A stretch of DNA of 64,000 bases from an uncultured Opitutales bacterium (GTDB taxonomy: Bacteria > Verrucomicrobiota > Verrucomicrobiia > Opitutales > Intestinicryptomonadaceae). Position 1 is the stretch's first letter, and each line of letters starts with the position of its first letter. The position numbers were made by a program, and so were the translations under genes. The stretch covers positions 62,001 to 126,000 of the forward strand of contig CALXLM010000048.1 in the NCBI GenBank assembly GCA_944389195.1. Direction: 5' to 3'. Below are positions 1 through 64,000 of the stretch, in pieces. The notes under the pieces were generated by a model. It made no database searches. It saw only the letters and a list, made by a program, of their open reading frames with translations, and had not been told where the DNA came from.

Positions 1-2154
1 AAGCTTAGTTCCGATGCCAAAAAGCAAGCATGTTTGGTAAACTGCGGCAGTTGCCGCGTAGGCTACTGCAAACAAAGCCAAAGCTTCAACCAGCATCAGT
101 TTCCATGAATTGAGCTCGCGTTTCATGACAGCCAGAGTTGCAAGGCACGGAATCGACATTAGCGAAAACAGCATTATGCAAAATCCCTGTGCCGGAGTGT
201 AATTTTTAGCCAAGCGCTCGCGCAGTGTATCCGAATTTTCGTCGGTTTCGCCCTCCGCATAGAGTATTCCGAGTTGCGAGACGAAAACTTCCTTTGCGGC
301 GAGCGCGCCTATGCTTGCCGTGGTAAGTTTCCAGTCGAATCCTATCGGGGAAAACATTGGTTCCAAAAACTTTCCGATGCGGCCTGACGCCGTGTATTCC
401 AGCATTTCAGAGCTTTTTTCATTTTCGAGTGCGGCGATGATTCCGTTGATTTTTTCCTCAGGCTCCCCTTTTTCTTTTCCCGTTTTCATCGCTTGTTCGG
501 CGATGGCGTCGTAGTCTTTTGAAAAAACGGTTTTTTGGGGATAAGTGTTTGCGATGAAGAGTAAAACAGATGTCGCAAGAATTATGGTTCCTGCCTTATG
601 GAGGTATATTTTCCCCCTGTCCCACATGTGCAGGAGAAGGCTTCTTACGGTCGGGATTCTATAAGGTGGAAGCTCCATCAGATAGATTTCTCCGTCTCCC
701 TTAAATAGCGTGTTCCGCATTATTTTTGCCGCCAGCAGCGCGACTGCAACACCTATTATATAAATTATCCACATCATTGCAGCCTGATATTCCGCGGCGA
801 AGAAGGCGGGGATCACAAGCGCATAAATGGGAAGACGCGCGCCGCAACTCATGAGTGGAAGGACCATTATCGTCACGGTTCTGTCGCGCTCAGACTCTAT
901 GCAGCGCGTGGCCATAATTGCCGGAACATTGCAGCCGAAACCGAGAACGAGCGGTACAAACGAGCGTCCCTGAAGCCCGAACTTTCTCATTATTCCGTCC
1001 ATTATGAACGCGGCGCGCGCCATGTAACCTGAATCTTCGAGAATTGCTATCGCAAAAAACAAAAACAGGATATTGGGCAGAAATACAATCACGCCGCCTA
1101 CGCCGCCTATTATTCCGTCTGTTAACAGCGACCTCCAAAATGGGAGGGTATTTTCGTCCCACGCCGCCTTTACGGAGTCCGACATGAAGCCGAAGGCGGC
1201 TTCTATCCAGTCCATGAACGGCTGGGCGCAGGTGAATGTGAAAAAGAAAGTCAGATAAATTATGATTAAAAAAAGCGGGAATCCGAAAAATTTGTTCGCC
1301 ATTACGGCGTCGATTTTATCGGATATTTCGCGGCGGCGTTCGCGCGAGGCGGATACGGCGCCGGCACAAGCGCCGGCGATCATTGCATAGCGCCTGTCGG
1401 CCATGTAGCTTTCCGGGTCTATGGCGTGTTTTTCGCGCAGGTGGCGCATCTGGTTTAAAGCTTCCGGTTTTGCCTGGTTTAACTCCGGTATTGCCGCAAC
1501 ACACGAGTCGTTTTCAAGCAGTTTGATTGCAAAGAAACGCACCGGTATGTGGCTTATGTTTTTTCCGCCGTATTTTTCCACGGCTTCGGACACTGCCCGG
1601 ATTGCGTCGTCTGTATCCGTGCCGTAAGCCGGCATAGGCCGCGCGCTTCTCGTCTGAAGCTTCAGCGTTTTTGCGATTTTAGACGCAAGCTCCTCGATGC
1701 CGGATCCGGTGCGCCCTATAGTTTGGACAATCGGCGCGCCGAAATATTTTTCAAGTTTGGGCATGTCGAAGGAGAGGCCTTTTTTCTTTGCGTCGTCGCT
1801 CATGTTGAAAGCCAAAACCATCGGTATGCCAAGCTCCGCCAGCTGCGTTGTCAGGTACAGGTTTCTGCGCGGTATTGACGAATCGACTACGTTTATTATC
1901 AGATCGACGCCTTTTTTTGTGAGCTCCGCGAAGGCGATTTTCTCCTCGGGAGATCCCGACGAAAGCGAATATATTCCGGGAAGATCCACGATTTCCACGG
2001 AAATATCGCCTATTTCAAAGAAGCCAGACTTGCTTTCCACCGTCACGCCTGAATAGTTTCCCACATGTTGGCGCGCGCCCGTTAGGGCGTTAAAAATAGA
2101 AGTCTTGCCGCAATTTGGATTGCCGGCAAGAACGGCTTTAAATCGCTTTTTCAT
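1..2154 (-). CDS. feoB: Ferrous iron transporter B (FeoB), C-terminus cut by window edge
   Basis: FeoB is the inner-membrane Fe(II) transporter with a cytoplasmic GTPase domain. The frame opens at an ATG at 2154 and stays open to position 1, giving 718 codons without a stop. The G1 loop GNPNCGKTS lies at about residues 11-19, followed by the switch sequence VGNYSGVTV and the G3 motif VDLPG, all diagnostic of FeoB. The membrane part shows the first Gate-type segment (PLVLGFGCNVPAIMATR) and the FeoB_C region, then a second Gate segment (ASIGALAAKEVF). The family is usually 650-800 residues, so only a short tail should be missing. It overlaps feoA by 17 bases and is probably translated by coupling. 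It is the last seen gene of a porin-feoA-feoB unit and is probably under the metal-responsive operators near 3.82-3.89 kb. Confidence 0.96.
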   Translation of the reverse strand, partial: MKKRFKAVLAGNPNCGKTSIFNALTGARQHVGNYSGVTVESKSGFFEIGDISVEIVDLPGIYSLSSGSPEEKIAFAELTKKGVDLIINVVDSSIPRRNLYLTTQLAELGIPMVLAFNMSDDAKKKGLSFDMPKLEKYFGAPIVQTIGRTGSGIEELASKIAKTLKLQTRSARPMPAYGTDTDDAIRAVSEAVEKYGGKNISHIPVRFFAIKLLENDSCVAAIPELNQAKPEALNQMRHLREKHAIDPESYMADRRYAMIAGACAGAVSASRERRREISDKIDAVMANKFFGFPLFLIIIYLTFFFTFTCAQPFMDWIEAAFGFMSDSVKAAWDENTLPFWRSLLTDGIIGGVGGVIVFLPNILFLFFAIAILEDSGYMARAAFIMDGIMRKFGLQGRSFVPLVLGFGCNVPAIMATRCIESERDRTVTIMVLPLMSCGARLPIYALVIPAFFAAEYQAAMMWIIYIIGVAVALLAAKIMRNTLFKGDGEIYLMELPPYRIPTVRSLLLHMWDRGKIYLHKAGTIILATSVLLFIANTYPQKTVFSKDYDAIAEQAMKTGKEKGEPEEKINGIIAALENEKSSEMLEYTASGRIGKFLEPMFSPIGFDWKLTTASIGALAAKEVFVSQLGILYAEGETDENSDTLRERLAKNYTPAQGFCIMLFSLMSIPCLATLAVMKRELNSWKLMLVEALALFAVAYAATAAVYQTCLLFGIGTKL

Positions 2155-2410
2155 TTTTGCGGACTTTCGTTAAGATGTTTTTTGCATCGCGCGCGTGGAA
2201 GGCCATACTCGTTTCCATAACGCGGACACGCAGAAGACCCCCGAACAGCGACTTTGCTTCGAGTATGAGGTCGGCGCCCGCCATTATTCCCACGTCGGCA
2301 AATTTTTTTCTGCCGCGCATATTCGGCAGTATTTTTATGATTGTCGCTTCCGCGCCGACGGGAAGGTCGGCGAGGGGGACGCTTTCGTTGTTTTTATCTT
2401 TCATAGTCAA
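2138..2410 (-). CDS. feoA: FeoA, small SH3-like partner of FeoB
   Basis: This 90-residue cytoplasmic protein has the FeoA layout: LADLPVGAEATIIKI at residues 13-27, a central VGIMAGADL segment, and a terminal strand ending ILTKVR. FeoA proteins bind FeoB and tune its activity; they do not transport iron themselves. The length is typical (75-90). Its 3' end overlaps the start of feoB by 17 bases, the standard coupled arrangement, and its start lies 24 bases after the stop of the porin frame. The first ATG (MTMKD) is used here; the second Met two codons later is equally possible. Function is well supported by sequence plus context. Confidence 0.93.
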   Translation of the reverse strand: MTMKDKNNESVPLADLPVGAEATIIKILPNMRGRKKFADVGIMAGADLILEAKSLFGGLLRVRVMETSMAFHARDAKNILTKVRKNEKAI

Positions 2411-2434
2411 TCCTTTTTTCGGAACCGTTCCGCC

Positions 2435-3744
2435 TTAAAAGTTCACTTCCAATCTTGCGCCGGTCACGTATGCGGCGCGCGTGCGACCGTTTTGATCGAC
2501 GGTATTAAAATATGCCTGAAAGCTCGGCTGAAGCGCTATGGCGCCCGTAAGCTGGAGCCTGTATGTCACTTCAATCATATTGTCCCAACGTTTTAGTCCG
2601 TCGGTTTCGCGCGCGCCGCGGCCGGTTTCAATTACCGAATATCCGAGCGCGAACACGTCGCCGGAACGGCCGGGTATGGGCCCAAACCAGTTGATTCCGC
2701 AGTCCGCGTATTTTGTGCAGCCGGCTATGTTTTCGTCTGGCGCCCAGGCGGCTCTTGCAAAACCTCCGAGGATCGCGCTCCCGTCACTATCGGTTATAAA
2801 ATCCTGCTGCACTCCGACGTAAAACGAGTAGAAGTTTCTTTCGGTCAAACCCGTGCGGTAGTCGTTAAATTTTCCACTATGGTAATTTCCTCCTAAAATA
2901 GCCCGTCCGGACAGGCCGGATTGGCGTAGTTGAATCCGAACTGGTACCAAACAGCGACGTTTTGGAGCCCGTAGTCGAAACCGTGGTTGCCGGAAACGTC
3001 CTCCCCGCAGTCTCCGTTATAGACGCCGGCTGTGGCGTCGAACTTTTCGCCGCCCCAATAAGCGACAGCCCCGAGCGTAGCGAGGGAATATTGCGAGAAG
3101 GCGACTGTCCCGTTGGAGAGGGAGTCTCCGGCGTTTGCGGGAATCGTCCCGAAGCTTGAATTGAGAAAGATATCGGCGTAGTCCATGCCCATGAAATCTT
3201 CGTCGGCCGCAAGCTGCCCGACTCTAAAGCCGATGTTCCCAAACTCGGTTTCAAATTCGTTTTTGTAGAAAATTTCAAAAACGCGCACCATTTCCCCGGA
3301 AAATATGTTGCTTGGACTGCTATATGCGCCGAGCTTGTCGTCAAAGGCGGATGATTCTGCATAATAAAAGGCGCTCAAACCTATAGAGCCCAGATTGTTC
3401 AGCTTTGCGGGTTTCGATATGTCCTGTTCGAAACCGAGTGTAAAAAGCGAGTACCATGAAGTTCCGGTTTCAATTCCCCCGCTTAGGTTGCTCCATTGTT
3501 CCCCCGTCCATGTGAGAAGGGGGGAGAAACCGCTGTCGGGTGCGCATTTGTCGATAATTTCCCCGATTGCGAGGCTGTCTCTTTCCGCCCATCCTAAATT
3601 ATCCTGGCCGCTGGAAGCTTTGCCGGGTATCCGGACTGAAGGGTCGCCAGAGGGCGGATTTGCTTTCTGCTCCTGCGCAAATGCGCTGGACGCCGTTAAT
3701 ATTGCGCACATTGCGAATATTATTTTTAATTTCATGCGTTTCAT
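2435..3744 (-). pseudogene. OprB-like outer-membrane porin, interrupted by a one-base frameshift
   Basis: The 5' part (3744 down to a TAG at 2893-2895, 283 residues) starts with a signal peptide, MKRMKLKIIFAMCAILTASSAFAQ, and reads as an OprB-type carbohydrate-selective porin barrel (GFEQDISK, GLSAFYYAES, GEMVRVFEIFY). The same barrel continues in the adjacent frame to 2435 and ends in Phe (GARLEVNF), the usual last residue of outer-membrane barrels. The switch requires one missing base, most simply one G lost from the G run that is CCC at 2902-2904 on the given strand; restored, the join reads PDG-AILGGNYHSGKF. Whether this is a real mutation, a sequencing error or recoding cannot be told here. 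The gene is first in an apparent unit with feoA-feoB, so it may pass ferrous complexes or a ligand across the outer membrane. The start at 3744 is preferred over an upstream in-frame codon because it gives a clean signal peptide. Confidence 0.8.
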
Positions 3745-3819
3745 TGTCGTTGTATTGTTGTTATGGAAAACTGGATTTAAGAAATGCGCGCCGCCCAAAA
3801 TAGATGGACTTGGCTATTA

Positions 3820-3833
3820 TTAGTCTTATCTAA
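3820..3833 (-). promoter_or_regulatory. DtxR/MntR-like operator, site 1 (TTAG-N6-CTAA)
   Basis: The palindrome TTAG-tcttat-CTAA lies 76 bases upstream of the porin start. Its half-sites and 6-base spacer match the core layout of boxes bound by DtxR/IdeR/MntR-family metal repressors. Placed just downstream of the candidate -10, it could block transcription when iron or manganese is plentiful. The regulator gene is not in the window. Confidence 0.6.
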
Positions 3834-3841
3834 CTTTTGTG

Positions 3842-3870
3842 CATCAAATGAAGGAAAACAGGATTGTCAA
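3842..3870 (-). promoter_or_regulatory. Candidate promoter for the porin-feoA-feoB unit
   Basis: On the minus strand a perfect -35 TTGACA (3870-3865) is followed 17 bases later by TTGATG (3847-3842), a weak -10. It sits between the two TTAG-N6-CTAA palindromes, which is the main reason to take it seriously. The rest of the 3745-4058 intergenic region holds no gene; hemY on the other strand must also start here, but I see no clear promoter for it. Confidence 0.4.
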
Positions 3871-3873
3871 TAA

Positions 3874-3897
3874 AAAAGTTAGCTTTATCTAACTTTT
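3874..3897 (-). promoter_or_regulatory. DtxR/MntR-like operator, site 2 (extended palindrome)
   Basis: A perfect inverted repeat, AAAAGTTAG (3874-3882) and CTAACTTTT (3889-3897) around CTTTAT, contains the same TTAG-N6-CTAA core as site 1. It lies just upstream of the candidate -35 on the minus strand, with its centre 59 bases from that of site 1. The longer arms suggest this is the stronger site. It could also affect hemY, which is transcribed in the other direction. Confidence 0.65.
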
Positions 3898-4067
3898 ATA
3901 AATTTCGTATGTTTCAGCAGTAAATTGGCGGAACGGACGGGGTGCTACGCGCGGGACTGACGAGGTATTTCCGTAAGTTTTTTTATAAAAGCGCCGGCGT
4001 GACAAGTTTGGCCTCATAAATTTTTTATTGGTTGCAAAAAGAGCCGATTTCGGGTTTGATGGTAAAA

Positions 4068-5438
4068 ATGGAAAATAAGAAGGCTATCGTAATCGGCGCG
4101 GGTGTAAGCGGCATGACCGCGGCGTTAAAGCTCAAGGACAGGGGTTTTGAAGTCACCGTACTCGAAAGGGAATCGAGAGGGGGAGGTGTGATAGGCACTT
4201 TTTCCAAAGACGGTTTCAGGGCGGAAAGCGGTTCGAATTCCGTAATGGTTCAAAGCCAAAGAACGCTGGATTTTCTCGACAGGCTGGCAGTCAAGTCGAA
4301 GATGGAGTTGTCCAATTCCGTCGCAAAAAAGCGGTTTTTTGTCAAAGGCGGGAAACCGCGAGCGGTTCCAATGGGGCCGTTTTCGCTTATGTTTACGCCC
4401 CTGTTTTCCCTACTGGGCAAAATAAGGCTGCTGTGCGAGCCTTTTATAGGCCCAGTTAAGTCGGAAGATCCAAGCGTTGCAGACTTTACGCTTCACCGTT
4501 TCGGGCGCGACGTTCTCGACTATGCGATGAACCCGTTTATGGCGGGAGTTTACGGGGGGGATCCCGAAAAGCTTTCGGCAAGATACGCCTTCCCGCCGTT
4601 TTGGAATCTGGAAAAAAAATACGGCTCTGTAATACGCGGAGCCATCAAGTCTATGAAGGAGAAAAAGGCGGCCGGAAACTTTTTCAAGCCGATGATGATT
4701 TCCTTTGAGGGCGGAATGGAAACTTTAGTCGGCGCCCTCTCGAAGAATCTCGGGGAAAGCCTAAAATGCGGAGCCAAGCCGTTATCGATAGATTTTAGCG
4801 GCCGAGGCTGGCAGGTGGAGTGGGTTTCCGGCGATGAGGAGACATGCGACAATTACGACGCCCTTGTGATAGCGGTCCCGGCGGCGGAAATAAAATCGCT
4901 GCCTTTTGCGGGAAGCCTTGCGGCCGAGCTCGCTCCCCTTGACGGGATAAAGTATGCGCCAGTTGCCACTTTCACGTTGGGGTTTAAAAGGTCACAGGTG
5001 GCGCACAGGCTCGACGGATTCGGAGCGCTTACTCCGGCGAAGGAAAATCTCAACATTCTCGGGTCGCTGTTCGTGTCGAGCATATTCAAGGGCCGCGCTC
5101 CGGAAGGTTATGTCGCGCTAACCAACTACATCGGCGGAATGCGCCATCCGGAATACGCTTCGCTTCCGGAGGGCGAAATGCTGAAGCTGGTGCTTGCCGA
5201 CATCGAAAAGATTCTCGGCGTTTCCGGCGAACCTTGTTTTAAAAAGCTGTTTGTGTGGAGCCATGCGATACCGCAATACAATGTGGGCTACGGTGAATTT
5301 CTTGAGGTTATGGACGAGGCCGAACGCAAATTTCCGAATTTGGCGCTTGTCGGAGCGTATCGCGGCGGAGTCGGCGTAAGCTCGTGCGTTGAGAGCGCGC
5401 TTTCGGCGGCTTCCAAACTCGCCGACCGGCTGTCTTAA
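4068..5438 (+). CDS. hemY: Protoporphyrinogen/coproporphyrinogen oxidase
   Basis: A FAD-dependent oxidase of the HemG/HemY family (456 residues) that makes the porphyrin ring in late heme synthesis. The N-terminal dinucleotide-binding motif GAGVSG is at residues 10-15 with the acidic VLERE end of the second strand at 30-34; the amino-oxidase family sequence ESGSNSV follows at 53-59, and the C-terminus has the FAD-contact stretch YRGGVGVSSC. Whether the substrate is protoporphyrinogen or coproporphyrinogen cannot be decided by eye. Starts at 4059 (MVKMEN) and further upstream are in frame; 4068 is chosen because it places the first beta strand at the usual distance. No Shine-Dalgarno is visible. 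hemH starts 2 bases after the stop, so the two are co-transcribed. Confidence 0.9.
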   Translation: MENKKAIVIGAGVSGMTAALKLKDRGFEVTVLERESRGGGVIGTFSKDGFRAESGSNSVMVQSQRTLDFLDRLAVKSKMELSNSVAKKRFFVKGGKPRAVPMGPFSLMFTPLFSLLGKIRLLCEPFIGPVKSEDPSVADFTLHRFGRDVLDYAMNPFMAGVYGGDPEKLSARYAFPPFWNLEKKYGSVIRGAIKSMKEKKAAGNFFKPMMISFEGGMETLVGALSKNLGESLKCGAKPLSIDFSGRGWQVEWVSGDEETCDNYDALVIAVPAAEIKSLPFAGSLAAELAPLDGIKYAPVATFTLGFKRSQVAHRLDGFGALTPAKENLNILGSLFVSSIFKGRAPEGYVALTNYIGGMRHPEYASLPEGEMLKLVLADIEKILGVSGEPCFKKLFVWSHAIPQYNVGYGEFLEVMDEAERKFPNLALVGAYRGGVGVSSCVESALSAASKLADRLS

Positions 5439-5440
5439 AA

Positions 5441-6352
5441 GTGGCAAAAGCTCAGATAATAGTAAATCTCGGCGCCCCTTCCGATTTTTCGCGCGGGGCG
5501 GCGGAGAATTTTTTGGGCGAATTTCTTTCCGATCCATACATTCTGCCCCTTCCCGGATTTTTGAGAAGGGGGGCGGCGCGCATCATAGCCCGAAGAAGGG
5601 CTGAGCGCTATGTCGCCGCGGCGAAGTCGATCGCAGTCGGCGGCGAGTTCCCCGTCGTGCACTATACGGAATCCCTTGCGGAAAAAGTCCGCCGCATGTC
5701 CGGAGTGCCGACATACGCGGCCTTTTGTTTCGGGCGGTCGAGAATCGCCGACGTCGTGTCACGCGCTATGGGCGAGGGGTTCGATTCGTTTAGGTTCATA
5801 CCGGCGTATCCGCAAAACTCCCTTTCAATGACGCAGTCGGCAAAGATTTCGGCCTGTTCCGCGGCGCGCGGGGCGGATTTAAAATTTTTGGATTCGTATT
5901 GCTCGCATCCGCTTTACATAGGGGCTTTGGCGGAGTCGCTTTCGGAAATCGGCGACAGCGCGGTTGTGGCGTCGTTCCATTCCGTTCCGCTTTCACATTT
6001 GAAGGGGAGCCCGTATGCGTCCGAGTGCGAAAAAACTGTTGGGCTTTTGTGCGAAAAAACCGGGCGTAAAAACATGCTGCTGGGGTGGCAGTCGAAAATG
6101 GGGAAGGGCAAGTGGCTGGAGCCTTCGACTGAAGAAATATTGCGAAAAATAGCCGCGCGCGGCGTGCGCAGGGTTGCGGTGGTTTGCCCGGGGTTTTCGT
6201 GCGACTGCACCGAAACGCTTGTCGAAATATGCGCCGAGGCGCGAGCGAGTTTTCTTGAATCCGGCGGAAAGGATTTTACATATTGTCCGTGTCTAAACGA
6301 TTCCGACGCGCACGCCGAAATGTTTTGCAAACTTTTTGAGGAGATGAAATGA
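5441..6352 (+). CDS. hemH: Ferrochelatase
   Basis: This 303-residue protein inserts Fe(II) into the porphyrin made by the enzyme encoded just upstream. The family catalytic His is seen as H180 in ASFHSVPLSH and the second conserved acid as E258 in CPGFSCDCTETL; GWQSKMGKGKWLEPST at about 216-231 matches the conserved substrate-loop region. The start is a GTG two bases after the hemY stop, giving the expected MAKAQIIVNLGAPS; no other start fits. The last 4 bases overlap the next gene (ATGA). Proximity to feoAB on the other strand gives a local iron-and-heme theme. Confidence 0.93.
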   Translation: MAKAQIIVNLGAPSDFSRGAAENFLGEFLSDPYILPLPGFLRRGAARIIARRRAERYVAAAKSIAVGGEFPVVHYTESLAEKVRRMSGVPTYAAFCFGRSRIADVVSRAMGEGFDSFRFIPAYPQNSLSMTQSAKISACSAARGADLKFLDSYCSHPLYIGALAESLSEIGDSAVVASFHSVPLSHLKGSPYASECEKTVGLLCEKTGRKNMLLGWQSKMGKGKWLEPSTEEILRKIAARGVRRVAVVCPGFSCDCTETLVEICAEARASFLESGGKDFTYCPCLNDSDAHAEMFCKLFEEMK

Positions 6353-7149
6353 CGACGACGATATTTGTTTTTATGGCGGGAATTTGCTATCTTGCGTCGC
6401 TTGCGTTCGTGAATTTCGGCGTCCCGACTGACGCTAAAAGGAGAAGGGCTCTTGTCGCCGCTTTGGCCGGATTCGCATTTCAGACGGCGGCGCTCGGTTT
6501 TAGATGCTGGCAGACTGGCAGGGCGCCCGTCGTGACCTCCTACGAATTGGTGGAGACTATAGCGTGGCTGCTTGTGGCGTTGCAGCTGGCGGTTTCATTT
6601 TCGCTCAAAATAGGCCTCGCCGGAATTTTCTCGATGCTTCCTGCGGCAGTGCTGACGCTTTTGCCGGTGGGGTGCCCGATGTTTGCTTCAGCGATGTCCG
6701 GAACGCCGAAAGCCTCCGTGCATTTTGCCGCAGCGCACGGCATACTTGCGGCGCTTTCATACTCTTTTCTTGCTGCCGCCGCCGTATTCGGTGGCCTTTA
6801 TCTGGTACAGCAGAAATCGCTTAGGGAAAAGTCAAATTCTGTGACGGCCCGCATGCTGCCGTCGCTTCAGACCCTTGAAAAGGGGACGGGGGCTTTCGTT
6901 TCGACATCGGCGGTTTCAATGCTGGCTTCCATTGTGGTAGGAATGTTTGCGGCGGCGGACATGGATTTGAACGGGATAATGGTTTTCAAATTTGCGGTTG
7001 GAGCCTCGCTTTTTTCAATGCAGGCGCTTCTTTGCGTCTTCTCGCTGGCGGGAGCGGTCAGGGGGGCGCGCCTTGCAAAGTTTTCGCTTGTTCTTTTCAT
7101 TGCGGCAATGGCGATGCTCGTGCCTATCGAGCTTAGAACGGTAATGTGA
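6349..7149 (+). CDS. CcsA/HemX-like multi-pass membrane protein, cytochrome c assembly family
   Basis: A 266-residue, strongly hydrophobic protein with about eight membrane segments. The stretch PVVTSYELVETIAW (60-73) resembles the conserved N-x-Y-E-x-x-x-F-x-A-W of CcsA/HemX proteins, and H125 and H130 lie in a segment that in the family carries heme-ligating histidines. I do not see a tryptophan-rich WWD heme-handling motif, so it is closer to HemX-type or short CcsA-type proteins than to a full heme lyase. It overlaps hemH by 4 bases and rnr by 1 base, so it belongs to the hemY-hemH transcript. Likely role: membrane handling of heme or control of early heme synthesis; the exact role is inference. 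Confidence 0.75.
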   Translation: MTTTIFVFMAGICYLASLAFVNFGVPTDAKRRRALVAALAGFAFQTAALGFRCWQTGRAPVVTSYELVETIAWLLVALQLAVSFSLKIGLAGIFSMLPAAVLTLLPVGCPMFASAMSGTPKASVHFAAAHGILAALSYSFLAAAAVFGGLYLVQQKSLREKSNSVTARMLPSLQTLEKGTGAFVSTSAVSMLASIVVGMFAAADMDLNGIMVFKFAVGASLFSMQALLCVFSLAGAVRGARLAKFSLVLFIAAMAMLVPIELRTVM

Positions 7150-9482
7150 TGAATGCTGAAAATATATCTAAAAAACTGATGGAAATTATGCGCGGCAAAA
7201 ACTATGTTCCGCGCACTGTGCACGAGATCGCCTCCGAGCTTAAGCTCGACAGAAAAGACGTATTGAAACTTAAAAAAATTCTCGCCGACATGGTAAGGTG
7301 CGGTACCGTAGCCCGCGTGAAAGGCGACAGATACGGGGCCCTCGAGGAGTTGGATCTCGTAAGCGGAACCATAGACTTCAGGTCGAGCGGGCGCGCGTCG
7401 ATGCTCCTTGCCGATGGCACCGGCGTCGAGTTTCGGCCCGAGGATACAGGCGTGGCGCTAAACGGTGACAAAGTCTTGGCGCGCATATTGCCAAATACCG
7501 CCGGGAGGCTGGCGAGAGCGCAAGGAAGGGACTTCGGACAAAAAAGAAACCGCAAATTCCGCGAAAAGCCCGATACCGATTTAGGCGTTAAAAAGTATGC
7601 GCGCGTAGTGCGCGTCCTTGAGCGCAGAAACCAAAAAGTTGTGGGCACACTCCGTCGTTCGTACAATTTTTGGCACGTCGTGCCCGACGACCCCAAGTTC
7701 TTTTACGACATTATCGTGGCCGATCCGAAAAAATCGGGCCTTGTACCCGTTCCGGAGGAGAACGACAAGGTCGTAGTAAAACTCAACGAATGGCACCAAA
7801 GGCATATAAATCCGTCCGGGGAGGTCGTGGAGGCTCTCGGCGAAAGCCACACTCCGATGGCGGAGTACCGCGCGATACTGGTCAAGTACGACCTGTCGGA
7901 GACGTTCCCGCAAGGCGTTGTGGCCGAGCTTGGCGCCATTCCTTCGGAAGTGACGAAAAAGGACATCGCCGGCCGCTGCGACATGCGCGGCAAATTTACG
8001 ATAACGATAGACCCGGAGGACGCCAAGGATTTTGACGATGCAATCTCGCTTGTGCGCGACTCCGAAGGCTGGGAGCTTGGAGTGCATATCGCCGACGTGT
8101 CCTATTACGTAAGGCCCAACACCGCCATAGACAGGGAGGCTGAGGCCCGCGGAAATTCTACCTACCTTGTGGGGACGGTGCTCCCGATGCTTCCTTTCGA
8201 GCTTTCAAACGGAATATGCAGCCTTGTTGAAGACACGGATAGGCTCGTTAAAAGCGTTTTTATGCGTTTTGACGACACCGGCGCGCGCAAAAGCGTAAGA
8301 TTTGCAAATTCGGTTATCAGAAGTTCAAAGCGCCTCAGCTACGAGCAGGCGCACGCGCTTATCACCGAGGACGACATCGACAAAATAATATCAGTCGCCC
8401 CTCCCGAAAGCTATGAAACCGCGTTCGGCGGGAAACCGCTCGGCGACCTACCCGCAAAGGAACTGCAAAATTTGAGGTTCATGCTCAGAAAAATGTGGGC
8501 GATAGCCTCATTGCTGCGCAAGCGCAGAATGCGCGAGGGCAGTCTCGACTTGGAACTGCCGGAATTTAAGATATTCTGCGACAAGGACGGATACGCGGAC
8601 AGAATAGAAAAAATAGACTACAACGAAAGCCACCAGCTCATAGAGGAGTTCATGCTTGCTGCAAACGAAGCGGTCGCTCAGGAGCTGTTCTCAAACCACA
8701 TTCCGTTCATATCGCGAGTGCACGACGATCCGGACGTGGAAAAGTTGGGCGAATTGCGCCAGGAACTTGAGACGTTTGGAATATATTGCGGTGATTTGAC
8801 ATCGAGAAGGGAGATTATAAGGGTTCTTGCCGAAATTGACGGACACCAGCAAAGTTACCTGTTAAAAACGAAGTTCTTAAAAAGCCTGAAACGCGCCGTT
8901 TACAGGGCCTCCTCCGACGGCCATTACGGCTTGAACAAGGTTTATTACGCCCATTTTACGTCGCCGATAAGGCGCTATGCGGATCTGACAGTGCACCGCG
9001 CCTTGAACTACCTGATGAAATCCTCAAACATGCAATGGGCGCCGAAAGGGCCGGTGCAGGTTGTGGGAAAGGCGGCTCTCGACAAAATTTCCGAACACAT
9101 ATCGGCGACTGAACAGAACAGCGCCGACGCGGAAAGGGATTCCCGAAAAATCAAGCTGATGGAATATTTTGAACGCGCAATCGGCACTGGAAGGTCGTTT
9201 GAGGCGGTTGTGACTTCGGTGTCCAACCACGGCTTTTTTGTCGAGCTTACGGAGTCTATGGCATTCGGTTTCGTGCATGTCCACACCATGCGGGACGATA
9301 TTTACAGGCTGAACGACGACGCCACGGAACTTAAGGGCAGAAGCGGCGGAACGGTTATACGCATAGGCGACAAAGTTCGCGTGGAGGTCGAATCGGTGGA
9401 CAGGTTTAAACGGCAGATAGATTTTCATTTGGCTTGCGATTCCGATAAAAAGCGCATGAAGCGCGGCGGACGTAAAAGATAA
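7149..9482 (+). CDS. rnr: Ribonuclease R (RNB-family 3'-5' exoribonuclease)
   Basis: A 777-residue exoribonuclease that degrades structured RNA. Order of domains: an N-terminal winged-helix region (VHEIASELKLDRKDVLKLKKIL, about 24-45), cold-shock-like OB folds, the RNB catalytic core beginning with TIDPEDAKDFDDAISL near 287-302 whose aspartates bind the metals, and a C-terminal S1 domain (EAVVTSVSNHGFFVEL to VRVEVESVD) with a basic tail. The size is normal. ATG at 7149 shares its A with the preceding TGA (TGATG), implying coupled translation; a GTG one codon upstream is possible. A hairpin with a T run follows 47 bases after the stop. Linkage of rnr to heme genes is not functional as far as I know. 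Confidence 0.96.
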   Translation: MNAENISKKLMEIMRGKNYVPRTVHEIASELKLDRKDVLKLKKILADMVRCGTVARVKGDRYGALEELDLVSGTIDFRSSGRASMLLADGTGVEFRPEDTGVALNGDKVLARILPNTAGRLARAQGRDFGQKRNRKFREKPDTDLGVKKYARVVRVLERRNQKVVGTLRRSYNFWHVVPDDPKFFYDIIVADPKKSGLVPVPEENDKVVVKLNEWHQRHINPSGEVVEALGESHTPMAEYRAILVKYDLSETFPQGVVAELGAIPSEVTKKDIAGRCDMRGKFTITIDPEDAKDFDDAISLVRDSEGWELGVHIADVSYYVRPNTAIDREAEARGNSTYLVGTVLPMLPFELSNGICSLVEDTDRLVKSVFMRFDDTGARKSVRFANSVIRSSKRLSYEQAHALITEDDIDKIISVAPPESYETAFGGKPLGDLPAKELQNLRFMLRKMWAIASLLRKRRMREGSLDLELPEFKIFCDKDGYADRIEKIDYNESHQLIEEFMLAANEAVAQELFSNHIPFISRVHDDPDVEKLGELRQELETFGIYCGDLTSRREIIRVLAEIDGHQQSYLLKTKFLKSLKRAVYRASSDGHYGLNKVYYAHFTSPIRRYADLTVHRALNYLMKSSNMQWAPKGPVQVVGKAALDKISEHISATEQNSADAERDSRKIKLMEYFERAIGTGRSFEAVVTSVSNHGFFVELTESMAFGFVHVHTMRDDIYRLNDDATELKGRSGGTVIRIGDKVRVEVESVDRFKRQIDFHLACDSDKKRMKRGGRKR

Positions 9483-9528
9483 ACTAACAGGCCGCAGAGC
9501 TTTTAAGAGCCTTGCGCTGAAATGCGGG

Positions 9529-9557
9529 CCGCCGTGCTTTTAGCGGCGGTCTTTTTT
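9529..9557 (+). terminator. Rho-independent terminator of the hemY-rnr unit
   Basis: CCGCCG (9529-9534) pairs with CGGCGG (9544-9549) across a 9-base loop and is followed by C and six T. It lies 47 bases after the rnr stop with no gene between. Confidence 0.85.
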
Positions 9558-10042
9558 AGGCTTCGCCCATTTTGCATCACTTAGGCAAAATGATTTTATT
9601 TTATCTTATTTAATTGATAATTAGTGCTTAAAAAATAAAACGGTTGAGCATTTTTTTTTATTTATGTAATTGAATGAAGTTTTATCCGTGTGTTAAATTT
9701 TTCACGAATTGAAAATTTAAGCATGTACGGGAAGATCAATGCAAGCGCGCCTTTAAAAAAGTTCCGCCGGAGGGGGGGTGGCTTTTTTAAACGGCTTTTT
9801 TGCATAAATTTTTCCGAAAAATTTTTCCGCGGTCGGGGGGCTTGCGGAGCGGAGAGCGGAACATGCCCCGAAGAATGGCAAAATGCGTCGGGACGCGCGC
9901 CTGCTTTTGCCGGGGAATTTTGCGGAACGGTTTCCAGATTTTCCCCGCGGCCGCCGGCAAACCGGGGCTGTCGCGCGATGGGCGGCGGATTGCCCGCCGT
10001 CGGGGCGCACCGCCGTTTCAATGTTAACTGACGTTGCAAAAG
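9558..10042 (+). other. Gene-free leader region of the uronate operon
   Basis: About 485 bases without a convincing gene. The first third (9590-9720) is very A/T-rich and is the likely promoter region for the symporter; the rest is G/C-rich with runs such as seven or more G near 9771 and 9834. The open frames crossing it on either strand have no family signature and run into each other, so I take them as chance. No clear operator palindrome for the LacI-type regulator encoded downstream could be picked out. Confidence 0.5.
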
Positions 10043-11725
10043 ATGGAAAACATATCACTTCAAGGGTTCGACTATGTCGCGATTTTAATTTACATCGCGC
10101 TGATGGCGGTCATAGGCTTTACTTTCGGGTGGCTTGTAAAGGATTCAAGTTCCTATTTCAAGGGGGGCGGAACGATACCGTGGGTGATGGCCACAATTAC
10201 GAATTACATGGGCCTTTTCAGCACGTTCGTTTTTGTGGCGTACGCCGGAATAGCCTACGAGTGCGGCTTGGTTTCGATAACGGTGTTTTTGACGACCGTT
10301 CCGGGATGCCTTGTGGCGGGGCTGTATTTCGGCGCGAAATGGCGTCGCACGGGAGACACGACTCCCGTGGAGTATCTCGAGAAGAGGTACGGCTATCCGG
10401 TGCGCAAGCTCGTCATGTGGATGGGGCTCGTGATGCGGTTTCTCGACAACATGGTGCGCTTGTACGCAATCGGGATTTTCATAGCGGCGGTCACGCCGCT
10501 GTCTTTGGAGTGGTCCATAATAATATCGGGAACGATTGTGACGCTTTTCAATATCGTCGGGGGGATTTGGACTGTTTCGATAATGAGCACGGTGCAGTTC
10601 ATAATTTTAATTCTCGTGACGACGATACTTCTCCCGCTCTCGATAGACGCTTCTGGCGGATTCGCGGCGCTGGCGGAAAAATTTCCGGCCCATCTCGACC
10701 CCTTAAACGGCCCCAAAGGCGAATGGCTTTGGCTCGCGGTGTATTGCGTGATGGTGATGATTAAATACAACGAAAATTGGACGTTCATCCAGAAGTTCTA
10801 TTGCGTGCGCGACGAAAGCGCCGCGCGGAAAGTCGGGGTGTACAGCGGCGTTTTGTTTTTGGTGTTTTCTCCCGTGTTTCTTGTGCCTGCCGTGTTGTCC
10901 CCGCTGATTGTTCCGGAAATTCCCGATCCTGAAATGTCTTATGTCATGATATCGTCGATGCTTCTTCCAGCCGGCGTGATGGGAATAATGTTTTCGTCGA
11001 TGTTTGCGGCCACGATGTCTTCGCTTAACGCCGAGTATAACATAATGGCCGGAGTCATAACGACCGACATTTACCAGCGCATGTTCAACCCGGGCGCCGA
11101 CGGCGCCAAGCTTTTATCGGTTGCGAGAATATCGACAGTCGCCGTGGGCGCGATAATGATACTCGGCGCGTTTGGAATTAGAAATTTCGGCGGGGCTTTC
11201 GAGGCGAACAAATTGTTTACGGGCATATTGGCAATACCCGTGGGAATACCGCTGGTTTTGGGGATAGTATCGAAAACTCCAGATAAGAATTCGGCAATTG
11301 CCACAATCGTAGTCGGGGTGGTTCTCGGGTTAATCCTGAATATGGTTCCGCAGATTTCTTGGGAGGTGGCGACCCTCGTGGAAATACTTGCGTGCTTGGC
11401 AATATATTATTATCCGCTGTTTCTTAAGAATAGGAAATATAGCGAAGCCGAGCTGCTTTTGTTTAAAAAGATAGAGACGCCCATACCCGACGGAGAAAAA
11501 CCCGTGGTTTCGCCGGAATATGTCCGTTCGCTCGTGCGCCTTTTTGTGTTTTCCATGATCGTATCGGGCCTTTTGTTCGGCGGCATGAGCATTCCGTCCG
11601 TATCAGAGAAAGGCGGAATATACGGCGTGTGCGCGGGAGCCATTTGCATTTTGGCGGCTTTTGCGATATACGCGTGGCACATTGGAGTTGCGGGCGGGGC
11701 GCCCGCAAAAAAATACGGAGGATAA
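10043..11725 (+). CDS. Sodium:solute symporter (SSS family), probable uronate transporter
   Basis: A 560-residue inner-membrane protein with about 13-14 hydrophobic segments. Family signs include DSSSYFKGGGTIPWVMATITN-type text near residues 30-50 (the conserved region around the first helices), GDTTPVEYLEKRYG, and a central MFSSMFAATMSSLNAEYN stretch that matches the SSS family's Na+-site helix (S-S-x-x-S-x-x-N). ATG at 10043 is chosen over a TTG three codons upstream. The next gene, uxaC, begins directly after the stop, so the solute is probably glucuronate, galacturonate or an oligosaccharide containing them; this is inference from context. Confidence 0.85.
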   Translation: MENISLQGFDYVAILIYIALMAVIGFTFGWLVKDSSSYFKGGGTIPWVMATITNYMGLFSTFVFVAYAGIAYECGLVSITVFLTTVPGCLVAGLYFGAKWRRTGDTTPVEYLEKRYGYPVRKLVMWMGLVMRFLDNMVRLYAIGIFIAAVTPLSLEWSIIISGTIVTLFNIVGGIWTVSIMSTVQFIILILVTTILLPLSIDASGGFAALAEKFPAHLDPLNGPKGEWLWLAVYCVMVMIKYNENWTFIQKFYCVRDESAARKVGVYSGVLFLVFSPVFLVPAVLSPLIVPEIPDPEMSYVMISSMLLPAGVMGIMFSSMFAATMSSLNAEYNIMAGVITTDIYQRMFNPGADGAKLLSVARISTVAVGAIMILGAFGIRNFGGAFEANKLFTGILAIPVGIPLVLGIVSKTPDKNSAIATIVVGVVLGLILNMVPQISWEVATLVEILACLAIYYYPLFLKNRKYSEAELLLFKKIETPIPDGEKPVVSPEYVRSLVRLFVFSMIVSGLLFGGMSIPSVSEKGGIYGVCAGAICILAAFAIYAWHIGVAGGAPAKKYGG

Positions 11726-13120
11726 ATGAAATTCAAAACCGAAAATCTGTTTCTGGATTCCGACGCGGCGCGCGAGCTCTTCATCAGGGTCGCGAGCCGC
11801 CTTCCCATCATAGACTACCACAACCACCTCGACGTTTCCGCAATAGCCGAGGACAGGCGGGACTTTTCAATTGCGAGGCTTTGGGTGGTTTCAGATCCAT
11901 ACAAACACCGCGCCATGCGCATCGACGGAGTGCCTGAGAGGGAAATCAACGGTGGCGCTTCGGATTCGGAAAAATTCGCGGCGTGGGCCCGCACATGCCC
12001 GCGCACGTGGGGGAATCCGCTCTTCCACTGGTCGGCGATGGAGCTGCGCTCCATTTTCGGAATAGACGACGTGCTGTGCGAAACGAACGCGCCCGGGATA
12101 ATGGAGAAGTGCGATTCTATTTTGGCGCGCGAAAATCTAACCGCAAACGCGATTTTGCGGAGATGGAACGTCGAGGCGCTGTGCACTTCCGAAGATTTGC
12201 TTGCGGACGTTTCGGTTCACGCGGCCGCCACTTCAAAGGCTGGAAGTTTTACCGTTCTGCCTTCGCTGAGGGGGGATTCGATTTTGGCGTTCTCGTCTCC
12301 GAATTTTCCCGAGTGGCTTAGCAGGCTCGGGGCCGGGCGCGCCATAAAATCGATGGACGCGTATTTTGGCGCGCTGGCGGAAAGGCTTGATGCTTTCGGC
12401 GGGGCGTCGTGCAAAATAGCCGACCATTCTCTCGACAGCGGGTTTTACTATGAACTCCCGGGCGTATCCGAGGCCGATAACATCTTTAAGAATATAGTGG
12501 GCGGCGGCCCCGTATGCGCCCGCGACGTGTCGAAGCTGGTGTCGTTCGTTCTCCTGAAGCTTGCCGGAGAATACCGCAAGCGTGGCTGGGCATTGCAGCT
12601 GCATATCGGAGCCGAGCGCAATACAAGTTCCAGATTGAGAGGGCTTGCGGGGCCTGCCGGCGGATATGCGACAATCGGAAACCCGTGCGATATGCCGTCA
12701 ATTGTCAGGTTTTTTGACGACGCCGAAAAAAACGGCGGCCTTCCCAAGGTGATATTGCACACACTTAATCCGTCTGACAACGAGGCTTTCGCAACGCTTA
12801 CGGGGTCGTTTTCCGAGGACGGCGTCTGGGGAAAGATTCAGTTCGGGCCCGCATGGTGGTACAACGACCACCTTGAAGGCATAAGGGAACACCTGCGCGC
12901 GCTTTCAGGATACGGTCTGCTTTCGCGTTTCGTCGGCATGACCACAGACTCGCGAAGCTTGTTTTCGTTTTCCAGGCACGAATATTTTCGGCGCATACTT
13001 TGCGGGTATATAGGCGGATTGGCCGAGCGGGGGGAAATTCCCGGAGATTTCGATTTCTTGGCCAAGGCGGTTTCGGATATTTCATACTCGAATGCAAAAA
13101 ATTGGATTTTTAATTTATGA
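11726..13120 (+). CDS. uxaC: Uronate (glucuronate/galacturonate) isomerase
   Basis: A 464-residue amidohydrolase-superfamily isomerase that converts D-glucuronate to D-fructuronate (or galacturonate to tagaturonate). The metal-binding HNH is at 32-34 in IIDYHNHLD, and the family text SIARLWVVSDPYKHRAMR, TWGNPLFHWSAMELR and FGPAWWYNDHLEGIREHL are all present. The length fits UxaC (about 465-470). It starts immediately after the symporter stop and overlaps the oxidoreductase downstream by 4 bases, so the three are one transcript. The matching dehydratase (uxuA) is not in the window. Confidence 0.96.
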   Translation: MKFKTENLFLDSDAARELFIRVASRLPIIDYHNHLDVSAIAEDRRDFSIARLWVVSDPYKHRAMRIDGVPEREINGGASDSEKFAAWARTCPRTWGNPLFHWSAMELRSIFGIDDVLCETNAPGIMEKCDSILARENLTANAILRRWNVEALCTSEDLLADVSVHAAATSKAGSFTVLPSLRGDSILAFSSPNFPEWLSRLGAGRAIKSMDAYFGALAERLDAFGGASCKIADHSLDSGFYYELPGVSEADNIFKNIVGGGPVCARDVSKLVSFVLLKLAGEYRKRGWALQLHIGAERNTSSRLRGLAGPAGGYATIGNPCDMPSIVRFFDDAEKNGGLPKVILHTLNPSDNEAFATLTGSFSEDGVWGKIQFGPAWWYNDHLEGIREHLRALSGYGLLSRFVGMTTDSRSLFSFSRHEYFRRILCGYIGGLAERGEIPGDFDFLAKAVSDISYSNAKNWIFNL

Positions 13121-13950
13121 AAAACGGAAAAGTAGCGGTGGTTACGGGCGCAGGCGGAACCCTGTGCTCGGCGATGGCGGCGGATTTGGCGTCTCGCGGG
13201 TATAGGGTTGTTCTCGTCGGCAGGGACATTAAAAAACTCGAGGCGACGGAAAGCAAAATCAGGGCGGCAGGAGGGGAATGCCTGCCCCTTTCGGCGGACG
13301 TGAGAAACGCCGGTCAGATGGAAAACCTGCACGGCAGGGTTTTGTCCGAATACGGTCCTTGCCGCGTTCTGATAAACGGAGCGGGGGGAAACCAGCCCGA
13401 GGCAGTCGCTACGATTTCCGAATTCAAGCCGGAAGAGCTGTCTCCCGGATTTTCGGGAAGGGGCTTTTTCAACATCGATATCGAAAAGTTCAGGGACGTT
13501 GCGGACGTCAACATCATGGGGACTGTCATACCGTGCCGCATCTTCGCCGCAGACATGGCGAGGTCTGGCGGGGGGTCAATAATAAACTTTGCCTCCATGA
13601 ACACATACAGGCCGCTTTCGCGGGTGCCGGCATACGCACTAAGCAAGGCGGCGGTGTCGAATTTTACGCAGTGGCTTGCGGCGTATCTGGCCCCCGCGAA
13701 AATCAGGGTAAACGCGATTGCCCCCGGATTCTTCGTCAACGAAAGAAGCGCGAAGCTTCTGTTGAAGCCGGAGGGGGGATTTTCCGAAAGGGGAGCGGGC
13801 ATAATAGCGCACACCCCCATGCGGCGCTTCGGCTCGGCCGAGGAGCTTGTCGGCTGCATGAACTGGCTGATAGACGACGAAAAATCGGCGTTTGTGACGG
13901 GCATAACGATTCCCATAGACGGCGGATTTTTGTCTTGTTCCGGAATTTGA
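13117..13950 (+). CDS. uxuB: SDR-type D-mannonate oxidoreductase (fructuronate reductase)
   Basis: A 277-residue short-chain dehydrogenase. Nucleotide-binding TGAGGTLC is at 10-17, NGAGG at 87-91, and the catalytic S160, Y173 and K177 (PAYALSKAA) are in place. The insert around GFSGRGFFNIDIEKFRDVADVN and the C-terminal MRRFGSAEELVGC resemble the Bacillus YjmF-type mannonate oxidoreductase rather than a generic reductase. It would reduce D-fructuronate made by UxaC to D-mannonate. It overlaps uxaC by 4 bases (ATGA). The specific substrate rests on this linkage. Confidence 0.82.
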   Translation: MKNGKVAVVTGAGGTLCSAMAADLASRGYRVVLVGRDIKKLEATESKIRAAGGECLPLSADVRNAGQMENLHGRVLSEYGPCRVLINGAGGNQPEAVATISEFKPEELSPGFSGRGFFNIDIEKFRDVADVNIMGTVIPCRIFAADMARSGGGSIINFASMNTYRPLSRVPAYALSKAAVSNFTQWLAAYLAPAKIRVNAIAPGFFVNERSAKLLLKPEGGFSERGAGIIAHTPMRRFGSAEELVGCMNWLIDDEKSAFVTGITIPIDGGFLSCSGI

Positions 13951-13962
13951 TTTTTTACAAAA

Positions 13963-13968
13963 AGGAGG
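13963..13968 (+). promoter_or_regulatory. Strong Shine-Dalgarno that sets the start of the secreted glycosidase
   Basis: AGGAGG at 13963-13968 is one base before an in-frame ATG (13970) but seven bases before the next ATG (13976). The second spacing is the normal one, so the protein should start at 13976. Perfect AGGAGG sites are rare in this window. Confidence 0.7.
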
Positions 13969-13975
13969 TATGGGC

Positions 13976-15430
13976 ATGTTAGTAAGAGTATTAGCCATGG
14001 TTTCTGCGCTTGCGGCGGCTTTTGTCCCGCATTCGCATTCGGCGCCGAAAATCGACGCGTCTAACGACAGAATAAAGACTGATTTGTCGGTTCCCTACAA
14101 AAAGCTCGGCGTTCTTGTGCCAAAGGACGTTTCAAAAACGAAAAACAATATCACCGTGGGCTGCGAAACGCTCGACCGCGATTACGCCGACTACGAGGCC
14201 TACAAAGAGTATCTGGCTCCCCTCGGGATAAAAAAAATCAGGCTGCAGGGCGGTTGGGCCAAGACCGAGAGGGAAAAGGGCGTTTACGACTTTTCATGGC
14301 TGGACAAAATCATAGACGATGCGCGCTCCCGCGGCCTTACGGTGTGGCTTCAGACTTCATACGGAAACACCGTGTACAAGGGCGGCGGAACCCCGTTCCT
14401 AAAGGGGGGAATGCCGTCGTCGCCCGAAGGGAAGGCCGCATGGAACAGGTGGGTCGAGGAAATGGCAAAGCGCTATGCCGGCAAAGTCGAATGGGAAATG
14501 TGGAACGAACCCGACATAAACAGAAAGACGAAAAAGTCGGAAACGATAGACATGAACGTGCGCACCATGGAAATAATACGGAAATACGACCCCGGCGCCA
14601 AGGTGGCTGGATTGGTGTTGGCTTTTACAAATCCGGTATGGTTTGAGGAATATGTGTCGATGCTTTCAAAGGAGGGCAAACTGGACGACTTTACTTGGAT
14701 TTCCTATCACGGGTACAACATACGTCCGGAAGAGTCCTATAGGGATGTCGAGGAAATGGGGAAAATACTGAAAAAATATTCCGGAAAGGTTCTGCTACGC
14801 CAGGGCGAAAATGGCGCTCCGTCTGAAGGGTATCTCGGCGGCGCGATGTCAAAATTTCCGTGGACGGAACTTACGCAGGCCAAATGGAATTTGCGCAGAA
14901 TGTTGGGAGACTGGGGGCGCGGCATAGAAACAAGCGTGTTTTCCATTTCCGACATGCATTACCTGCCGAGCGACTCAATTAAGATAGTGAATGTCAAGGG
15001 CCTTTTGGGAACCGATAAAAACCACAAGGTCATCCGCATAAAGAAGGCGTATTACGCCGTTCAGAATTTGGCGTCGGTGTTCGACATTCTCGACGTGCAG
15101 ACGGGGCCCGGAACCGCCGCGACCGACGCGGATTTAATACTGTCCAATTTCGGGTATGTGGATAGCGAGACGAAGATGCCGTCGTGGACTGTATGGATTT
15201 GCGACGCCACGCCCACAAACGCAAACGCTCCTGTTTTTGCGGATTACAGATTTGCGGGGGGCGCCAAAATAAAAAACCCGGTTTGGGTCGATATATTGTC
15301 CGGAGGCGTGTACGAGATCCCGGAATCCGATGCGGAGCGCGACGGCTCGGATTTGAAGATAAAGAAACTTCCCGTTTACGACTCCCCTATAATAGTCACC
15401 GACAAGTCGCTTGTGGATTTTAGGGAGTAG
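13976..15430 (+). CDS. Secreted glycoside hydrolase of clan GH-A (GH39/GH5-like)
   Basis: A 484-residue exported protein. A signal peptide (MLVRVLAMVSALAAAFVPHSHS) is followed by a TIM-barrel with the two clan GH-A acids: E178 in WEMWNEPD (acid/base) and E278 in LLRQGENGAPS (nucleophile). KKIRLQGGW and ARSRGLTVWLQTSYGN are typical barrel strands, and a beta-rich C-terminal part follows from about residue 370. The exact family cannot be fixed by eye. It lies 25 bases after the mannonate oxidoreductase, so it probably liberates a uronic-acid-containing sugar outside the cytoplasm for the symporter and UxaC route. An upstream ATG (13970) is less well spaced from the ribosome site. Confidence 0.82.
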   Translation: MLVRVLAMVSALAAAFVPHSHSAPKIDASNDRIKTDLSVPYKKLGVLVPKDVSKTKNNITVGCETLDRDYADYEAYKEYLAPLGIKKIRLQGGWAKTEREKGVYDFSWLDKIIDDARSRGLTVWLQTSYGNTVYKGGGTPFLKGGMPSSPEGKAAWNRWVEEMAKRYAGKVEWEMWNEPDINRKTKKSETIDMNVRTMEIIRKYDPGAKVAGLVLAFTNPVWFEEYVSMLSKEGKLDDFTWISYHGYNIRPEESYRDVEEMGKILKKYSGKVLLRQGENGAPSEGYLGGAMSKFPWTELTQAKWNLRRMLGDWGRGIETSVFSISDMHYLPSDSIKIVNVKGLLGTDKNHKVIRIKKAYYAVQNLASVFDILDVQTGPGTAATDADLILSNFGYVDSETKMPSWTVWICDATPTNANAPVFADYRFAGGAKIKNPVWVDILSGGVYEIPESDAERDGSDLKIKKLPVYDSPIIVTDKSLVDFRE

Positions 15431-15431
15431 C

Positions 15432-15457
15432 CGGCGCCCGCGGCGCCGCGCCCGTTT
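15432..15457 (+). terminator. Possible weak terminator between glycosidase and regulator
   Basis: GGCGCC, a 3-base loop CGC and GGCGCC form a short G/C-only hairpin shortly after the glycosidase stop, followed by GCGCCCGTTTTG. The T run is short, so this may only attenuate read-through into the regulator gene. Confidence 0.3.
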
Positions 15458-15497
15458 TGTCTTGATTATCCCTGATGCCCGTGTAGGTTTACGGCAG

Positions 15498-16550
15498 ATG
15501 GCCAGAAAACCTAAGAGGCGCGTCACGCAAACCGAAATAGCAGGGGATTTGGGGGTTTCTAAATCCACGGTGTCGCTTGCGTTTTCCGGGTCGGGCAAAG
15601 TTTCTGCGCGGCTGCGCCGTAAAATTTTGGACTACGCGCGCAAGCGCGGATACAAAAAAGACCACCTTTTGTCTTCGGCGATGTCGAGCATAAAGAGGTC
15701 GCGAAAAAGCGGGGACTATCTCGAAACGATAGTTCTCATAAACGCCAACGCCGACAGAAACGTTCCGGAGAGGTATCCGATATTCTCAAAATATATAGAG
15801 GGGGTAAAAACCGGCGCGCGCGAGCTCGGCTACGGGATATATCCGGTTTGGCTATACGAGAACCCTCCCGGGCGCCTTCGCAGAATTCTCGAGTCCCGCG
15901 GCATTCGCGGGGGGATTGTGGTCGGGCATGCGGGGGGAAAAAAGCTGCCTCCGGAATATTCTGAGGTGTGGCGGAATTTCAAATTCGTCGCCGCCGGCAC
16001 AAAGACTTTCTCGCCCGCTATTGATTTTGTATCGTCGGACAAATTCCTTATCGCCCAATACGTCACGAATAAAATAATAAAGATGGGATACAGGAGGCCG
16101 AGCATGATCATTGACGAACATTTCGACGAGATAGTGGAGGGTAGAACAATTGGAGGCTTTCTCAGGGCCCAGCTTACCCTCGACGAAGATTGCAGGGTTC
16201 CGCCGTTCTTTAAGGTCAGACAGGCCAAACAAAATCGGAAAATACTTTCCGACTGGCTCGAAAAATACAAACCCGACGCAGTTATGTGCACCTCGAATTC
16301 GACGAGCGAATGGATGTCCACGCCCGCAGTGTCGTCGCTGATATCAAAATACGCCGTGCAGATAAACATGGAGCTTAAATCGGCGGAGAACGGCTGGAAT
16401 GCTATAGACAAAAACTACGAGCTTGTCGGCTGTTTTGCGGTAAGAAAGCTGTTTGAGATACTCAATACTGCAAAGTCCCCGTCGATGCGGAAGGCGGTCA
16501 CCGCCACGATAGTGCAGCCGCGCTGGAACAGAAAGCTTATCGGATTTTAG
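15498..16550 (+). CDS. LacI-family transcriptional regulator
   Basis: A 350-residue regulator. The helix-turn-helix occupies roughly residues 9-30 (VTQTEIAGDLGVSKSTVSLAFSG), followed by a hinge (KVSARLRRKILDYARKRGYKKD) and a periplasmic-binding-protein-like sensor domain. Its usual role is repression of neighbouring sugar genes, with relief by a sugar ligand; here the uronate symporter-uxaC-uxuB-glycosidase unit is the obvious target. The start is set at MARKPKRR (15498); the longer frame from 15411 would overlap the previous gene and add residues unlike the family. No operator palindrome was recognised with confidence. Confidence 0.88.
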   Translation: MARKPKRRVTQTEIAGDLGVSKSTVSLAFSGSGKVSARLRRKILDYARKRGYKKDHLLSSAMSSIKRSRKSGDYLETIVLINANADRNVPERYPIFSKYIEGVKTGARELGYGIYPVWLYENPPGRLRRILESRGIRGGIVVGHAGGKKLPPEYSEVWRNFKFVAAGTKTFSPAIDFVSSDKFLIAQYVTNKIIKMGYRRPSMIIDEHFDEIVEGRTIGGFLRAQLTLDEDCRVPPFFKVRQAKQNRKILSDWLEKYKPDAVMCTSNSTSEWMSTPAVSSLISKYAVQINMELKSAENGWNAIDKNYELVGCFAVRKLFEILNTAKSPSMRKAVTATIVQPRWNRKLIGF

Positions 16551-16708
16551 CGTTTGTGTGGCAGGGCGCTCCGGTGGGAGGTGCGGCCTAAACCAAAATA
16601 AACTCGACAAAATTGTGAAAAAATGCGACGAATGCATTGCGGCGTTGCGGGGGCATTGCGTATTTTTACGCGCGTATGTTTTAGCGGCGCTTGAAATACT
16701 TATCGCAA

Positions 16709-17701
16709 ATGAATTTAAAGTCCAAAAATGTTCTGGTCACCGGCGCGGATGGGTTTATAGGGTCGCATCTCGTGGAAAATCTGGTGAGGCGCGGCGCAAA
16801 TGTAAAGGCGTTGTCGCAGTACAACTCTTTCAATAATTGGGGTTGGCTCGAATCCATAGACTGCAAAGACGAGGTGGAGGTTTTGTGCGGCGACGTGCGC
16901 GACGCGCACTGCGTAAAAAAGTTTTCCAAAAACACCGACGTAATTTTCCATCTTGCGGCGCTTATAGCCATTCCATATTCCTATGTGGCTCCGGACAGCT
17001 ATGTCGACACCAACGTGAAGGGGACGCTGAATGTCTGCCAGGCCGCGCTCGACAACGGCGTTTCAAAAGTCGTCCACACCTCCACAAGCGAGGTTTACGG
17101 GACGGCAAAATACGTTCCGATAGACGAGAAACACCCCATTCAGCCACAGTCTCCGTATTCGGCGACTAAAATCGGGGCGGACTGCATTGCTGAAAGTTTC
17201 CACAGGGCTTTCGGTTTGCCTCTCGTGACGGCGCGCCCGTTCAATACATACGGGCCCCGCCAGTCGGCGCGGGCGGTGATTCCGTCGATAATAATACAAT
17301 TGGCGTCCGGGCGTAAAAAAATAGAGCTTGGGGATACGTCGCCGACGCGCGATTTCAATTTTGTGAAGGATACATGCGACGGTTTCGCCGCGCTTGCGGA
17401 ATCTGAGGGCGCATCGGGGGAGGTCGTAAACATATGCTCGAATTGCGAAATATCCATAGCCGATACTTTTGAAATCATCAACGGCATAATGGGCTCCGGG
17501 GCCGAAATAGTGCGCGACCAAAAACGCGTTCGGCCTAAAAATTCCGAGGTAAACAGGCTATGGGGCGACAATTCGAAAATAAAGTCTTTGACTGGGTTTT
17601 CGCCGAAATACGACATCAAAAGGGGCCTTGCGGAGACGGTAGAGTGGTTTTTGAACCCCGAAAATCTGTCGAAATACAAAGCCGACATATATAATATATA
17701 G
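16709..17701 (+). CDS. legB: LegB-like NAD-dependent nucleotide-sugar 4,6-dehydratase
   Basis: A 330-residue extended SDR. The Rossmann motif GADGFIG is at 12-18, the catalytic pair is Y150/K154 in SPYSATK, and S-T-S precedes EVYGT at 125-131. YNSFNNWGWLE at 38-48 is a stretch I associate with LegB, the dehydratase that begins legionaminic acid synthesis on UDP- or GDP-GlcNAc. It heads a seven-gene plus-strand operon with gaps of 10 bases or less. Start ATG at 16709 is preferred over a TTG 18 bases upstream. The aminotransferase that normally acts next (LegC) is not encoded in this operon. Confidence 0.85.
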   Translation: MNLKSKNVLVTGADGFIGSHLVENLVRRGANVKALSQYNSFNNWGWLESIDCKDEVEVLCGDVRDAHCVKKFSKNTDVIFHLAALIAIPYSYVAPDSYVDTNVKGTLNVCQAALDNGVSKVVHTSTSEVYGTAKYVPIDEKHPIQPQSPYSATKIGADCIAESFHRAFGLPLVTARPFNTYGPRQSARAVIPSIIIQLASGRKKIELGDTSPTRDFNFVKDTCDGFAALAESEGASGEVVNICSNCEISIADTFEIINGIMGSGAEIVRDQKRVRPKNSEVNRLWGDNSKIKSLTGFSPKYDIKRGLAETVEWFLNPENLSKYKADIYNI

Positions 17702-17711
17702 GTTTTCCGAA

Positions 17712-18290
17712 ATGAAAGATTTGATACTTTTGGGCGCGGGCGGACATGCAAAGTCTTGCATCGACGCTGTTGAAGCCGGCGGTGTTTACCGCATTGTCGG
17801 CCTGATTGACGCCCCGGAAAAGCTTGGTTCGGAAGTGTTTGGATACAGGGTGATAGGCTGCGACGGCGACCTTCCGGATTTTGTCGGAAAGGACGTGGAG
17901 TTTTTAGTGTCTTTAGGGCAGCTGCGTTCGTGCGCCCGCCGCGAGGGGCTTTTTGCGGAGCTTAAAAAGTTGGGGTTAAAGCCCGCCACAGTAGTTTCGC
18001 CGCTGGCGAGGGTGTCCCCGCACGCGTCGATAGGCCAGGGCAGCGCGGTGCTGCATTTTGCGCTTGTAAACGCCGGGGCTAAAGTGGGGGAAAATTGCAT
18101 AATAAACTCGAAGGCCATCGTCGAGCACGACGCCGAAATAGGGGACAATTGCCATATATCCACGGCAGCCGTCATAAACGGTGGGGCTAAAGTGCGCATG
18201 AGGTCTTTTGTGGGAAGCAATGCCACGGTTTCGCACGGGGCGGAGGTTCCCGAGGGGTCGTTTGTCAAAGCCGGAAGTGTCGTCAAATGA
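17712..18290 (+). CDS. NeuD/LegH-like sugar O/N-acetyltransferase
   Basis: A 192-residue protein of the NeuD/PglD family: an N-terminal nucleotide-sugar-binding fold (LILLGAGGHAKSCIDAVE, 4-21; GLIDAPEKLG) and a left-handed beta-helix of hexapeptide repeats from about residue 95 (IGQGSAVLHFALVNAGAKVG, IVEHDAEIGDNCHI, VNGGAKV). The family acetylates amino or hydroxyl groups of sugar intermediates. In legionaminate operons this position is taken by LegH, which N-acetylates the 4-amino sugar. It follows legB by 10 bases and overlaps the synthase by 4. Confidence 0.85.
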   Translation: MKDLILLGAGGHAKSCIDAVEAGGVYRIVGLIDAPEKLGSEVFGYRVIGCDGDLPDFVGKDVEFLVSLGQLRSCARREGLFAELKKLGLKPATVVSPLARVSPHASIGQGSAVLHFALVNAGAKVGENCIINSKAIVEHDAEIGDNCHISTAAVINGGAKVRMRSFVGSNATVSHGAEVPEGSFVKAGSVVK

Positions 18291-19273
18291 GCGGTGTTTT
18301 CATAATAGCCGAAGCGGGGGTAAACCACAACGGAAGCGTGGAGACGGCAAGGAGGCTCGTGGACGCCGCATGCCAGGCCGGCTGCGACGCCGTGAAGTTT
18401 CAGACTTTTAAGGCGTCGGCCCTGGCAAGAACCGACGCCCCGAAGGCGCGCTACCAAAAAGGCGAAAACCGATCGGAAAGCCAGTTCGAGATGCTAAAAA
18501 AACTCGAACTTACAAGGTCGGATACCCGCGCATTGCAAAGGTACTGCGCAAAGAGGGGCATAATGTTTCTTTCGTCGCCGTTTGATTCCGAAAGCGCGGA
18601 GTTTCTCCATTCGATAGGCGTTTCGATTTTTAAGATTCCGTCGGGCGAAATAACGAACCTTCCGTATTTGAGAAAGATAAACTCGTTCGGGCGCGAAGTT
18701 TTGCTGTCTACTGGAATGTCGAATCTTTCCGAGGTGGCCGCGGCCGTGAGGGTTTTCGACAAATGCAAGGTGTCGCTTCTGCACTGCACGACGGAATATC
18801 CATGCCCGTTCGACTCAGTGAATTTGAGGGCGATGCTTTCGCTTAAAAAAAAGTTCGGATTGGAAGTGGGGTATTCCGACCACACCATGGGAATAGAGGT
18901 TTCGATAGCGGCTGCTGCTCTCGGGGCGTCGGTGATTGAAAAACATTTTACGCTCTCGAGAAAAATGGAGGGTCCGGACCACAAGGCGAGCCTTGAACCG
19001 CGCGAATTGAGGGAGCTTGTCTCGGCGGTGCGGAATGTTTCGGACGCGCTCGGGGACGGCGTTAAAAGGCCGTCGCGGGCGGAAACGGCAAATATTGCCG
19101 TGGCGCGCAAGTCGATTGTGGCCGGAAGGCGCATAAGAAAGGGCGAAATTTTTTGCGACGAAAATTTGGCCGCGAAACGCCCCGGAATCGGGATATCTCC
19201 GATGATGTGGGATTTTGTCTCCGGAAAAACCGCAAAAAAAGATTTTAACAAGGACGATTTGATAACCCTATGA
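18287..19273 (+). CDS. legI: NeuB/LegI-type nonulosonic acid synthase
   Basis: A 328-residue synthase that condenses phosphoenolpyruvate with a mannosamine-type sugar. The NeuB barrel covers about residues 1-260, with AEAGVNHNGS (8-17), AVKFQTFKA, PFDSESAEF, KIPSGEI and YSDHTMGI all visible; the C-terminal SAF (antifreeze-like) domain begins near VARKSIVAGRRIRKGE and ends DLITL. All of this is standard for sialate, legionaminate or pseudaminate synthases; legB and the neuC-like gene favour legionaminate. It overlaps its neighbours by 4 bases on each side. Confidence 0.9.
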   Translation: MSGVFIIAEAGVNHNGSVETARRLVDAACQAGCDAVKFQTFKASALARTDAPKARYQKGENRSESQFEMLKKLELTRSDTRALQRYCAKRGIMFLSSPFDSESAEFLHSIGVSIFKIPSGEITNLPYLRKINSFGREVLLSTGMSNLSEVAAAVRVFDKCKVSLLHCTTEYPCPFDSVNLRAMLSLKKKFGLEVGYSDHTMGIEVSIAAAALGASVIEKHFTLSRKMEGPDHKASLEPRELRELVSAVRNVSDALGDGVKRPSRAETANIAVARKSIVAGRRIRKGEIFCDENLAAKRPGIGISPMMWDFVSGKTAKKDFNKDDLITL

Positions 19274-20418
19274 AAATATGCGTAATAACCGCCGCGCGCT
19301 CCGAATACGGGCTTTTGAGGGGATTGATTTCGGAGCTTTTAAAAAGGCCTGGGGCGGACGTGCGGCTGCTCGTCACGGGGGCGCATCTCGACAAAGATGC
19401 CGGGAATACGGTCGGAGAAATATACGGGGACGGGTTTAAAATTGCCGCCAAGGTCCCTATATGCGCGGGCGATTCGAAATTGGGGGTCATTGACACAATG
19501 GCGGCTGCAATGTCGAAGGCGGGCAGGGCTCTTGCAAAAATAAATCCCGACATTGTCGTCATACTCGGAGACAGATACGAGTCGCTTGCTATTGCCTCTG
19601 CATGCTGCGTTCTCGGTTTGCCAATAGCGCACATACACGGGGGAGAGTTGACTTTCGGGGCCTTCGACGACGCCTTCAGGCACGCCATAACAAAAATGAG
19701 CCGCCTGCATTTCGCCTCTTGCGAGGCTTACAGGAGGCGTATAATACAAATGGGGGAAAATCCGAAAACCGTCTTTAATGTCGGTGCTCTCGGGGTCGAA
19801 AATATCAGTCGGCTTCCTCTTTTGTCGAAATCCGAAATAGAAAAGGCTACGGGAATTGCAGATGCGTCGAAGACGCTTCTTGCGACTTTTCACCCGGTGA
19901 CTACGGAGACCGACACCCAGGAGGCTCAAATGGAGGAGCTGCTGTGCGCGCTCGCCTCGCAGGACAAGTATTTTTCGCTGTTCACATATCCCAATGCCGA
20001 CACGGGGTCTAAAAAACTAAACAAGATGGTGTTGCGGTACTGCGGAAAATATCCGTCAAAATTCGCGCTTGTCGGAAGCCTTGGGTCGTTAAAATATTTG
20101 AGCCTTATGAAATATTGCGCGGCGGTCGTCGGAAATTCGTCGAGCGGAATAATCGAGGCTCCGAGCCTTAAAAGGCCTACGATAAACATCGGAAGCAGGC
20201 AAGACGGGCGAATAAGGGCGGCTTCGGTCATAGATTGTTCGGCAGAAAAGGGGGCCATACTCCGCGCCTTAGCAAGGGCCGGAAGCGCGGCTTTTGCAAA
20301 GTCGCTTTTGGGCGCCAAAAGTCCGTACGGCGGAAAACGCACTGCGAAACTCATAGCAGACAAACTGCTTTCCGAAACTCCAAAAATAACGGGAAAAAAA
20401 ATATTTTTCGACATATGA
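19270..20418 (+). CDS. legG: NeuC/LegG-type hydrolysing UDP-sugar 2-epimerase
   Basis: A 382-residue protein of the UDP-GlcNAc 2-epimerase family in its hydrolysing form. ITAARSEYGLLRGL at 6-19, VILGDRYESLAIA and IAHIHGGELTFGAFDDAFRHAITK near 118-142 are the family hallmarks, and GNSSSGIIEAPSLKRPTINIGSRQ near the C-terminus binds UDP. It would release the 2-epimerised amino sugar used by the synthase encoded just upstream. Gene overlaps of 4 bases on both sides show tight coupling. NeuC (sialic acid) and LegG (legionaminic acid) cannot be separated by eye; legB in the operon supports LegG. Confidence 0.9.
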   Translation: MKICVITAARSEYGLLRGLISELLKRPGADVRLLVTGAHLDKDAGNTVGEIYGDGFKIAAKVPICAGDSKLGVIDTMAAAMSKAGRALAKINPDIVVILGDRYESLAIASACCVLGLPIAHIHGGELTFGAFDDAFRHAITKMSRLHFASCEAYRRRIIQMGENPKTVFNVGALGVENISRLPLLSKSEIEKATGIADASKTLLATFHPVTTETDTQEAQMEELLCALASQDKYFSLFTYPNADTGSKKLNKMVLRYCGKYPSKFALVGSLGSLKYLSLMKYCAAVVGNSSSGIIEAPSLKRPTINIGSRQDGRIRAASVIDCSAEKGAILRALARAGSAAFAKSLLGAKSPYGGKRTAKLIADKLLSETPKITGKKIFFDI

Positions 20419-21458
20419 ACAAAGACGCCCATTTAATAGGCTTAAAAAGCACAGTAATAGAAGCTCTCGGCAAAATGAACGGAATTCCGAGCGGAATGCC
20501 GCTGGTTCTATTCGTTATTTCCGAAAACGGCAAAGTTGTTGGAAGCGTGACAGACGGGGATATCAGAAGGGCGCTTGTAGGGGGGGCGCGCCTCGATTCG
20601 CAGATATGCCGCGTCATGAACAAAAAATTTCACTATGTTTTGGACAAGCGAGATTATAAGAAAGTCAGGGAATTCCGGGACGCTAACCTTCAGCTTGTCC
20701 CGCATATTTCAAAGAGTGGCAAGCTTTTGGACATTATAAATCTCAGGCAGAAGCGCGCATGCCTTCCGATAGACGCCGTTATAATGGCCGGCGGCAAAGG
20801 AATAAGGCTTCAACCGTATACAAACGACATTCCAAAACCTTTGCTTCCAATACAGGACAAGCCGATAATCGCCCACAATATCGACAGGTTGATGGCGTAC
20901 GGCGTGGAAAAATTCCATATTTCCGTCAACCACATGAAGGGGCAGATAATGGACTATGTGGGGAAGCACTACGGACATCTCGGCGTGGATTTTATAGAGG
21001 AGGGCAATCCCCTCGGCACGATAGGTTCAGTAAGATTGGCAAAAAAGTTTTTTAACGACGACATTCTCGTTATAAACGCCGACATACTTTCAAACATAGA
21101 TTTCGAGGACTTTTTCCTAAAATACAAGGAGGGCGGCGCCGACATGAGCGTGGCGGCGTTTGCGATGAAAATCGACGTTCCGTACGCCGTGCTTGAAACC
21201 TCGGGAAACATGATAAGGGGCTTTTCGGAAAAACCCACGTACAATTATTATTCCAACGCGGGCATATATCTTTTCGGGAAGAAAACGGTGAAATCCATTC
21301 CTAAAAACGTTCCCTATAACGCGACGGATATGGTCGAAAAACTCATATCAAAAGGGAAAAAAGTGTCGTATTTTCCGATAGTCGGATACTGGCTCGACAT
21401 CGGAACTACCCAGAACTATTCAAAGGCTAAACGCGACATAAACTATATAAAGCTGTAG
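20415..21458 (+). CDS. ptmE: PtmE-like CBS-domain nucleotidyltransferase
   Basis: A 347-residue two-part protein. The N-terminal 120 residues are a CBS pair (LVLFVISENGKVVGSVTDGDIRRAL; LQLVPHISKSGKLLDIINL); from about 121 a GlmU/RfbA-type nucleotidyltransferase follows, with VIMAGGKGIRLQPYTNDIPKPLLPI and the metal-site text LVINADIL. In Campylobacter this architecture is PtmE, which makes GDP-glucosamine so that legionaminate is built on a GDP carrier. This is a strong hint that the operon makes legionaminate and not sialic acid. The start ATG at 20415 overlaps the legG stop (ATGA); the longer in-frame extension lies inside legG and is rejected. Confidence 0.85.
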   Translation: MNKDAHLIGLKSTVIEALGKMNGIPSGMPLVLFVISENGKVVGSVTDGDIRRALVGGARLDSQICRVMNKKFHYVLDKRDYKKVREFRDANLQLVPHISKSGKLLDIINLRQKRACLPIDAVIMAGGKGIRLQPYTNDIPKPLLPIQDKPIIAHNIDRLMAYGVEKFHISVNHMKGQIMDYVGKHYGHLGVDFIEEGNPLGTIGSVRLAKKFFNDDILVINADILSNIDFEDFFLKYKEGGADMSVAAFAMKIDVPYAVLETSGNMIRGFSEKPTYNYYSNAGIYLFGKKTVKSIPKNVPYNATDMVEKLISKGKKVSYFPIVGYWLDIGTTQNYSKAKRDINYIKL

Positions 21459-21459
21459 C

Positions 21460-22155
21460 ATGCTAAACGGGAAAAAAATAATAGCCGTAATACCGGCAAG
21501 AAGCGGCTCGAAGGGCTTGAAAGACAAAAATATAAAGCCTTTGTTGGGGCGTCCGCTTTTGTCGTACACGGTCGAGGCCGCGCGCAAAAGCGGGGTGTTC
21601 GACAGAATAGTGCTGTCCACAGACAGCAGAAGATATGCCAAGATAGGAATGGATTGCGGCGCGGAAGTTCCGTTTTTGCGCCATAGGCGAACATCGGGCG
21701 ACGGGGCTTCCTCTTGGGGTGTCGTCGCCGAAACGCTTTCTAGGCTCGGGGAGAATTTTGACGTAGTTGCGCTTTTGCAGCCCACGTCTCCGCTTCGGTC
21801 GGCCCGTTCCGTGAGGGGGGCCCTTGCCGAGTTTTTTGAAAAGGACGCTGACGCGGTCGTAAGCGTGTGCGAGTTTCCGCATTCTAAGGCATGGATAAAC
21901 ACCCTTCCGAAGAGCCTTTCCATGAGGAATTTTGTCGAAAAAAAACACGCGAACAAGCCGCGCCAAAAACTCGGCCCATGCTACATCTTAAACGGCGCTG
22001 TTTATATAGTGAAAACAAGATTTGTAAAAGCATCGCTCGATTTGTTTTCGCTTAAAACTTACGCATATATAATGGACCGCGAGGAGTCGGTGGACATAGA
22101 CTGCGGGTTCGATTTTAAAATGGCGGAATTTATATTACGGAACGGAAGAAAATGA
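21460..22155 (+). CDS. legF: CMP-nonulosonate cytidylyltransferase (NeuA/LegF-type)
   Basis: A 231-residue cytidylyltransferase that activates the acid sugar with CTP. IPARSGSKGLKDKNIKPLLGRPLLSY (9-34 region) is the nucleotide-binding signature, LLQPTSPLRSA at about 105-115 the substrate loop, and DREESVDIDCGFDF the metal-binding end. The length matches short NeuA/LegF enzymes with no added esterase domain. It begins one base after the ptmE stop and overlaps the next gene by 4 bases. The product would be CMP-legionaminate or a close relative. Confidence 0.9.
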   Translation: MLNGKKIIAVIPARSGSKGLKDKNIKPLLGRPLLSYTVEAARKSGVFDRIVLSTDSRRYAKIGMDCGAEVPFLRHRRTSGDGASSWGVVAETLSRLGENFDVVALLQPTSPLRSARSVRGALAEFFEKDADAVVSVCEFPHSKAWINTLPKSLSMRNFVEKKHANKPRQKLGPCYILNGAVYIVKTRFVKASLDLFSLKTYAYIMDREESVDIDCGFDFKMAEFILRNGRK

Positions 22156-23420
22156 AAAAAATAATACTATGGGGATTTAGCGAGAAAATCGCCGGCGCCG
22201 TCGAAAAACTCGGAAATGTCGAGGTTATCAAATGCTTTTGCCGGCGTTCCAAACTGAACAACTGCCGCATAGATTTGGACGAGTATAGGCCCTACGACAA
22301 GCGCGTGTACGAAGAGGCGTATAAATGCCTCGGGCGTTATTTCGCGAGCAGAAACAGGCCCAAACAGATTTATCTGCGAGCGGAAAAATTCTACGACTAT
22401 GTGGACTATTTCAACATATACTTTCAGTATTTTTACAATCTCATCGCCGACGAGAAACCCGACGCGATTTTTTTCGACAATATTCCGCATATCGGCCCGG
22501 ATATAGTATTTCACGAAATAGCCAAGGCTATGGGTGTAAAGAACGTGCTATTCCACCAGACGCTGTTCCCCAATCGCGTAATGTATTGCAGCTCCGTTGA
22601 AAAGCTCGGGGACGCGGAACACATGATGAAGATGAGCGACGATTCTTTCGTCATAGAAAAGAAGTTTAAAAAGGATCTTTTTTACATGCGGAAGAATTTT
22701 CTACGTGTCGGAATTTTCAGAAACATACGGGTTATGCGCCATTTGTATTTGTCTGTGGTCAATCTGATAAAATTGCCGTACACGCTCGAATATCGCCGCA
22801 GGATGCGCGCGTGCATTTCAAAAGACGTGGATTTCACAAAGAACTTCGTCTATTTTCCGCTGCATTTGCAGCCAGAGATGACGACAGATTCTCTCGGGGG
22901 GATTTATTGCGACCAAATGCTGGCAATTGAGCGCGTCTCGGAGCTTTTGCCGGACGGGTGGTTCGTATACGTCAAGGAGAACCCGTACCAGGACGAATTC
23001 AGGCGCGGAAGATGTTTCTTTCAGCGCCTTAAAATGCTGAAGAATGTCAGGCTTGTCCCGAACGAAACCTCCACTTACGACCTTATCGAAAAGTCGAGAT
23101 TCGTGGCCACGATAACCGGAACCGCCGGTTGGGAGGCTCTTACGGGCGGCCGAAACGTTCTCACATTCGGACACGCATGGTATAAGCGCATGCCGGGCGC
23201 GTTTTCTTATTCGCAGGATTTTAAACTGGACGACATTCTAAACTATAAAATAGACCACTCGGAACTCCAGGCGGAGTTCGACAAATTCTACAAGCGGCTC
23301 GGTGAGGCCGTGGTCGTGGACGACTATAAGAAAATAGTAAAAAATTTCGACGCCGAAAAAAATGTTCTTAGCGTGGCGCGCCTTGTCGAAAAGCTTGCAT
23401 TGGACTGGAATCCGAAATGA
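22152..23420 (+). CDS. Capsule-synthesis-like protein, candidate nonulosonate transferase
   Basis: A 422-residue cytoplasmic protein that I recognise only loosely. The second half (FVYFPLHLQPEMTT near 232, DGWFVYVKENPYQ, VRLVPNETSTYDLIEKS, TITGTAGWEALTGGRNVLTFG) resembles capsule polysaccharide biosynthesis proteins and related glycosyltransferases with a GT-B fold. The first half has IFFDNIPHIGPDIVFHEIAK followed by VLFHQTLFPNRVMY, similar to such proteins too. As last gene of the nonulosonate operon (4-base overlap with legF) it is the best candidate to attach the CMP-activated sugar to a surface glycan. The donor and acceptor are inference. Confidence 0.6.
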   Translation: MKKIILWGFSEKIAGAVEKLGNVEVIKCFCRRSKLNNCRIDLDEYRPYDKRVYEEAYKCLGRYFASRNRPKQIYLRAEKFYDYVDYFNIYFQYFYNLIADEKPDAIFFDNIPHIGPDIVFHEIAKAMGVKNVLFHQTLFPNRVMYCSSVEKLGDAEHMMKMSDDSFVIEKKFKKDLFYMRKNFLRVGIFRNIRVMRHLYLSVVNLIKLPYTLEYRRRMRACISKDVDFTKNFVYFPLHLQPEMTTDSLGGIYCDQMLAIERVSELLPDGWFVYVKENPYQDEFRRGRCFFQRLKMLKNVRLVPNETSTYDLIEKSRFVATITGTAGWEALTGGRNVLTFGHAWYKRMPGAFSYSQDFKLDDILNYKIDHSELQAEFDKFYKRLGEAVVVDDYKKIVKNFDAEKNVLSVARLVEKLALDWNPK

Positions 23421-23587
23421 CAAATGCGGGTATAGTTGTATTTTTTTATCCGATAAAAAAACTTCGAATCGGTAAATTTCTATTTAAATAATTTTATTTA
23501 AGGCCGATAGATAATGCGTTGCGGTTCGGCTAAAGGTTTTGAACGGACAACATGGGCGAGCTGGACGGTTAATATACGGATAAGAAG

Positions 23588-23839
23588 ATGACTGACATAG
23601 GAATGCCGCTTGCATTTTTCGCGTTGGTGATAGCGTCGATATGCACATTGCGATATGCGCTTATGTATTGGCTTGACGCGGATTACGCTTTTGAGTGTTT
23701 TCAGCAACAGAATCTTGAGGAAAAGTTTAGTTCTGAATTTTTTTCCAAATGGAGAAAAATAAAATGCGCAAAGTGCATCGCGGCGTTTATAGTGCTTTTT
23801 GCCTCCGCTTTAACCGTGTCTTATTTGTTATTTTTTTAG
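23588..23839 (+). CDS. Small two-segment membrane protein, function unknown
   Basis: A possible gene of 83 residues with two hydrophobic stretches (MPLAFFALVIASICTLRYALMYW near residues 6-28 and CIAAFIVLFASALTVSYLLFF at the C-terminus) around a charged middle (FECFQQQNLEEKFSSEFFSKWRKIKCAKC). It lies 167 bases after the nonulosonate operon, downstream of an A/T-rich stretch that could be a promoter. A weak hairpin, TGCGC-aaatg-GCGCA followed by TTTT at 23882-23900, comes after it. I recognise no family. Amino-acid content is sensible for a real membrane protein, but there is no supporting ribosome site. Confidence 0.45.
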   Translation: MTDIGMPLAFFALVIASICTLRYALMYWLDADYAFECFQQQNLEEKFSSEFFSKWRKIKCAKCIAAFIVLFASALTVSYLLFF

Positions 23840-23991
23840 AGATTCAAGTTTTGGTCTGCAAAGTTTGGCGTAAAAAGCAGGTGCGCAAATGGCGCATTTT
23901 AGCCGCAAATATTCGGGACGGAACATAGGCATAGGCGCATCTCAGGCTTTTCGAGCACCGCGTATTTGTTGGAATCGTGGATAGGGGGTGG

Positions 23992-25182
23992 CTATTCCGG
24001 AATTGTGCTCGGCCCGTGCTTTTTTTGGTAATGGCGGGCGATTAGTGAAAGTAAGGCACCCAAAAATCCGCCGAATATTACTATTGCCGAAAAAGTCGTT
24101 TCAACGGATCCGATTCCAGTGCAGGGGGCGGCTATGGAACCCAGAAAAAACGGAAGAGCTCCCAATAAAGCCGCTGCCGTACCAGCATTTTTATGTTGGC
24201 TGTCAAGTACGATTGCGGCTGCCGCCGGCGCGGAGATTCCGTACATGGCCATCATCGCCATGAGTACAATTTCCACCGCTACGACCCCCGCTCCCGAAGA
24301 TAAAAGAACTGCTTCGACAACAGCTCCTATAAAAACGCCGAAACCGCTGAACACGACAGCTGTTCTTCTTTGCTTAAATTTTGAGGATAGCCCAGCTCCA
24401 ACGGCGATGGCCACGGCGTTTGCGGCGAAAATTCCGCCGAATTGCATCGGGCTTAAAGCGTAAATTCCCTCGAATATGAAAGGGGAAGCCGATATGTATG
24501 TAAACAGAATTATGGCCATTGCGCCCTGTTGCAAAATATATGAAAGGGCCACGCTGTCGCAGAATACGTTTTTGTAAAGTTTAAATACGGCCAGCATTGA
24601 CAGTGCGGAGCGGCGCGATTTATCGAGCGATTCCCTAAGCCCGTAGGAAAGCGCAAGCAGAACTACTCCGACCGCAAAAAGACACGCGAATATCCCCCTC
24701 CAGTCGGAAAAGGTAAGCGTTATTCCGCCGACGATGGGAGCTGCAACCGGAGCTATGCTGTGTACGGCCGCTATAAGCGCAAGAAATTTGGCCAATTCCA
24801 TGCCCGAATATTTGTCGGAAGATATGGACCGTGAAAGTACTATTCCTCCCGCTCCGGCTATTCCTTGAAAGAAGCGCATCAATATAAAGAAGAAGATGTC
24901 GGTTGCAAGTATGCACCCAAACGAAGCGGCCACGAACATCCACATTGAAAATAAAAGGGGCATTCTGCGGCCGAATTTGTCGCTGAGGGGGCCTATGAAA
25001 ATTTGTCCTATTGCGAGTCCCAGCATGCAAACGCTCATGCTCATCTGGATCCAAAAGGGCGTAGTTTTAAAGGCTTCGGGCAGGGTCGGCAAAGCCGGGA
25101 GGTACATATCAGTGACAAATGGGCCGAATGCCGATAATCCTGCAAGTGTAATTAGAAATATGGCATGCTTTAGGTTTTTCAT
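23992..25182 (-). CDS. Bcr/CflA-type multidrug efflux MFS transporter
   Basis: A 396-residue, 12-segment major facilitator. The N-terminal text GPFVTDMYLPALP (21-33) and the loop GPLSDKFGRRMPLL are the signatures of the Bcr/CflA drug-resistance branch, and RFFQGIAGAGGIVLSRSI matches motif C-type text of proton-linked exporters. Family members pump bicyclomycin, sulfonamides, chloramphenicol or small metabolites; the natural substrate here is unknown. It is transcribed alone on the minus strand, with nothing on its strand near enough to share a transcript. Confidence 0.88.
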   Translation of the reverse strand: MKNLKHAIFLITLAGLSAFGPFVTDMYLPALPTLPEAFKTTPFWIQMSMSVCMLGLAIGQIFIGPLSDKFGRRMPLLFSMWMFVAASFGCILATDIFFFILMRFFQGIAGAGGIVLSRSISSDKYSGMELAKFLALIAAVHSIAPVAAPIVGGITLTFSDWRGIFACLFAVGVVLLALSYGLRESLDKSRRSALSMLAVFKLYKNVFCDSVALSYILQQGAMAIILFTYISASPFIFEGIYALSPMQFGGIFAANAVAIAVGAGLSSKFKQRRTAVVFSGFGVFIGAVVEAVLLSSGAGVVAVEIVLMAMMAMYGISAPAAAAIVLDSQHKNAGTAAALLGALPFFLGSIAAPCTGIGSVETTFSAIVIFGGFLGALLSLIARHYQKKHGPSTIPE

Positions 25183-26048
25183 TTAAAAAATCAGATTTAT
25201 ATAACGGTTTTTCGGTAAAACAATATATTTTACACGTTGCGGAAAAATTTCGGATTTGGATATAAACATAAACGCCGGAGAAGGCATGGTATTTGATTTG
25301 TTTTTAATATGAGTTTGGGTTGCAAGGTCTCAAATTCCCACGGGAAAACAACCCTCGAATTCGCGATACAATGGATTGTCGTTATAATACACGATGGTTC
25401 AATATTATAATATGCAGAAGTTTTTATATGTTATATGCTTTCTTGCTGTGGTCGAAATCTTTGGGTTATATATTTCCAATAACGCGAAATTGGGGAAATG
25501 CGGAATAGAGGTTAGACGACTTTTAAAGTATCTGTTGTGTTTTTTATATGGTAAGCGGCAAGCCATAAAGGTGTCAATAAATCGTGGCGAATATTCAAAG
25601 TACGGTATATTCTGTGCTAATTATAGCAAAATATGAAAGGTGTCGCGGTTTGTTGTTTTAATATAGAATGAATAATCTGCGAGTACACGCGTTTGCGGAG
25701 GAATTTAGCATGTGAGTTAAAACAGAAAGTTGTATGCTTATATAACCGAAAATTTAGGCATCTTGAGACATGATGGCATAGCGTGTTATGATGTTTGAAC
25801 GCGATACAAGGAAGGTGATAAAAAGGAGAATTCGGCGGTTGGGTGGGACGCGATGTAAATGCGATATACCGAAGGTTGCATATTAAGTTAATTGGGAATA
25901 TAAAAATGGAAAGTTTTTATCCGAAGAAGCTCTCTCTTTGCGCATGCAACCGCAGGCCGGATATTGTCGGCGAATCAATCTGCGCGGCATTGGCGAAAGC
26001 AAAGCATGTAAATAACGGAATAACGCCTGTTTTCAAATTTAGGTGTTG
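25183..26048. other. AT-rich gene-poor stretch next to tRNA-Tyr
   Basis: About 870 bases, clearly richer in A/T than the surrounding coding DNA. The best open frame (25394-25636 plus, 80 residues, one hydrophobic segment MQKFLYVICFLAVVEIFGLYI) has no ribosome site and no known family; other frames are weaker. It may hold the promoter of the Bcr/CflA gene, small unrecognised genes, or decayed DNA. No integrase, attachment repeat of the tRNA 3' end, or insertion sequence was seen. Confidence 0.4.
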
Positions 26049-26085
26049 AAAAAAATACCACCATCGGGTGCAACCCGGCGGCGGT
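26049..26085 (-). terminator. Terminator downstream of tRNA-Tyr
   Basis: Read on the minus strand, a 13-base stem with a TGC loop (arms 26085-26073 and 26069-26057) is followed by seven T. Several positions pair only as G-U in that orientation, so the hairpin is built for minus-strand RNA. It starts 14 bases after the tRNA 3' end. Confidence 0.85.
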
Positions 26086-26098
26086 TTAACTAAAATTA

Positions 26099-26182
26099 TG
26101 GTAGGGGTCGGATTCGAACCGACGAACATCGGAGATGAACGGATTTACAGTCCGCGCCCTTTAGCCTCTTGGATACCCTACC
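26099..26182 (-). tRNA. tRNA-Tyr (anticodon GUA)
   Basis: An 84-base tRNA on the minus strand. The acceptor GGTAGGG (26182-26176) pairs with CCCTACC (26106-26100) and the discriminator is A. The anticodon loop reads CTGTAAA with anticodon GTA, the T loop is GTTCGAATC, and the long variable arm is the class II type expected for bacterial tRNA-Tyr. CCA is not encoded and must be added after transcription. Confidence 0.97.
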
Positions 26183-26301
26183 TTATATAAAGAATAGTCA
26201 TTTGAATATGTATGCTGCATTTTTATCATCAAGCTTTTTTTTATATTTATTCGTTCAAAATTTTGCTTGTTTTGCATATTCTTTAAATTTATCAAACAGT
26301 T

Positions 26302-28203
26302 ATGAAACGTTTATTTACAGGCGTACTATTATTATTGTCAACTTTCTTAGCTTCGGCGGTTGCGGACGATATTTATTCCCAGAGTCTTACCGCAATCTTT
26401 GCCACTCCAGAAGATGCTTCAAAGGCTGCCGCTGAAATCCTGCAATTCCCTAACGGCAAAAAAATAGCGTTTTCCACTCGCTGGGACGATACGAACCCGC
26501 GCCATTTGGATACGGCCAAAATGCTTTCGGAACGCGGACTTTTTGCGACATGCTATCTCGTCGGATTGCATTTCGACAAAAAGTCGGTTGCAACCGTGAG
26601 CGGTATTTTGGAGTTGGGCGGGGCGATCGGCGCGCACTGCATTTCACACCCGCATCTTGAAACACTTTTGCCGAACGAAATTTTTCGCGAAATAGCCTAT
26701 GAGCGCGCCGTGCTCGAATCGCGTTTCGACACGAATGTTGTCGGATTCGTTCTGCCATATATGTCGTATTCGTCGGAAATTGATCCTAAAGTGAAAACAT
26801 GCGTCGGGCTTTCCATATCGAACGCCGGGTACCGCGTTTCTCCGGAAATATTTCCGGAAAACCATAAAAGATTTGGGATTGGGAAGTCCGACGGCGCGTA
26901 TTCAAGCTGTACTTTCAGCGTTAACGACAGAAATCCAAGCCGAGAACTCATGCTGAAAAACATAGACAGGGCCCGCAAAAACATTTCGAACGGAGCGCCT
27001 CCGCATATAACTCTCGGGATACATTCGTGGCAGGACGACGACGGCTTAAAAAGGCTCGGTGAATATATCGACGAAATTAAATCGGACGATTTTTGGTATT
27101 GCAACGAAAACGATTATGCCGCGTACCGCACTCAGTTTTTAAAGTCGAAAATAAGGAAAATTTCAGACAGGGGCAATTCGGTCCTTTTTGAATTATCCCG
27201 CCCGTCTGCCTTGCACATAGGCTCAGACATACCCTTGGCCGTCAAGTTTTCCGTTCCGCCAGTTTCCGTCTTTCTCGGCGCAAAAGAATTATCTGCGGAA
27301 AACGGTTTTTACAATATACCGCAATACGCCTCCCGCGCGGTTCCCAAAAAGATAGATATGCTCGACTTTACGGGCAAGGGGGGCGGCTCTCTTGAAAGCG
27401 GCAAATTTAAAGGGCTCGATTTTTCGTTCGACTTTGATAGGGATTCGGGAGGAATCGCACTGAAGTATGGCGGGAAATCGATGATGAAAGTGTCGAATTT
27501 TAGGGCGAGATGGATTGTACCCCCATGTTATGCTACGCCTTTGGACGGCGTCGCATATAAGGGAGAGCTGTCGCTTATGGCTAAACTTGTTCCGAATCCC
27601 AAGTTGGATTATATGGAGGCGTTCTCAGAGGGGAATATGCTCGTTATGGCGCAGTGCGACTTTTTATTTGAAGGCGTTCCTGCCCGCGTTTGGCTTGCCC
27701 GCGCCGACTGCCGAACAGTTCCGGATTCCGACTGCGCGCGCGATAACGCCGCGCATTTGGGCGATTTCGACGCCTCTTTGAACGACTCTGCCAAATTCGC
27801 CGAGTTTTCAAAGCCTGGTTCCGTTTTAAAAGATTTTGCCGGCTGCTCTTGGAGCGGTAAAAGCAATAAAAGGCTGCGTGAATTTGTTGTGGACTTCAAC
27901 GGTTTTAGAATTATGAAAAAATACGGCAAATCGCAAATGTCGTATTTAATCTGCGCCGATTTTGACGCGCCCGTCGCCGGCGAATACAAATTTTTTGTGT
28001 CGGATCGGGCTGTCGGCGAGATTTATCTAAACGGAAGGAAAATCGAGGCCGCAAAGTCGGGCATGAAAATAAAGCTTGGCGAAGGTTTAAACCGCATACT
28101 GCTCGTTTTGGACAACAAAGCCCTTAGGGCGAACAATCTTGTCTTTGCAGTTGCCGGAGAAAACGGTCTTTTGCCGTGCAAAGCGCCGAAATCGGTAAAA
28201 TAA
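26302..28203 (+). CDS. Secreted polysaccharide-deacetylase-like (NodB/CE4) protein with C-terminal beta domain
   Basis: A 633-residue exported protein. After a signal peptide (MKRLFTGVLLLLSTFLASAVA) the NodB-type domain covers about 45-290: D62-D63 in FSTRWDDTN replaces the usual TFDD, H112 and H116 in GAHCISHPHL give the H-x3-H metal pair, LPY at 151-153 stands for the substrate loop, and H241 in LGIHSW is the last conserved His. The middle (about 300-500) is beta-rich, and the end (ADFDAPVAGEYKFFVSD, VGEIYLNGRKI) resembles a PA14 or similar carbohydrate-facing domain. It may remove acetyl groups from a glycan in the periplasm or outside. Neighbours do not form an operon with it; a terminator follows. 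Confidence 0.78.
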   Translation: MKRLFTGVLLLLSTFLASAVADDIYSQSLTAIFATPEDASKAAAEILQFPNGKKIAFSTRWDDTNPRHLDTAKMLSERGLFATCYLVGLHFDKKSVATVSGILELGGAIGAHCISHPHLETLLPNEIFREIAYERAVLESRFDTNVVGFVLPYMSYSSEIDPKVKTCVGLSISNAGYRVSPEIFPENHKRFGIGKSDGAYSSCTFSVNDRNPSRELMLKNIDRARKNISNGAPPHITLGIHSWQDDDGLKRLGEYIDEIKSDDFWYCNENDYAAYRTQFLKSKIRKISDRGNSVLFELSRPSALHIGSDIPLAVKFSVPPVSVFLGAKELSAENGFYNIPQYASRAVPKKIDMLDFTGKGGGSLESGKFKGLDFSFDFDRDSGGIALKYGGKSMMKVSNFRARWIVPPCYATPLDGVAYKGELSLMAKLVPNPKLDYMEAFSEGNMLVMAQCDFLFEGVPARVWLARADCRTVPDSDCARDNAAHLGDFDASLNDSAKFAEFSKPGSVLKDFAGCSWSGKSNKRLREFVVDFNGFRIMKKYGKSQMSYLICADFDAPVAGEYKFFVSDRAVGEIYLNGRKIEAAKSGMKIKLGEGLNRILLVLDNKALRANNLVFAVAGENGLLPCKAPKSVK

Positions 28204-28225
28204 AATTTTATAAATTTCAATTCCC

Positions 28226-28261
28226 GCCCGGACGGTGCATCCGTCGGGGCGGCGTTTTTTT
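28226..28261 (+). terminator. Terminator after the deacetylase-like gene
   Basis: GCCCGGACGG (28226-28235) pairs with CCGTCGGGGC (28241-28250) with one mismatch across the loop TGCAT, then GGCG and seven T. It follows the stop by about 22 bases and faces the glgB 3' end. Confidence 0.8.
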
Positions 28262-28276
28262 ATTTAATGCGCCTTT

Positions 28277-30484
28277 TCAGACTGAATCGGGCGTTTCGTT
28301 TTTAAAGATTATCGTTGACATCGGAGGGAGCAGCGCGAATGCGCCGTATTTTCGGTTATTCACGGACGCCTTTTCTGCAACTATAAATCCGCTGTTCCCG
28401 CGGCCGCCGCCGCCGTAGCATTTTGCGTCCGTATTGATAACCTCCTCCCATTTGCCCATGCGGGGAAGCCCGATCGGATACGATTTTCTTTCGATAGGCG
28501 TAAAGTTGCAGGCGACAGCGTATGCGGTTTTCCCGTTTTCGCAGAAACGCAGGAATGTGAACACGCTGTTGTTCCCGTCGTCGGCGTTAATCCATTCGAA
28601 GCCAATGGGATTAAAATCGTTTGCCGCGAGTGAATCGTCGTTTTTATACAAATTGGCAACGTCGCGCACGACGTTTTTGACGCCCTCGTGTTCGGCATAT
28701 TGCAACAGGGACCATTCGAGTGACTCGTCGTAGCGCCATTCGTGCCCTTGGGCGATTTCATCTCCCATGAAAAGGGTTTTTTTGCCGGGCCACATCCACA
28801 TATACGCATATAGCGCCCGCAGGTTTGCTATTTTGTCGCCCCAGTATGCGCCGCCCATTTTCCCCACCATCGGGCTTTTCCCGTGAACGACTTCGTCATG
28901 CGAATATACCAGCATGAATTTTTCCGTGAACTGGTACATTGAAGGGAACGTCATTTTGTTGTGGTGGTATTTGCGGTTGATCGGATCCTCTTTAAAATAG
29001 TCGAGGGTGTCGTGCATCCAGCCGAGATTCCATTTGAGGTCGAAGCCTAAACCGCCGTCCGAGGTGGGGGCGGTCACGCCGCGAAATGTGGTACTTTCCT
29101 CGGCTATCATGAGCGATCCCCTGAATTCTTCGTGCACGGTATCGGTCGTGTTTTTTATGAAATTTATGGCTTCCAGATTTTCGCTTCCGCCGTATTTGTT
29201 CGGTATCCAATCGCGGCGCGAGAAGTTTAGGTACAGCATCGACGCCACGGCATCGACCCGGAGCCCGTCTATGTGGAACCTGTCGAACCACGCGAGGGCG
29301 CTTCCCATAAGAAAATTTGAAACTTCGTTGCGGCCGTAGTTGAAGCACAGCGTTCCCCAATCCGGATTTGTTCCTAACCGCGGATCCTGGTGCTCGTAAA
29401 GGCACGAACCGTCATAGCCGGCAAGTGCGAACGAGTCTCTGGGAAAATGCGCTGGAACCCAGTCCATAATCACGCCGATTCCGTTTTGGTGGAGGGTGTC
29501 TATCATTTCCATGAACTCGCGCGGCGTTCCGTAGCGGTTTGTCGGCGCGTAAAAGCCCGTCACCTGGTATCCCCACGACCCTTCAAACGGGTATTCAGAA
29601 AGCGGCATGAACTCGACATGCGTGAATCCCATTTCTGTGCAATACTCCGCGAGCTGGCGGCCGATTTCGACATACGACAGCGGCCGAAATCCGTCTTCCG
29701 GAACGCGTTTCCACGAGCCCAGATGAACTTCATAGACGGATATGGGGCGCCTGCTCCAGTCCGTTTTAGCGCGCGCCTCGAGCCATTGCGCGTCCTTCCA
29801 TTCGTATCCGGCAAGGTCGCAGACTATGGAACTGTTGTAGGGCGGAGCTTCGAAACGCACCGCATACGGGTCGATTTTTAGGAAGGGTGTGTCGTTGTTT
29901 GCGGCCAGAATTTCGTATTTATATTTTGCGCCGGGTTCCACTCCGGGAATGAATATTTCCCATATTCCCGATCTTCCGAGCGCGCGCATTTGGTGGTAGC
30001 GCCCGTCCCAGCCGTTGAAATCTCCTACGACGCTCACCCTGCGGGCAGTCGGCGCCCAGACTGCGAACGAAACGCCGCTTATGCCGCCGACCGTGCGCGG
30101 ATGCGAGCCGAGCTTTTCGTAAATCTTCCTGTCTTTGCCGGCGCCTATAAGGTATAAGTCTTCGTCGCTTAATGTTGGCAGAAACGAGTACGGATCATAG
30201 AACTGCCTGATTTCGCCGTTATACCTGCGCGTGCGCAGGCGGTAGGGGAAAATTTTGCGCGCGCCCTTTATGAAAATTTCGAACAACCCGGATTCATCGA
30301 GCTTTTTCATGGGCTTTCGCGCTTTTTCCTCGTCGCGCAGATCCACCAGCGTGCAAGTTTTGGCGTCCCGCAGATACGCCCTGACGACAATGCCTCCCCT
30401 GCATTTGTGCATGCCCAAAAGATCGTGGGGAAGGGCGCAACGGGCTGACGTAAGGGTTTTTATTTCGTCTTTCGAGATAACCAT
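28277..30484 (-). CDS. glgB: 1,4-alpha-glucan branching enzyme
   Basis: A 735-residue GH13 enzyme that makes alpha-1,6 branches in glycogen. It has an N-terminal beta domain, a CBM48 region (GVSFAVWAPTARRVSVVGDFNGWD, 137-160) and a catalytic barrel with MDWVPAHFP (340-348), GLRVDAVASM with nucleophile D411, the acid/base in MIAEEST (459-465), and SHDE with D530. These match bacterial GlgB, and the length is normal. It starts 12 bases after the small protein that follows floA, so it is likely the last gene of that transcript, although a role shared with flotillin is not obvious. Confidence 0.96.
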   Translation of the reverse strand: MVISKDEIKTLTSARCALPHDLLGMHKCRGGIVVRAYLRDAKTCTLVDLRDEEKARKPMKKLDESGLFEIFIKGARKIFPYRLRTRRYNGEIRQFYDPYSFLPTLSDEDLYLIGAGKDRKIYEKLGSHPRTVGGISGVSFAVWAPTARRVSVVGDFNGWDGRYHQMRALGRSGIWEIFIPGVEPGAKYKYEILAANNDTPFLKIDPYAVRFEAPPYNSSIVCDLAGYEWKDAQWLEARAKTDWSRRPISVYEVHLGSWKRVPEDGFRPLSYVEIGRQLAEYCTEMGFTHVEFMPLSEYPFEGSWGYQVTGFYAPTNRYGTPREFMEMIDTLHQNGIGVIMDWVPAHFPRDSFALAGYDGSCLYEHQDPRLGTNPDWGTLCFNYGRNEVSNFLMGSALAWFDRFHIDGLRVDAVASMLYLNFSRRDWIPNKYGGSENLEAINFIKNTTDTVHEEFRGSLMIAEESTTFRGVTAPTSDGGLGFDLKWNLGWMHDTLDYFKEDPINRKYHHNKMTFPSMYQFTEKFMLVYSHDEVVHGKSPMVGKMGGAYWGDKIANLRALYAYMWMWPGKKTLFMGDEIAQGHEWRYDESLEWSLLQYAEHEGVKNVVRDVANLYKNDDSLAANDFNPIGFEWINADDGNNSVFTFLRFCENGKTAYAVACNFTPIERKSYPIGLPRMGKWEEVINTDAKCYGGGGRGNSGFIVAEKASVNNRKYGAFALLPPMSTIIFKNETPDSV

Positions 30485-30496
30485 GTTTTTCCTTTT

Positions 30497-30967
30497 TTAT
30501 CGGCGAAGTGACAGCGGCTTGCCGATTATTTCAGACAGCACGACCGCGCGTCGAAGGTCGCTTTTGCCCAATACAATGCGGGAAAGCGCGGCGCCGTCGA
30601 ACTCCGGTTTTTCAGGCGGAACCCGCATTTTCGGAAAATTTCGCAGCGGAATTTCGGGAACATCCGGCACCGGAGGTTTTTTGGAGCGCAGCGCGGGCGC
30701 GGTTCTTTGCGGTTTTTGCAGTTGGGATTTCGCTTCTTTGATGTGCTGCTCCATGTCCATTACGACGTCCGCTTCCCACGCGCTTGCCGGGGGCGCGGAC
30801 GTTTTTGCAGGCTTGCCGGAGGCGTTCCCTTTCGCGGATTTTTCGGCATTGTCGAAATCATACCTTTGTCCATCGGCCTTTTCGTTTGTAAAGAGTTTGG
30901 AAACGAAGACAATCAGGGCGTATAGTATGATTGCGAATATTGTTATATTGTCGAAGAGGAAATCCAT
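30497..30967 (-). CDS. Small membrane-anchored protein of the PVC NfeD-FloA locus
   Basis: A 156-residue protein with one N-terminal membrane segment (FLFDNITIFAIILYALIVFVSKLF, 3-26), a charged and proline-rich linker, and a conserved-looking tail, DLRRAVVLSEIIGKPLSLRR, at the C-terminus. I recall short proteins with this ending beside floA or related genes in planctomycetes and verrucomicrobia; no function is known to me. It starts 6 bases after the floA stop and ends 12 bases before glgB, so it is made with FloA and NfeD. A role as a partner of the flotillin scaffold is a guess. Confidence 0.7.
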   Translation of the reverse strand: MDFLFDNITIFAIILYALIVFVSKLFTNEKADGQRYDFDNAEKSAKGNASGKPAKTSAPPASAWEADVVMDMEQHIKEAKSQLQKPQRTAPALRSKKPPVPDVPEIPLRNFPKMRVPPEKPEFDGAALSRIVLGKSDLRRAVVLSEIIGKPLSLRR

Positions 30968-30973
30968 AACGTC

Positions 30974-31978
30974 TTATTTATTCTTCGGCTTGTCTCCCGA
31001 AATGCTTTCCCTCATGGCGGTGTCGGCCTGAATATTTTGCATTCTATAATAGTCCATAAAGCCCATTTTGCCGCTCCTGAGAGATTCCGCGAGCGCAAGC
31101 GGAACCTGCGCTTCGGCCTCCACGACTTTTGCCTTCATGTCCTCAACCTTGGCCTTCATTTCCTGCTCAAGCGCTACGGCCGCCGCCCTCCTTATTTCGG
31201 CCTGCGCTTGCGCCATATTTTTGTTCGCTATGGCCTGGGCCTCCTGCAGCTGCGCCCCGACGTTTTCTCCGACGTCGACGTCGGCTATGTCTATGGAAAG
31301 TATTTCGTAGGCCGTTCCGGAGTCGAGGCCGCGCTCAAGAACCACCTTTGAAATTCTGTCGGGATGTTCGAGCACGAATTTGTAGGAGTCGGCCGAGCCG
31401 ATTGTCGTGACGATGCCCTCGCCTACGCGCGCGATGATCGTTTCCTCTTGCGCTCCGCCGACAAACCTTTCGAGATTCGTGCGGACAGTCACGCGCGCGC
31501 GCACTTTTACCTGTATTCCGTCCTTTGCCACGCCGTCTATTGAACGCCGCCCGGAATTAGGATTCGGGCAGTCTATGACTTTGGGATTTATCGACGTTCG
31601 CACGGCCTCTCCGACAGTCTTTCCTGTGCCCTTTGTCGCAAGGTCAATGGCGCACGCCTGTTTCCACGACAGATCCATGCTCGCCTTTTCCGCCGCTATC
31701 AGCGCCTGAATCGTCTGTATGAGGTGTCCTTCCGCCAAATAATGCTCTTCAAGCTGGTTTATGCTCAAATCCAATCCAGCCTTTACCGCCATTATGCGCG
31801 AATCCACTATCATGCCGTACGGAACTCCGCGCAGCCGCATGGCAATTAGCGTCAAAATGCTTACCGGCGCCCCGGCAAGCATTGCCTTCAGCCAAGTGTT
31901 TATAAAAGATATTACCACCACCAGCGCTATGATTCCGATAATGCCGCCGACTACTGTTGCTATTATTATTATGTTCAT
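30974..31978 (-). CDS. floA: FloA flotillin-like membrane scaffold protein
   Basis: A 334-residue protein of the FloA (YqfA/UPF0365) family, close to the 331 residues of Bacillus FloA. The N-terminal hydrophobic hairpin ([24 protein letters not shown]) anchors it; [22 protein letters not shown] near 48-69 and the SPFH/PHB domain with [20 protein letters not shown] follow; the end has an Ala/Glu-rich coiled coil ([20 protein letters not shown]) and a short [13 protein letters not shown] motif typical of the family. FloA organises membrane microdomains with NfeD partners, encoded here directly upstream (15-base gap). Confidence 0.96.
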
Positions 31979-31993
31979 GTTGCTATTATTTCG

Positions 31994-32455
31994 TTAAATT
32001 TTTCTAACCTTCAATTCGAAAGCGGAAGCCCCGGTGACTTTGAGCGCGTCGCCCGCGTCTGCGCTCGACGTTTCGCAGCGGGCGTCGTATGGAACTCCGT
32101 CTATTTCCGCCTTTCCTGTCGGCGACAGCGGGGTAAGCGCCACGGCGTTTTTTCCCACAAGCTTTGAAAAATCGGGTGCGGGCGCGCGTCCGTCCTGCTT
32201 TGAATTCAAGTACAATTTTTTCCCGAATGATGTTTTTGGAATGACGTATAGCCATGCGAGAAACGCCGAAACGCACATCGCCGCGGAGACAATTCCGGCC
32301 GCAGCGGCGGCCCATACCCCGAAAGCGTCGTATGCAAACCAGACGGCGCCCGCGTAGCATGCGACCCCCATAATAGCCCAGACTCCGCCAACCAATACGG
32401 TTTCGAGAAAAACGAGTATCGTGCCGACTATTAAAAGCAAGAAGATTGTCAACAT
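31994..32455 (-). CDS. Short NfeD-like membrane protein
   Basis: A 153-residue protein with two hydrophobic blocks (residues 2-30 and 35-70 roughly) and a C-terminal OB-fold domain starting near KLVGKNAVALTPLSPTGKAEIDG, the hallmark of NfeD proteins. It lacks the protease domain found in its longer neighbour. Short NfeD proteins interact with flotillins. It sits 4 bases after the long NfeD and 15 bases before floA. Confidence 0.85.
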   Translation of the reverse strand: MLTIFLLLIVGTILVFLETVLVGGVWAIMGVACYAGAVWFAYDAFGVWAAAAAGIVSAAMCVSAFLAWLYVIPKTSFGKKLYLNSKQDGRAPAPDFSKLVGKNAVALTPLSPTGKAEIDGVPYDARCETSSADAGDALKVTGASAFELKVRKI

Positions 32456-32459
32456 GGCT

Positions 32460-33833
32460 TTAGTTTACTTCTTTTACCAAGAAATTAAAATCTTTTTTTC
32501 CCACAACTTCAACTTTTGCGCCGGACGGTATGTGGGAAAATGCCGACGTGGCTTCGACGATTTTACCGCCTACATCTATTCTGCCTGACGGCATAAGAGC
32601 CGAGACCGCAATTCCTACATCTCCTTTTTTTACGGGTTCCGATGTTTCTTGCTTTTCTTCTGTTTTGTTAAGAACGAGCTTTTGCGCGAACGAAGAAGAT
32701 GGCAAAAATTTCCAGATTGCGGCTATAGCCGCCGCCGAGACCGCGATTCCCGCGGCAACTTCAAACAGCCCGCCCAAAAATCCGTCTAAGTTGTATTCAA
32801 AGCCGCGTTCCGGCCAGATGTCGCCCAAAGCCCAAGCCAGCGAGCCGACTATAAGCGCGGCGCCTATGAGCGCTGGAAAAAACAGCCCCGGGAAAACAAA
32901 AATTTCCACGGCTACCAGAGCCGCGCCCAGAATGAAAAAAATTATGCCTTCGTGCCCGGCGGCTCCGCAAATGTTCGCGCCCACAAAGACTATGAGAAGC
33001 GCGCACGCGCCTATTCCGCTAAGCAGTCCGAATCCGCCGCTTTTTACGTCTATGAAAACCAATAAAAATCCGAGCCCGATTAATATCGGGGATATTGCCG
33101 ATATGTATTTTGCAGCGGTTTCCGACCACGTTATTTCAACGTCCGTAATTTCCGGGTTTTCCAGCGACTTGGCTTTTAATATTTCCGCAGCGTCTTTTGC
33201 CGTGCCGTTGGACAGCAGGGGCTTGCCTCCCACAATTTCTGCGGCTTCCTTTGCGGTAAGGCTGAGGAGCTCGCCTTTTTTCTTCAGGGTTTTCCCGCCT
33301 ATTTTCAGCTCGAAATCGGGGTCGTACATGGCGCGTTGAATGTCGGAGCGCCGATGGTTTTCGCTGTTTAGCGAACGTACTTTTGCCCCGATGAACGAGG
33401 CTATTTTGCGGCGCATGGAGTCGTCTATGTCGGCGCCCGCCGAGTTTACGGCTTCGGCGGCGCCCATAATGCCACCGGGGGCGAAATAAATCTCCGAGCA
33501 CGCCGAGGCGATAAAAGATCCCGCGCTTATAGCGTTCGGGTTGACATGGCATATTGTTAGTCCCTTAAAATTCCCGAGAGCCTCCATTATTTTCACTGTG
33601 GAATCCAAATCGCCGCCGGGAGTGTCGAGATCGAGCATCAGGATTTTTGCTCCGTCGGCGTTGGCCACGCGGATTGCCCGCTTGACTATGTACACTTGCG
33701 GGGAGGATATTTGGCCGTCTATTTTCACCCTGTAAACTTTCTGGGGCGGTTCTTTTTTTGCGTCTTTCGGCGCGCCCGAAACGCAGCATGCGCACAGCGA
33801 AACGCAAAGCAGGGCTGTAAGAATTTTTTTCAT
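32460..33833 (-). CDS. Long NfeD: membrane-bound ClpP-class serine protease with OB domain
   Basis: A 457-residue exported membrane protease. A signal segment (MKKILTALLCVSLCACCVSG) with no clean lipobox is followed by the ClpP-class domain: LDLDTPGGDLDSTVKI (67-82), S103 in NAISAGSFIAS as likely nucleophile, and K143 in MRRKIASFIG as likely general base, the Ser-Lys dyad of the 1510-N type. Four or five membrane segments follow, and the NfeD OB-fold ends the protein (GDVGIAVSALMPSGRIDVGGKIVEA). The family cleaves hydrophobic membrane proteins such as stomatin or flotillin partners. It is 4 bases upstream of the short NfeD; FloA is a plausible substrate or partner. Confidence 0.92.
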   Translation of the reverse strand: MKKILTALLCVSLCACCVSGAPKDAKKEPPQKVYRVKIDGQISSPQVYIVKRAIRVANADGAKILMLDLDTPGGDLDSTVKIMEALGNFKGLTICHVNPNAISAGSFIASACSEIYFAPGGIMGAAEAVNSAGADIDDSMRRKIASFIGAKVRSLNSENHRRSDIQRAMYDPDFELKIGGKTLKKKGELLSLTAKEAAEIVGGKPLLSNGTAKDAAEILKAKSLENPEITDVEITWSETAAKYISAISPILIGLGFLLVFIDVKSGGFGLLSGIGACALLIVFVGANICGAAGHEGIIFFILGAALVAVEIFVFPGLFFPALIGAALIVGSLAWALGDIWPERGFEYNLDGFLGGLFEVAAGIAVSAAAIAAIWKFLPSSSFAQKLVLNKTEEKQETSEPVKKGDVGIAVSALMPSGRIDVGGKIVEATSAFSHIPSGAKVEVVGKKDFNFLVKEVN

Positions 33834-33900
33834 GCCTCCATTTTATACGGTGTTGGGTTCCATTTCCATAAAAATCGCGCGATATTTTCGCCCATATGCC

Positions 33901-35175
33901 CTATGTATTTCTTTCAGGGATTCCGGATATTTTGAATCTTCTTATTCGCTCTATGCTCAACAAAAACGCCGCCGAGCTTAGCGCAACGCACGCTCCGATG
34001 CACGCTCCGTTTGAAAAACCGGCTATGATGCCGCACAGCAGAAGGCCCATGCCCATTGTAAGGCCCCATAGCGACGACAATACGCTCAGCAGCCAGCCGC
34101 GCCGGCTTTCGTCGGCCGTGTCCGAAAACATGGACAGTATGACGTAGTATGCGAGTGAAAAACCGACCGCCATAAAAAAGGCGTCCGCCCATATCAGCAT
34201 TCCGAGATCCTTGAAAAACAGCAGACCGCAGGTGACAATGCACATTGTCATGGAAAAGCGGAGAACGAAATTTTTGGAAAATTTTGATAGCATTTGGGGG
34301 CCTATGTACGCAAAAACAATGCTTGCAAAAACGCCCTCGAGAGACATGAACGCCGCGATTTCCTTTACTGAAAATTCGAATGTTTGGGCCAGCGCTATCG
34401 GCGTAATCGCGACATAGCAACCCGCGGCGACTTCCGCCAGAATAAAAATCGCTACAAGCTGTCTTGCGGGCCTTATTCTAAACAGAATGGATATGTCGGT
34501 AATGCCGGCCGTCCATTTTATTTTTTTTAGGTCGGACTTCGTCACGGCGTTTCCAGACGGAATTTTTTTCCATAGCAGAGCCAGCATGCCGGCAAACATC
34601 AGCGCCAAGACAAAGAAGGGCGCGCTCCACGCAAGCGCCGGCGCATTTTCGTCGATAAGGACCGCCGCAAACGCCGGACCTGCCATGAATCCGACACTCA
34701 TTGCAAGAAGCGATGCGCCCAAGTAGAAATTCTTCTGACTTTCCGAGCCGCATTTGTCCAGAAGCGCAGCCTGTATCACGCCATCTACCCCCGCCGTCGC
34801 ACCCACGAGCGCGCGGCCGATTGCGAACACGGCCAAAGACATCGCCTCCATGCCGGCGCCCTGTCCGGCGCAGCCCGCAATGGTTCCCAAAAGCGCGGCG
34901 ACAAGGACGGGGCGCCGGCCTATCGTGTCGGAAACTGCGCCTATTACGGGCGCGCACAAAAACACGAGAATTGGATATACCGCGAGGACAAATCCGTAAA
35001 AAAATTTGTGGGCCGCCTGCGACGCCCCGGCAAGCATGTCGTGTTCAGCCGATATGGGGTCTGCGAGGGTGGGCGCCAAAACCGGAATGACCATGCTCTC
35101 GCACACCAAGTGGAAAAATAGGATGCCGAGCAGCGGCCCCGTAAACCAAAGCGATATTTTGTTGTTTCCGCGCAT
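33901..35175 (-). CDS. MFS transporter (TetA/DHA-like), substrate unknown
   Basis: A 424-residue protein with about 12 hydrophobic segments. The loop APVIGAVSDTIGRRPVL (about 75-91) is the classical MFS motif A (G-x-x-S-D-x-x-G-R-R), and GRALVGATAGVDGVIQAAL matches the segment-4/5 region of drug:proton antiporters. Its substrate is not visible. It begins 20 bases (10 from an in-frame TTG) after the exported unknown protein and ends 67 bases before the long NfeD gene. ATG at 35175 is preferred to that TTG at 35184. Confidence 0.85.
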   Translation of the reverse strand: MRGNNKISLWFTGPLLGILFFHLVCESMVIPVLAPTLADPISAEHDMLAGASQAAHKFFYGFVLAVYPILVFLCAPVIGAVSDTIGRRPVLVAALLGTIAGCAGQGAGMEAMSLAVFAIGRALVGATAGVDGVIQAALLDKCGSESQKNFYLGASLLAMSVGFMAGPAFAAVLIDENAPALAWSAPFFVLALMFAGMLALLWKKIPSGNAVTKSDLKKIKWTAGITDISILFRIRPARQLVAIFILAEVAAGCYVAITPIALAQTFEFSVKEIAAFMSLEGVFASIVFAYIGPQMLSKFSKNFVLRFSMTMCIVTCGLLFFKDLGMLIWADAFFMAVGFSLAYYVILSMFSDTADESRRGWLLSVLSSLWGLTMGMGLLLCGIIAGFSNGACIGACVALSSAAFLLSIERIRRFKISGIPERNT

Positions 35176-35194
35176 GCGCCGCAATGGAAGAGCA

Positions 35195-36385
35195 TCACTT
35201 TTCGGCGACGTCTCCCAACAGCCTGTATGTGGACTCAGGCAGGTTTTTGTTTTCTATGGCCCACAGGCAGTATTTCTTTACAAGCGGGAAGCGTCCGGCA
35301 TTTTGAAGGAGAGATTTTAGCGCCACGGTGTGGTAGGCTCCGAGCATAAATTTTTTCCAATCCTCCTTTTTTTCGGGTTTTTTATTTTCGTCGAGTGACT
35401 TGCGGGTGAATTTCGCCTCCTCGACATACATGAGCAAATCCATTATGCGCCGCACGGGACGGTATGTCCCGTCGGCGAAAAACTCGCCCCAGAGAATGTC
35501 TATCTGCACCGCCCCGAGAACGGGGTCCCAATCCTTGTAGGGGTCGGGGATTTTCGCGTTTCTGATGGCGTCCTGATACTCCTTTTCGGCGGGCGTCAGA
35601 ATATTGAAGTCTATGCGGGCTTCGTCGAGTATTGCGAACAGAAATATGATTTTTGCGCGGTCGAGCGGCGTGTAGTTTACAAAAGACTCCCTCATTGCCG
35701 GCAAAAGAAAAGAATTCCGCTTGAAAGCCGCGCGGAAGAATCCGAGATATATGTAGTTTAAATCGTTGGGCGCGCCTTTCTGCTCTAAATTCAACTCTTT
35801 GGAAAAGAAAATCGAATAAAGCGTGTCAGGCGACGGGTTGTTATAAAAGTCTAATATCGCGCTGTCGACCGCCTTTTTGTCCATCATCGGTATCGGAGCC
35901 GTCCATTCGGAAAGCCTTACGCTCGTCTTTGCCGACGCAGTCGTTTGCGAAATTGCGTCGCGCGCCTCTATTTCAAACGTGTAAAGGCCTTCGGCAAAGT
36001 TTTTGTCGAAACAGCACGATACGTATTCGTTCGACGCCACAATAACGTTTTTCGAGGCTTTCTTCCCCTTTAGCGAGACGTTGTCGGCAACCTTTGCCTT
36101 TTTGCCGGAAGGCGATATGGAATATATTGAATATGTTATGTCGAAGCCGCCGTCCTTTACGCCGGCCTTTTCGAAAAACGCAAACAGTGAAAAGTCCTGG
36201 TGGAAATAAACGCGGTTTGTCTGTATAACCTTCGGCGCTGAATCGGTGGGAAGATTGAACCACCATTCCATTTTCGGGTCTTGGGTGCTTGCGGCGATTT
36301 GTGCGGCGAACTCCGATTCGGCCGACGAAACGGCGGCCGATGCGGCAAGGATAATCGCGGCGAATATTATGCGCAGTTTTTTCAT
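35195..36385 (-). CDS. Exported protein of unknown function (396 residues)
   Basis: A signal peptide (MKKLRIIFAAIILAASAAVSSA) begins a protein with a beta-rich first half: MEWWFNLPTDSAPKV, RVYFHQDFSLFAFFEKAG, and FAEGLYTFEIEARD look like an Ig-like or jelly-roll domain to about residue 160. The second half, from about 170, is helical and resembles repeat-free alpha domains (DFYNNPSPDTLYSIFFSK, LYVEEAKFTRKSLDENKK). I know no family for it. It lies between a nucleotidyltransferase gene (45 bases) and the MFS gene (about 20 bases) in the same direction, so it may be expressed with them. The start at the Met six codons inside the longest frame fits the signal peptide best. Confidence 0.7.
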   Translation of the reverse strand: MKKLRIIFAAIILAASAAVSSAESEFAAQIAASTQDPKMEWWFNLPTDSAPKVIQTNRVYFHQDFSLFAFFEKAGVKDGGFDITYSIYSISPSGKKAKVADNVSLKGKKASKNVIVASNEYVSCCFDKNFAEGLYTFEIEARDAISQTTASAKTSVRLSEWTAPIPMMDKKAVDSAILDFYNNPSPDTLYSIFFSKELNLEQKGAPNDLNYIYLGFFRAAFKRNSFLLPAMRESFVNYTPLDRAKIIFLFAILDEARIDFNILTPAEKEYQDAIRNAKIPDPYKDWDPVLGAVQIDILWGEFFADGTYRPVRRIMDLLMYVEEAKFTRKSLDENKKPEKKEDWKKFMLGAYHTVALKSLLQNAGRFPLVKKYCLWAIENKNLPESTYRLLGDVAEK

Positions 36386-36430
36386 ATTTGCGTATGTTTG
36401 CATTGTTTATCGGAGAAATGCTTAAAAATT

Positions 36431-37288
36431 TCAAATTCGTCCGTTTTGGCGGAGAAAGTTTTCTACTTCGGGAATATCCTCCTTGTATGTCACGCCCTGC
36501 CATCGCTCCGCCGTCGGAAGGATTTTTGCCGAAGTCTGTTTAGCGCGTATGGCTGCGTCCACGGCGGCAGGCAGGTAAAATTCGGCTGTTTGGCTTTTCG
36601 AATTTGCCGACAGAAATCTGTCGAATTCACCGCCGAGCATGTCCATAAATCCTTTTGGAAACGCCCAGAAATTCAACGATGCGAATTCCTTTCCGGAAAA
36701 CGACGAGCCGTCGGAGCTTTCGATTTTTATCGGGGAGTCGGAAACCTTCCTGAGCCCGGAAAACTCCCTTACGCCCGTCAGCATCATGTTTTCGTCGTGC
36801 GAACATATGCCGCGCGACACTGTTCCGTTTTTTGAAAGGGTGTTTTCAAGCAAGTATCCCGCCAGCGCGCTTTGCGCGGGCAGGGCGGAATCCAGAAATG
36901 CCGAGGCGAGTTCGTACGCGCCCCTTCCGTAATAGTCGTCGGCGTTTATGGCAAGGAAGCTTTCGGATATTTCGCCGGCGCACGCCAGAACCGCGTGCCC
37001 GGTGCCCCACGGTTTTGTGCGGCCCTCCGGAAGGCGGTAGTTTTTTTTGTCCTGGAAGACATAGCGGACGTCGAGCGTGTTTTCGTATTTTCCGGAAACG
37101 TCGCTGCGGAACACCTTTTCAATGTCTGATCTTATCACAAACACCGCCTTGCCTATTCCGCACGCCTTCGCGTCTTCGAGTGCAAAGTCGATCATCGCCT
37201 TTTTCGACGGGCCGAATTTTGCGGTTTGTTTCAGGCCGCCGAAGCGGCTTCCCATTCCAGCCGCCATCACTATGATAGATTTTTCCAT
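36431..37288 (-). CDS. Sugar-phosphate nucleotidyltransferase, substrate unknown
   Basis: A 285-residue NTP-transferase. The N-terminal nucleotide loop reads IVMAAGMGSRFGGLKQTAKFGPSKKAM (6-32 region), a variant of the GxGxRxxPxTxxxPK loop in which the usual P-K-P-x-x segment is altered; LAINADDYYGRGA near 110-122 carries the metal-binding D-D pair, and SLNFWAFPKGFMD is a family-like strand. I recall proteins with the GLKQ...F-G-P loop annotated only as nucleotidyltransferases. The start is set at MEKSIIV; a much longer frame would run across ruvC. It lies 11 bases after ruvC. Confidence 0.82.
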   Translation of the reverse strand: MEKSIIVMAAGMGSRFGGLKQTAKFGPSKKAMIDFALEDAKACGIGKAVFVIRSDIEKVFRSDVSGKYENTLDVRYVFQDKKNYRLPEGRTKPWGTGHAVLACAGEISESFLAINADDYYGRGAYELASAFLDSALPAQSALAGYLLENTLSKNGTVSRGICSHDENMMLTGVREFSGLRKVSDSPIKIESSDGSSFSGKEFASLNFWAFPKGFMDMLGGEFDRFLSANSKSQTAEFYLPAAVDAAIRAKQTSAKILPTAERWQGVTYKEDIPEVENFLRQNGRI

Positions 37289-37299
37289 GATTTTTAAAT

Positions 37300-37911
37300 T
37301 TATACTTTGTGGGTGAAAATATGGGCGATTGCCGCGCCCGCCGCGTCGGCTTCGTCCGACGGAAGAATCGGCGCTCCGGCGACTATTCCCGCCACGGAGC
37401 GCGCAACCTGCTCTTTGCTGGCGCGCCCGTATCCTATTACCGCTTGTTTTATTCTCAAAGGGGGGTATTCGAACACTTCGAGGTTCTGGCTGGCGGCCGC
37501 TGCTATCGCCGCCCCGCGCGACGACCCCAATATGAGGGCGGTCCTGAAGTTCTGAACGTAAACGCTTTGTTCTATCGCGACGCATGACGGCTTGTTGCGC
37601 GCTATCATGGCGGTTGTCTCTGCGAGTATTCGGGCAAGGCATTCCGGCATAGTGAGAGAAGGGTTGTTTTTGACAGTTTTGGATTCGACGTATCTTAGCG
37701 AGCCGTCGCCGAGCGACTCTATAACCGTTAGCCCGGTTCCGCGCAGGCTGGGGTCTATTCCGAGAACGATGCCGCGCATCTGCCTTCCCGCGGAGCTTGC
37801 CGGAGGCTGGAGGCCCGTCTTGCGCCGTTTCCCGCGCGCGGAATGTCCGCATGCGGCCGTACTTCCGCCCAATACGGCTTGCGTCCACAGAGCTCTTCCC
37901 GATTTTGCCAT
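37300..37911 (-). CDS. ruvC: Holliday-junction resolvase RuvC with N-terminal extension
   Basis: A 203-residue resolvase (159 residues if it starts at the internal Met). The catalytic acids are visible: D53 in GIDPSLRGTG, E113 in VAIEQSVYVQN, and D185/D188 in SDEADAAGAA. Residues 1-45 (MAKSGRALWTQAVLGG and a basic stretch) lie before the usual RuvC start (MRGIVLGID at 37779). I recall similar extensions beginning with a short helix in other verrucomicrobial RuvC proteins, so the long start is given, but GGAAGG before 37779 leaves the short start open. RuvC cuts four-way junctions with RuvAB, whose genes are not in the window. Confidence 0.88.
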   Translation of the reverse strand: MAKSGRALWTQAVLGGSTAACGHSARGKRRKTGLQPPASSAGRQMRGIVLGIDPSLRGTGLTVIESLGDGSLRYVESKTVKNNPSLTMPECLARILAETTAMIARNKPSCVAIEQSVYVQNFRTALILGSSRGAAIAAAASQNLEVFEYPPLRIKQAVIGYGRASKEQVARSVAGIVAGAPILPSDEADAAGAAIAHIFTHKV

Positions 37912-38029
37912 TTGCGTAAAAGTATTTAGCCTATAACCGTGCCTTGCGAGTATATTTTTGAAAAAAATCCCATATAGTCTTTACAGAAGCCGTTCCTATG
38001 CGATACTTTTTTGCAAAAACTTGCATTTT

Positions 38030-38776
38030 ATGGAAAAGATATACAACGCCATCATACTGCTGTTGCTATTTGCGACGGCCGCGATGGGTTGCCTGCTGTA
38101 TTTGAAGTGGATCGGGGTGCGCGAGGAAAACATAGAGCGCAGGCTCGACGAGTCGCGCCTCGTTTACCAGCTTGGCAGGCTTTCCGAGGAAAAGGCGTAT
38201 AAGGAGGAATATTACCACAGGCTGCTCCACGACGAGGCTTTCGCGGAAAGGGTGATTCGGGAAAAACTCGGGTTTGTCGGCAAAAACGAGGTCGTTTTCA
38301 GGTTTAAGGATTCCACTCCCGTAAGCGTCGACACGCGCTTTGCCCCGAGATTTTTCCCGAAATCTTCAAACGCCGGCAGGGACGAACCCGAGCCGGTCAC
38401 CCTTGAGGAAAAAACAGACGGCGACGGCAGCGCCGAAAAAAAATCTTTTTTGCGCCGCATTTTTTCCGGTTCGCACGGGGACGTTGACGGTTCCGGGGCA
38501 GGCGTAAAGGCGGAAGATTCGAAAAGCGGTCAAAGCGTGGGCGGCGCTTCGGGGGTCAAAATAGGCGTTGAAAATTCGGCGTTAAGGCCGATAGAGCCGT
38601 TTAAGTCAGGCGGCGGGGCTTCCGCCGGAGATTCCGCTTTTATCCGTTCGGTTCCGCCGGAGGCGGGCGGCGCTGGGGCGGAATCCGCCCCGTCGGCGCA
38701 GAATGCCGGATCGCGGGTTGAGCCGCCCGAAAAAAATAAACCGTCGCCGAATGCCATACGTTTTCGCGCAAACTGA
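38030..38776 (+). CDS. FtsB/DivIC-like division protein with long low-complexity tail
   Basis: A 248-residue protein. Residues 1-28 are a membrane segment (YNAIILLLLFATAAMGCLLYL), residues 30-85 a coiled coil (REENIERRLDESRLVYQLGRL), ending in REKLGFVGKNEVVFRF (76-91), the closing motif of the FtsB/DivIC family. Those proteins join FtsL and FtsQ in the division complex. Family members end around here; this one continues for about 155 residues rich in Gly, Ser, Ala, Pro and charged residues with no recognisable fold. The pullulanase-like gene begins 10 bases downstream. Start set at the ATG just before the membrane segment. Confidence 0.78.
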   Translation: MEKIYNAIILLLLFATAAMGCLLYLKWIGVREENIERRLDESRLVYQLGRLSEEKAYKEEYYHRLLHDEAFAERVIREKLGFVGKNEVVFRFKDSTPVSVDTRFAPRFFPKSSNAGRDEPEPVTLEEKTDGDGSAEKKSFLRRIFSGSHGDVDGSGAGVKAEDSKSGQSVGGASGVKIGVENSALRPIEPFKSGGGASAGDSAFIRSVPPEAGGAGAESAPSAQNAGSRVEPPEKNKPSPNAIRFRAN

Positions 38777-38786
38777 ATTTACGAAA

Positions 38787-41186
38787 ATGGCGCTTAAAAT
38801 AATAAAAGCTTGGTGGATAAACGCCCATGAAATAGCGGTGGTCTTTAACCGCGACATAACGTTTGTGCCGGACGTGTCGGTTGTCGGGGCGCAATTTTTG
38901 CCGGACTGTAAAATCGCGAGGGCGTCGGGGCGCGACTTCGCGAAATATTCGTCGTATTTCATATCGGGCGGCCTTGTCCATTTTCTTTTAGACGACAGCA
39001 ATTTTCAGAACATACGGGCGTCGCGCGATGCCGACTATTACGTATGCGGGGATTTTAACGGTTGGGAGAAGGCGATAGGCGACCCCGCATGGCGCATGAA
39101 ACCGTCGAGCGGAGAGTTTGAAAGAAAGCTCGAAGTTCCAACGGATAAGCTCGCACTTAAGAGGCGCACCGGCTACTTTAAATTCGCCGGAGCCGACGGG
39201 CGCTGGCTCGAACCGATGCCGAGCCTTCCAAATGTTGAACGCGACAGGGACGGAAATTCAAATCTGCGTTTGAGCCTCGACAAAACCGGATTGCATGTGT
39301 TTGTGGTCTCTTTCGAAGGCGTTTGTTCGCTTGCCGACGACATAAGTCTGTATTTTCCGCAGCTTTCGCTTTCGTGTTCTGTGGATTTTGCGGAGAGGCT
39401 TTTGAACGTATATTCCCACGCCCCATTGGGGGCGCGCCTGTCGAACGGCAGGACGCAGTTTTCGATATTCGCGCCGCGCGCAACGGCGGCGTGGGTGGTT
39501 TGGGGCGCCAAGGGGGAAAATATAGGACACGTGGCGGAGGCGGAATCGCATGACGGAGCCGTTTGGACGGCTTCCGTAAGCGGAGATTTGTCGGGAGCAA
39601 GGTATTACTGGCATATAAATGGTAAAAATAAGGACAGCACTACGGAGTTTGCGCCGGAAAAGCCTTTGACGGACCCGTACGCCAACGCAATGCTTTCTTC
39701 TAACGGGCCGTCCGTCGTGAAGTTCGACTGCTCCCTCCCGTCTTGCGTGGAAGGCTTTTCGCCGCCGCATTGGCACGACTTGGCAATAATGGAAATACAT
39801 TTGCGCGACGTTCTCGCCCGCGCACAGGCCGATATTTCCGACGGCGAACGACTGACTTTTGAAGGCTTGGAAAAATGGCTGAAATCCGATTCGTGTTATT
39901 TGCGCCAAACCGGCGTAAACTGCGTGGAGCTTCAGCCTGTGCAGGAGTTTACAGCCGCAAAAAAAACCGACTACGAATGGGGCTATATGCCCGTAAACTG
40001 GTTCTCTCCGTCCAGCTCCTACGCGTCAAACCCCGAGGAGTGTTCGCAAAACGAGGATTTCGCGCGGCTTGTGGGGGCCTTCCACAAAGCCGGATTGGCA
40101 GTAATACTCGATGTCGTTTACAACCATATGGGCGAGCCCAACTGCCTTTTGGGCGTTGACAAAGAGTATTATTTTGAAACCGATATGGCTGGCGGGCTGA
40201 CAAATTTCAGCGGGTGCGGCAACGATTTCCGCGCCAAGTCCCCGATGGCGAAACGCATGATTTTGGACAGCCTGAAAAAGCTCGTGCTCAACTACGGCGT
40301 TGACGGCTTCAGATTCGACCTCGCCGAGCTTGTCGGGTTGGGGGTATTGCGCGAAATAGAGCGCGAGTTGAAAAAAATAAAGCCTTCCGTCATATTGATT
40401 GCCGAACCGTGGAGCTTTAGGGGGCACATAGCGGGGGCCTTGCGCGATACGGGCCTGGCTTCGTGGAACGACGGGTTCCGCGAGTTTATGTTGTCCTATG
40501 CTTTGGGCCGGGGAGATTCGGAGGGCTTTAAATATTTCGTGTCGGGAAGCCGCGACACTTCGCGCTTTTGCGCCCAAAGCGTCAACTACCTTGAAAGCCA
40601 CGACGACAAATGCCTGTTTGACCGCATTACGGAAATGTACGACCACCCGTCGGTTGACGATTTGCGGCGCTATAAAATGGCGCACGCCCTTCTTATGCTG
40701 TCGGTCGGAATACCGATGGTTGCCGAGGGCTTCGACCTCTTGCGCACAAAATACGGCAAAAACAATACCTATAAGGACGGCGCGGCGAACATGCTCGACT
40801 ACTCGAGAGCCATGCGCTTTACGGGAGTGTGCCAGTGGTTGCGCTCGCTTGTCAGATTCCGGCTTTCGGCGCGCGGCGGTGCCATGCGCATCGACGGCCC
40901 GCTGCCAGACGGCTGGTTGAAATTTTACACGTCGGCCGATTCTCCGTCAGCGGCCGTCATGTTTAACGCCTGCGGGTGCGGCTGCTTAAAGCGCATATTT
41001 GCCGCCTTCAACCCGTCGGATTCCGAAAGCGAATTGGCCGTTGAAAGCGATTTGGACGAGAATTTCGTCCAGATTGCCGATATTGACAGGTTCGACCTGC
41101 GCGGTTTGGAAAATCCGGCAAGCCCGCTTTACAGGGGAGTCCTGAATCTTCCCCGCGTATCCTTCTCGCTTTGGGCGGAGATTTGA
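38787..41186 (+). CDS. Type I pullulanase-like GH13 glycogen-debranching enzyme
   Basis: A 799-residue cytoplasmic GH13 protein. N-terminal beta domains include a CBM48-like part (FSIFAPRATAAWVVWGAKGE near 230-250). The barrel shows YEWGYMPVNWFSPSSSYAS, a variant of the type I pullulanase YNWGYDP motif, then VILDVVYNHMGE, GFRFDLAELVG (nucleophile Asp), ILIAEPW (acid/base Glu) and YLESHDD. No signal peptide is seen, so it probably opens alpha-1,6 branches of stored glycogen or imported maltodextrin. It lies 10 bases after the FtsB-like gene; glgB, which makes such branches, is 8 kb away on the other strand. The start at 38787 avoids overlap with the upstream gene. Confidence 0.88.
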   Translation: MALKIIKAWWINAHEIAVVFNRDITFVPDVSVVGAQFLPDCKIARASGRDFAKYSSYFISGGLVHFLLDDSNFQNIRASRDADYYVCGDFNGWEKAIGDPAWRMKPSSGEFERKLEVPTDKLALKRRTGYFKFAGADGRWLEPMPSLPNVERDRDGNSNLRLSLDKTGLHVFVVSFEGVCSLADDISLYFPQLSLSCSVDFAERLLNVYSHAPLGARLSNGRTQFSIFAPRATAAWVVWGAKGENIGHVAEAESHDGAVWTASVSGDLSGARYYWHINGKNKDSTTEFAPEKPLTDPYANAMLSSNGPSVVKFDCSLPSCVEGFSPPHWHDLAIMEIHLRDVLARAQADISDGERLTFEGLEKWLKSDSCYLRQTGVNCVELQPVQEFTAAKKTDYEWGYMPVNWFSPSSSYASNPEECSQNEDFARLVGAFHKAGLAVILDVVYNHMGEPNCLLGVDKEYYFETDMAGGLTNFSGCGNDFRAKSPMAKRMILDSLKKLVLNYGVDGFRFDLAELVGLGVLREIERELKKIKPSVILIAEPWSFRGHIAGALRDTGLASWNDGFREFMLSYALGRGDSEGFKYFVSGSRDTSRFCAQSVNYLESHDDKCLFDRITEMYDHPSVDDLRRYKMAHALLMLSVGIPMVAEGFDLLRTKYGKNNTYKDGAANMLDYSRAMRFTGVCQWLRSLVRFRLSARGGAMRIDGPLPDGWLKFYTSADSPSAAVMFNACGCGCLKRIFAAFNPSDSESELAVESDLDENFVQIADIDRFDLRGLENPASPLYRGVLNLPRVSFSLWAEI

Positions 41187-41210
41187 GGACTTGGGGAAGC
41201 GTGTCGAGAT

Positions 41211-41242
41211 AAAAAAAAGAAACCCTCCTGCGGAAGGGTTTC
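41211..41242 (-). terminator. Terminator of the rubrerythrin gene
   Basis: On the minus strand GAAACCCT (41242-41235) pairs with AGGGTTTC (41226-41219) and is followed by eight T. It lies 32 bases after the rubrerythrin stop and also closes the convergent pullulanase region. Confidence 0.85.
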
Positions 41243-41273
41243 CCTGTTCCATAACAACATACCTAATTGCGCG

Positions 41274-41825
41274 TTATTTTTTGAAATAACGGTTGTAAAG
41301 TCCCTGGAATGCGCAGCCGTGGCGGGCTTCGTCCTTGCACATCTCGTGCACGGTGTCGTGTATGGCGTCGTACCCGAGTTCCTTGGCGCGTTTGGCTATT
41401 TTTAATTTGCCTTCGGTTGCGCCGTGTTCGGCGTCTATGCGCATCTGCAGATTTTTTGCGGTGTCGGGTTCAACCACCTCTCCGAGAAGCTCCGCGAATT
41501 TGGCGGCATGCTCGGCCTCTTCAAACGCTATCCTTTTGTATGCTTCGGCAACCTCCGGATACCCCTCCCTGTCGGCCTGTCGGCTCATGGCAAGGTACAT
41601 TCCCACTTCCGTGCATTCTCCCGTAAAGTTGGCGCGGAGGCCCTCCACGACTTCCTCGTCGAGCCCCTTGGCGACCCCTATCCTGTGTTCGTCGGCCCAA
41701 ACGAGTTTTTCGCCGCTTTCGACCGCTTCAAATTTAGATTTGGGAGCTTTGCATTGCGGGCAGAAATCGGGTATGTTTTCGCCCTCCATTATGTATCCGC
41801 AGACTGTGCATCTTGTCTTTTTCAT
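41274..41825 (-). CDS. Reverse rubrerythrin (rubredoxin domain first)
   Basis: A 183-residue peroxide-detoxifying non-heme iron protein. Unlike classic rubrerythrin, the rubredoxin-like FeS4 domain is at the N-terminus (C6, C9, C22, C25 in CTVCG and CPQC); the ferritin-like four-helix domain follows from about residue 50 with [42 protein letters not shown] and [10 protein letters not shown] holding the E and E-x-x-H di-iron ligands. Such reverse rubrerythrins are known from anaerobes such as clostridia, where peroxide induces them. It is transcribed alone, with its own terminator and an inverted repeat upstream (41868-41888) suitable for a redox or metal regulator. Confidence 0.95.
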
Positions 41826-41867
41826 TTTATTTCCTTCCGTTCTTTACGCTTTATAAGTTAAGATAAT

Positions 41868-41888
41868 AATGGTACTATAATACCGTTA
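41868..41888 (-). promoter_or_regulatory. Inverted repeat upstream of reverse rubrerythrin
   Basis: AATGGTA (41868-41874) and TACCGTT (41881-41887) form a 7-base inverted repeat with one mismatch around CTATAA. It lies 43 bases upstream of the start inside an A/T-rich promoter-like stretch with several TATAAT-like hexamers. It is not a textbook PerR or Fur box, but position and symmetry suggest a repressor site. Confidence 0.4.
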
Positions 41889-41927
41889 TTTTTATAAAAG
41901 CAAGATTTTTTTTAAAAAAAAGAAATT

Positions 41928-42881
41928 TTATTTCGTTCCGACAAGCGACATTCCGAACGAAAGCCAAAATGGAAGCGTCGCAATTGCGGCCAGGGAAGTC
42001 GCCAGAACTATCTGGACCGCTATTTTCGGATATCCCCCGAATGACTTTGCAAGCACCGCCGCCATTATTCCCGCGGGAGAAAGCGACATGAGGACAAGCA
42101 AAGACTTTAGGGTCGGGTCGAGCGGAAGCAGCCAGGCTGCCGCCACAAACAGCGCCGGAAGCGCCCCCATTCTCATGAAGAGCGCCGTTGAGACAATCCT
42201 CCATGAAAATCCGTCGCGTCCGAGCATGTCTGACATGAGGGCTCCGAATATCATCAGGTTCAGTGGAATCGCGCACGCCCCGACAAAGCCAAGAAACGTT
42301 TTAACCGATTCCGGCACGAAGTTTGCCGCGCCGCTCCATACAAGCAGAAGGCCTATAAAAACCGCCCAAACCGGGCCGCGCATCAGGAAATCGAGCGATA
42401 CTCTTTTTGCGTTTGACAAAAGCAGATAGCCCGCCGACCAAAATACGAGGTCGCAGCCGACGTTGTGCGTTATGAGTATTCCCATCATTTCTCCGCCGCC
42501 GTCCCACAAAATCGCCACGAGGGCTATAAGGAAAAAACCGTAGTTTTGAGTGGCGGTGGTGACTGCAAATGTTCGCAGGCCGTCGCCGACTTTCAATCCG
42601 ATGAGCTTTCCCGAAATCCATGTGAGCAAAAATGAGGCCAAAAGGCCTGTCGCGCCCAGGGCGATTGTGGCGATTGAAAAGCCCACGCTTTCGAGTTTTT
42701 TGTTCCCGAGCATGTTCGAAAGAATAAAGCACGGCAAAGAAAACTCCACCGCGATTTTCAGAAGGCTCGCGTCGGCCTCGGGCTTTATCCAGCCTATTCT
42801 TCTTGCGAACCACCCGGCGCATATCGTTGCGTAAATGGGAAATATTGCGCCGAGCATCGACAATGTTGATAATTCTTTCAT
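41928..42881 (-). CDS. AEC-family (auxin efflux carrier-like) permease
   Basis: A 317-residue protein with about ten hydrophobic segments. The start MKELSTLSMLGAIFPIYATICAGW and the internal FSLPCFILSNML and the C-terminal SPAGIMAAVLAKSFGGYP match the AEC family (membrane transport protein PF03547), whose bacterial members carry malate, malonate or other organic acids, or unknown compounds. The substrate is unknown. ATG at 42881 is preferred over an upstream in-frame start (42932) that adds residues before the first membrane segment. It is separated from the rubrerythrin operator by only about 40 bases on the same strand. Confidence 0.85.
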   Translation of the reverse strand: MKELSTLSMLGAIFPIYATICAGWFARRIGWIKPEADASLLKIAVEFSLPCFILSNMLGNKKLESVGFSIATIALGATGLLASFLLTWISGKLIGLKVGDGLRTFAVTTATQNYGFFLIALVAILWDGGGEMMGILITHNVGCDLVFWSAGYLLLSNAKRVSLDFLMRGPVWAVFIGLLLVWSGAANFVPESVKTFLGFVGACAIPLNLMIFGALMSDMLGRDGFSWRIVSTALFMRMGALPALFVAAAWLLPLDPTLKSLLVLMSLSPAGIMAAVLAKSFGGYPKIAVQIVLATSLAAIATLPFWLSFGMSLVGTK

Positions 42882-43329
42882 CTTTAAAACAAAAATCCCC
42901 GACGTTTTCGGACGTTGGAAAAAATAATGCAATCCTTTTTATAGGGGCGTGAATCCGGGCGCGATTTAAAGATTTTTAACCTGTCAATCCCGCTGCCGGA
43001 AACGCGGCGGCTGGGGGGCACTTGCGGGAGCATTGCCCTTTTGCGGCGTTTGCCTGCCGGCTTTCGGTTTTGCGTTTTTTAACGCGCGTTTGTATGAGCC
43101 GCGGGCGTGCGAGGGGAGGGGGCATGCTTCGGCATGGAAGCGGTGCGGATATTTCCGCGGCCGAAGGGAATATTGTGGCCGCAGCAGGCGCTGCGTGTAT
43201 GCCGTTCCGCCGCACTTCGCGCGGCGTAATCCGGCGATTGCGCCTTGCATCATAGGCGCGCGGGCGGCCCATATGCAGCCGACGATTCTCTTATTGACGG
43301 CCGCCGCGCGGGCGAAGAATATCGGCATC
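42882..43329. other. G/C-rich gene-free interval before the ADP-ribosylglycohydrolase
   Basis: About 450 bases. The left end must hold the AEC gene's promoter (A/T-rich, 42885-42970). The remainder is G/C-rich and is crossed by open frames with no family signature; one is simply the upstream extension of the next gene. No tRNA, repeat or strong hairpin with T run was found. Confidence 0.4.
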
Positions 43330-44868
43330 ATGAAAAAAACAAAGGAATTCCTTGCGATTGCGGCTGCCGTGTGCGCTGCGATTTTTGCGCTTTCGGGCTG
43401 TTCGGGCGAAAAAATAGAGTTAAAAAAATCCGAAATTGCCGACAAAATAAAGGGCGGTTGGGCCGGACAGATAATTGGCTGCACCTACGGCGGGCCGACG
43501 GAGTTTAAATACAAACAAAAGATAATTCCCGACGAAGTAAAAATAAAATGGGATCCAAACCGCCCGATTGCAACAGGAGTATTCGGAGGGCTTTACGACG
43601 ACCTTTATCTCGACATAACTTTTATGGACGTTTTCGAGCGTTTCGGGTTCGGCGCTCCGCGCATTGAATTCCAACGCGCAGTAGGGGAGTCCACATACTA
43701 TCTTTGGGCGGCAAACAGGGCCGCGCGCTTTGCGTGGCTCGACGGGTTTCAGCGCGGCGAACCCACTTCATGGAGGGTTAACCCGTCGTACAACGATATA
43801 GACTTTCAAATAGAGGCGGATTTTGCCGGGCTGATGGCGCCCGCGCTTCCGAACGAGGCGGTTAAATTCGCCGAACCTGCGGGCCGGTCTATAAACTCGA
43901 ACGACGGCTTTTACTGCGGCGCGTATGTTGCGGCAATGTACGCGCTGGCGTTTGTCAGCAGTGATATGGAGTATGTCGCAAGCCGGGCCCTGAAGGTTTT
44001 GCCCTCCGAAAGCCGCACGCGGAAAATGATGTCCGACGTAATCGATTGGTACAAACAAAACCCTTCGGACTGGAAGGCCGCATGGCAAAAGTTCGAGGAC
44101 GCCTACGTGAAAAAGCACGACGCCAATTTCGGAAGCTGCTATATACATGCGCCCATCAACTGCGCATACATACTGATAGGCCTTCTCTACGGCGGCGGGG
44201 ATTTCGAAAAAACAATAGACATATCCACAAGGTGCGGGCTGGATTCCGACTGCAATCCGGCGAACGCCGGAGGCATACTCGCAACCGCCATCGGCTATTC
44301 GAAAATTCCTGAGAAGTTTAGAAAGCCCCTCGAGGCTTGCAGCGACAAGCTTTTCTTGGGAACTTCGTATTCTCCCGACAAGGTTTACAAGACCGGCCTC
44401 AAGCATGCGCTCGCAGTTTTGAAGGCAAGCGGAGCCGAGTTCGACGGCGATACAATTAGCGTTCCCGTAAGGCCGTTGACGGAATTGCCGCTTGAAAGTG
44501 ACGCTCCGTCAAAAGGCGAGGTTTCGTCCAAATATGTTTCGGTAAAATTTGCGGATTCCGTGTCGGTGGAGTTTGAAGGGTGCGGAGTGGTATTATATCC
44601 GGACGAAAAATTTTGCAAAGCCTTCAAGGATTTTGCAGACTCGCAAAAACAGAGGGGATTTGCTGGCGAAATAGCCGTATTTCTCGACGGCAAAGAAGTC
44701 CGAACTGCAAAATTCTTCACCGAAAACTATCGCAATCAGCGTTCGTTTATATTTGCGGAGCGCGGTATCGAAAACGGGAAGCACAGGCTCGAGTTGAGGT
44801 TTGCAAACGCCAAAAAGGGATTCCCGGATTTTTCCGGGAGCCTACAGGTTTTCTCCCGCGTAAAATAG
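43330..44868 (+). CDS. Exported lipoprotein of the ADP-ribosylglycohydrolase (DraG-like) family
   Basis: A 512-residue predicted lipoprotein: signal MKKTKEFLAIAAAVCAAIFALSGC with a lipobox LSGC and lipidated Cys 24. Residues 30-360 carry the ADP-ribosylglycohydrolase fold: KIKGGWAGQIIGCTYGGP (40-57), GLYDDLYLDI with D90/D91, and CGLDSDCNPANAGGI (302-316) with D305/D307 as metal ligands. From about 400 a beta-rich domain follows (VSVEFEGCGVVLYPDE, HRLELRFANAKKGFPDFSG), perhaps a carbohydrate-binding-like module. The family removes ADP-ribose from proteins or small molecules in the cytoplasm; an exported form must have another substrate or role. It stands alone. Start at 43330, the Met before the signal peptide. 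Confidence 0.85.
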   Translation: MKKTKEFLAIAAAVCAAIFALSGCSGEKIELKKSEIADKIKGGWAGQIIGCTYGGPTEFKYKQKIIPDEVKIKWDPNRPIATGVFGGLYDDLYLDITFMDVFERFGFGAPRIEFQRAVGESTYYLWAANRAARFAWLDGFQRGEPTSWRVNPSYNDIDFQIEADFAGLMAPALPNEAVKFAEPAGRSINSNDGFYCGAYVAAMYALAFVSSDMEYVASRALKVLPSESRTRKMMSDVIDWYKQNPSDWKAAWQKFEDAYVKKHDANFGSCYIHAPINCAYILIGLLYGGGDFEKTIDISTRCGLDSDCNPANAGGILATAIGYSKIPEKFRKPLEACSDKLFLGTSYSPDKVYKTGLKHALAVLKASGAEFDGDTISVPVRPLTELPLESDAPSKGEVSSKYVSVKFADSVSVEFEGCGVVLYPDEKFCKAFKDFADSQKQRGFAGEIAVFLDGKEVRTAKFFTENYRNQRSFIFAERGIENGKHRLELRFANAKKGFPDFSGSLQVFSRVK

Positions 44869-45292
44869 AGTGGCGATTCGCGGCGGGAACAGGCGCAATG
44901 ACCAAAAGCGGGTCCTAAATCGCATTGAATTTAAGAATTTCGCCAAACTTGGGGGAGGGCTTTATCTGTTTTAAGGTATAGCGCCGTTTTTTTAGCTGCA
45001 TTTTTCTTTTTGTTTGGCGATATTCTTAAGCTTTTGGGGGTAATCACTCCGGCAGTTGGGCTGCGCACTTAGGCCTTTTATTGATTCGATTTGTCCAGCT
45101 GCGGACTTCTTGGTGTCGATAAGCAGTCTTGCGGGCGGTTGTTTTTTTCTAAAGACGGAGCGTGGATTCTAAAGACGGCGCATATTGCGTTTTTTGCTTG
45201 CGCGCCGAATGATGCGGGCGGCTTGCTGCGCCTACGCTGTCTGCTTTCGCAAGAAGCGTTTTATTTACATGGCGTTTCTGCGCCGGGCATAG

Positions 45293-45319
45293 CGGGTTTT
45301 GCCCGCAGTGGAAAACCCG
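45293..45319 (+). other. Perfect 8-base hairpin in the gene-free interval
   Basis: CGGGTTTT (45293-45300) pairs with AAAACCCG (45312-45319) around an 11-base loop. It lies 12 bases upstream of the orphan terminator and may belong to the same RNA. Confidence 0.45.
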
Positions 45320-45330
45320 TTTCTTTAGTC

Positions 45331-45377
45331 GGTGTACATGTGGCAAGCGCAACGTTGCCAAAGAACACCATTTTTTT
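45331..45377 (+). terminator. Orphan Rho-independent terminator
   Basis: Two nested stems, GGTGT/ACACC (45331-45335 and 45365-45369) and TGGCAA/TTGCCA (45341-45346 and 45355-45360), precede a run of seven T (45371-45377). No gene ends upstream within 460 bases on this strand, so it may end an RNA gene or a long 3' UTR. Confidence 0.65.
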
Positions 45378-45940
45378 ATCTTTGATTCGCAATTTTTGAA
45401 AAATCCCATTCATGAATAAAAATTTAAAAAAAAGCTATTTTATCGTTTGTTTTTGCGTCGGCTTTTTTAATGGATCAAAAGAACAAATTTTTTAGCCGTA
45501 AATAGCAAAATCGTAAAGGTTCTTTCTCGGTATTATGAACAAGAAACGCGCATGGGCGATTTGAAATTGTTTTACGTATGGAAATTCGCAAATTTCGGTA
45601 AATATGGCTCGACGCGCAACGGCGGCATTTTAAATGCATGATTTGATTTGGGTATTGGGCTTGGGATTTATATGTTTCGGTTTTTGCGCGGCAATTTCAA
45701 TGGAAATTTGGGCTTCGGAAGAATCAATCGGAAAAGTTTTTCGATTTTTTGCAATGGCATTTCCGAAGCTGATGTCGCTGTGCATTCCATTTTTTAAGTT
45801 GCAGCCGGTTAATTGCGGATAACGCAGAGTAAAAATTACACGCTTTTGCATTTACCGCGATTCTTATAACAAGCGATATTAAAATACCCGCTAAACTAAA
45901 ATACCCTAATACATTTATAAGCGCCGTTTTTTATTCCCGC

Positions 45941-45989
45941 GCGCAAAATATTTCGGACTTTTTGTGTGTTTGCGCGAATATTTTAGCGC
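45941..45989. repeat. Inverted repeat near the SGNH hydrolase 3' end
   Basis: GCGCAAAATATT (45941-45952) and AATATTTTAGCGC (45977-45989) are inverted copies differing by one inserted base, around a 24-base spacer. It lies 215 bases beyond the stop of the SGNH gene. No T run follows on either strand. Confidence 0.5.
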
Positions 45990-46203
45990 CCCACCGATTG
46001 CGAGGATAGGTGGCCGCGGCCCATGCGCTTGGAGAATACGGCGCAAATTCGCCATCCCGGCCCTTGCAAGCCTTGCGCCGTATGCGTATCGCATGCGCGC
46101 AAACGCCCGCGCAGGCGAGGCTGGGCATGCAACTTTATTTGCCGTGGTGGGAGGAGGCCCGTTCAGTGCATTGTGAACGAAAACCTCAAAAAGTGTTGCT
46201 TTG

Positions 46204-47118
46204 CTACATGTCGCGCGGCTGTTTAAAGGACTTTAAAGTGGACGAGGCAATGCCGCGCAGGGCCGCCGCGTCGCCGTCGTCTATTTCCGGCGGAACGTAT
46301 TTGATGTCGGCAGGATCCCTATCGAACAGAAATCCGAACCACACGCATGCCTGAAGATATTTTCCGCGCGCGTTCAGATGTATGGAATCACGGACGATTG
46401 AAAGTTTTCCGTTCTTGCCTTTTTTCCAATTCAAGTTGCCGACTACGTCGCCGGCCTGCTTGGGGAGGTCGGGCCATCTGCAATCACGCAGTTCTTCCGC
46501 AGTGTATGGCTTGAAAGGTTTGCTTTCTGCGGCGCGGTAGTTTTGTACGGCAAGCCCTGATGGGATTATTCTCAGCCCCATTTTTTTGGCGGCGCCGGCG
46601 TAGTTTTTTTCGAGGCGTTCAAACATTTCGCCCTGCGTAATGCCCCATTGCCCGCCCTCGGAAATGCGGGGATCGTCCGAACGGTACGACCATGTCTGTT
46701 GGATTACAACCTCGGCGGACGGGGCGTTTTTTCTAACGTAGTCGAATATGTTTTTTGCGTATGGGAAATACGTTTCTGGCCTCCAACTCGCGTGGCTCGC
46801 TTGCTGTATAGTCACGATGTCCCACTGTCTGCTTTTCAGTATCTCCCTAAGCGAAGCGCGCCCGTTCCTGTAAAGTTTTTTTGACGGGTCTGCCTCCTCT
46901 TCAGATATATATTTCCAGTGTCTGTGAAGCTCGCATCCGCCGTGGTTCGCGCGCTCGATAACCAGGTCGCAGCCGGGCATCGATTCTGCAATTTTAGGCA
47001 GATAGCTGAATACGCTGTCGGCAAAACTGTTGCCTATTGTAAGGACCTTCACCTCTTTCGGAAACGCGAGGCATGCGGCAAAAACCAAATAAACAAGTAC
47101 TGCAATCGACCTTTTCAT
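46204..47118 (-). CDS. Exported SGNH-type hydrolase (DUF4886-like)
   Basis: A 304-residue exported esterase-like protein. After a signal peptide (MKRSIAVLVYLVFAACLAFP) the SGNH catalytic blocks are visible: S31 in LTIGNSFADSV (block I, GNS in place of GDS) and D244/H247 in VRDSIHLNARG (block V), giving a plausible Ser-Asp-His triad; DIVTIQQASH supplies an oxyanion-type segment. Relatives are found beside glycan-degrading enzymes in gut bacteria and are thought to remove acyl groups from carbohydrates. It is divergent from the GH31-like gene (115 bases between starts), so the two may share control. The start is set at the Met preceding the signal peptide; the longer frame is implausible. Confidence 0.8.
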   Translation of the reverse strand: MKRSIAVLVYLVFAACLAFPKEVKVLTIGNSFADSVFSYLPKIAESMPGCDLVIERANHGGCELHRHWKYISEEEADPSKKLYRNGRASLREILKSRQWDIVTIQQASHASWRPETYFPYAKNIFDYVRKNAPSAEVVIQQTWSYRSDDPRISEGGQWGITQGEMFERLEKNYAGAAKKMGLRIIPSGLAVQNYRAAESKPFKPYTAEELRDCRWPDLPKQAGDVVGNLNWKKGKNGKLSIVRDSIHLNARGKYLQACVWFGFLFDRDPADIKYVPPEIDDGDAAALRGIASSTLKSFKQPRDM

Positions 47119-47233
47119 TTTGCCATAGTGTTTTTTTTGAATCTCAACAGTCAAGTAAAAAAGACTTGCGTTGAATGTTGACTGGTTAGCCATAGCATTA
47201 TAGCATGCCGCCATGATTTCAAATTTGGGACCT

Positions 47234-48841
47234 ATGAAAGGGATATCGTATTTTTTTGTTTTTTTGCTTGCCGCCATATGCGCTCACGCCGCGTCTTACA
47301 CTTCTTCAATAAAGCTTTTGGACGGCGAAAAATGGTGGGGGGGAGCCACGGCGTTGGGGCATATGCTTCCGCTTTCCGACGGCGGCAAAACCTGCGACCT
47401 GCGCAAGACGTGCTACAGCAACCAGGCCGCCCCGCTGCTTGTTTCCTCCAAGGGGAGATATATTTGGAGCGACAAGCCGTTTGCCTTTAAAATTAAGGAC
47501 GGCAGCCTTGTAATTGTTTCCGATTTCGAAAAGGTGGAGCCGGCAAAAGCTGGTAAGACGCTTAAGGACGCGTACTTGGCCGCCTCGAAAAAACATTTTC
47601 CCCCCGACGGGAAAATACCGCCTGAGGAGTTTTTCTCAAAGCCCCAGTTTAATACTTGGATTGAACTCGTAAGGAATCAGAACCAACCCGATATTGAAAA
47701 ATATGCGGAAGCGATTGTTGCCAACGGTTTCCCATGCGGCGTGATAATGATAGACGGAGGGTGGGAACGTTATTACGGAATGCTCGAATTTAGGACCGAT
47801 AGATTTCCGAATGCCAAAGCCCTAAACGAAAAGCTCCATAAAATGGGCTTTAAAGTGCTGTATTGGGTGGGGCCGTTTGTCGCCAGCGCGGGGGGAGAAT
47901 ATTTGGAATGGCGCAACGAAGGCGTTTTATTGCAGTCGAAGAAGGGCAAAAAACTCAAAAACGGCCGGCGCGACATTGCAATATGCCCGTTTTGGAGCGG
48001 ATACACCGCACTGTACGACATGACAAACAAGAAAGCGCGCGACCATTTTATTGCCCGACTCAAAAAACTTCAGTCCGATTACTCCATCGACGGTTTCAAA
48101 TTCGACGGCGGAGACAGCCATTACGTGACCTCTCCCGACATTCTTTTCGATTCGCCGGACAACGTTCCCAACGATTACACAGAGGAATGGGCGAAGATCG
48201 GGCTTGAATTTCCCTACAACGAGTACAGGGCGTGCTGGAAGATGGGCGGAAGGGCCATCGTGCAAAGGCTTCTCGACAAATACTATTCGTGGAACGATTT
48301 AAAGCTGCTCGTTCCCCATATGGTCGCGGCCGGGCTTATCGGCCATGCCTATACGTGCCCCGACATGATAGGCGGAGGCGATTACATATCGTTTTTCAAC
48401 GTGGACCAGAGCAAGCTCGACCAGAGGCTGATTGTGCGCTTCGCGCAGGCCTCCGCGCTCATGCCGATGATGCAGTTTTCCCTTGCGCCGTGGCGTGTGC
48501 TCGACAAAAAACACCTCGATTTATGCCGTCAAGCCGCGAATCTCCATGTTAAATTCGGAGATTACATTTTAAAAATGGCGCGGCACGCGTCGAAATCCGG
48601 AGAACCGATTGTTCGGGCGATGGAATACGAGTTCCCGAACCAGGGATTTGAGGAGTGCAAAGACCAGTACATGCTCGGAGACAAATATCTCGTTGCGCCG
48701 GTTCTGACTCCGGACGATTTCCGCAGCGTCAGACTTCCGGACGGCAAATGGCGCGACGAACTCGGAAATGTTTACGAGGGAGGAAAAACCGTGCGCATTG
48801 ACGCTCCCATAGAGCGCCTCCCTTATTTCGAGCGGCTCTGA
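47234..48841 (+). CDS. Secreted GH31-like alpha-glycosidase
   Basis: A 535-residue exported protein. Signal peptide MKGISYFFVFLLAAICAHA; a short beta domain; then a GH31-like barrel with QFNTWIELVRNQNQPDIEKYAEAI, CGVIMIDGGWERYYG (168-182), nucleophile candidate D291 in IDGFKFDGGD, and acid/base candidate D377 in TCPDMIGGGDYISF, followed by the C-terminal beta sandwich (DKYLVAPVLTPDD). GH31 enzymes cut alpha-linked glucose, xylose, galactose or sulfoquinovose; the specificity is not visible. It is shorter than typical GH31 (600-900), mainly in the N-terminal domain. It is divergent from the SGNH hydrolase gene, which suggests joint action on an acylated glycan. Confidence 0.82.
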   Translation: MKGISYFFVFLLAAICAHAASYTSSIKLLDGEKWWGGATALGHMLPLSDGGKTCDLRKTCYSNQAAPLLVSSKGRYIWSDKPFAFKIKDGSLVIVSDFEKVEPAKAGKTLKDAYLAASKKHFPPDGKIPPEEFFSKPQFNTWIELVRNQNQPDIEKYAEAIVANGFPCGVIMIDGGWERYYGMLEFRTDRFPNAKALNEKLHKMGFKVLYWVGPFVASAGGEYLEWRNEGVLLQSKKGKKLKNGRRDIAICPFWSGYTALYDMTNKKARDHFIARLKKLQSDYSIDGFKFDGGDSHYVTSPDILFDSPDNVPNDYTEEWAKIGLEFPYNEYRACWKMGGRAIVQRLLDKYYSWNDLKLLVPHMVAAGLIGHAYTCPDMIGGGDYISFFNVDQSKLDQRLIVRFAQASALMPMMQFSLAPWRVLDKKHLDLCRQAANLHVKFGDYILKMARHASKSGEPIVRAMEYEFPNQGFEECKDQYMLGDKYLVAPVLTPDDFRSVRLPDGKWRDELGNVYEGGKTVRIDAPIERLPYFERL

Positions 48842-49266
48842 TGCGTAGCATGCGCCTTTTCGTGCGCGGAAGCGCCGGGCGTTTGCGCGGGCCTGGAAAA
48901 TACGCGCCCGGCACGCGTGTTTTAAATCGGCGTTCCCGGCTTTGCGGGGGAATGCGGTTCTCGGAAATAAATCCTGCGGCGCCGGAACGCGGCGTTGAAA
49001 TGCGGAGACGCGCATTCGTGGCAGGTGGCGCGGAGATTTTTGGCGGCGGAAGCCCGCGCGGAAACCGCCAAAACGCGGTTAATGTTCATTCGGCGGAAGC
49101 GCAGCATTGCGCTTTTTTGAATCTCGGCAGATACGCATGGCGCGTTTTTTCCACGGTTTATGCGGAAACTTGCTTGACATTGGGGGGGCAGCGCCGTTAG
49201 CGTCTAACAAATTTCTTGTAAAAAACGTCCGTCCTATTTTAAAGCGCAGTTAATTCCACTCAAGCT
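48842..49266. other. G/C-rich gene-free interval before the GNAT gene
   Basis: About 425 bases, G/C-rich in the first 330 and A/T-richer near the GNAT start. Open frames across it lack any family signature. A TTGACA hexamer at about 49174 may be the -35 of the GNAT promoter, without a convincing -10. Confidence 0.35.
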
Positions 49267-49704
49267 ATGATAAGAAAAATAACGCCGTCCGACAGGGAGC
49301 TGTATCTGAAACTTTCGGGAATGCTTTATTCGTCCGAAGCCGTATCGGGGCCGATACCGGAAAGCCGCCGCATCGCCGCGTTTGAGGAAATGATGCGCTC
49401 CGACGCCTATCTTATCGGGGTTGTGGCCGAATGCGGCGGCGTTGCGGCGGGATACGGTTTGGCGAGCAAAATGTATTCGCAGGAGGCTGGGGGCATCGTT
49501 TTGTGGCTTGAGGAGCTGTTTATACTGCCAGAGTACCGCTCGCGCGGATTGGGAATGGAATTTTTCGAATATATGGCGAATATTTCGGGTGTTGCAAGAA
49601 TGCGCTTGGAGTTTGCGCCGGAAAATCTGCGGGCCGAATCGCTTTACAGGCGTCTCGGCTTTGTAGGCGTTCCATACAAACAGCTGATGAAAGACCTGCG
49701 ATAG
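49267..49704 (+). CDS. GNAT-family N-acetyltransferase
   Basis: A 145-residue protein. LEELFILPEYRSRGLGMEFFEYM (about 79-101) is GNAT motif A, with RSRGLG as the acetyl-CoA pyrophosphate loop, and ENLRAESLYRRLGFVGVPYKQL is motif B with the Tyr-containing helix. The N-terminus MIRKITPSDRELYLKL is typical of small GNATs. The acceptor is unknown. It is transcribed alone, about 160 bases before the SBF-type transporter on the same strand. Confidence 0.88.
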   Translation: MIRKITPSDRELYLKLSGMLYSSEAVSGPIPESRRIAAFEEMMRSDAYLIGVVAECGGVAAGYGLASKMYSQEAGGIVLWLEELFILPEYRSRGLGMEFFEYMANISGVARMRLEFAPENLRAESLYRRLGFVGVPYKQLMKDLR

Positions 49705-49863
49705 GAGGAGAGCGTCCGCGCTCTTCGCCGCTTGGCAGAGCGTAATTTTACGGCATTTGCGCCGGGTTTTTAAATATGCGCTGTTATTGCGGAGACGATG
49801 GAATCGTTTGGGGATGCTTAAAAAGTATTGATAAAAATAAGCCGGAAGTCAGTTTTGTCGGTT

Positions 49864-50865
49864 ATGAATTTTTTAAGCAGGATAGGGCTCGAACCGTTTA
49901 TAATTTGCCTTTTTGCGTCGATAGCTTTGGCATGGGCCGCTCCGGAAGTGGGAAATTTCGCGGTGGCGGGAATTTCGCTTGGAGACGCCGCTTCATGGGG
50001 CGTAGTGGGGATATTCTTTTTTTACGGGCTCAGGCTGGACCGCCGCAAGCTAAGGGCGGGGCTTGTAAATGTTAGGCTACATATCCTTGTGCATTTGTCG
50101 ACGTTCGTGCTGTTCCCGGCGATTGTATTGTGCGCGATGTCGGTTTGCGGCGCCTTTGAGGCGGAGGGGGACCTTCACTGGCTTTGGTTGGGAACGTTTT
50201 TTTTGGCTACGCTTCCGTCAACGGTATCTTCCAGCGTGGTAATGGTGTCGATAGCGGGCGGAAACATGCCTGCTGCTATTTTTAACGCGAGCATATCGAG
50301 TTTATTGGGGGTTTTTATAACGCCGCTTTGGATGAGCCTGTTCCTCGAGGGGGTGGACGGTTCGCGCGGGCTCGCGGAGGTGATTGTCAAACTTGTAGTG
50401 CAGGTGATAATTCCTGTGGTTGCGGGAATTGCGCTCAACCCGAAGTTCGGATTCTTTGCGGAGGCGCACAGGAAAGCTTTGAGAAATTTCGACCAGTTCG
50501 TAATTCTTATGATAGTCTATACGTCGTTTTGCGATTCTTTTGAAAAGCGAATGTTTTCTGGCTTTCCCGTTTCGGATTTGGTCGTTTTGTCGGCGGCGAT
50601 GGTTGTTCTGTTTTTTGCTGCGATGGCGGTGGTGTGGCTTTTCTGCCGCATCATGGGCTTCAACAGGGAGGATACGATAACCGCCGTTTTTTGCGGCTCG
50701 AAAAAGTCGCTTGTGCACGGATCTGTTATGAGCAAGGTGCTTTTCGACAATCCCGCAGTCATAGGGGTGGTACTCTTGCCTACAATGCTGTATCACGCCT
50801 ATCAACTGATCATAGTTTCGGTCATAGCGCAGAAGTTGGGAAGGCCGGGGCAAAAAGGCGCGTAG
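49864..50865 (+). CDS. SBF-like (bile acid:sodium symporter family) transporter
   Basis: A 333-residue protein with about ten hydrophobic segments. FFYGLRLDRRKLRAGL near 60-75, FLATLPSTVSSSVVMVSIAGGNMPAAIFNAS near 115-145 and CGSKKSLVHGSVMSKVLF near 280 match the SBF-like family (YfeH/SLC10A7 type), in which the S-T/S-x-x-x-x-x-x-x-G-N segment helps bind sodium. The substrate is unknown; these are not necessarily bile acid carriers. ATG at 49864 is used; an upstream TTG (49828) in frame is weaker. Confidence 0.85.
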   Translation: MNFLSRIGLEPFIICLFASIALAWAAPEVGNFAVAGISLGDAASWGVVGIFFFYGLRLDRRKLRAGLVNVRLHILVHLSTFVLFPAIVLCAMSVCGAFEAEGDLHWLWLGTFFLATLPSTVSSSVVMVSIAGGNMPAAIFNASISSLLGVFITPLWMSLFLEGVDGSRGLAEVIVKLVVQVIIPVVAGIALNPKFGFFAEAHRKALRNFDQFVILMIVYTSFCDSFEKRMFSGFPVSDLVVLSAAMVVLFFAAMAVVWLFCRIMGFNREDTITAVFCGSKKSLVHGSVMSKVLFDNPAVIGVVLLPTMLYHAYQLIIVSVIAQKLGRPGQKGA

Positions 50866-51651
50866 CTTGTTTGTTGCTATTGAACGAAACTATTTTCCGA
50901 AATGTTCTGAAAATAAAGGGCATTCCCTGAAGATGCCGATTAATCCGCCGCTGCGGGGCGGGAAGAGGCGGGCAGCAAAACTGAAACGCGTCGCGGCGGG
51001 CATTTACGGCGGAGCTTTTTTTGCGCGGGCAAAAATACCGGCATGTGTATATGGTTTTTTGGGCGCAAAAATAGCGCGAAACCGTATGATATTTAGAAGC
51101 ATGGCACCAGTTTGGTTTGGTCGAAGAACCGCCGGCACCCGCGGAAATTGTGGGGCGGTTAAGCAATCTCTATTTTGGCGCCTCGGGTGTGCGGTTTCTT
51201 CACTGCGGGCGCGTTTGCTTGCGGATTCTTTTTCTTGAATATCCGTAAATGGCTGTGCCGTTTGCGCAGAATGGCTCCGATTTGCAGGTTGCATATTTTC
51301 GCGGATTTGGCCATGCCTCCTTTTGCATGAGGCTGCAGGTTAGATTAGAATAAACAAACATGCGCGATATCCCCTTGCTTTCAGGTAGCCTGCGTATAAT
51401 GATGCAACGCCATAGGCAACCAGATAAATGGCGCGGGCGGATAAGCGCATAGATGGTAGAGTTTATTTCAGGGTTTTGGGAATAAGGTTTTTTTGCGAGT
51501 ATCAACGTATTTTTGAACTGTGTTTGATAGTATAGTTTTATTGTAAGCGACAGACTGGTCTTTTCCCTTTACTTGGGGGTTAAATTATCCTATTTATTAA
51601 TTGCTTCTTTGGCTTAATTTTTCGGCTGAATAAAGTTTTTTGGGAAAAAGA
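50866..51651. other. 0.8-kb gene-free interval
   Basis: No recognisable gene, RNA or mobile element. The left two thirds are G/C-rich with short A/T runs; the last 150 bases before the exported unknown gene are A/T-rich and probably contain its promoter, but no clear -35/-10 pair with normal spacing was found. Confidence 0.35.
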
Positions 51652-53985
51652 ATGACTATAAAAAAATTATTGGAAATTGCGTTTGCGCCATTTTTATTTG
51701 CACTTTCGTGCGTATGCGCGGATTTGCAAGGCGCCGGGACGGTTTCGTTGCCCGGGCAGAACGGAAAGACTCCCGCCATAGACTATTCGTATTTTCCAAG
51801 CCGGCTGCACGCGTTTGTATTTAGAAATTGGACTTGCGTTCCGGTGGGACGCCTTGCGCAAACCGTCGGAGCAACGGAGGAACAGATACGCTCTGTCGCC
51901 TCCATGATGGGTTTGCCGGAACAGGGCAAGGTAGAGGGCGCATGGAAGGATAAGGGGTATATAACGGTTTTGAGGAGAAATTGGCATATGCTCGATTATC
52001 CGCAGCTTCTGGTTCTGCTTGGAATGTCGGCCGAGGAGCTCGAATTCAAGCTTATAGCCGACGACTTTCTTTACATAAAACTCGGTTCCGTAAAACCCAA
52101 ATGCGGGCCTCTCAAATACTCCGAGCCGGATGCCGCAATATCGACAAAGTGCGCCGAGTTTAAGAAGCTTATGCAGGCCGAAGGCGCGGACAGACTTTTT
52201 AAGGGCGCCGAAAGGTTTAAGTTTAACGATGAAATGTCGCTCATGCCCGAAGGCACCGCCCGGGAGCCCCAAAAGGGAAACATAGTGATGGCGTATCCGT
52301 ATTTTTCCGAATACGGAGACTGCCTTCTTGACGACGATGTTTCTTCGTATTCCGACGCGCTTTTGAGGCATTACCAGAAGGTGGGGGTAAACGCCGTGTG
52401 GATGCATGTCGTTCTTCGAACCCTCGTCGAAAACGGCGGCATATACGACGATTCCCCCGACGCCCCCCGCAGGCTGAAAAATCTCAACAAGCTTGTCTCC
52501 AGAGCCGAAAAATACGGCATAAAGGTGTTCTTATATTTGAACGAGCCGCGTGCCATGCCGCCTAAATTTTTTGAATCTTCACCCGGACGAGCCGCGTTGA
52601 AAGGCACTCCGGACGGCGGAATGATAGCCCTTTGCACCTCCCAAAAGCCCGTTTTGGACTGGCTCGAAAACGCCACAGCGCGGCTTTTCAAAGCTGTGCC
52701 GAAGCTCGGCGGAGTGTTTACCATAACCGCCTCTGAATGCCTTACAAATTGCCTGTCGCACAGATTGGCCAAGGATATTTGCAAGGTGTGCGCCGCGCGC
52801 GGCAGCCCCGTGATTGTATCGGAGGTAAACAATGCAATTTTCCGCGGAATGCGTTCGGCGAGCAAGAACGCGGAAATGATAGTTTGGGATTGGGGGTGGC
52901 GGCCGGAGGCGGTCGAAGGCACCGTGGAGCTTCTTGAGAGGGACTGCATTTTGATGTGCGTAAGCGAGTGGGATTTGTCGTTTAAACGGGGCCCCGTGGA
53001 GAGCAGCGTAAACGAATATTGCATATCCTGTTCGGATTCTGCTCCGGGGCCGCGGGCAAGGAACCTTTGGAGCCTTGCAAAAAAGCGGGGGATGCGCGCG
53101 ATGGCCAAAGTTCAGGTTAACACCTCTTGGGAGTTTTCTCCTGTCCCGTATATTCCTTATGTGGACATTGTGGCGAGGCACTCTAAGAATTTAAAGGATA
53201 TGGGCGTCGGGAACGTCCTTTTGAATTGGAGTTTGGGCGGTTATCCGTCGGTCAACATAGAGGCGTTCAATTCTTTCGACAAATCTCTTTCCGTTGAGGA
53301 AAATTTGCGCAAGATAGCCCTGCGCCGATACGGTGAAAAAGCGTCCGCCCATGTTTTGAGGGCGTGGACTGAATTTTCGGACGCGTGGAGGGAATATCCT
53401 TTTGATATAACATTGGCTTATTTTGGAGTCCAGCACATGGGGGCGGCTAATCCCGTGTATGTTAAACCGAGCGGCTACCGGGCGACCATGGTAGGCATTC
53501 CGTACGATAATTTAAGGTTGTGGCGCTCAAAGTATCCCGAAGGCGTCTTGATAAGCCAGCTTGAAAAAGTTGTATCCGGTTTGGACAGGGGCATAGCCTC
53601 CCTGATTGAGGCAGAATCCTCGGGCGGCCTAAAGGAGGAGGCGGGGAGGGAAATTTCGGCGCAGATACGCTACGCCCGCTGCGCTCTTATAAGCCTGAAG
53701 AGTTTTGCCAACCAGTCGCGCTTTATAATCCTCAGGGACAGAATTTTTACCTCCGCCTCAAGGGAGGCGTTCGACGCCGACAAAGAAAAAATGCTTGCCC
53801 TGCTAAGCGATGAAAAACTCCTCGCCCGCGAAATGTACAAACTTTGCCTCGAGGACGAATTTATCGGCTATGAAGCATCAAACCATTATTTTTATATACC
53901 GGCGGATTTATTGGAGAAAATCGCATCTGTTGAATATGCTTGCAATTATTTCCGCGCCAAAAATTTTGAAGGCATAAAAAAGTGA
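51652..53985 (+). CDS. Large exported protein of unknown function, possible glycosidase
   Basis: A 777-residue protein with a signal peptide (MTIKKLLEIAFAPFLFALSCVCA) and no lipobox of standard form. The middle looks like a TIM barrel: YQKVGVNAVWMHVVLRTLVE near 240, KYGIKVFLYLNEPRAM near 290, FTITASECLTN near 360, VIVSEVNNAIF, MIVWDWGW near 405, and a WEFSPVPYIPYVDIV stretch near 480. N-L-N-E-P and T-A-S-E-C contain acids in positions that could be catalytic. The C-terminal 250 residues are helical. I suspect a hexosaminidase-like or GH20/DUF4838-like enzyme, but cannot name a family. It stands alone on the plus strand between two gene-poor intervals. Start at the ATG 12 bases into the longest frame. 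Confidence 0.6.
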   Translation: MTIKKLLEIAFAPFLFALSCVCADLQGAGTVSLPGQNGKTPAIDYSYFPSRLHAFVFRNWTCVPVGRLAQTVGATEEQIRSVASMMGLPEQGKVEGAWKDKGYITVLRRNWHMLDYPQLLVLLGMSAEELEFKLIADDFLYIKLGSVKPKCGPLKYSEPDAAISTKCAEFKKLMQAEGADRLFKGAERFKFNDEMSLMPEGTAREPQKGNIVMAYPYFSEYGDCLLDDDVSSYSDALLRHYQKVGVNAVWMHVVLRTLVENGGIYDDSPDAPRRLKNLNKLVSRAEKYGIKVFLYLNEPRAMPPKFFESSPGRAALKGTPDGGMIALCTSQKPVLDWLENATARLFKAVPKLGGVFTITASECLTNCLSHRLAKDICKVCAARGSPVIVSEVNNAIFRGMRSASKNAEMIVWDWGWRPEAVEGTVELLERDCILMCVSEWDLSFKRGPVESSVNEYCISCSDSAPGPRARNLWSLAKKRGMRAMAKVQVNTSWEFSPVPYIPYVDIVARHSKNLKDMGVGNVLLNWSLGGYPSVNIEAFNSFDKSLSVEENLRKIALRRYGEKASAHVLRAWTEFSDAWREYPFDITLAYFGVQHMGAANPVYVKPSGYRATMVGIPYDNLRLWRSKYPEGVLISQLEKVVSGLDRGIASLIEAESSGGLKEEAGREISAQIRYARCALISLKSFANQSRFIILRDRIFTSASREAFDADKEKMLALLSDEKLLAREMYKLCLEDEFIGYEASNHYFYIPADLLEKIASVEYACNYFRAKNFEGIKK

Positions 53986-54460
53986 TGCCGCCGAAACTTT
54001 CCTGCGGTTGTGAGCATATTAAAGACTCGGAATTTGCGTTCAATCGGAGCATTTTTCTTTTATGTGCTTAAATTCTTGCGTCGATTGCGGGATTGTGGCT
54101 TTTGGGGCAGGATTATTATTAGAATGCGGTTAGTGTGTTTTTTGTGGTTCGGCAGGAAAGTTTGCGCATAAGTCGATTATAGCTCAGTACATGTGTTCCT
54201 GTTGTTCCGCCTTCGGCTATGCCGCGCAGCGTTAGAGGCCCATGCTATAATGTCAGCTATTGGAGTGGACGGAAGCTGGTGGCTAAAAATAACTTAAGTT
54301 TTCGCGCATATGTATGCTAGAAATACTGGGTAAAAATCCGTTTGCATGCGTGGGGAGGTATTTTTTTTGTGAAGCCGATACTGAAACTTTGAAAATAAAA
54401 GTCAAAAAAACTCTTGACGAGGCGGAACATAAACGTAAAGTCATTTATTTTTCATTAAAA
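53986..54460. other. Gene-free interval upstream of rplM
   Basis: About 475 bases. It contains TATAAT at 54245-54250 without a good -35, and nearer the gene TTGACG-16-TAAAGT (given separately). The open frame that extends rplM upstream is not like L13. No tRNA or known riboregulator was recognised. Confidence 0.4.
54414..54441 (+). promoter_or_regulatory. Candidate promoter of rplM-rpsI
   Basis: TTGACG (54414-54419), a 16-base spacer and TAAAGT (54436-54441) lie 20 bases before the rplM start. The short leader leaves little room for a ribosome site, consistent with the general lack of Shine-Dalgarno motifs here. Confidence 0.35.
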
Positions 54461-54886
54461 ATGAATACGACAATAGCAAAGAAAGAGGATAAGAAGCAGT
54501 GGTATGTGGTTGACGCCACCGACCAGGTGCTTGGGCGCCTTGCAGTCAAGATTGCGAACGTGCTGCGCGGCCGCAACAAACCCATTTATACTCCCCATGT
54601 AGATTGCGGCGACCATGTAATTGTTATAAACGCCGAGAAAGTCAAGGTCACTGGCAAGAAGGAGGAGGAGAAGGAGTATATGTTTTATTCGGGATATGTC
54701 GGGGGCGAAAAGTATGTTAAGCTCTCCGAGTTTCGCGCACGCAGGCCTGAATATCTCATAGAGGCCGCCGTAAGGGGAATGCTTCCCAAGAACAAGCTCG
54801 CAAGAGATATGTTTATGAAGCTTCACGTTTATGCGGGCGCGGAGCATCCGCATGCCGCCCAACAACCAAAACCATTTAACTTCTAA
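54461..54886 (+). CDS. rplM: 50S ribosomal protein L13
   Basis: A 141-residue ribosomal protein. [24 protein letters not shown] (13-36) and the end [15 protein letters not shown] are L13 signatures, as are the central [13 protein letters not shown] and [13 protein letters not shown]. The start MNTTIAKKE is preferred because the upstream extension is foreign to L13. It precedes rpsI by 8 bases, the usual bacterial order. Confidence 0.98.
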
Positions 54887-54894
54887 TTAGCGAC

Positions 54895-55290
54895 ATGAGC
54901 GATAGCGAAATTTTTGTTTCCGTGGGACGCCGCAAGACGTCGGTTGCCCGCGCGCGTCTTACAAAAGGGTCGGGCAAGCTTACGGTTAACGACAAGCCCA
55001 TCGACGAATACTGCAACACGGACCAGCTTTCAATGCTGGCGCTCCGCCCTCTTGCATGCACGTCAATGCGCAACGCGGTTGACGCCGACATAAGCGTCAA
55101 GGGCGGCGGTCCCGTCGGACAGGCTGGGGCTATCAGCCACGCGCTTGCAAGGGCGCTCCAAAAGATGGACGATTCTCTCAGGGCGGTTCTCAAGCAAAAC
55201 GGACTCATAACCAGGGATCCGCGATCTAAGGAACGCAAAAAATCGGGACAGCCCGGCGCGCGCAAACGCTTCCAGTTCTCAAAGCGTTAA
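54895..55290 (+). CDS. rpsI: 30S ribosomal protein S9
   Basis: A 131-residue protein with the S9 landmarks VGRRKTSVARARL (10-22), VKGGGPVGQAGAISHALARAL (68-88) and the C-terminal GARKRFQFSKR, whose basic tail reaches the P-site. It is co-transcribed with rplM, and a terminator follows. Confidence 0.98.
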   Translation: MSDSEIFVSVGRRKTSVARARLTKGSGKLTVNDKPIDEYCNTDQLSMLALRPLACTSMRNAVDADISVKGGGPVGQAGAISHALARALQKMDDSLRAVLKQNGLITRDPRSKERKKSGQPGARKRFQFSKR

Positions 55291-55316
55291 TCCGCAGGAG
55301 AATTTTTCTTATACTC

Positions 55317-55349
55317 GAAGCCCTTCCGCGCAAGCGGTGGGGCTTTTGT
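55317..55349 (+). terminator. Terminator of rplM-rpsI
   Basis: AAGCCC and CCGC (55318-55323, 55326-55329) pair with GCGG and GGGCTT (55334-55337, 55340-55345) with small internal bulges, followed by TTTTG. It lies 27 bases after rpsI and separates it from the arginine cluster. Confidence 0.8.
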
Positions 55350-55442
55350 ACTTTCTAAGATTTAACGAAAAATTTTTAACAGCCCCCTCGTATTTTAAGA
55401 AATTTGTTTTCTTGGCAGGGCGGCAAACATTTTTTTAAGGCT

Positions 55443-56477
55443 ATGGAAAAGAAAATCAAGGCGGGAATAACCGGAGCTTCCGGATATGCCGGAATAGAAC
55501 TCGTAAAAATTCTGGCGCGCCACCCGAACGCGGAATTGGCGTGCGTGACGTCGCGCAGTCTCGCGGGAAAGCCGGTGGTTGACACCATGCCGTCGCTCCG
55601 CCATTTGATAAGGCCCGACATGGCGTTTTTGCCTTCGGATCCCGAAGAACAGGCTGGAATGGACGTCGACGTATGGTTTTTGGCGCTTCCTCACGGGGCT
55701 GCGGCCGAATACGCCAAGCCGCTGGTTGAAGCCGGGAAAACTGTAATAGACCTTTCGGCCGACTTCCGCCTTAATTCACTCGACACGTACAGGGAATACT
55801 ACGGCGGCGACCATCGCGCCCCGGACTTGTTAAAGCTCGGTAAATACGTCGTAGCCGAGCTTTTCCCCGTATCGGCTTCCGACAGGCTTATAGCTTGCGC
55901 CGGGTGCTATCCGACGAGCATTCTCATACCGCTTATTCCGCTGGTTAGGGAAGGGGCCGTTGAGCTTGAACATATTGTGATAGACAGTTATAGCGGAGTC
56001 TCCGGCGCCGGCAGGAAGGCCGACATGGGCTATATTTTTTGCGAGCGCAACGAAAGCGCGAAGGCGTACGGCATACCGAAACACAGGCATTTGTCCGAGA
56101 TAGAGGAGGAGCTGTCGATAGCCGCCGGCAGGAAAGTCGCGGTTCAGTTCAATCCTCATCTGGCTCCGATGACGCGCGGCATATCGACCACAATTACCCT
56201 TCCGTGCAAACTCGGAAATGTGGAAGAAATCTACGGTATATGGCGCAAATATTACGGAGGAAGGCCTTTTGTGGGCGTTTTGCCTTCGGGCTCTTATCCG
56301 GACACTCTGCATGTATCGAACACGAACAGATGCGACATTTCGGCATTTTTAGATTCGCGCACCGGAAACGCCGTGCTGTGCAGCGCCATAGACAATCTTG
56401 TGAAGGGCGCGAGCGGGCAGGCGGTTCAGATAATGAATCTTATTTTCGGTTTCGACGAGACTGCGGGCTTGGCGTAG
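55443..56477 (+). CDS. argC: N-acetyl-gamma-glutamyl-phosphate reductase
   Basis: A 344-residue enzyme of arginine synthesis, third step. GITGASGYAGIEL (8-20) binds NADPH and C155 in CAGCYPTS is the catalytic cysteine; HRHLSEIEEEL and HLAPMTRG are conserved family stretches. The start MEKKIKAG at 55443 fits the family better than an upstream in-frame codon and is preceded by AAGG. It heads the argCJBDFG string with 40 bases before argJ. Confidence 0.97.
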   Translation: MEKKIKAGITGASGYAGIELVKILARHPNAELACVTSRSLAGKPVVDTMPSLRHLIRPDMAFLPSDPEEQAGMDVDVWFLALPHGAAAEYAKPLVEAGKTVIDLSADFRLNSLDTYREYYGGDHRAPDLLKLGKYVVAELFPVSASDRLIACAGCYPTSILIPLIPLVREGAVELEHIVIDSYSGVSGAGRKADMGYIFCERNESAKAYGIPKHRHLSEIEEELSIAAGRKVAVQFNPHLAPMTRGISTTITLPCKLGNVEEIYGIWRKYYGGRPFVGVLPSGSYPDTLHVSNTNRCDISAFLDSRTGNAVLCSAIDNLVKGASGQAVQIMNLIFGFDETAGLA

Positions 56478-56517
56478 GGCATATTAAAGTTAAAATTAAA
56501 CAAGGCGTTTTTAAAAA

Positions 56518-57756
56518 ATGGATAGGAACTATAAAATAGAGACGTTTGAAGACGTTTCGGGACTCGGGCTTATAAAAGGCTTTAAAGTGGCGGGCGCTGC
56601 ATGTGACATACGCAATAAGGGAGATGTTTCCCGCCTTGATGTTGCGCTTGTCGTTTCGGATTCTCCGGCGACAGCTTCCGGAGTTTTCACAACAAACGAT
56701 GTCAAGGCTGCGCCCGTTGTTGTTGACATGCGCCATCTCGAGGTTTCAGCGAAGGCGAAGGCTATCGTCGCCAACAGCGGCAACGCCAACGCATGCACCG
56801 GGGAGCGCGGAATGAGGGACGCGGTTGACACATGTAAATTTACGGCTGGCATTTTAGGCGCAAAGCCCGAGCAGGTCCTCGTATGTTCCACGGGGCGCAT
56901 AGGCGAGTTCATGCCCATGGAAAAGCTGCGCAGCGGAATAAAAAGCGCGGCGGATAATCTGTCTTCGTCGGACGCTGCAGGGGCTGCTGCGGCGTCGGCC
57001 ATAATGACGTCTGACACGCGGCCGAAAACCGTTCTTGTAAACGTGGAATTTGACGGCAAAAAGTTTAGCGTGGCGGGCATGGCGAAGGGCGCCGGCATGA
57101 TAGAGCCGAACATGGCAACCATGCTTGCGTTTCTTGCAAGCGACGTTTCGATATCGCAGAACCTATTGAAAGAGACGCTAAAGGCCGCGGCAAACAAGAC
57201 TTTCAACCGCATAACTGTCGACGGCGACATGAGCACGAACGACACCGTTCTCTGCCTTTGCAACGGTTCCGGAGGGGTGGAAATTTCTGAGTCAGACGCC
57301 GACGCGATAGAGGCGTTTAGGGCGGCGGTTGCGGAGGCATGCAGGGTTCTTGCTCGCAAAATCGTGGGCGACGGCGAGAAAATAACGAAAGTTGTGGAGG
57401 TAAAGGTTGTGGGGGCGCGCGACGACGCCCAGGCCGAAAAAATATGCCGTTCAGTCGGGAATTCGCTGCTTGTGAAGTCGTCGTGGTACGGATGCGATCC
57501 TAACTGGGGGCGCTTGACCGACGCTGCCGGGTACGCGCGCACGGGAATAGAGCTCGACAAGCTTGATTTGTTCTACGACGGCGTCGAGGTTTTGCGCAAG
57601 GGCCAGCCAGTGGACGGAAACAAGCCACTTTGGAAGAAAATAGTTTCAAATAAGACGTTTGGAATTCTTATAAATCTTAATCTCGGTTCGGCGGAGGATT
57701 CTATCCTTGCGGCGGATCTTACCGAGGGGTATGTGAATTTCAACAAGGGGGAATGA
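56518..57756 (+). CDS. argJ: Bifunctional ornithine acetyltransferase / N-acetylglutamate synthase
   Basis: A 412-residue self-cleaving enzyme. The cut site lies in KGAGMIEPNMATMLAF, with T201 as the new N-terminal nucleophile (the family usually has KGSGMI). NSGNANACTGERG (87-99) and TFNRITVDGDMSTNDTV are further signatures. It recycles acetyl groups between ornithine and glutamate, so the pathway here is cyclic and argE is not needed. Whether it also makes acetylglutamate from acetyl-CoA cannot be read off. Confidence 0.97.
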   Translation: MDRNYKIETFEDVSGLGLIKGFKVAGAACDIRNKGDVSRLDVALVVSDSPATASGVFTTNDVKAAPVVVDMRHLEVSAKAKAIVANSGNANACTGERGMRDAVDTCKFTAGILGAKPEQVLVCSTGRIGEFMPMEKLRSGIKSAADNLSSSDAAGAAAASAIMTSDTRPKTVLVNVEFDGKKFSVAGMAKGAGMIEPNMATMLAFLASDVSISQNLLKETLKAAANKTFNRITVDGDMSTNDTVLCLCNGSGGVEISESDADAIEAFRAAVAEACRVLARKIVGDGEKITKVVEVKVVGARDDAQAEKICRSVGNSLLVKSSWYGCDPNWGRLTDAAGYARTGIELDKLDLFYDGVEVLRKGQPVDGNKPLWKKIVSNKTFGILINLNLGSAEDSILAADLTEGYVNFNKGE

Positions 57757-57810
57757 CGCTGCCGTCAAACGGGAAAGTCGTTGTTGCAGCTTTTAAAAAT
57801 TTTTTCGGAG

Positions 57811-58710
57811 ATGGAAAATAGCAGCATTGAAGAGGTGACCAAAAAGGCGGGAATACTGATAGAGGCGCTCCCGTACATTCAGCGTTTTAAGGGCTCGATA
57901 TTTGTGGTCAAATACGGCGGGGCGTTTATGGACGATCCCAATCCGGAGGTGCGGGCGTCGGTGGCGCAGGATATAGCTTTTCTTGCTGCCGTCGGAATAA
58001 ACGTGGTGGTGGTCCACGGGGGGGGGAAGGCCATAAGCCGCGCGATGTCCAAGGCGGGGTTAAAGGCGGAGTTTAAAAACGGAATGCGCGTGACCGACCA
58101 AAAGACGGTTCTTATCGCCGAAGACGTTTTAAACAACGAGATAAACGCCGAAATCGCCGGGCTTTTAAAAGCGCAGGGCTGTTCGCCAATACGCTTTCGC
58201 GGCAACGACGTCCTGTGTTGCGAAAAATTTACGCCATTCGATGAAAGCGGCTCTCCCATAGACATAGGATACGTCGGCAAGATAAATTCCGTAAAGGCCA
58301 AACTCATCAAGAAGGCGATAGCCGACGGACACACGCCCGTAGTCTCGCCGATAGCCGAAGGCGCCGACATGCACCCGTACAACACGAACGCGGACGTTGC
58401 GGCGTCGTCTGTCGCAGCGGCGCTGAAGGCGCGCAGGCTCGTGTTCCTGTGCGACGTTCCCGGATTGATGAGGAATCCGGAGGATAGATCCACGCTCATA
58501 TCGCATTTAAAGGTCGACGAGGTTGATGGCTTGAAGCGCGACGGGGTCATAGGCGGCGGAATGATGCCTAAAGTCGATGCCGGAGTTGACGCGATACGCA
58601 AAGGCGTAAGAAGGGTCCACTTTGTTGACGGATATATGCCGCACAGCATACTTTTGGAAATTTTTACTGACAGGGGGATAGGCACTGAAATCGTGACGTC
58701 CGCAAAATAG
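57811..58710 (+). CDS. argB: Acetylglutamate kinase
   Basis: A 299-residue amino-acid kinase, the second step of arginine synthesis. VVKYGGAFMDD (about 34-44) and VVHGGGKAISRAM hold the phosphate and acetylglutamate loops, and NTNADVAASSVAAAL the nucleotide region. ATG at 57811 is chosen over an in-frame TTG 30 bases upstream; GGAG abuts it directly, an unusual spacing. It lies 54 bases after argJ and 9 before argD. Confidence 0.95.
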   Translation: MENSSIEEVTKKAGILIEALPYIQRFKGSIFVVKYGGAFMDDPNPEVRASVAQDIAFLAAVGINVVVVHGGGKAISRAMSKAGLKAEFKNGMRVTDQKTVLIAEDVLNNEINAEIAGLLKAQGCSPIRFRGNDVLCCEKFTPFDESGSPIDIGYVGKINSVKAKLIKKAIADGHTPVVSPIAEGADMHPYNTNADVAASSVAAALKARRLVFLCDVPGLMRNPEDRSTLISHLKVDEVDGLKRDGVIGGGMMPKVDAGVDAIRKGVRRVHFVDGYMPHSILLEIFTDRGIGTEIVTSAK

Positions 58711-58719
58711 GAGGATTAA

Positions 58720-59916
58720 ATGACATTGAGGGAAAAAATTTCAAAATACGCAATGCCCGCCTTCGGGAAGCGCGATTTTGTCGTATCGCGCGGCAAGGGG
58801 CGCAAATTATACGACGACAAAGGGCGCGAATATCTCGATTTCGGCGCGGGGATAGCCGTCGCGAGCATCGGCCACTGCCATCCTGCCTGGGTCAGGGCGG
58901 TTTCGAAGCAGGCGGGAGTTTTGGCGCATTGCAGCAACCTTTACCTTACCAAACCGAATGCTGACTTGTCGGAAAAGCTCGTAGGCAAGATAGGGCGCGG
59001 GAAGGTTTTTATATGCAATAGCGGAACGGAGGCCAACGAGGCGCTCATAAAGGCGGCGCGTCTGCACGGCTTAAAAGTTTCGGGCGCGGAGGGTAAAAAA
59101 TATAAAATCGTCACGGCCGTTGACGGTTTTCACGGCAGAACCATGGGCTGCGTTGCGGCAACCGCCCAGAGAAAAATCCAAAAGGGCTTTTCGCCGATGC
59201 TCGAAGGCTTTGAGTACGCCGCATTCAACGATATCGATTCGTTTGAAAAGGCCGTTGACGACGACACCGCCGCGGTTATAGTCGAGCCGGTGCAGGGCGA
59301 AAGCGGCGTCACGCCGGCCAAGCGCGAGTTTCTAAAAGCCCTCAAGTCGATATGCAAAAAAAAGAACGCCCTTTTGCTTTTCGACGAGGTGCAGTGCGGA
59401 TTTGGCCGCAGCGGGGCGTTTTTGGCGTCCCAGCGCATAGGGGTAAAACCGGACGGCGTTTCCATGGCGAAGGGGCTCGGCGGCGGATTCCCGATAGGGG
59501 CCATTTGGCTTTCGTCTCCGCATGCCGACTTGTTTACGCCCGGTTCGCACGGCACCACCTTCGGGGGCAACGCGCTCGCGTGCGCCGCCGCATTGGCGAC
59601 CATTTCCGTTGTGGAAAAGGAGCGCCTTGTGGAAAACGCCGCCAAAATGGGGGAACGTTTGTCTGCGGGGCTGTCTAAAGTGGCGGCGAAATATCCCCAT
59701 ATAGTAAAGCTCGAAAGGGGCCTCGGGCTTATGCGGGCGGTTCTTTTCAACGGGCCGTATTCAAATTCGGACATTTGCGCAAGGCTTAGGGAGAACGGCC
59801 TGATACTCATTCCGGCCGGATCGAACGCCCTGCGCTTCCTTCCTGCGCTCAACGTGAAGGCGACGGAGATCGACAGAGCATTGAAAATTTTGGACAAAAC
59901 ATTGGGAGAACTTTAA
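58720..59916 (+). CDS. argD: Acetylornithine aminotransferase
   Basis: A 398-residue PLP-dependent class III aminotransferase. K251 in SMAKGLGGGFPIGA is the Schiff-base lysine, D222 in LLFDEVQCGFGR contacts the cofactor, and SGTEANEALIKAAR (101-114) is the phosphate-binding start. It turns acetylglutamate semialdehyde into acetylornithine. A good AGGAGG precedes the ATG by seven bases. argF starts one base after its stop. Confidence 0.96.
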   Translation: MTLREKISKYAMPAFGKRDFVVSRGKGRKLYDDKGREYLDFGAGIAVASIGHCHPAWVRAVSKQAGVLAHCSNLYLTKPNADLSEKLVGKIGRGKVFICNSGTEANEALIKAARLHGLKVSGAEGKKYKIVTAVDGFHGRTMGCVAATAQRKIQKGFSPMLEGFEYAAFNDIDSFEKAVDDDTAAVIVEPVQGESGVTPAKREFLKALKSICKKKNALLLFDEVQCGFGRSGAFLASQRIGVKPDGVSMAKGLGGGFPIGAIWLSSPHADLFTPGSHGTTFGGNALACAAALATISVVEKERLVENAAKMGERLSAGLSKVAAKYPHIVKLERGLGLMRAVLFNGPYSNSDICARLRENGLILIPAGSNALRFLPALNVKATEIDRALKILDKTLGEL

Positions 59917-59917
59917 A

Positions 59918-60877
59918 ATGGCAAGATCGTTTTTAAAAGATACCGACTTTACTGAAAAGGAGGCAGCGGAGGTGTTTGCGCTCGCGCACCGCTACAAGAA
60001 GCTCCGCTCCGCTGGCAGGCTCGATGTCCTTCAGGGACAAAGTTGGGGGTTGATTTTTTTCAAGAAAAGCACGCGCACAAGGCTGTCGTTTGAGGCCGGC
60101 GTTTACGAATTGGGTGGGCATCCGATGGTAATAAACGCTTCGGATCTCCAGCTTTCTCGCGGCGAGACAGTGGAGGATACGGCAAAAATAATGGGCAGGT
60201 TTCTGCACGGAATAGTAATCAGAACCTTCGAGCAGGAGATGGTTGAAAAGTTTGCGGAAAACTCCGGGTTGCCTGTCGTCAACGCCCTTACAGACCTTCT
60301 TCACCCGTGCCAGAGCTATACGGACATGTTTACGATGATGGAGTTTTTCAGCGCAGGCGAACCCGACGTGGATTCGCTTAAAGGCAAAAAGCTTGCGTTT
60401 TTCGGAGACACCGCGTGCAATATGGCGTATTCGCTCGCGCTTTCGGGCGGCATGTTCGGCATGGAGGTAGTGCTGTGCGGACCCGAAGAGTTTGCCCCGC
60501 AACCCGTCCTTGACGGACTTTTCAAAGAGGCTGGCATTTCAAAAACTTTCAGATTTACAAGCGATCCCGAGGACGCCGCCAGGGGCGCCGACGCCGTATA
60601 TACCGACGTTTGGGTCAGCATGGGGAAAGAGGAGGAAAAGGCGGAAAGGCTTAAAATAATGGCTCCGTACCAAGTTAACGAGAAGCTTTTCGGCCTGTCC
60701 GGCAAAAATTCCATATTTATGCATTGCCTTCCCGCCCATTCCGGGGAGGAGGTTTCAGAGGGCGTTTTGCGCTCGAAAAGAAGCGTCATATTCGACCAAG
60801 CCGAAAACCGGTTGCATGTCCAAAAGGCGATTTTAAGCATGCTCGTCAAAAAAAACCGCGGCACCGGCGGCATTTAA
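59918..60877 (+). CDS. argF: Ornithine carbamoyltransferase
   Basis: A 319-residue transferase. KKSTRTRLSFE (S51-T54) binds carbamoyl phosphate, HPCQ (129-132) is the second phosphate site, DVWVSMG (230-236) is the ornithine-specific SMG loop and C270 in FMHCLP is the ornithine-binding cysteine. The SMG loop separates it from acetylornithine-specific homologues. It produces citrulline for ArgG, encoded next. Confidence 0.96.
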   Translation: MARSFLKDTDFTEKEAAEVFALAHRYKKLRSAGRLDVLQGQSWGLIFFKKSTRTRLSFEAGVYELGGHPMVINASDLQLSRGETVEDTAKIMGRFLHGIVIRTFEQEMVEKFAENSGLPVVNALTDLLHPCQSYTDMFTMMEFFSAGEPDVDSLKGKKLAFFGDTACNMAYSLALSGGMFGMEVVLCGPEEFAPQPVLDGLFKEAGISKTFRFTSDPEDAARGADAVYTDVWVSMGKEEEKAERLKIMAPYQVNEKLFGLSGKNSIFMHCLPAHSGEEVSEGVLRSKRSVIFDQAENRLHVQKAILSMLVKKNRGTGGI

Positions 60878-60936
60878 AGCTTCCATTGCGCCAAAATTAG
60901 ACTATAAAAAACCGAAATTTTTATTAGGAGAGTGAA

Positions 60937-62196
60937 ATGAAAGTAGTACTCGCATATTCGGGAGGTCTCGACACCTCCGTTATCGTCAAGTGGATCAAAG
61001 ACCGCTTCAATGCGGAAGTGGTTACGTTTGCCGCAAACGTCGGGCAGGAAGAGGAGCTCGCGGGGTTGGCGGAAAAGGCCAAGGCGACGGGGGCGTCGGC
61101 CCACTATACCGTGGACTTGCAGGACGAGTTTGTTTCCGACTTCATATATCCGATGATAAGGGCGAACGCGATTTACGAAGGCCAGTATTATCTGGGCACG
61201 TCGATTGCGCGGCCGCTCATAGCCAAGGCGCAGGTGGAAATAGCCAAAGCCGAAAACGCCGACGCCGTGGCGCACGGGGCTACCGGCAAGGGCAACGACC
61301 AATGCCGCTTTGAAATATCCTATGCGGCGCTGGCTCCGGATTTGCAGATCATATCCCCGTGGAGAATGGACGAATTCCGCGAGAAATTCCCCGGAAGAAG
61401 CGAAATGATAGCATACTGCCGCGAGCACAACATCAATGTCGAGGCTTCCGCCAAAAAGCCTTATTCTATGGACAGGAACATGCTCCATATCTCCTATGAG
61501 GCGGGCATTCTCGAAGATCCGTGGTTTGATCCCACCGTCCCCGAAAACAAGGGCATGTTTAAGACGACCGTTTCGCCTGAAGACGCGCCCGACAAGCCGA
61601 CGTATATCGAATTGACGTTTGAAAAGGGCGATTGCGTGGCGGTTGACGGGAAGAGAATGAAGCCTTCCGACGTTCTTAGAACGCTCAATAAAATAGGCGG
61701 AGCCAACGGCATAGGCAGGGTTGACATAGTGGAAAACCGTTTTGTCGGCATGAAGAGCAGGGGCGTTTACGAAACTCCCGGAGGCACGATTCTCGAATTC
61801 GCCCACCGCAACATGGAGACTATTACCATGGACAGGGAGCTTATGCACCTGCGCGACACCCTTATCCCCAAATATGCCGAGCTTATCTACAACGGTTTCT
61901 GGTACGCGCCCGAGCGCGAGGCATTGCAGGCGTTCATAGACAAAAGCCAGGATTCCGTAAGCGGAGTAGTAAGGCTCAAGCTTTACAAGGGCGGCATTAC
62001 ATGCGTAGGGAGAAAGAGCGAGCTGAGCCTGTACGACGCCAACATCGCAAGCATGGAGGGCGTAAAGAGCGAGTACAACCAGGACGACGCTACAGGATTC
62101 ATCAAGCTGCAGTCGCTGCGTTTGCGCCAGCGCGCAAAAAAACAGGGAGTATCGAAAGAGGCTTTCGCAACGAAGTCAAAGCTCGTGAGAGAGTAG
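60937..62196 (+). CDS. argG: Argininosuccinate synthase
   Basis: A 419-residue synthase of the penultimate arginine step. [13 protein letters not shown] (3-15) is the PP-loop, and the family stretches [15 protein letters not shown] and [15 protein letters not shown] are present. AGGAG lies upstream of the ATG. argH, the last step, is not in the window. The UDP-glucose dehydrogenase begins 3 bases after its stop, so that gene is likely on the same message. Confidence 0.97.
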
Positions 62197-62199
62197 GCT

Positions 62200-63564
62200 A
62201 TGAGGATATGCTGCATAGGTGCCGGATATGTCGGCGGCCCGACAATGACTGTCATTGCGCGGAAATGTCCCGACATTCGCGTCGATGTGGTCGACGTGAA
62301 CCGCGAGCGCATTGCGGCTTGGAATTCCGATAGCCTTCCCGTATTCGAACCGGGGCTTGACGAGCTTGTAAAGGAGGTGCGCGGCAAAAATTTATTTTTT
62401 ACCGCGGACGTGGAATATTCCGTTGAAAAGGCCGACATCGTTTTCATATCTGTCAACACTCCCACAAAGACCTACGGATACGGCGCGGGAAGCGCGTCGG
62501 ATTTAAGCTTTGTGGAGTCGTGCGCGCGCTCGATAGCCCGCGCTTCTAAAGACGGAAAAATAGTCGTTGAAAAGTCGACCATGCCCGTGCGCACTGCCGA
62601 AGTGATAAAGACGATATTGGAGTCTTCGGGGTATAAGTTCCACGTTTTGTCGAACCCCGAGTTTCTCGCCGAGGGAACGGCCGTGCGCGACCTTGAAAAT
62701 CCTGACAGGGTGCTTATAGGCGGGGACGACGCCACTGAGGAAGGCCGTGCGGCAATCGAGACTTTGGCGTCGATTTACGCCCGCTGGGTACCGCGCGAAA
62801 AAATAATAAAGACCAACCTGTGGTCGAGCGAGCTGAGCAAGCTTACGGCAAACGCGTTTTTGGCGCAGCGCATAAGCTCCATAAACGCAATCAGCGCGCT
62901 CTGCGAGGCCACGGGGGCCGATGTTGACCAGGTCGCGGCTGCGGTCGGCAGCGACTCGAGAATAGGTTCCAAATTTTTGAAAAGTTCCGTAGGCTACGGC
63001 GGTTCGTGTTTTCAAAAAGACCTTCTGAACCTCATATATCTTTGCGAACATTTCAATCTGCCTAAGGTCGCCGATTATTGGCGGGCCGTCGTGGACATGA
63101 ACGCGTTTCAAAAGCGCCGCTTTTCCGCCGACATAGTTGAGAGAATGTTCAAAAACATAAGCGGGAAGCGCATTGCGATATTCGGTTTCGCTTTTAAGGA
63201 GAATACGAACGACACGCGAGAATCTCCGGCAATCGACATTTGCAGGGATTTGTTGAGCGAGTGCGCGCGCCTTGCGTTTTACGACCCCAAGGTGTCTGAT
63301 GGTCAGATACTGTCCGACTTGGGCCTTTCGGAAGGCGACGGGCGCGTAGAGTTTTGCAAATCTCCGTACGAGGCCGCGGAAAATTCGCACGCAATTGTTT
63401 TGTTGACACACTGGGACGAATTTAGGAAACTCGACTACGAGAAAATCAGAAAGACTATGCAGACACCCGCTTGGATATTCGACGGCAGAAACTGCTTAGA
63501 CCACCGACTTCTTGCGGAAATCGGGTTCCTTGTCCGCGGAATCGGGAAGGGGAATTTGGCGTAG
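62200..63564 (+). CDS. UDP-glucose 6-dehydrogenase, eukaryote-like type
   Basis: A 454-residue dehydrogenase that oxidises UDP-glucose to UDP-glucuronate. [20 protein letters not shown] is the NAD-binding start, [10 protein letters not shown] the substrate loop with K214, and C270 in [10 protein letters not shown] the catalytic cysteine. The text [17 protein letters not shown] (41-57) and the length resemble animal and plant UGDH rather than the 390-440-residue Ugd of proteobacteria; bacteria of the PVC and Bacteroidetes groups also carry this type. UDP-glucuronate would feed surface glycans. It is probably co-transcribed with argG; a terminator follows. Confidence 0.93.
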
Positions 63565-63597
63565 ACTGGTTTTTGAGGAAGAGTCGGAATTTGGTTG

Positions 63598-63636
63598 AGC
63601 GCGCATCCCCTTCGGGAAACGCGCTTGATTTTTTTT
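63598..63636 (+). terminator. Terminator of the arg-ugd unit
   Basis: AGCGCG (63598-63603) pairs with CGCGCT (63620-63625), enclosing a CCC/GGG mini-stem with a TTC loop, then TGA and eight T. It lies 33 bases after the dehydrogenase stop and just before leuA. Confidence 0.8.
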
Positions 63637-63655
63637 ACGGGAATACAGATTTTAA

Positions 63656-64000
<345 letters not shown>

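Follow-up and report, generated by a model that had tools for sequence, protein, structure and literature searches.

Remote membership of the GH20 superfamily and a putatively changed active site in a conserved exported protein with a predicted TIM barrel

The stretch of DNA analysed here (the window, 64,000 nucleotides from an uncultured Opitutales bacterium) encodes a conserved, exported member of a widespread, undescribed bacterial family, which is probably a glycosidase whose active site is altered and whose N-terminal module is unusual. The computations gave a predicted TIM barrel, a relation to GH20, and a glutamate (E362) that falls on the GH20 acid/base Glu; the Asp that partners it in GH20 is missing from 71 of 71 aligned sequences. 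The reading that we favor with some confidence, from sequence and structural model, is an exported GH20-superfamily glycoside hydrolase in which E362 would serve as the acid/base and E439 (less likely E494) as a second carboxylate, acting on a sugar with or without an N-acetyl group.

The gene (Table 1) is a genuine coding region of 777 aa, as the first-pass annotation had it, with homologues and purifying selection to its credit; an alternative TTG start at 51640 would extend the product to 781 aa. Two uncultured Opitutales bins (L002 and L003) carry a collinear 777-aa protein with 80% identity to the window protein. Between the window gene and these two relatives pN was ∼0.11 and pS 0.63-0.67, and the Jukes-Cantor values were dN ∼0.12 and dS ∼1.4-1.7 (near saturation). 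The dN/dS of ∼0.07-0.09, to be read with dS near saturation, is low and therefore indicates purifying selection on the window gene. Broken copies exist among the relatives: one is interrupted by a frame change (L004:7925-10258) and two (L161 and L164) have one in-frame stop each, due to decay or assembly error. The window gene stands alone and shares no operon with other sugar genes. Upstream, the gene of an SBF-like transporter ends at 50865; downstream, the next genes, which start at 54314, look from their sequences to encode ribosomal proteins L13 and S9 and, after these, a row of arginine-biosynthesis proteins. Promoter- and terminator-like sites around the gene did not exceed chance expectation. 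Further upstream and non-contiguous with it, positions 43033-48841 of the window encode an ADP-ribosylglycohydrolase-like exported protein, a DUF4886 protein and a GH31 enzyme.

Table 1. Coordinates of the gene and of the predicted features of its product (window positions).
Feature	Position	Strand	Basis and remarks
Complete CDS, 777 aa plus stop	51652..53985	+	ATG at 51652, stop ends at 53985; ORF list and homologues
Signal-peptide-like N-terminus, residues 1-23, MTIKKLLEIAFAPFLFALSCVCA	51652..51720	+	Hydrophobic-stretch heuristic; cleavage site by eye
N-terminal module, residues 45-150: two tandem tri-helical, helix-turn-helix-like units, motif RNW	51784..52101	+	hhalign, structure prediction, profile searches
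TIM barrel, ∼residues 209-530	52276..53241	+	AlphaFold2, Foldseek, VIA-align
E298 (YLNEPR), end of strand 3	52543..52545	+	Glu 60/71
Four-Cys set C328, C367, C377, C380	52633..52791	+	Each at least 69/71
E362 (TASEC), end of strand 4	52735..52737	+	Glu 71/71; aligned with GH20 proton-donor Glu; proposed general acid/base
E439 (VSEW), end of strand 6	52966..52968	+	Glu 70/71; putative nucleophile or base
E494 (SWEF), after strand 7	53131..53133	+	Glu 70/71; alternative second carboxylate
Helical C-terminal region, residues 548-776; conserved R695, E721, D735, Y746	53293..53979	+	AlphaFold2, alignment

Homologues of the window protein were found in 93 of the 387 genomes sampled from the phylum, and one Armatimonadota bin also carries one; the earlier description of the protein as an orphan is thus refuted. 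The distribution is patchy, with a homologue in 4 of 14 genomes of the window's own genus. There were no relatives in the viral collection and no match in PHROGs. The family has no curated Pfam or NCBIfam model: neither the window protein nor the ten relatives scanned reached a cut-off in the two collections, and PF00728 was matched neither by the window protein (E up to 1) nor by the ten relatives (E up to 0.1). The nearest approach in Pfam was a sub-threshold GH20b domain in a sister-group member (L062, E 9e-4). Weak matches of the window protein to Humanin, isochorismatase, enoyl-CoA hydratase and triosephosphate isomerase were taken as chance. The sister group (L045-L082) is a second large set of barrel proteins lacking a Pfam assignment; it comes in two sizes, ∼580-680 and ∼880-980 aa, and its GH20 relationship is clearer than that of the window family. 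Another relative (L098:2098-9720, minus strand) combines, within 2541 aa, the window-type domain with GH18-like, GHL10 and laminin-G-like stretches.

Descent was examined by comparing a family profile of 71 relatives with a GH20 profile of 15 GH20 or GH20-like proteins from the phylum. The two matched over 252 columns with a probability of 96.3 (E 2e-9). The sister group, which lacks the N-terminus of the window family, matched GH20 at 97.9 (E 3e-13), and the window family minus the sister group at 89.4 (E 2e-6). The sister-group profile also detected the GH20 structure 6q63 in the PDB (E 8.5e-5) through its GH20b and barrel stretches together. In the controls, the GH42-like group gave 0.1 against either the family or GH20, and GH42 gave 37.8 against GH20. 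GH42, at which the four-Cys pattern had hinted, was rejected, because its probability with the family (42.9) is about level with that control. In the alignment, the family segment CTS..V..WL......LF..VP.LGGVFTITASE lies on yCag.edtf.yie.vltEv..lFP.kYlHIGGDE of GH20, and the family CKVC on GH20 CAKC. The profile similarity is significant over the barrel including the acid/base Glu, with controls far lower, and we concluded from the profiles that by descent the window family belongs to the GH20 superfamily, as one of its remote members. It was filed under the superfamily and not under GH20 itself because the defining Asp-Glu pair was looked for and not found. The window's 2.4 Mb genome has 28 GH42-like matches and its genus relative G342 has 32, within open frames that vary in size; for genomes this small, one barrel type has expanded greatly.

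An AlphaFold2 model of the window protein, built from 8 aligned sequences, reached a pTM of 0.76 and a mean pLDDT of 73. It starts with a hydrophobic stretch and a helical N-terminus (51-143), followed by a barrel with strands at 212, 248, 291, 354, 408, 433, 482, and 521 and by the helical C-terminal region, in which residues 585-627 are poorly modelled. The pLDDT falls below 50 in loops near the active site (370-373, 453-456, 491-499, and 527-531). The TIM-barrel-like centre and helical C-terminus anticipated by the first-pass annotation are borne out by this model. The Foldseek search that it had proposed ranked GH138 first among PDB entries (E 8e-11), then GH20, GH89 (E 1e-7) and GH115, and VIA-align returned GH84 (Z 19.4), GH67 (Z 17.6) and GH138 (Z 16.9; 471 residues, 5.0 Å); the matches listed by both programs are all glycosidases. 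The protein had earlier been regarded as a possible new glycosidase family that could not be placed. An exported barrel with catalytic acids, below the Pfam and NCBIfam cut-offs and with glycosidases as its fold and profile matches, agrees with the first half of that view, but the protein can be placed, as a remote GH20-superfamily member.

The predicted fold by itself leaves the substrate unfixed. An exo-α-uronidase of the GH138, GH67 or GH115 kind, in which E362 and E439 would cut α-linked galacturonic or glucuronic acid and K486 and R300 would hold the carboxylate, would fit the top rank of GH138 by Foldseek E-value, its alignment over both the barrel and the helical C-terminus, the scores of GH115 and GH67, and the conservation of K486 (67/71) and R300 (64/71). 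However, the GH138, GH67 and GH115 chains in the PDB were matched at the sequence level by neither the protein (phmmer) nor the family and sister profiles, the TM-scores of 0.37-0.49 are moderate and identity is 11%, and VIA-align places GH84 above GH138. Basic pocket residues are also unspecific, and pectin or xylan genes are not consistently found nearby. We consider a uronidase unlikely.

Residues of the putative active site were counted in an alignment of 71 members (window family and sister group). Four motifs with possible catalytic acids had been pointed out at first pass. One of them, TASEC, stands with E362 as an invariant candidate, but the others do not: E298 of YLNEPR is less conserved (Table 1), E391 of VSEVN is Glu in 55/71 and sits in a helix, and WDWGW corresponds to a conserved strand of aromatic residues (W414 in 62/71, with W or Y in all; W416 in 68/71). 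E439 and E494, the two further conserved glutamates, had been missed. Y456 (71/71), Q488 (68/71) and W526 (69/71) are conserved as well. C328, C377, and C380 correspond to the "C ... CpkC" motif that flanks the catalytic pair in many GH20 enzymes, and together with C367 they may form a structural metal site. In GH20, an Asp-Glu pair serves a substrate-assisted mechanism with Glu as the proton donor; in the V. harveyi enzyme the catalytic pair is Asp437 and Glu438, as mutation and chemical rescue showed, and an Asp-Asp pair on loop 2 has a role described in the same work (PMC4752478). At the position of the catalytic-pair Asp (361), the family has Ser in 63 and Gly in 8 of the sequences, and the profile alignment gave no counterpart of the loop 2 Asp-Asp pair in the aligned family region.

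These two absences speak against the protein still being a hexosaminidase, in which the substrate N-acetyl group would be the nucleophile as in GH20 and E439 or E494 would stand in for the Asp. The clear profile relationship to GH20 argues for such an enzyme, and acetylated amino sugars would fit the NagA-like amidohydrolases that adjoin the gene in two relatives (L115 and L122) and the polysaccharide deacetylase found close by in four (L096, L101, L104, and L106). But this linkage occurs in few relatives, and the NagA identity was read by eye, Pfam giving amidohydrolase only. A retained hexosaminidase mechanism therefore seems to us improbable. Loss of the Asp might also mark a pseudoenzyme that retains the barrel and binds glycans but is no longer catalytic. 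Pseudoenzymes usually lose such catalytic residue sets, however, and here window family and sister group alike have retained E362, E439, E494, Y456 and the strand-end aromatics; the low dN/dS also argues against this reading, and we regard it as very unlikely.

In the favored two-carboxylate hydrolase, E362 would donate a proton to the leaving sugar, and E439, or less likely E494, would be the nucleophile or base; for E439 this role is suggested by its conservation and its position after strand 6. With E362 and a second carboxylate, catalysis would, unlike that of GH20, no longer depend on an N-acetyl group of the substrate, which may be a neutral or acidic sugar. The pairing of E362 and E439 would resemble GH138, whose catalytic residues are two glutamates, Glu294 and Glu361. 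The enzyme might remove single sugars from glycan ends outside the cytoplasm, the exo action being a guess.

The N-terminal module consists of two copies of a ∼50-residue unit (RNW..vP..rLa.vLg.t.e.i), which matched each other in hhalign at 92.6 (E 4e-7). Predicted alone, each copy forms a tri-helix with helix-turn-helix spacing. A PDB structure search with the module returned nothing significant (Foldseek E of at least 0.5, Z of at most 4.5). Several helix-turn-helix proteins were among the weak matches; DNA binding is not proposed, because the matches are weak and the window protein is exported. The module is the best conserved part of the protein, with a mean column identity of 60% vs. 37% for the whole protein. 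Stand-alone copies were absent from 145 genomes, all full matches lying in open frames of 716-953 aa, and the module profile recognised the basal sister-group member L044 (E 1e-14) and none of the other 20 sister-group members. In the window family the module occupies the place before the barrel that GH20b holds in GH20, and there is no GH20b domain there. GH20b is required for stability (PMC4449183). The tri-helical pair probably packs on the barrel, where it would support or complete the active-site pocket.

The signal peptide noted at first pass was recovered as a signal-peptide-like stretch by a hydrophobic-stretch heuristic. By the same heuristic, 21 of 50 window-family members have such an N-terminus and 29 have none; the 21 include L017 and L022, whose Tat-like signals were added by eye. 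On the tree, presence or absence of the signal needs one change, which separates L017, L022 and the window protein from L024-L078. Judged by these N-termini, one clade including the window protein is exported and its sister clade is cytosolic, and the same kind of enzyme would therefore work outside the cytoplasm in one set of species and inside it in the other, where it might act in the same way on imported oligosaccharides. In keeping with the favored reading, LacI regulators, MFS transporters, polysaccharide deacetylases and one GH95 are among the genes next to the relatives; in L101, L104, and L106 of the cytosolic clade a recurrent set is made up of genes for a LacI regulator, an M24 peptidase, a polysaccharide deacetylase and a DUF6786-like protein. 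The neighbourhood was rejected as a guide to the substrate, since a Pfam tally of 75 neighbours was scattered and the genes are heterogeneous.

Taken further, these features may define a new GH20-superfamily glycosidase family with exported and cytosolic clades, in which a two-carboxylate mechanism replaces substrate-assisted catalysis and a duplicated helix-turn-helix-like module that helps to form the active site replaces GH20b; we put this forward tentatively, as a possibility that falls short of even confidence. GH20, GH84, GH89, GH67, GH115, and GH138 have a common barrel fold, and their mechanism (substrate-assisted or carboxylate) and sugars differ. A family with the GH20 acid/base Glu and flanking Cys motif and without the Asp would be a useful intermediate for such a mechanism switch. 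It occurs in about a quarter of the phylum's sampled genomes, and pipelines resting on Pfam or NCBIfam would overlook it because it matches no curated model.

Among known systems, GH84, GH89, GH115, and GH67 have the same overall barrel fold as the window protein, with no sequence-level match. DUF4838 (PF16126, annotated as GH163) matches the family profile with a probability of 95.9 (E 6e-9), a similarity that takes in the CTS and CxxC cysteines. The window protein stays below the PF16126 cut-off, and the likeness is a remote profile similarity only; it lacks the DUF4838 N-terminal domain, and the family E362 aligns close to D289 in the QNDW motif of DUF4838 and not with a Glu. Three tandem DUF4838 genes are present in the window's own genome (L038-L040; G000:C40:29323-35145). 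The GH138 α-galacturonidase (6hzg, 6hzf) shares the barrel with a helical C-terminal part in the fold comparison, whereas identity is 11% and PDB chains gave no phmmer or profile match; the alignment takes in 6hzg from residue 130 onward and leaves its N-terminal domain unmatched. GH20 β-N-acetylhexosaminidases and lacto-N-biosidases (PF00728, PF02838) have in common with the window family the TIM barrel, the acid/base Glu at the end of strand 4 (TASE on GGDE) and the C...CpkC motif. The GH20 Asp used for handling N-acetyl sugars is Ser or Gly in the family, and in comparison with the GH20 model A architecture the window family has the duplicated helical module instead of GH20b and adds the conserved E439 and E494 and a long helical C-terminus.
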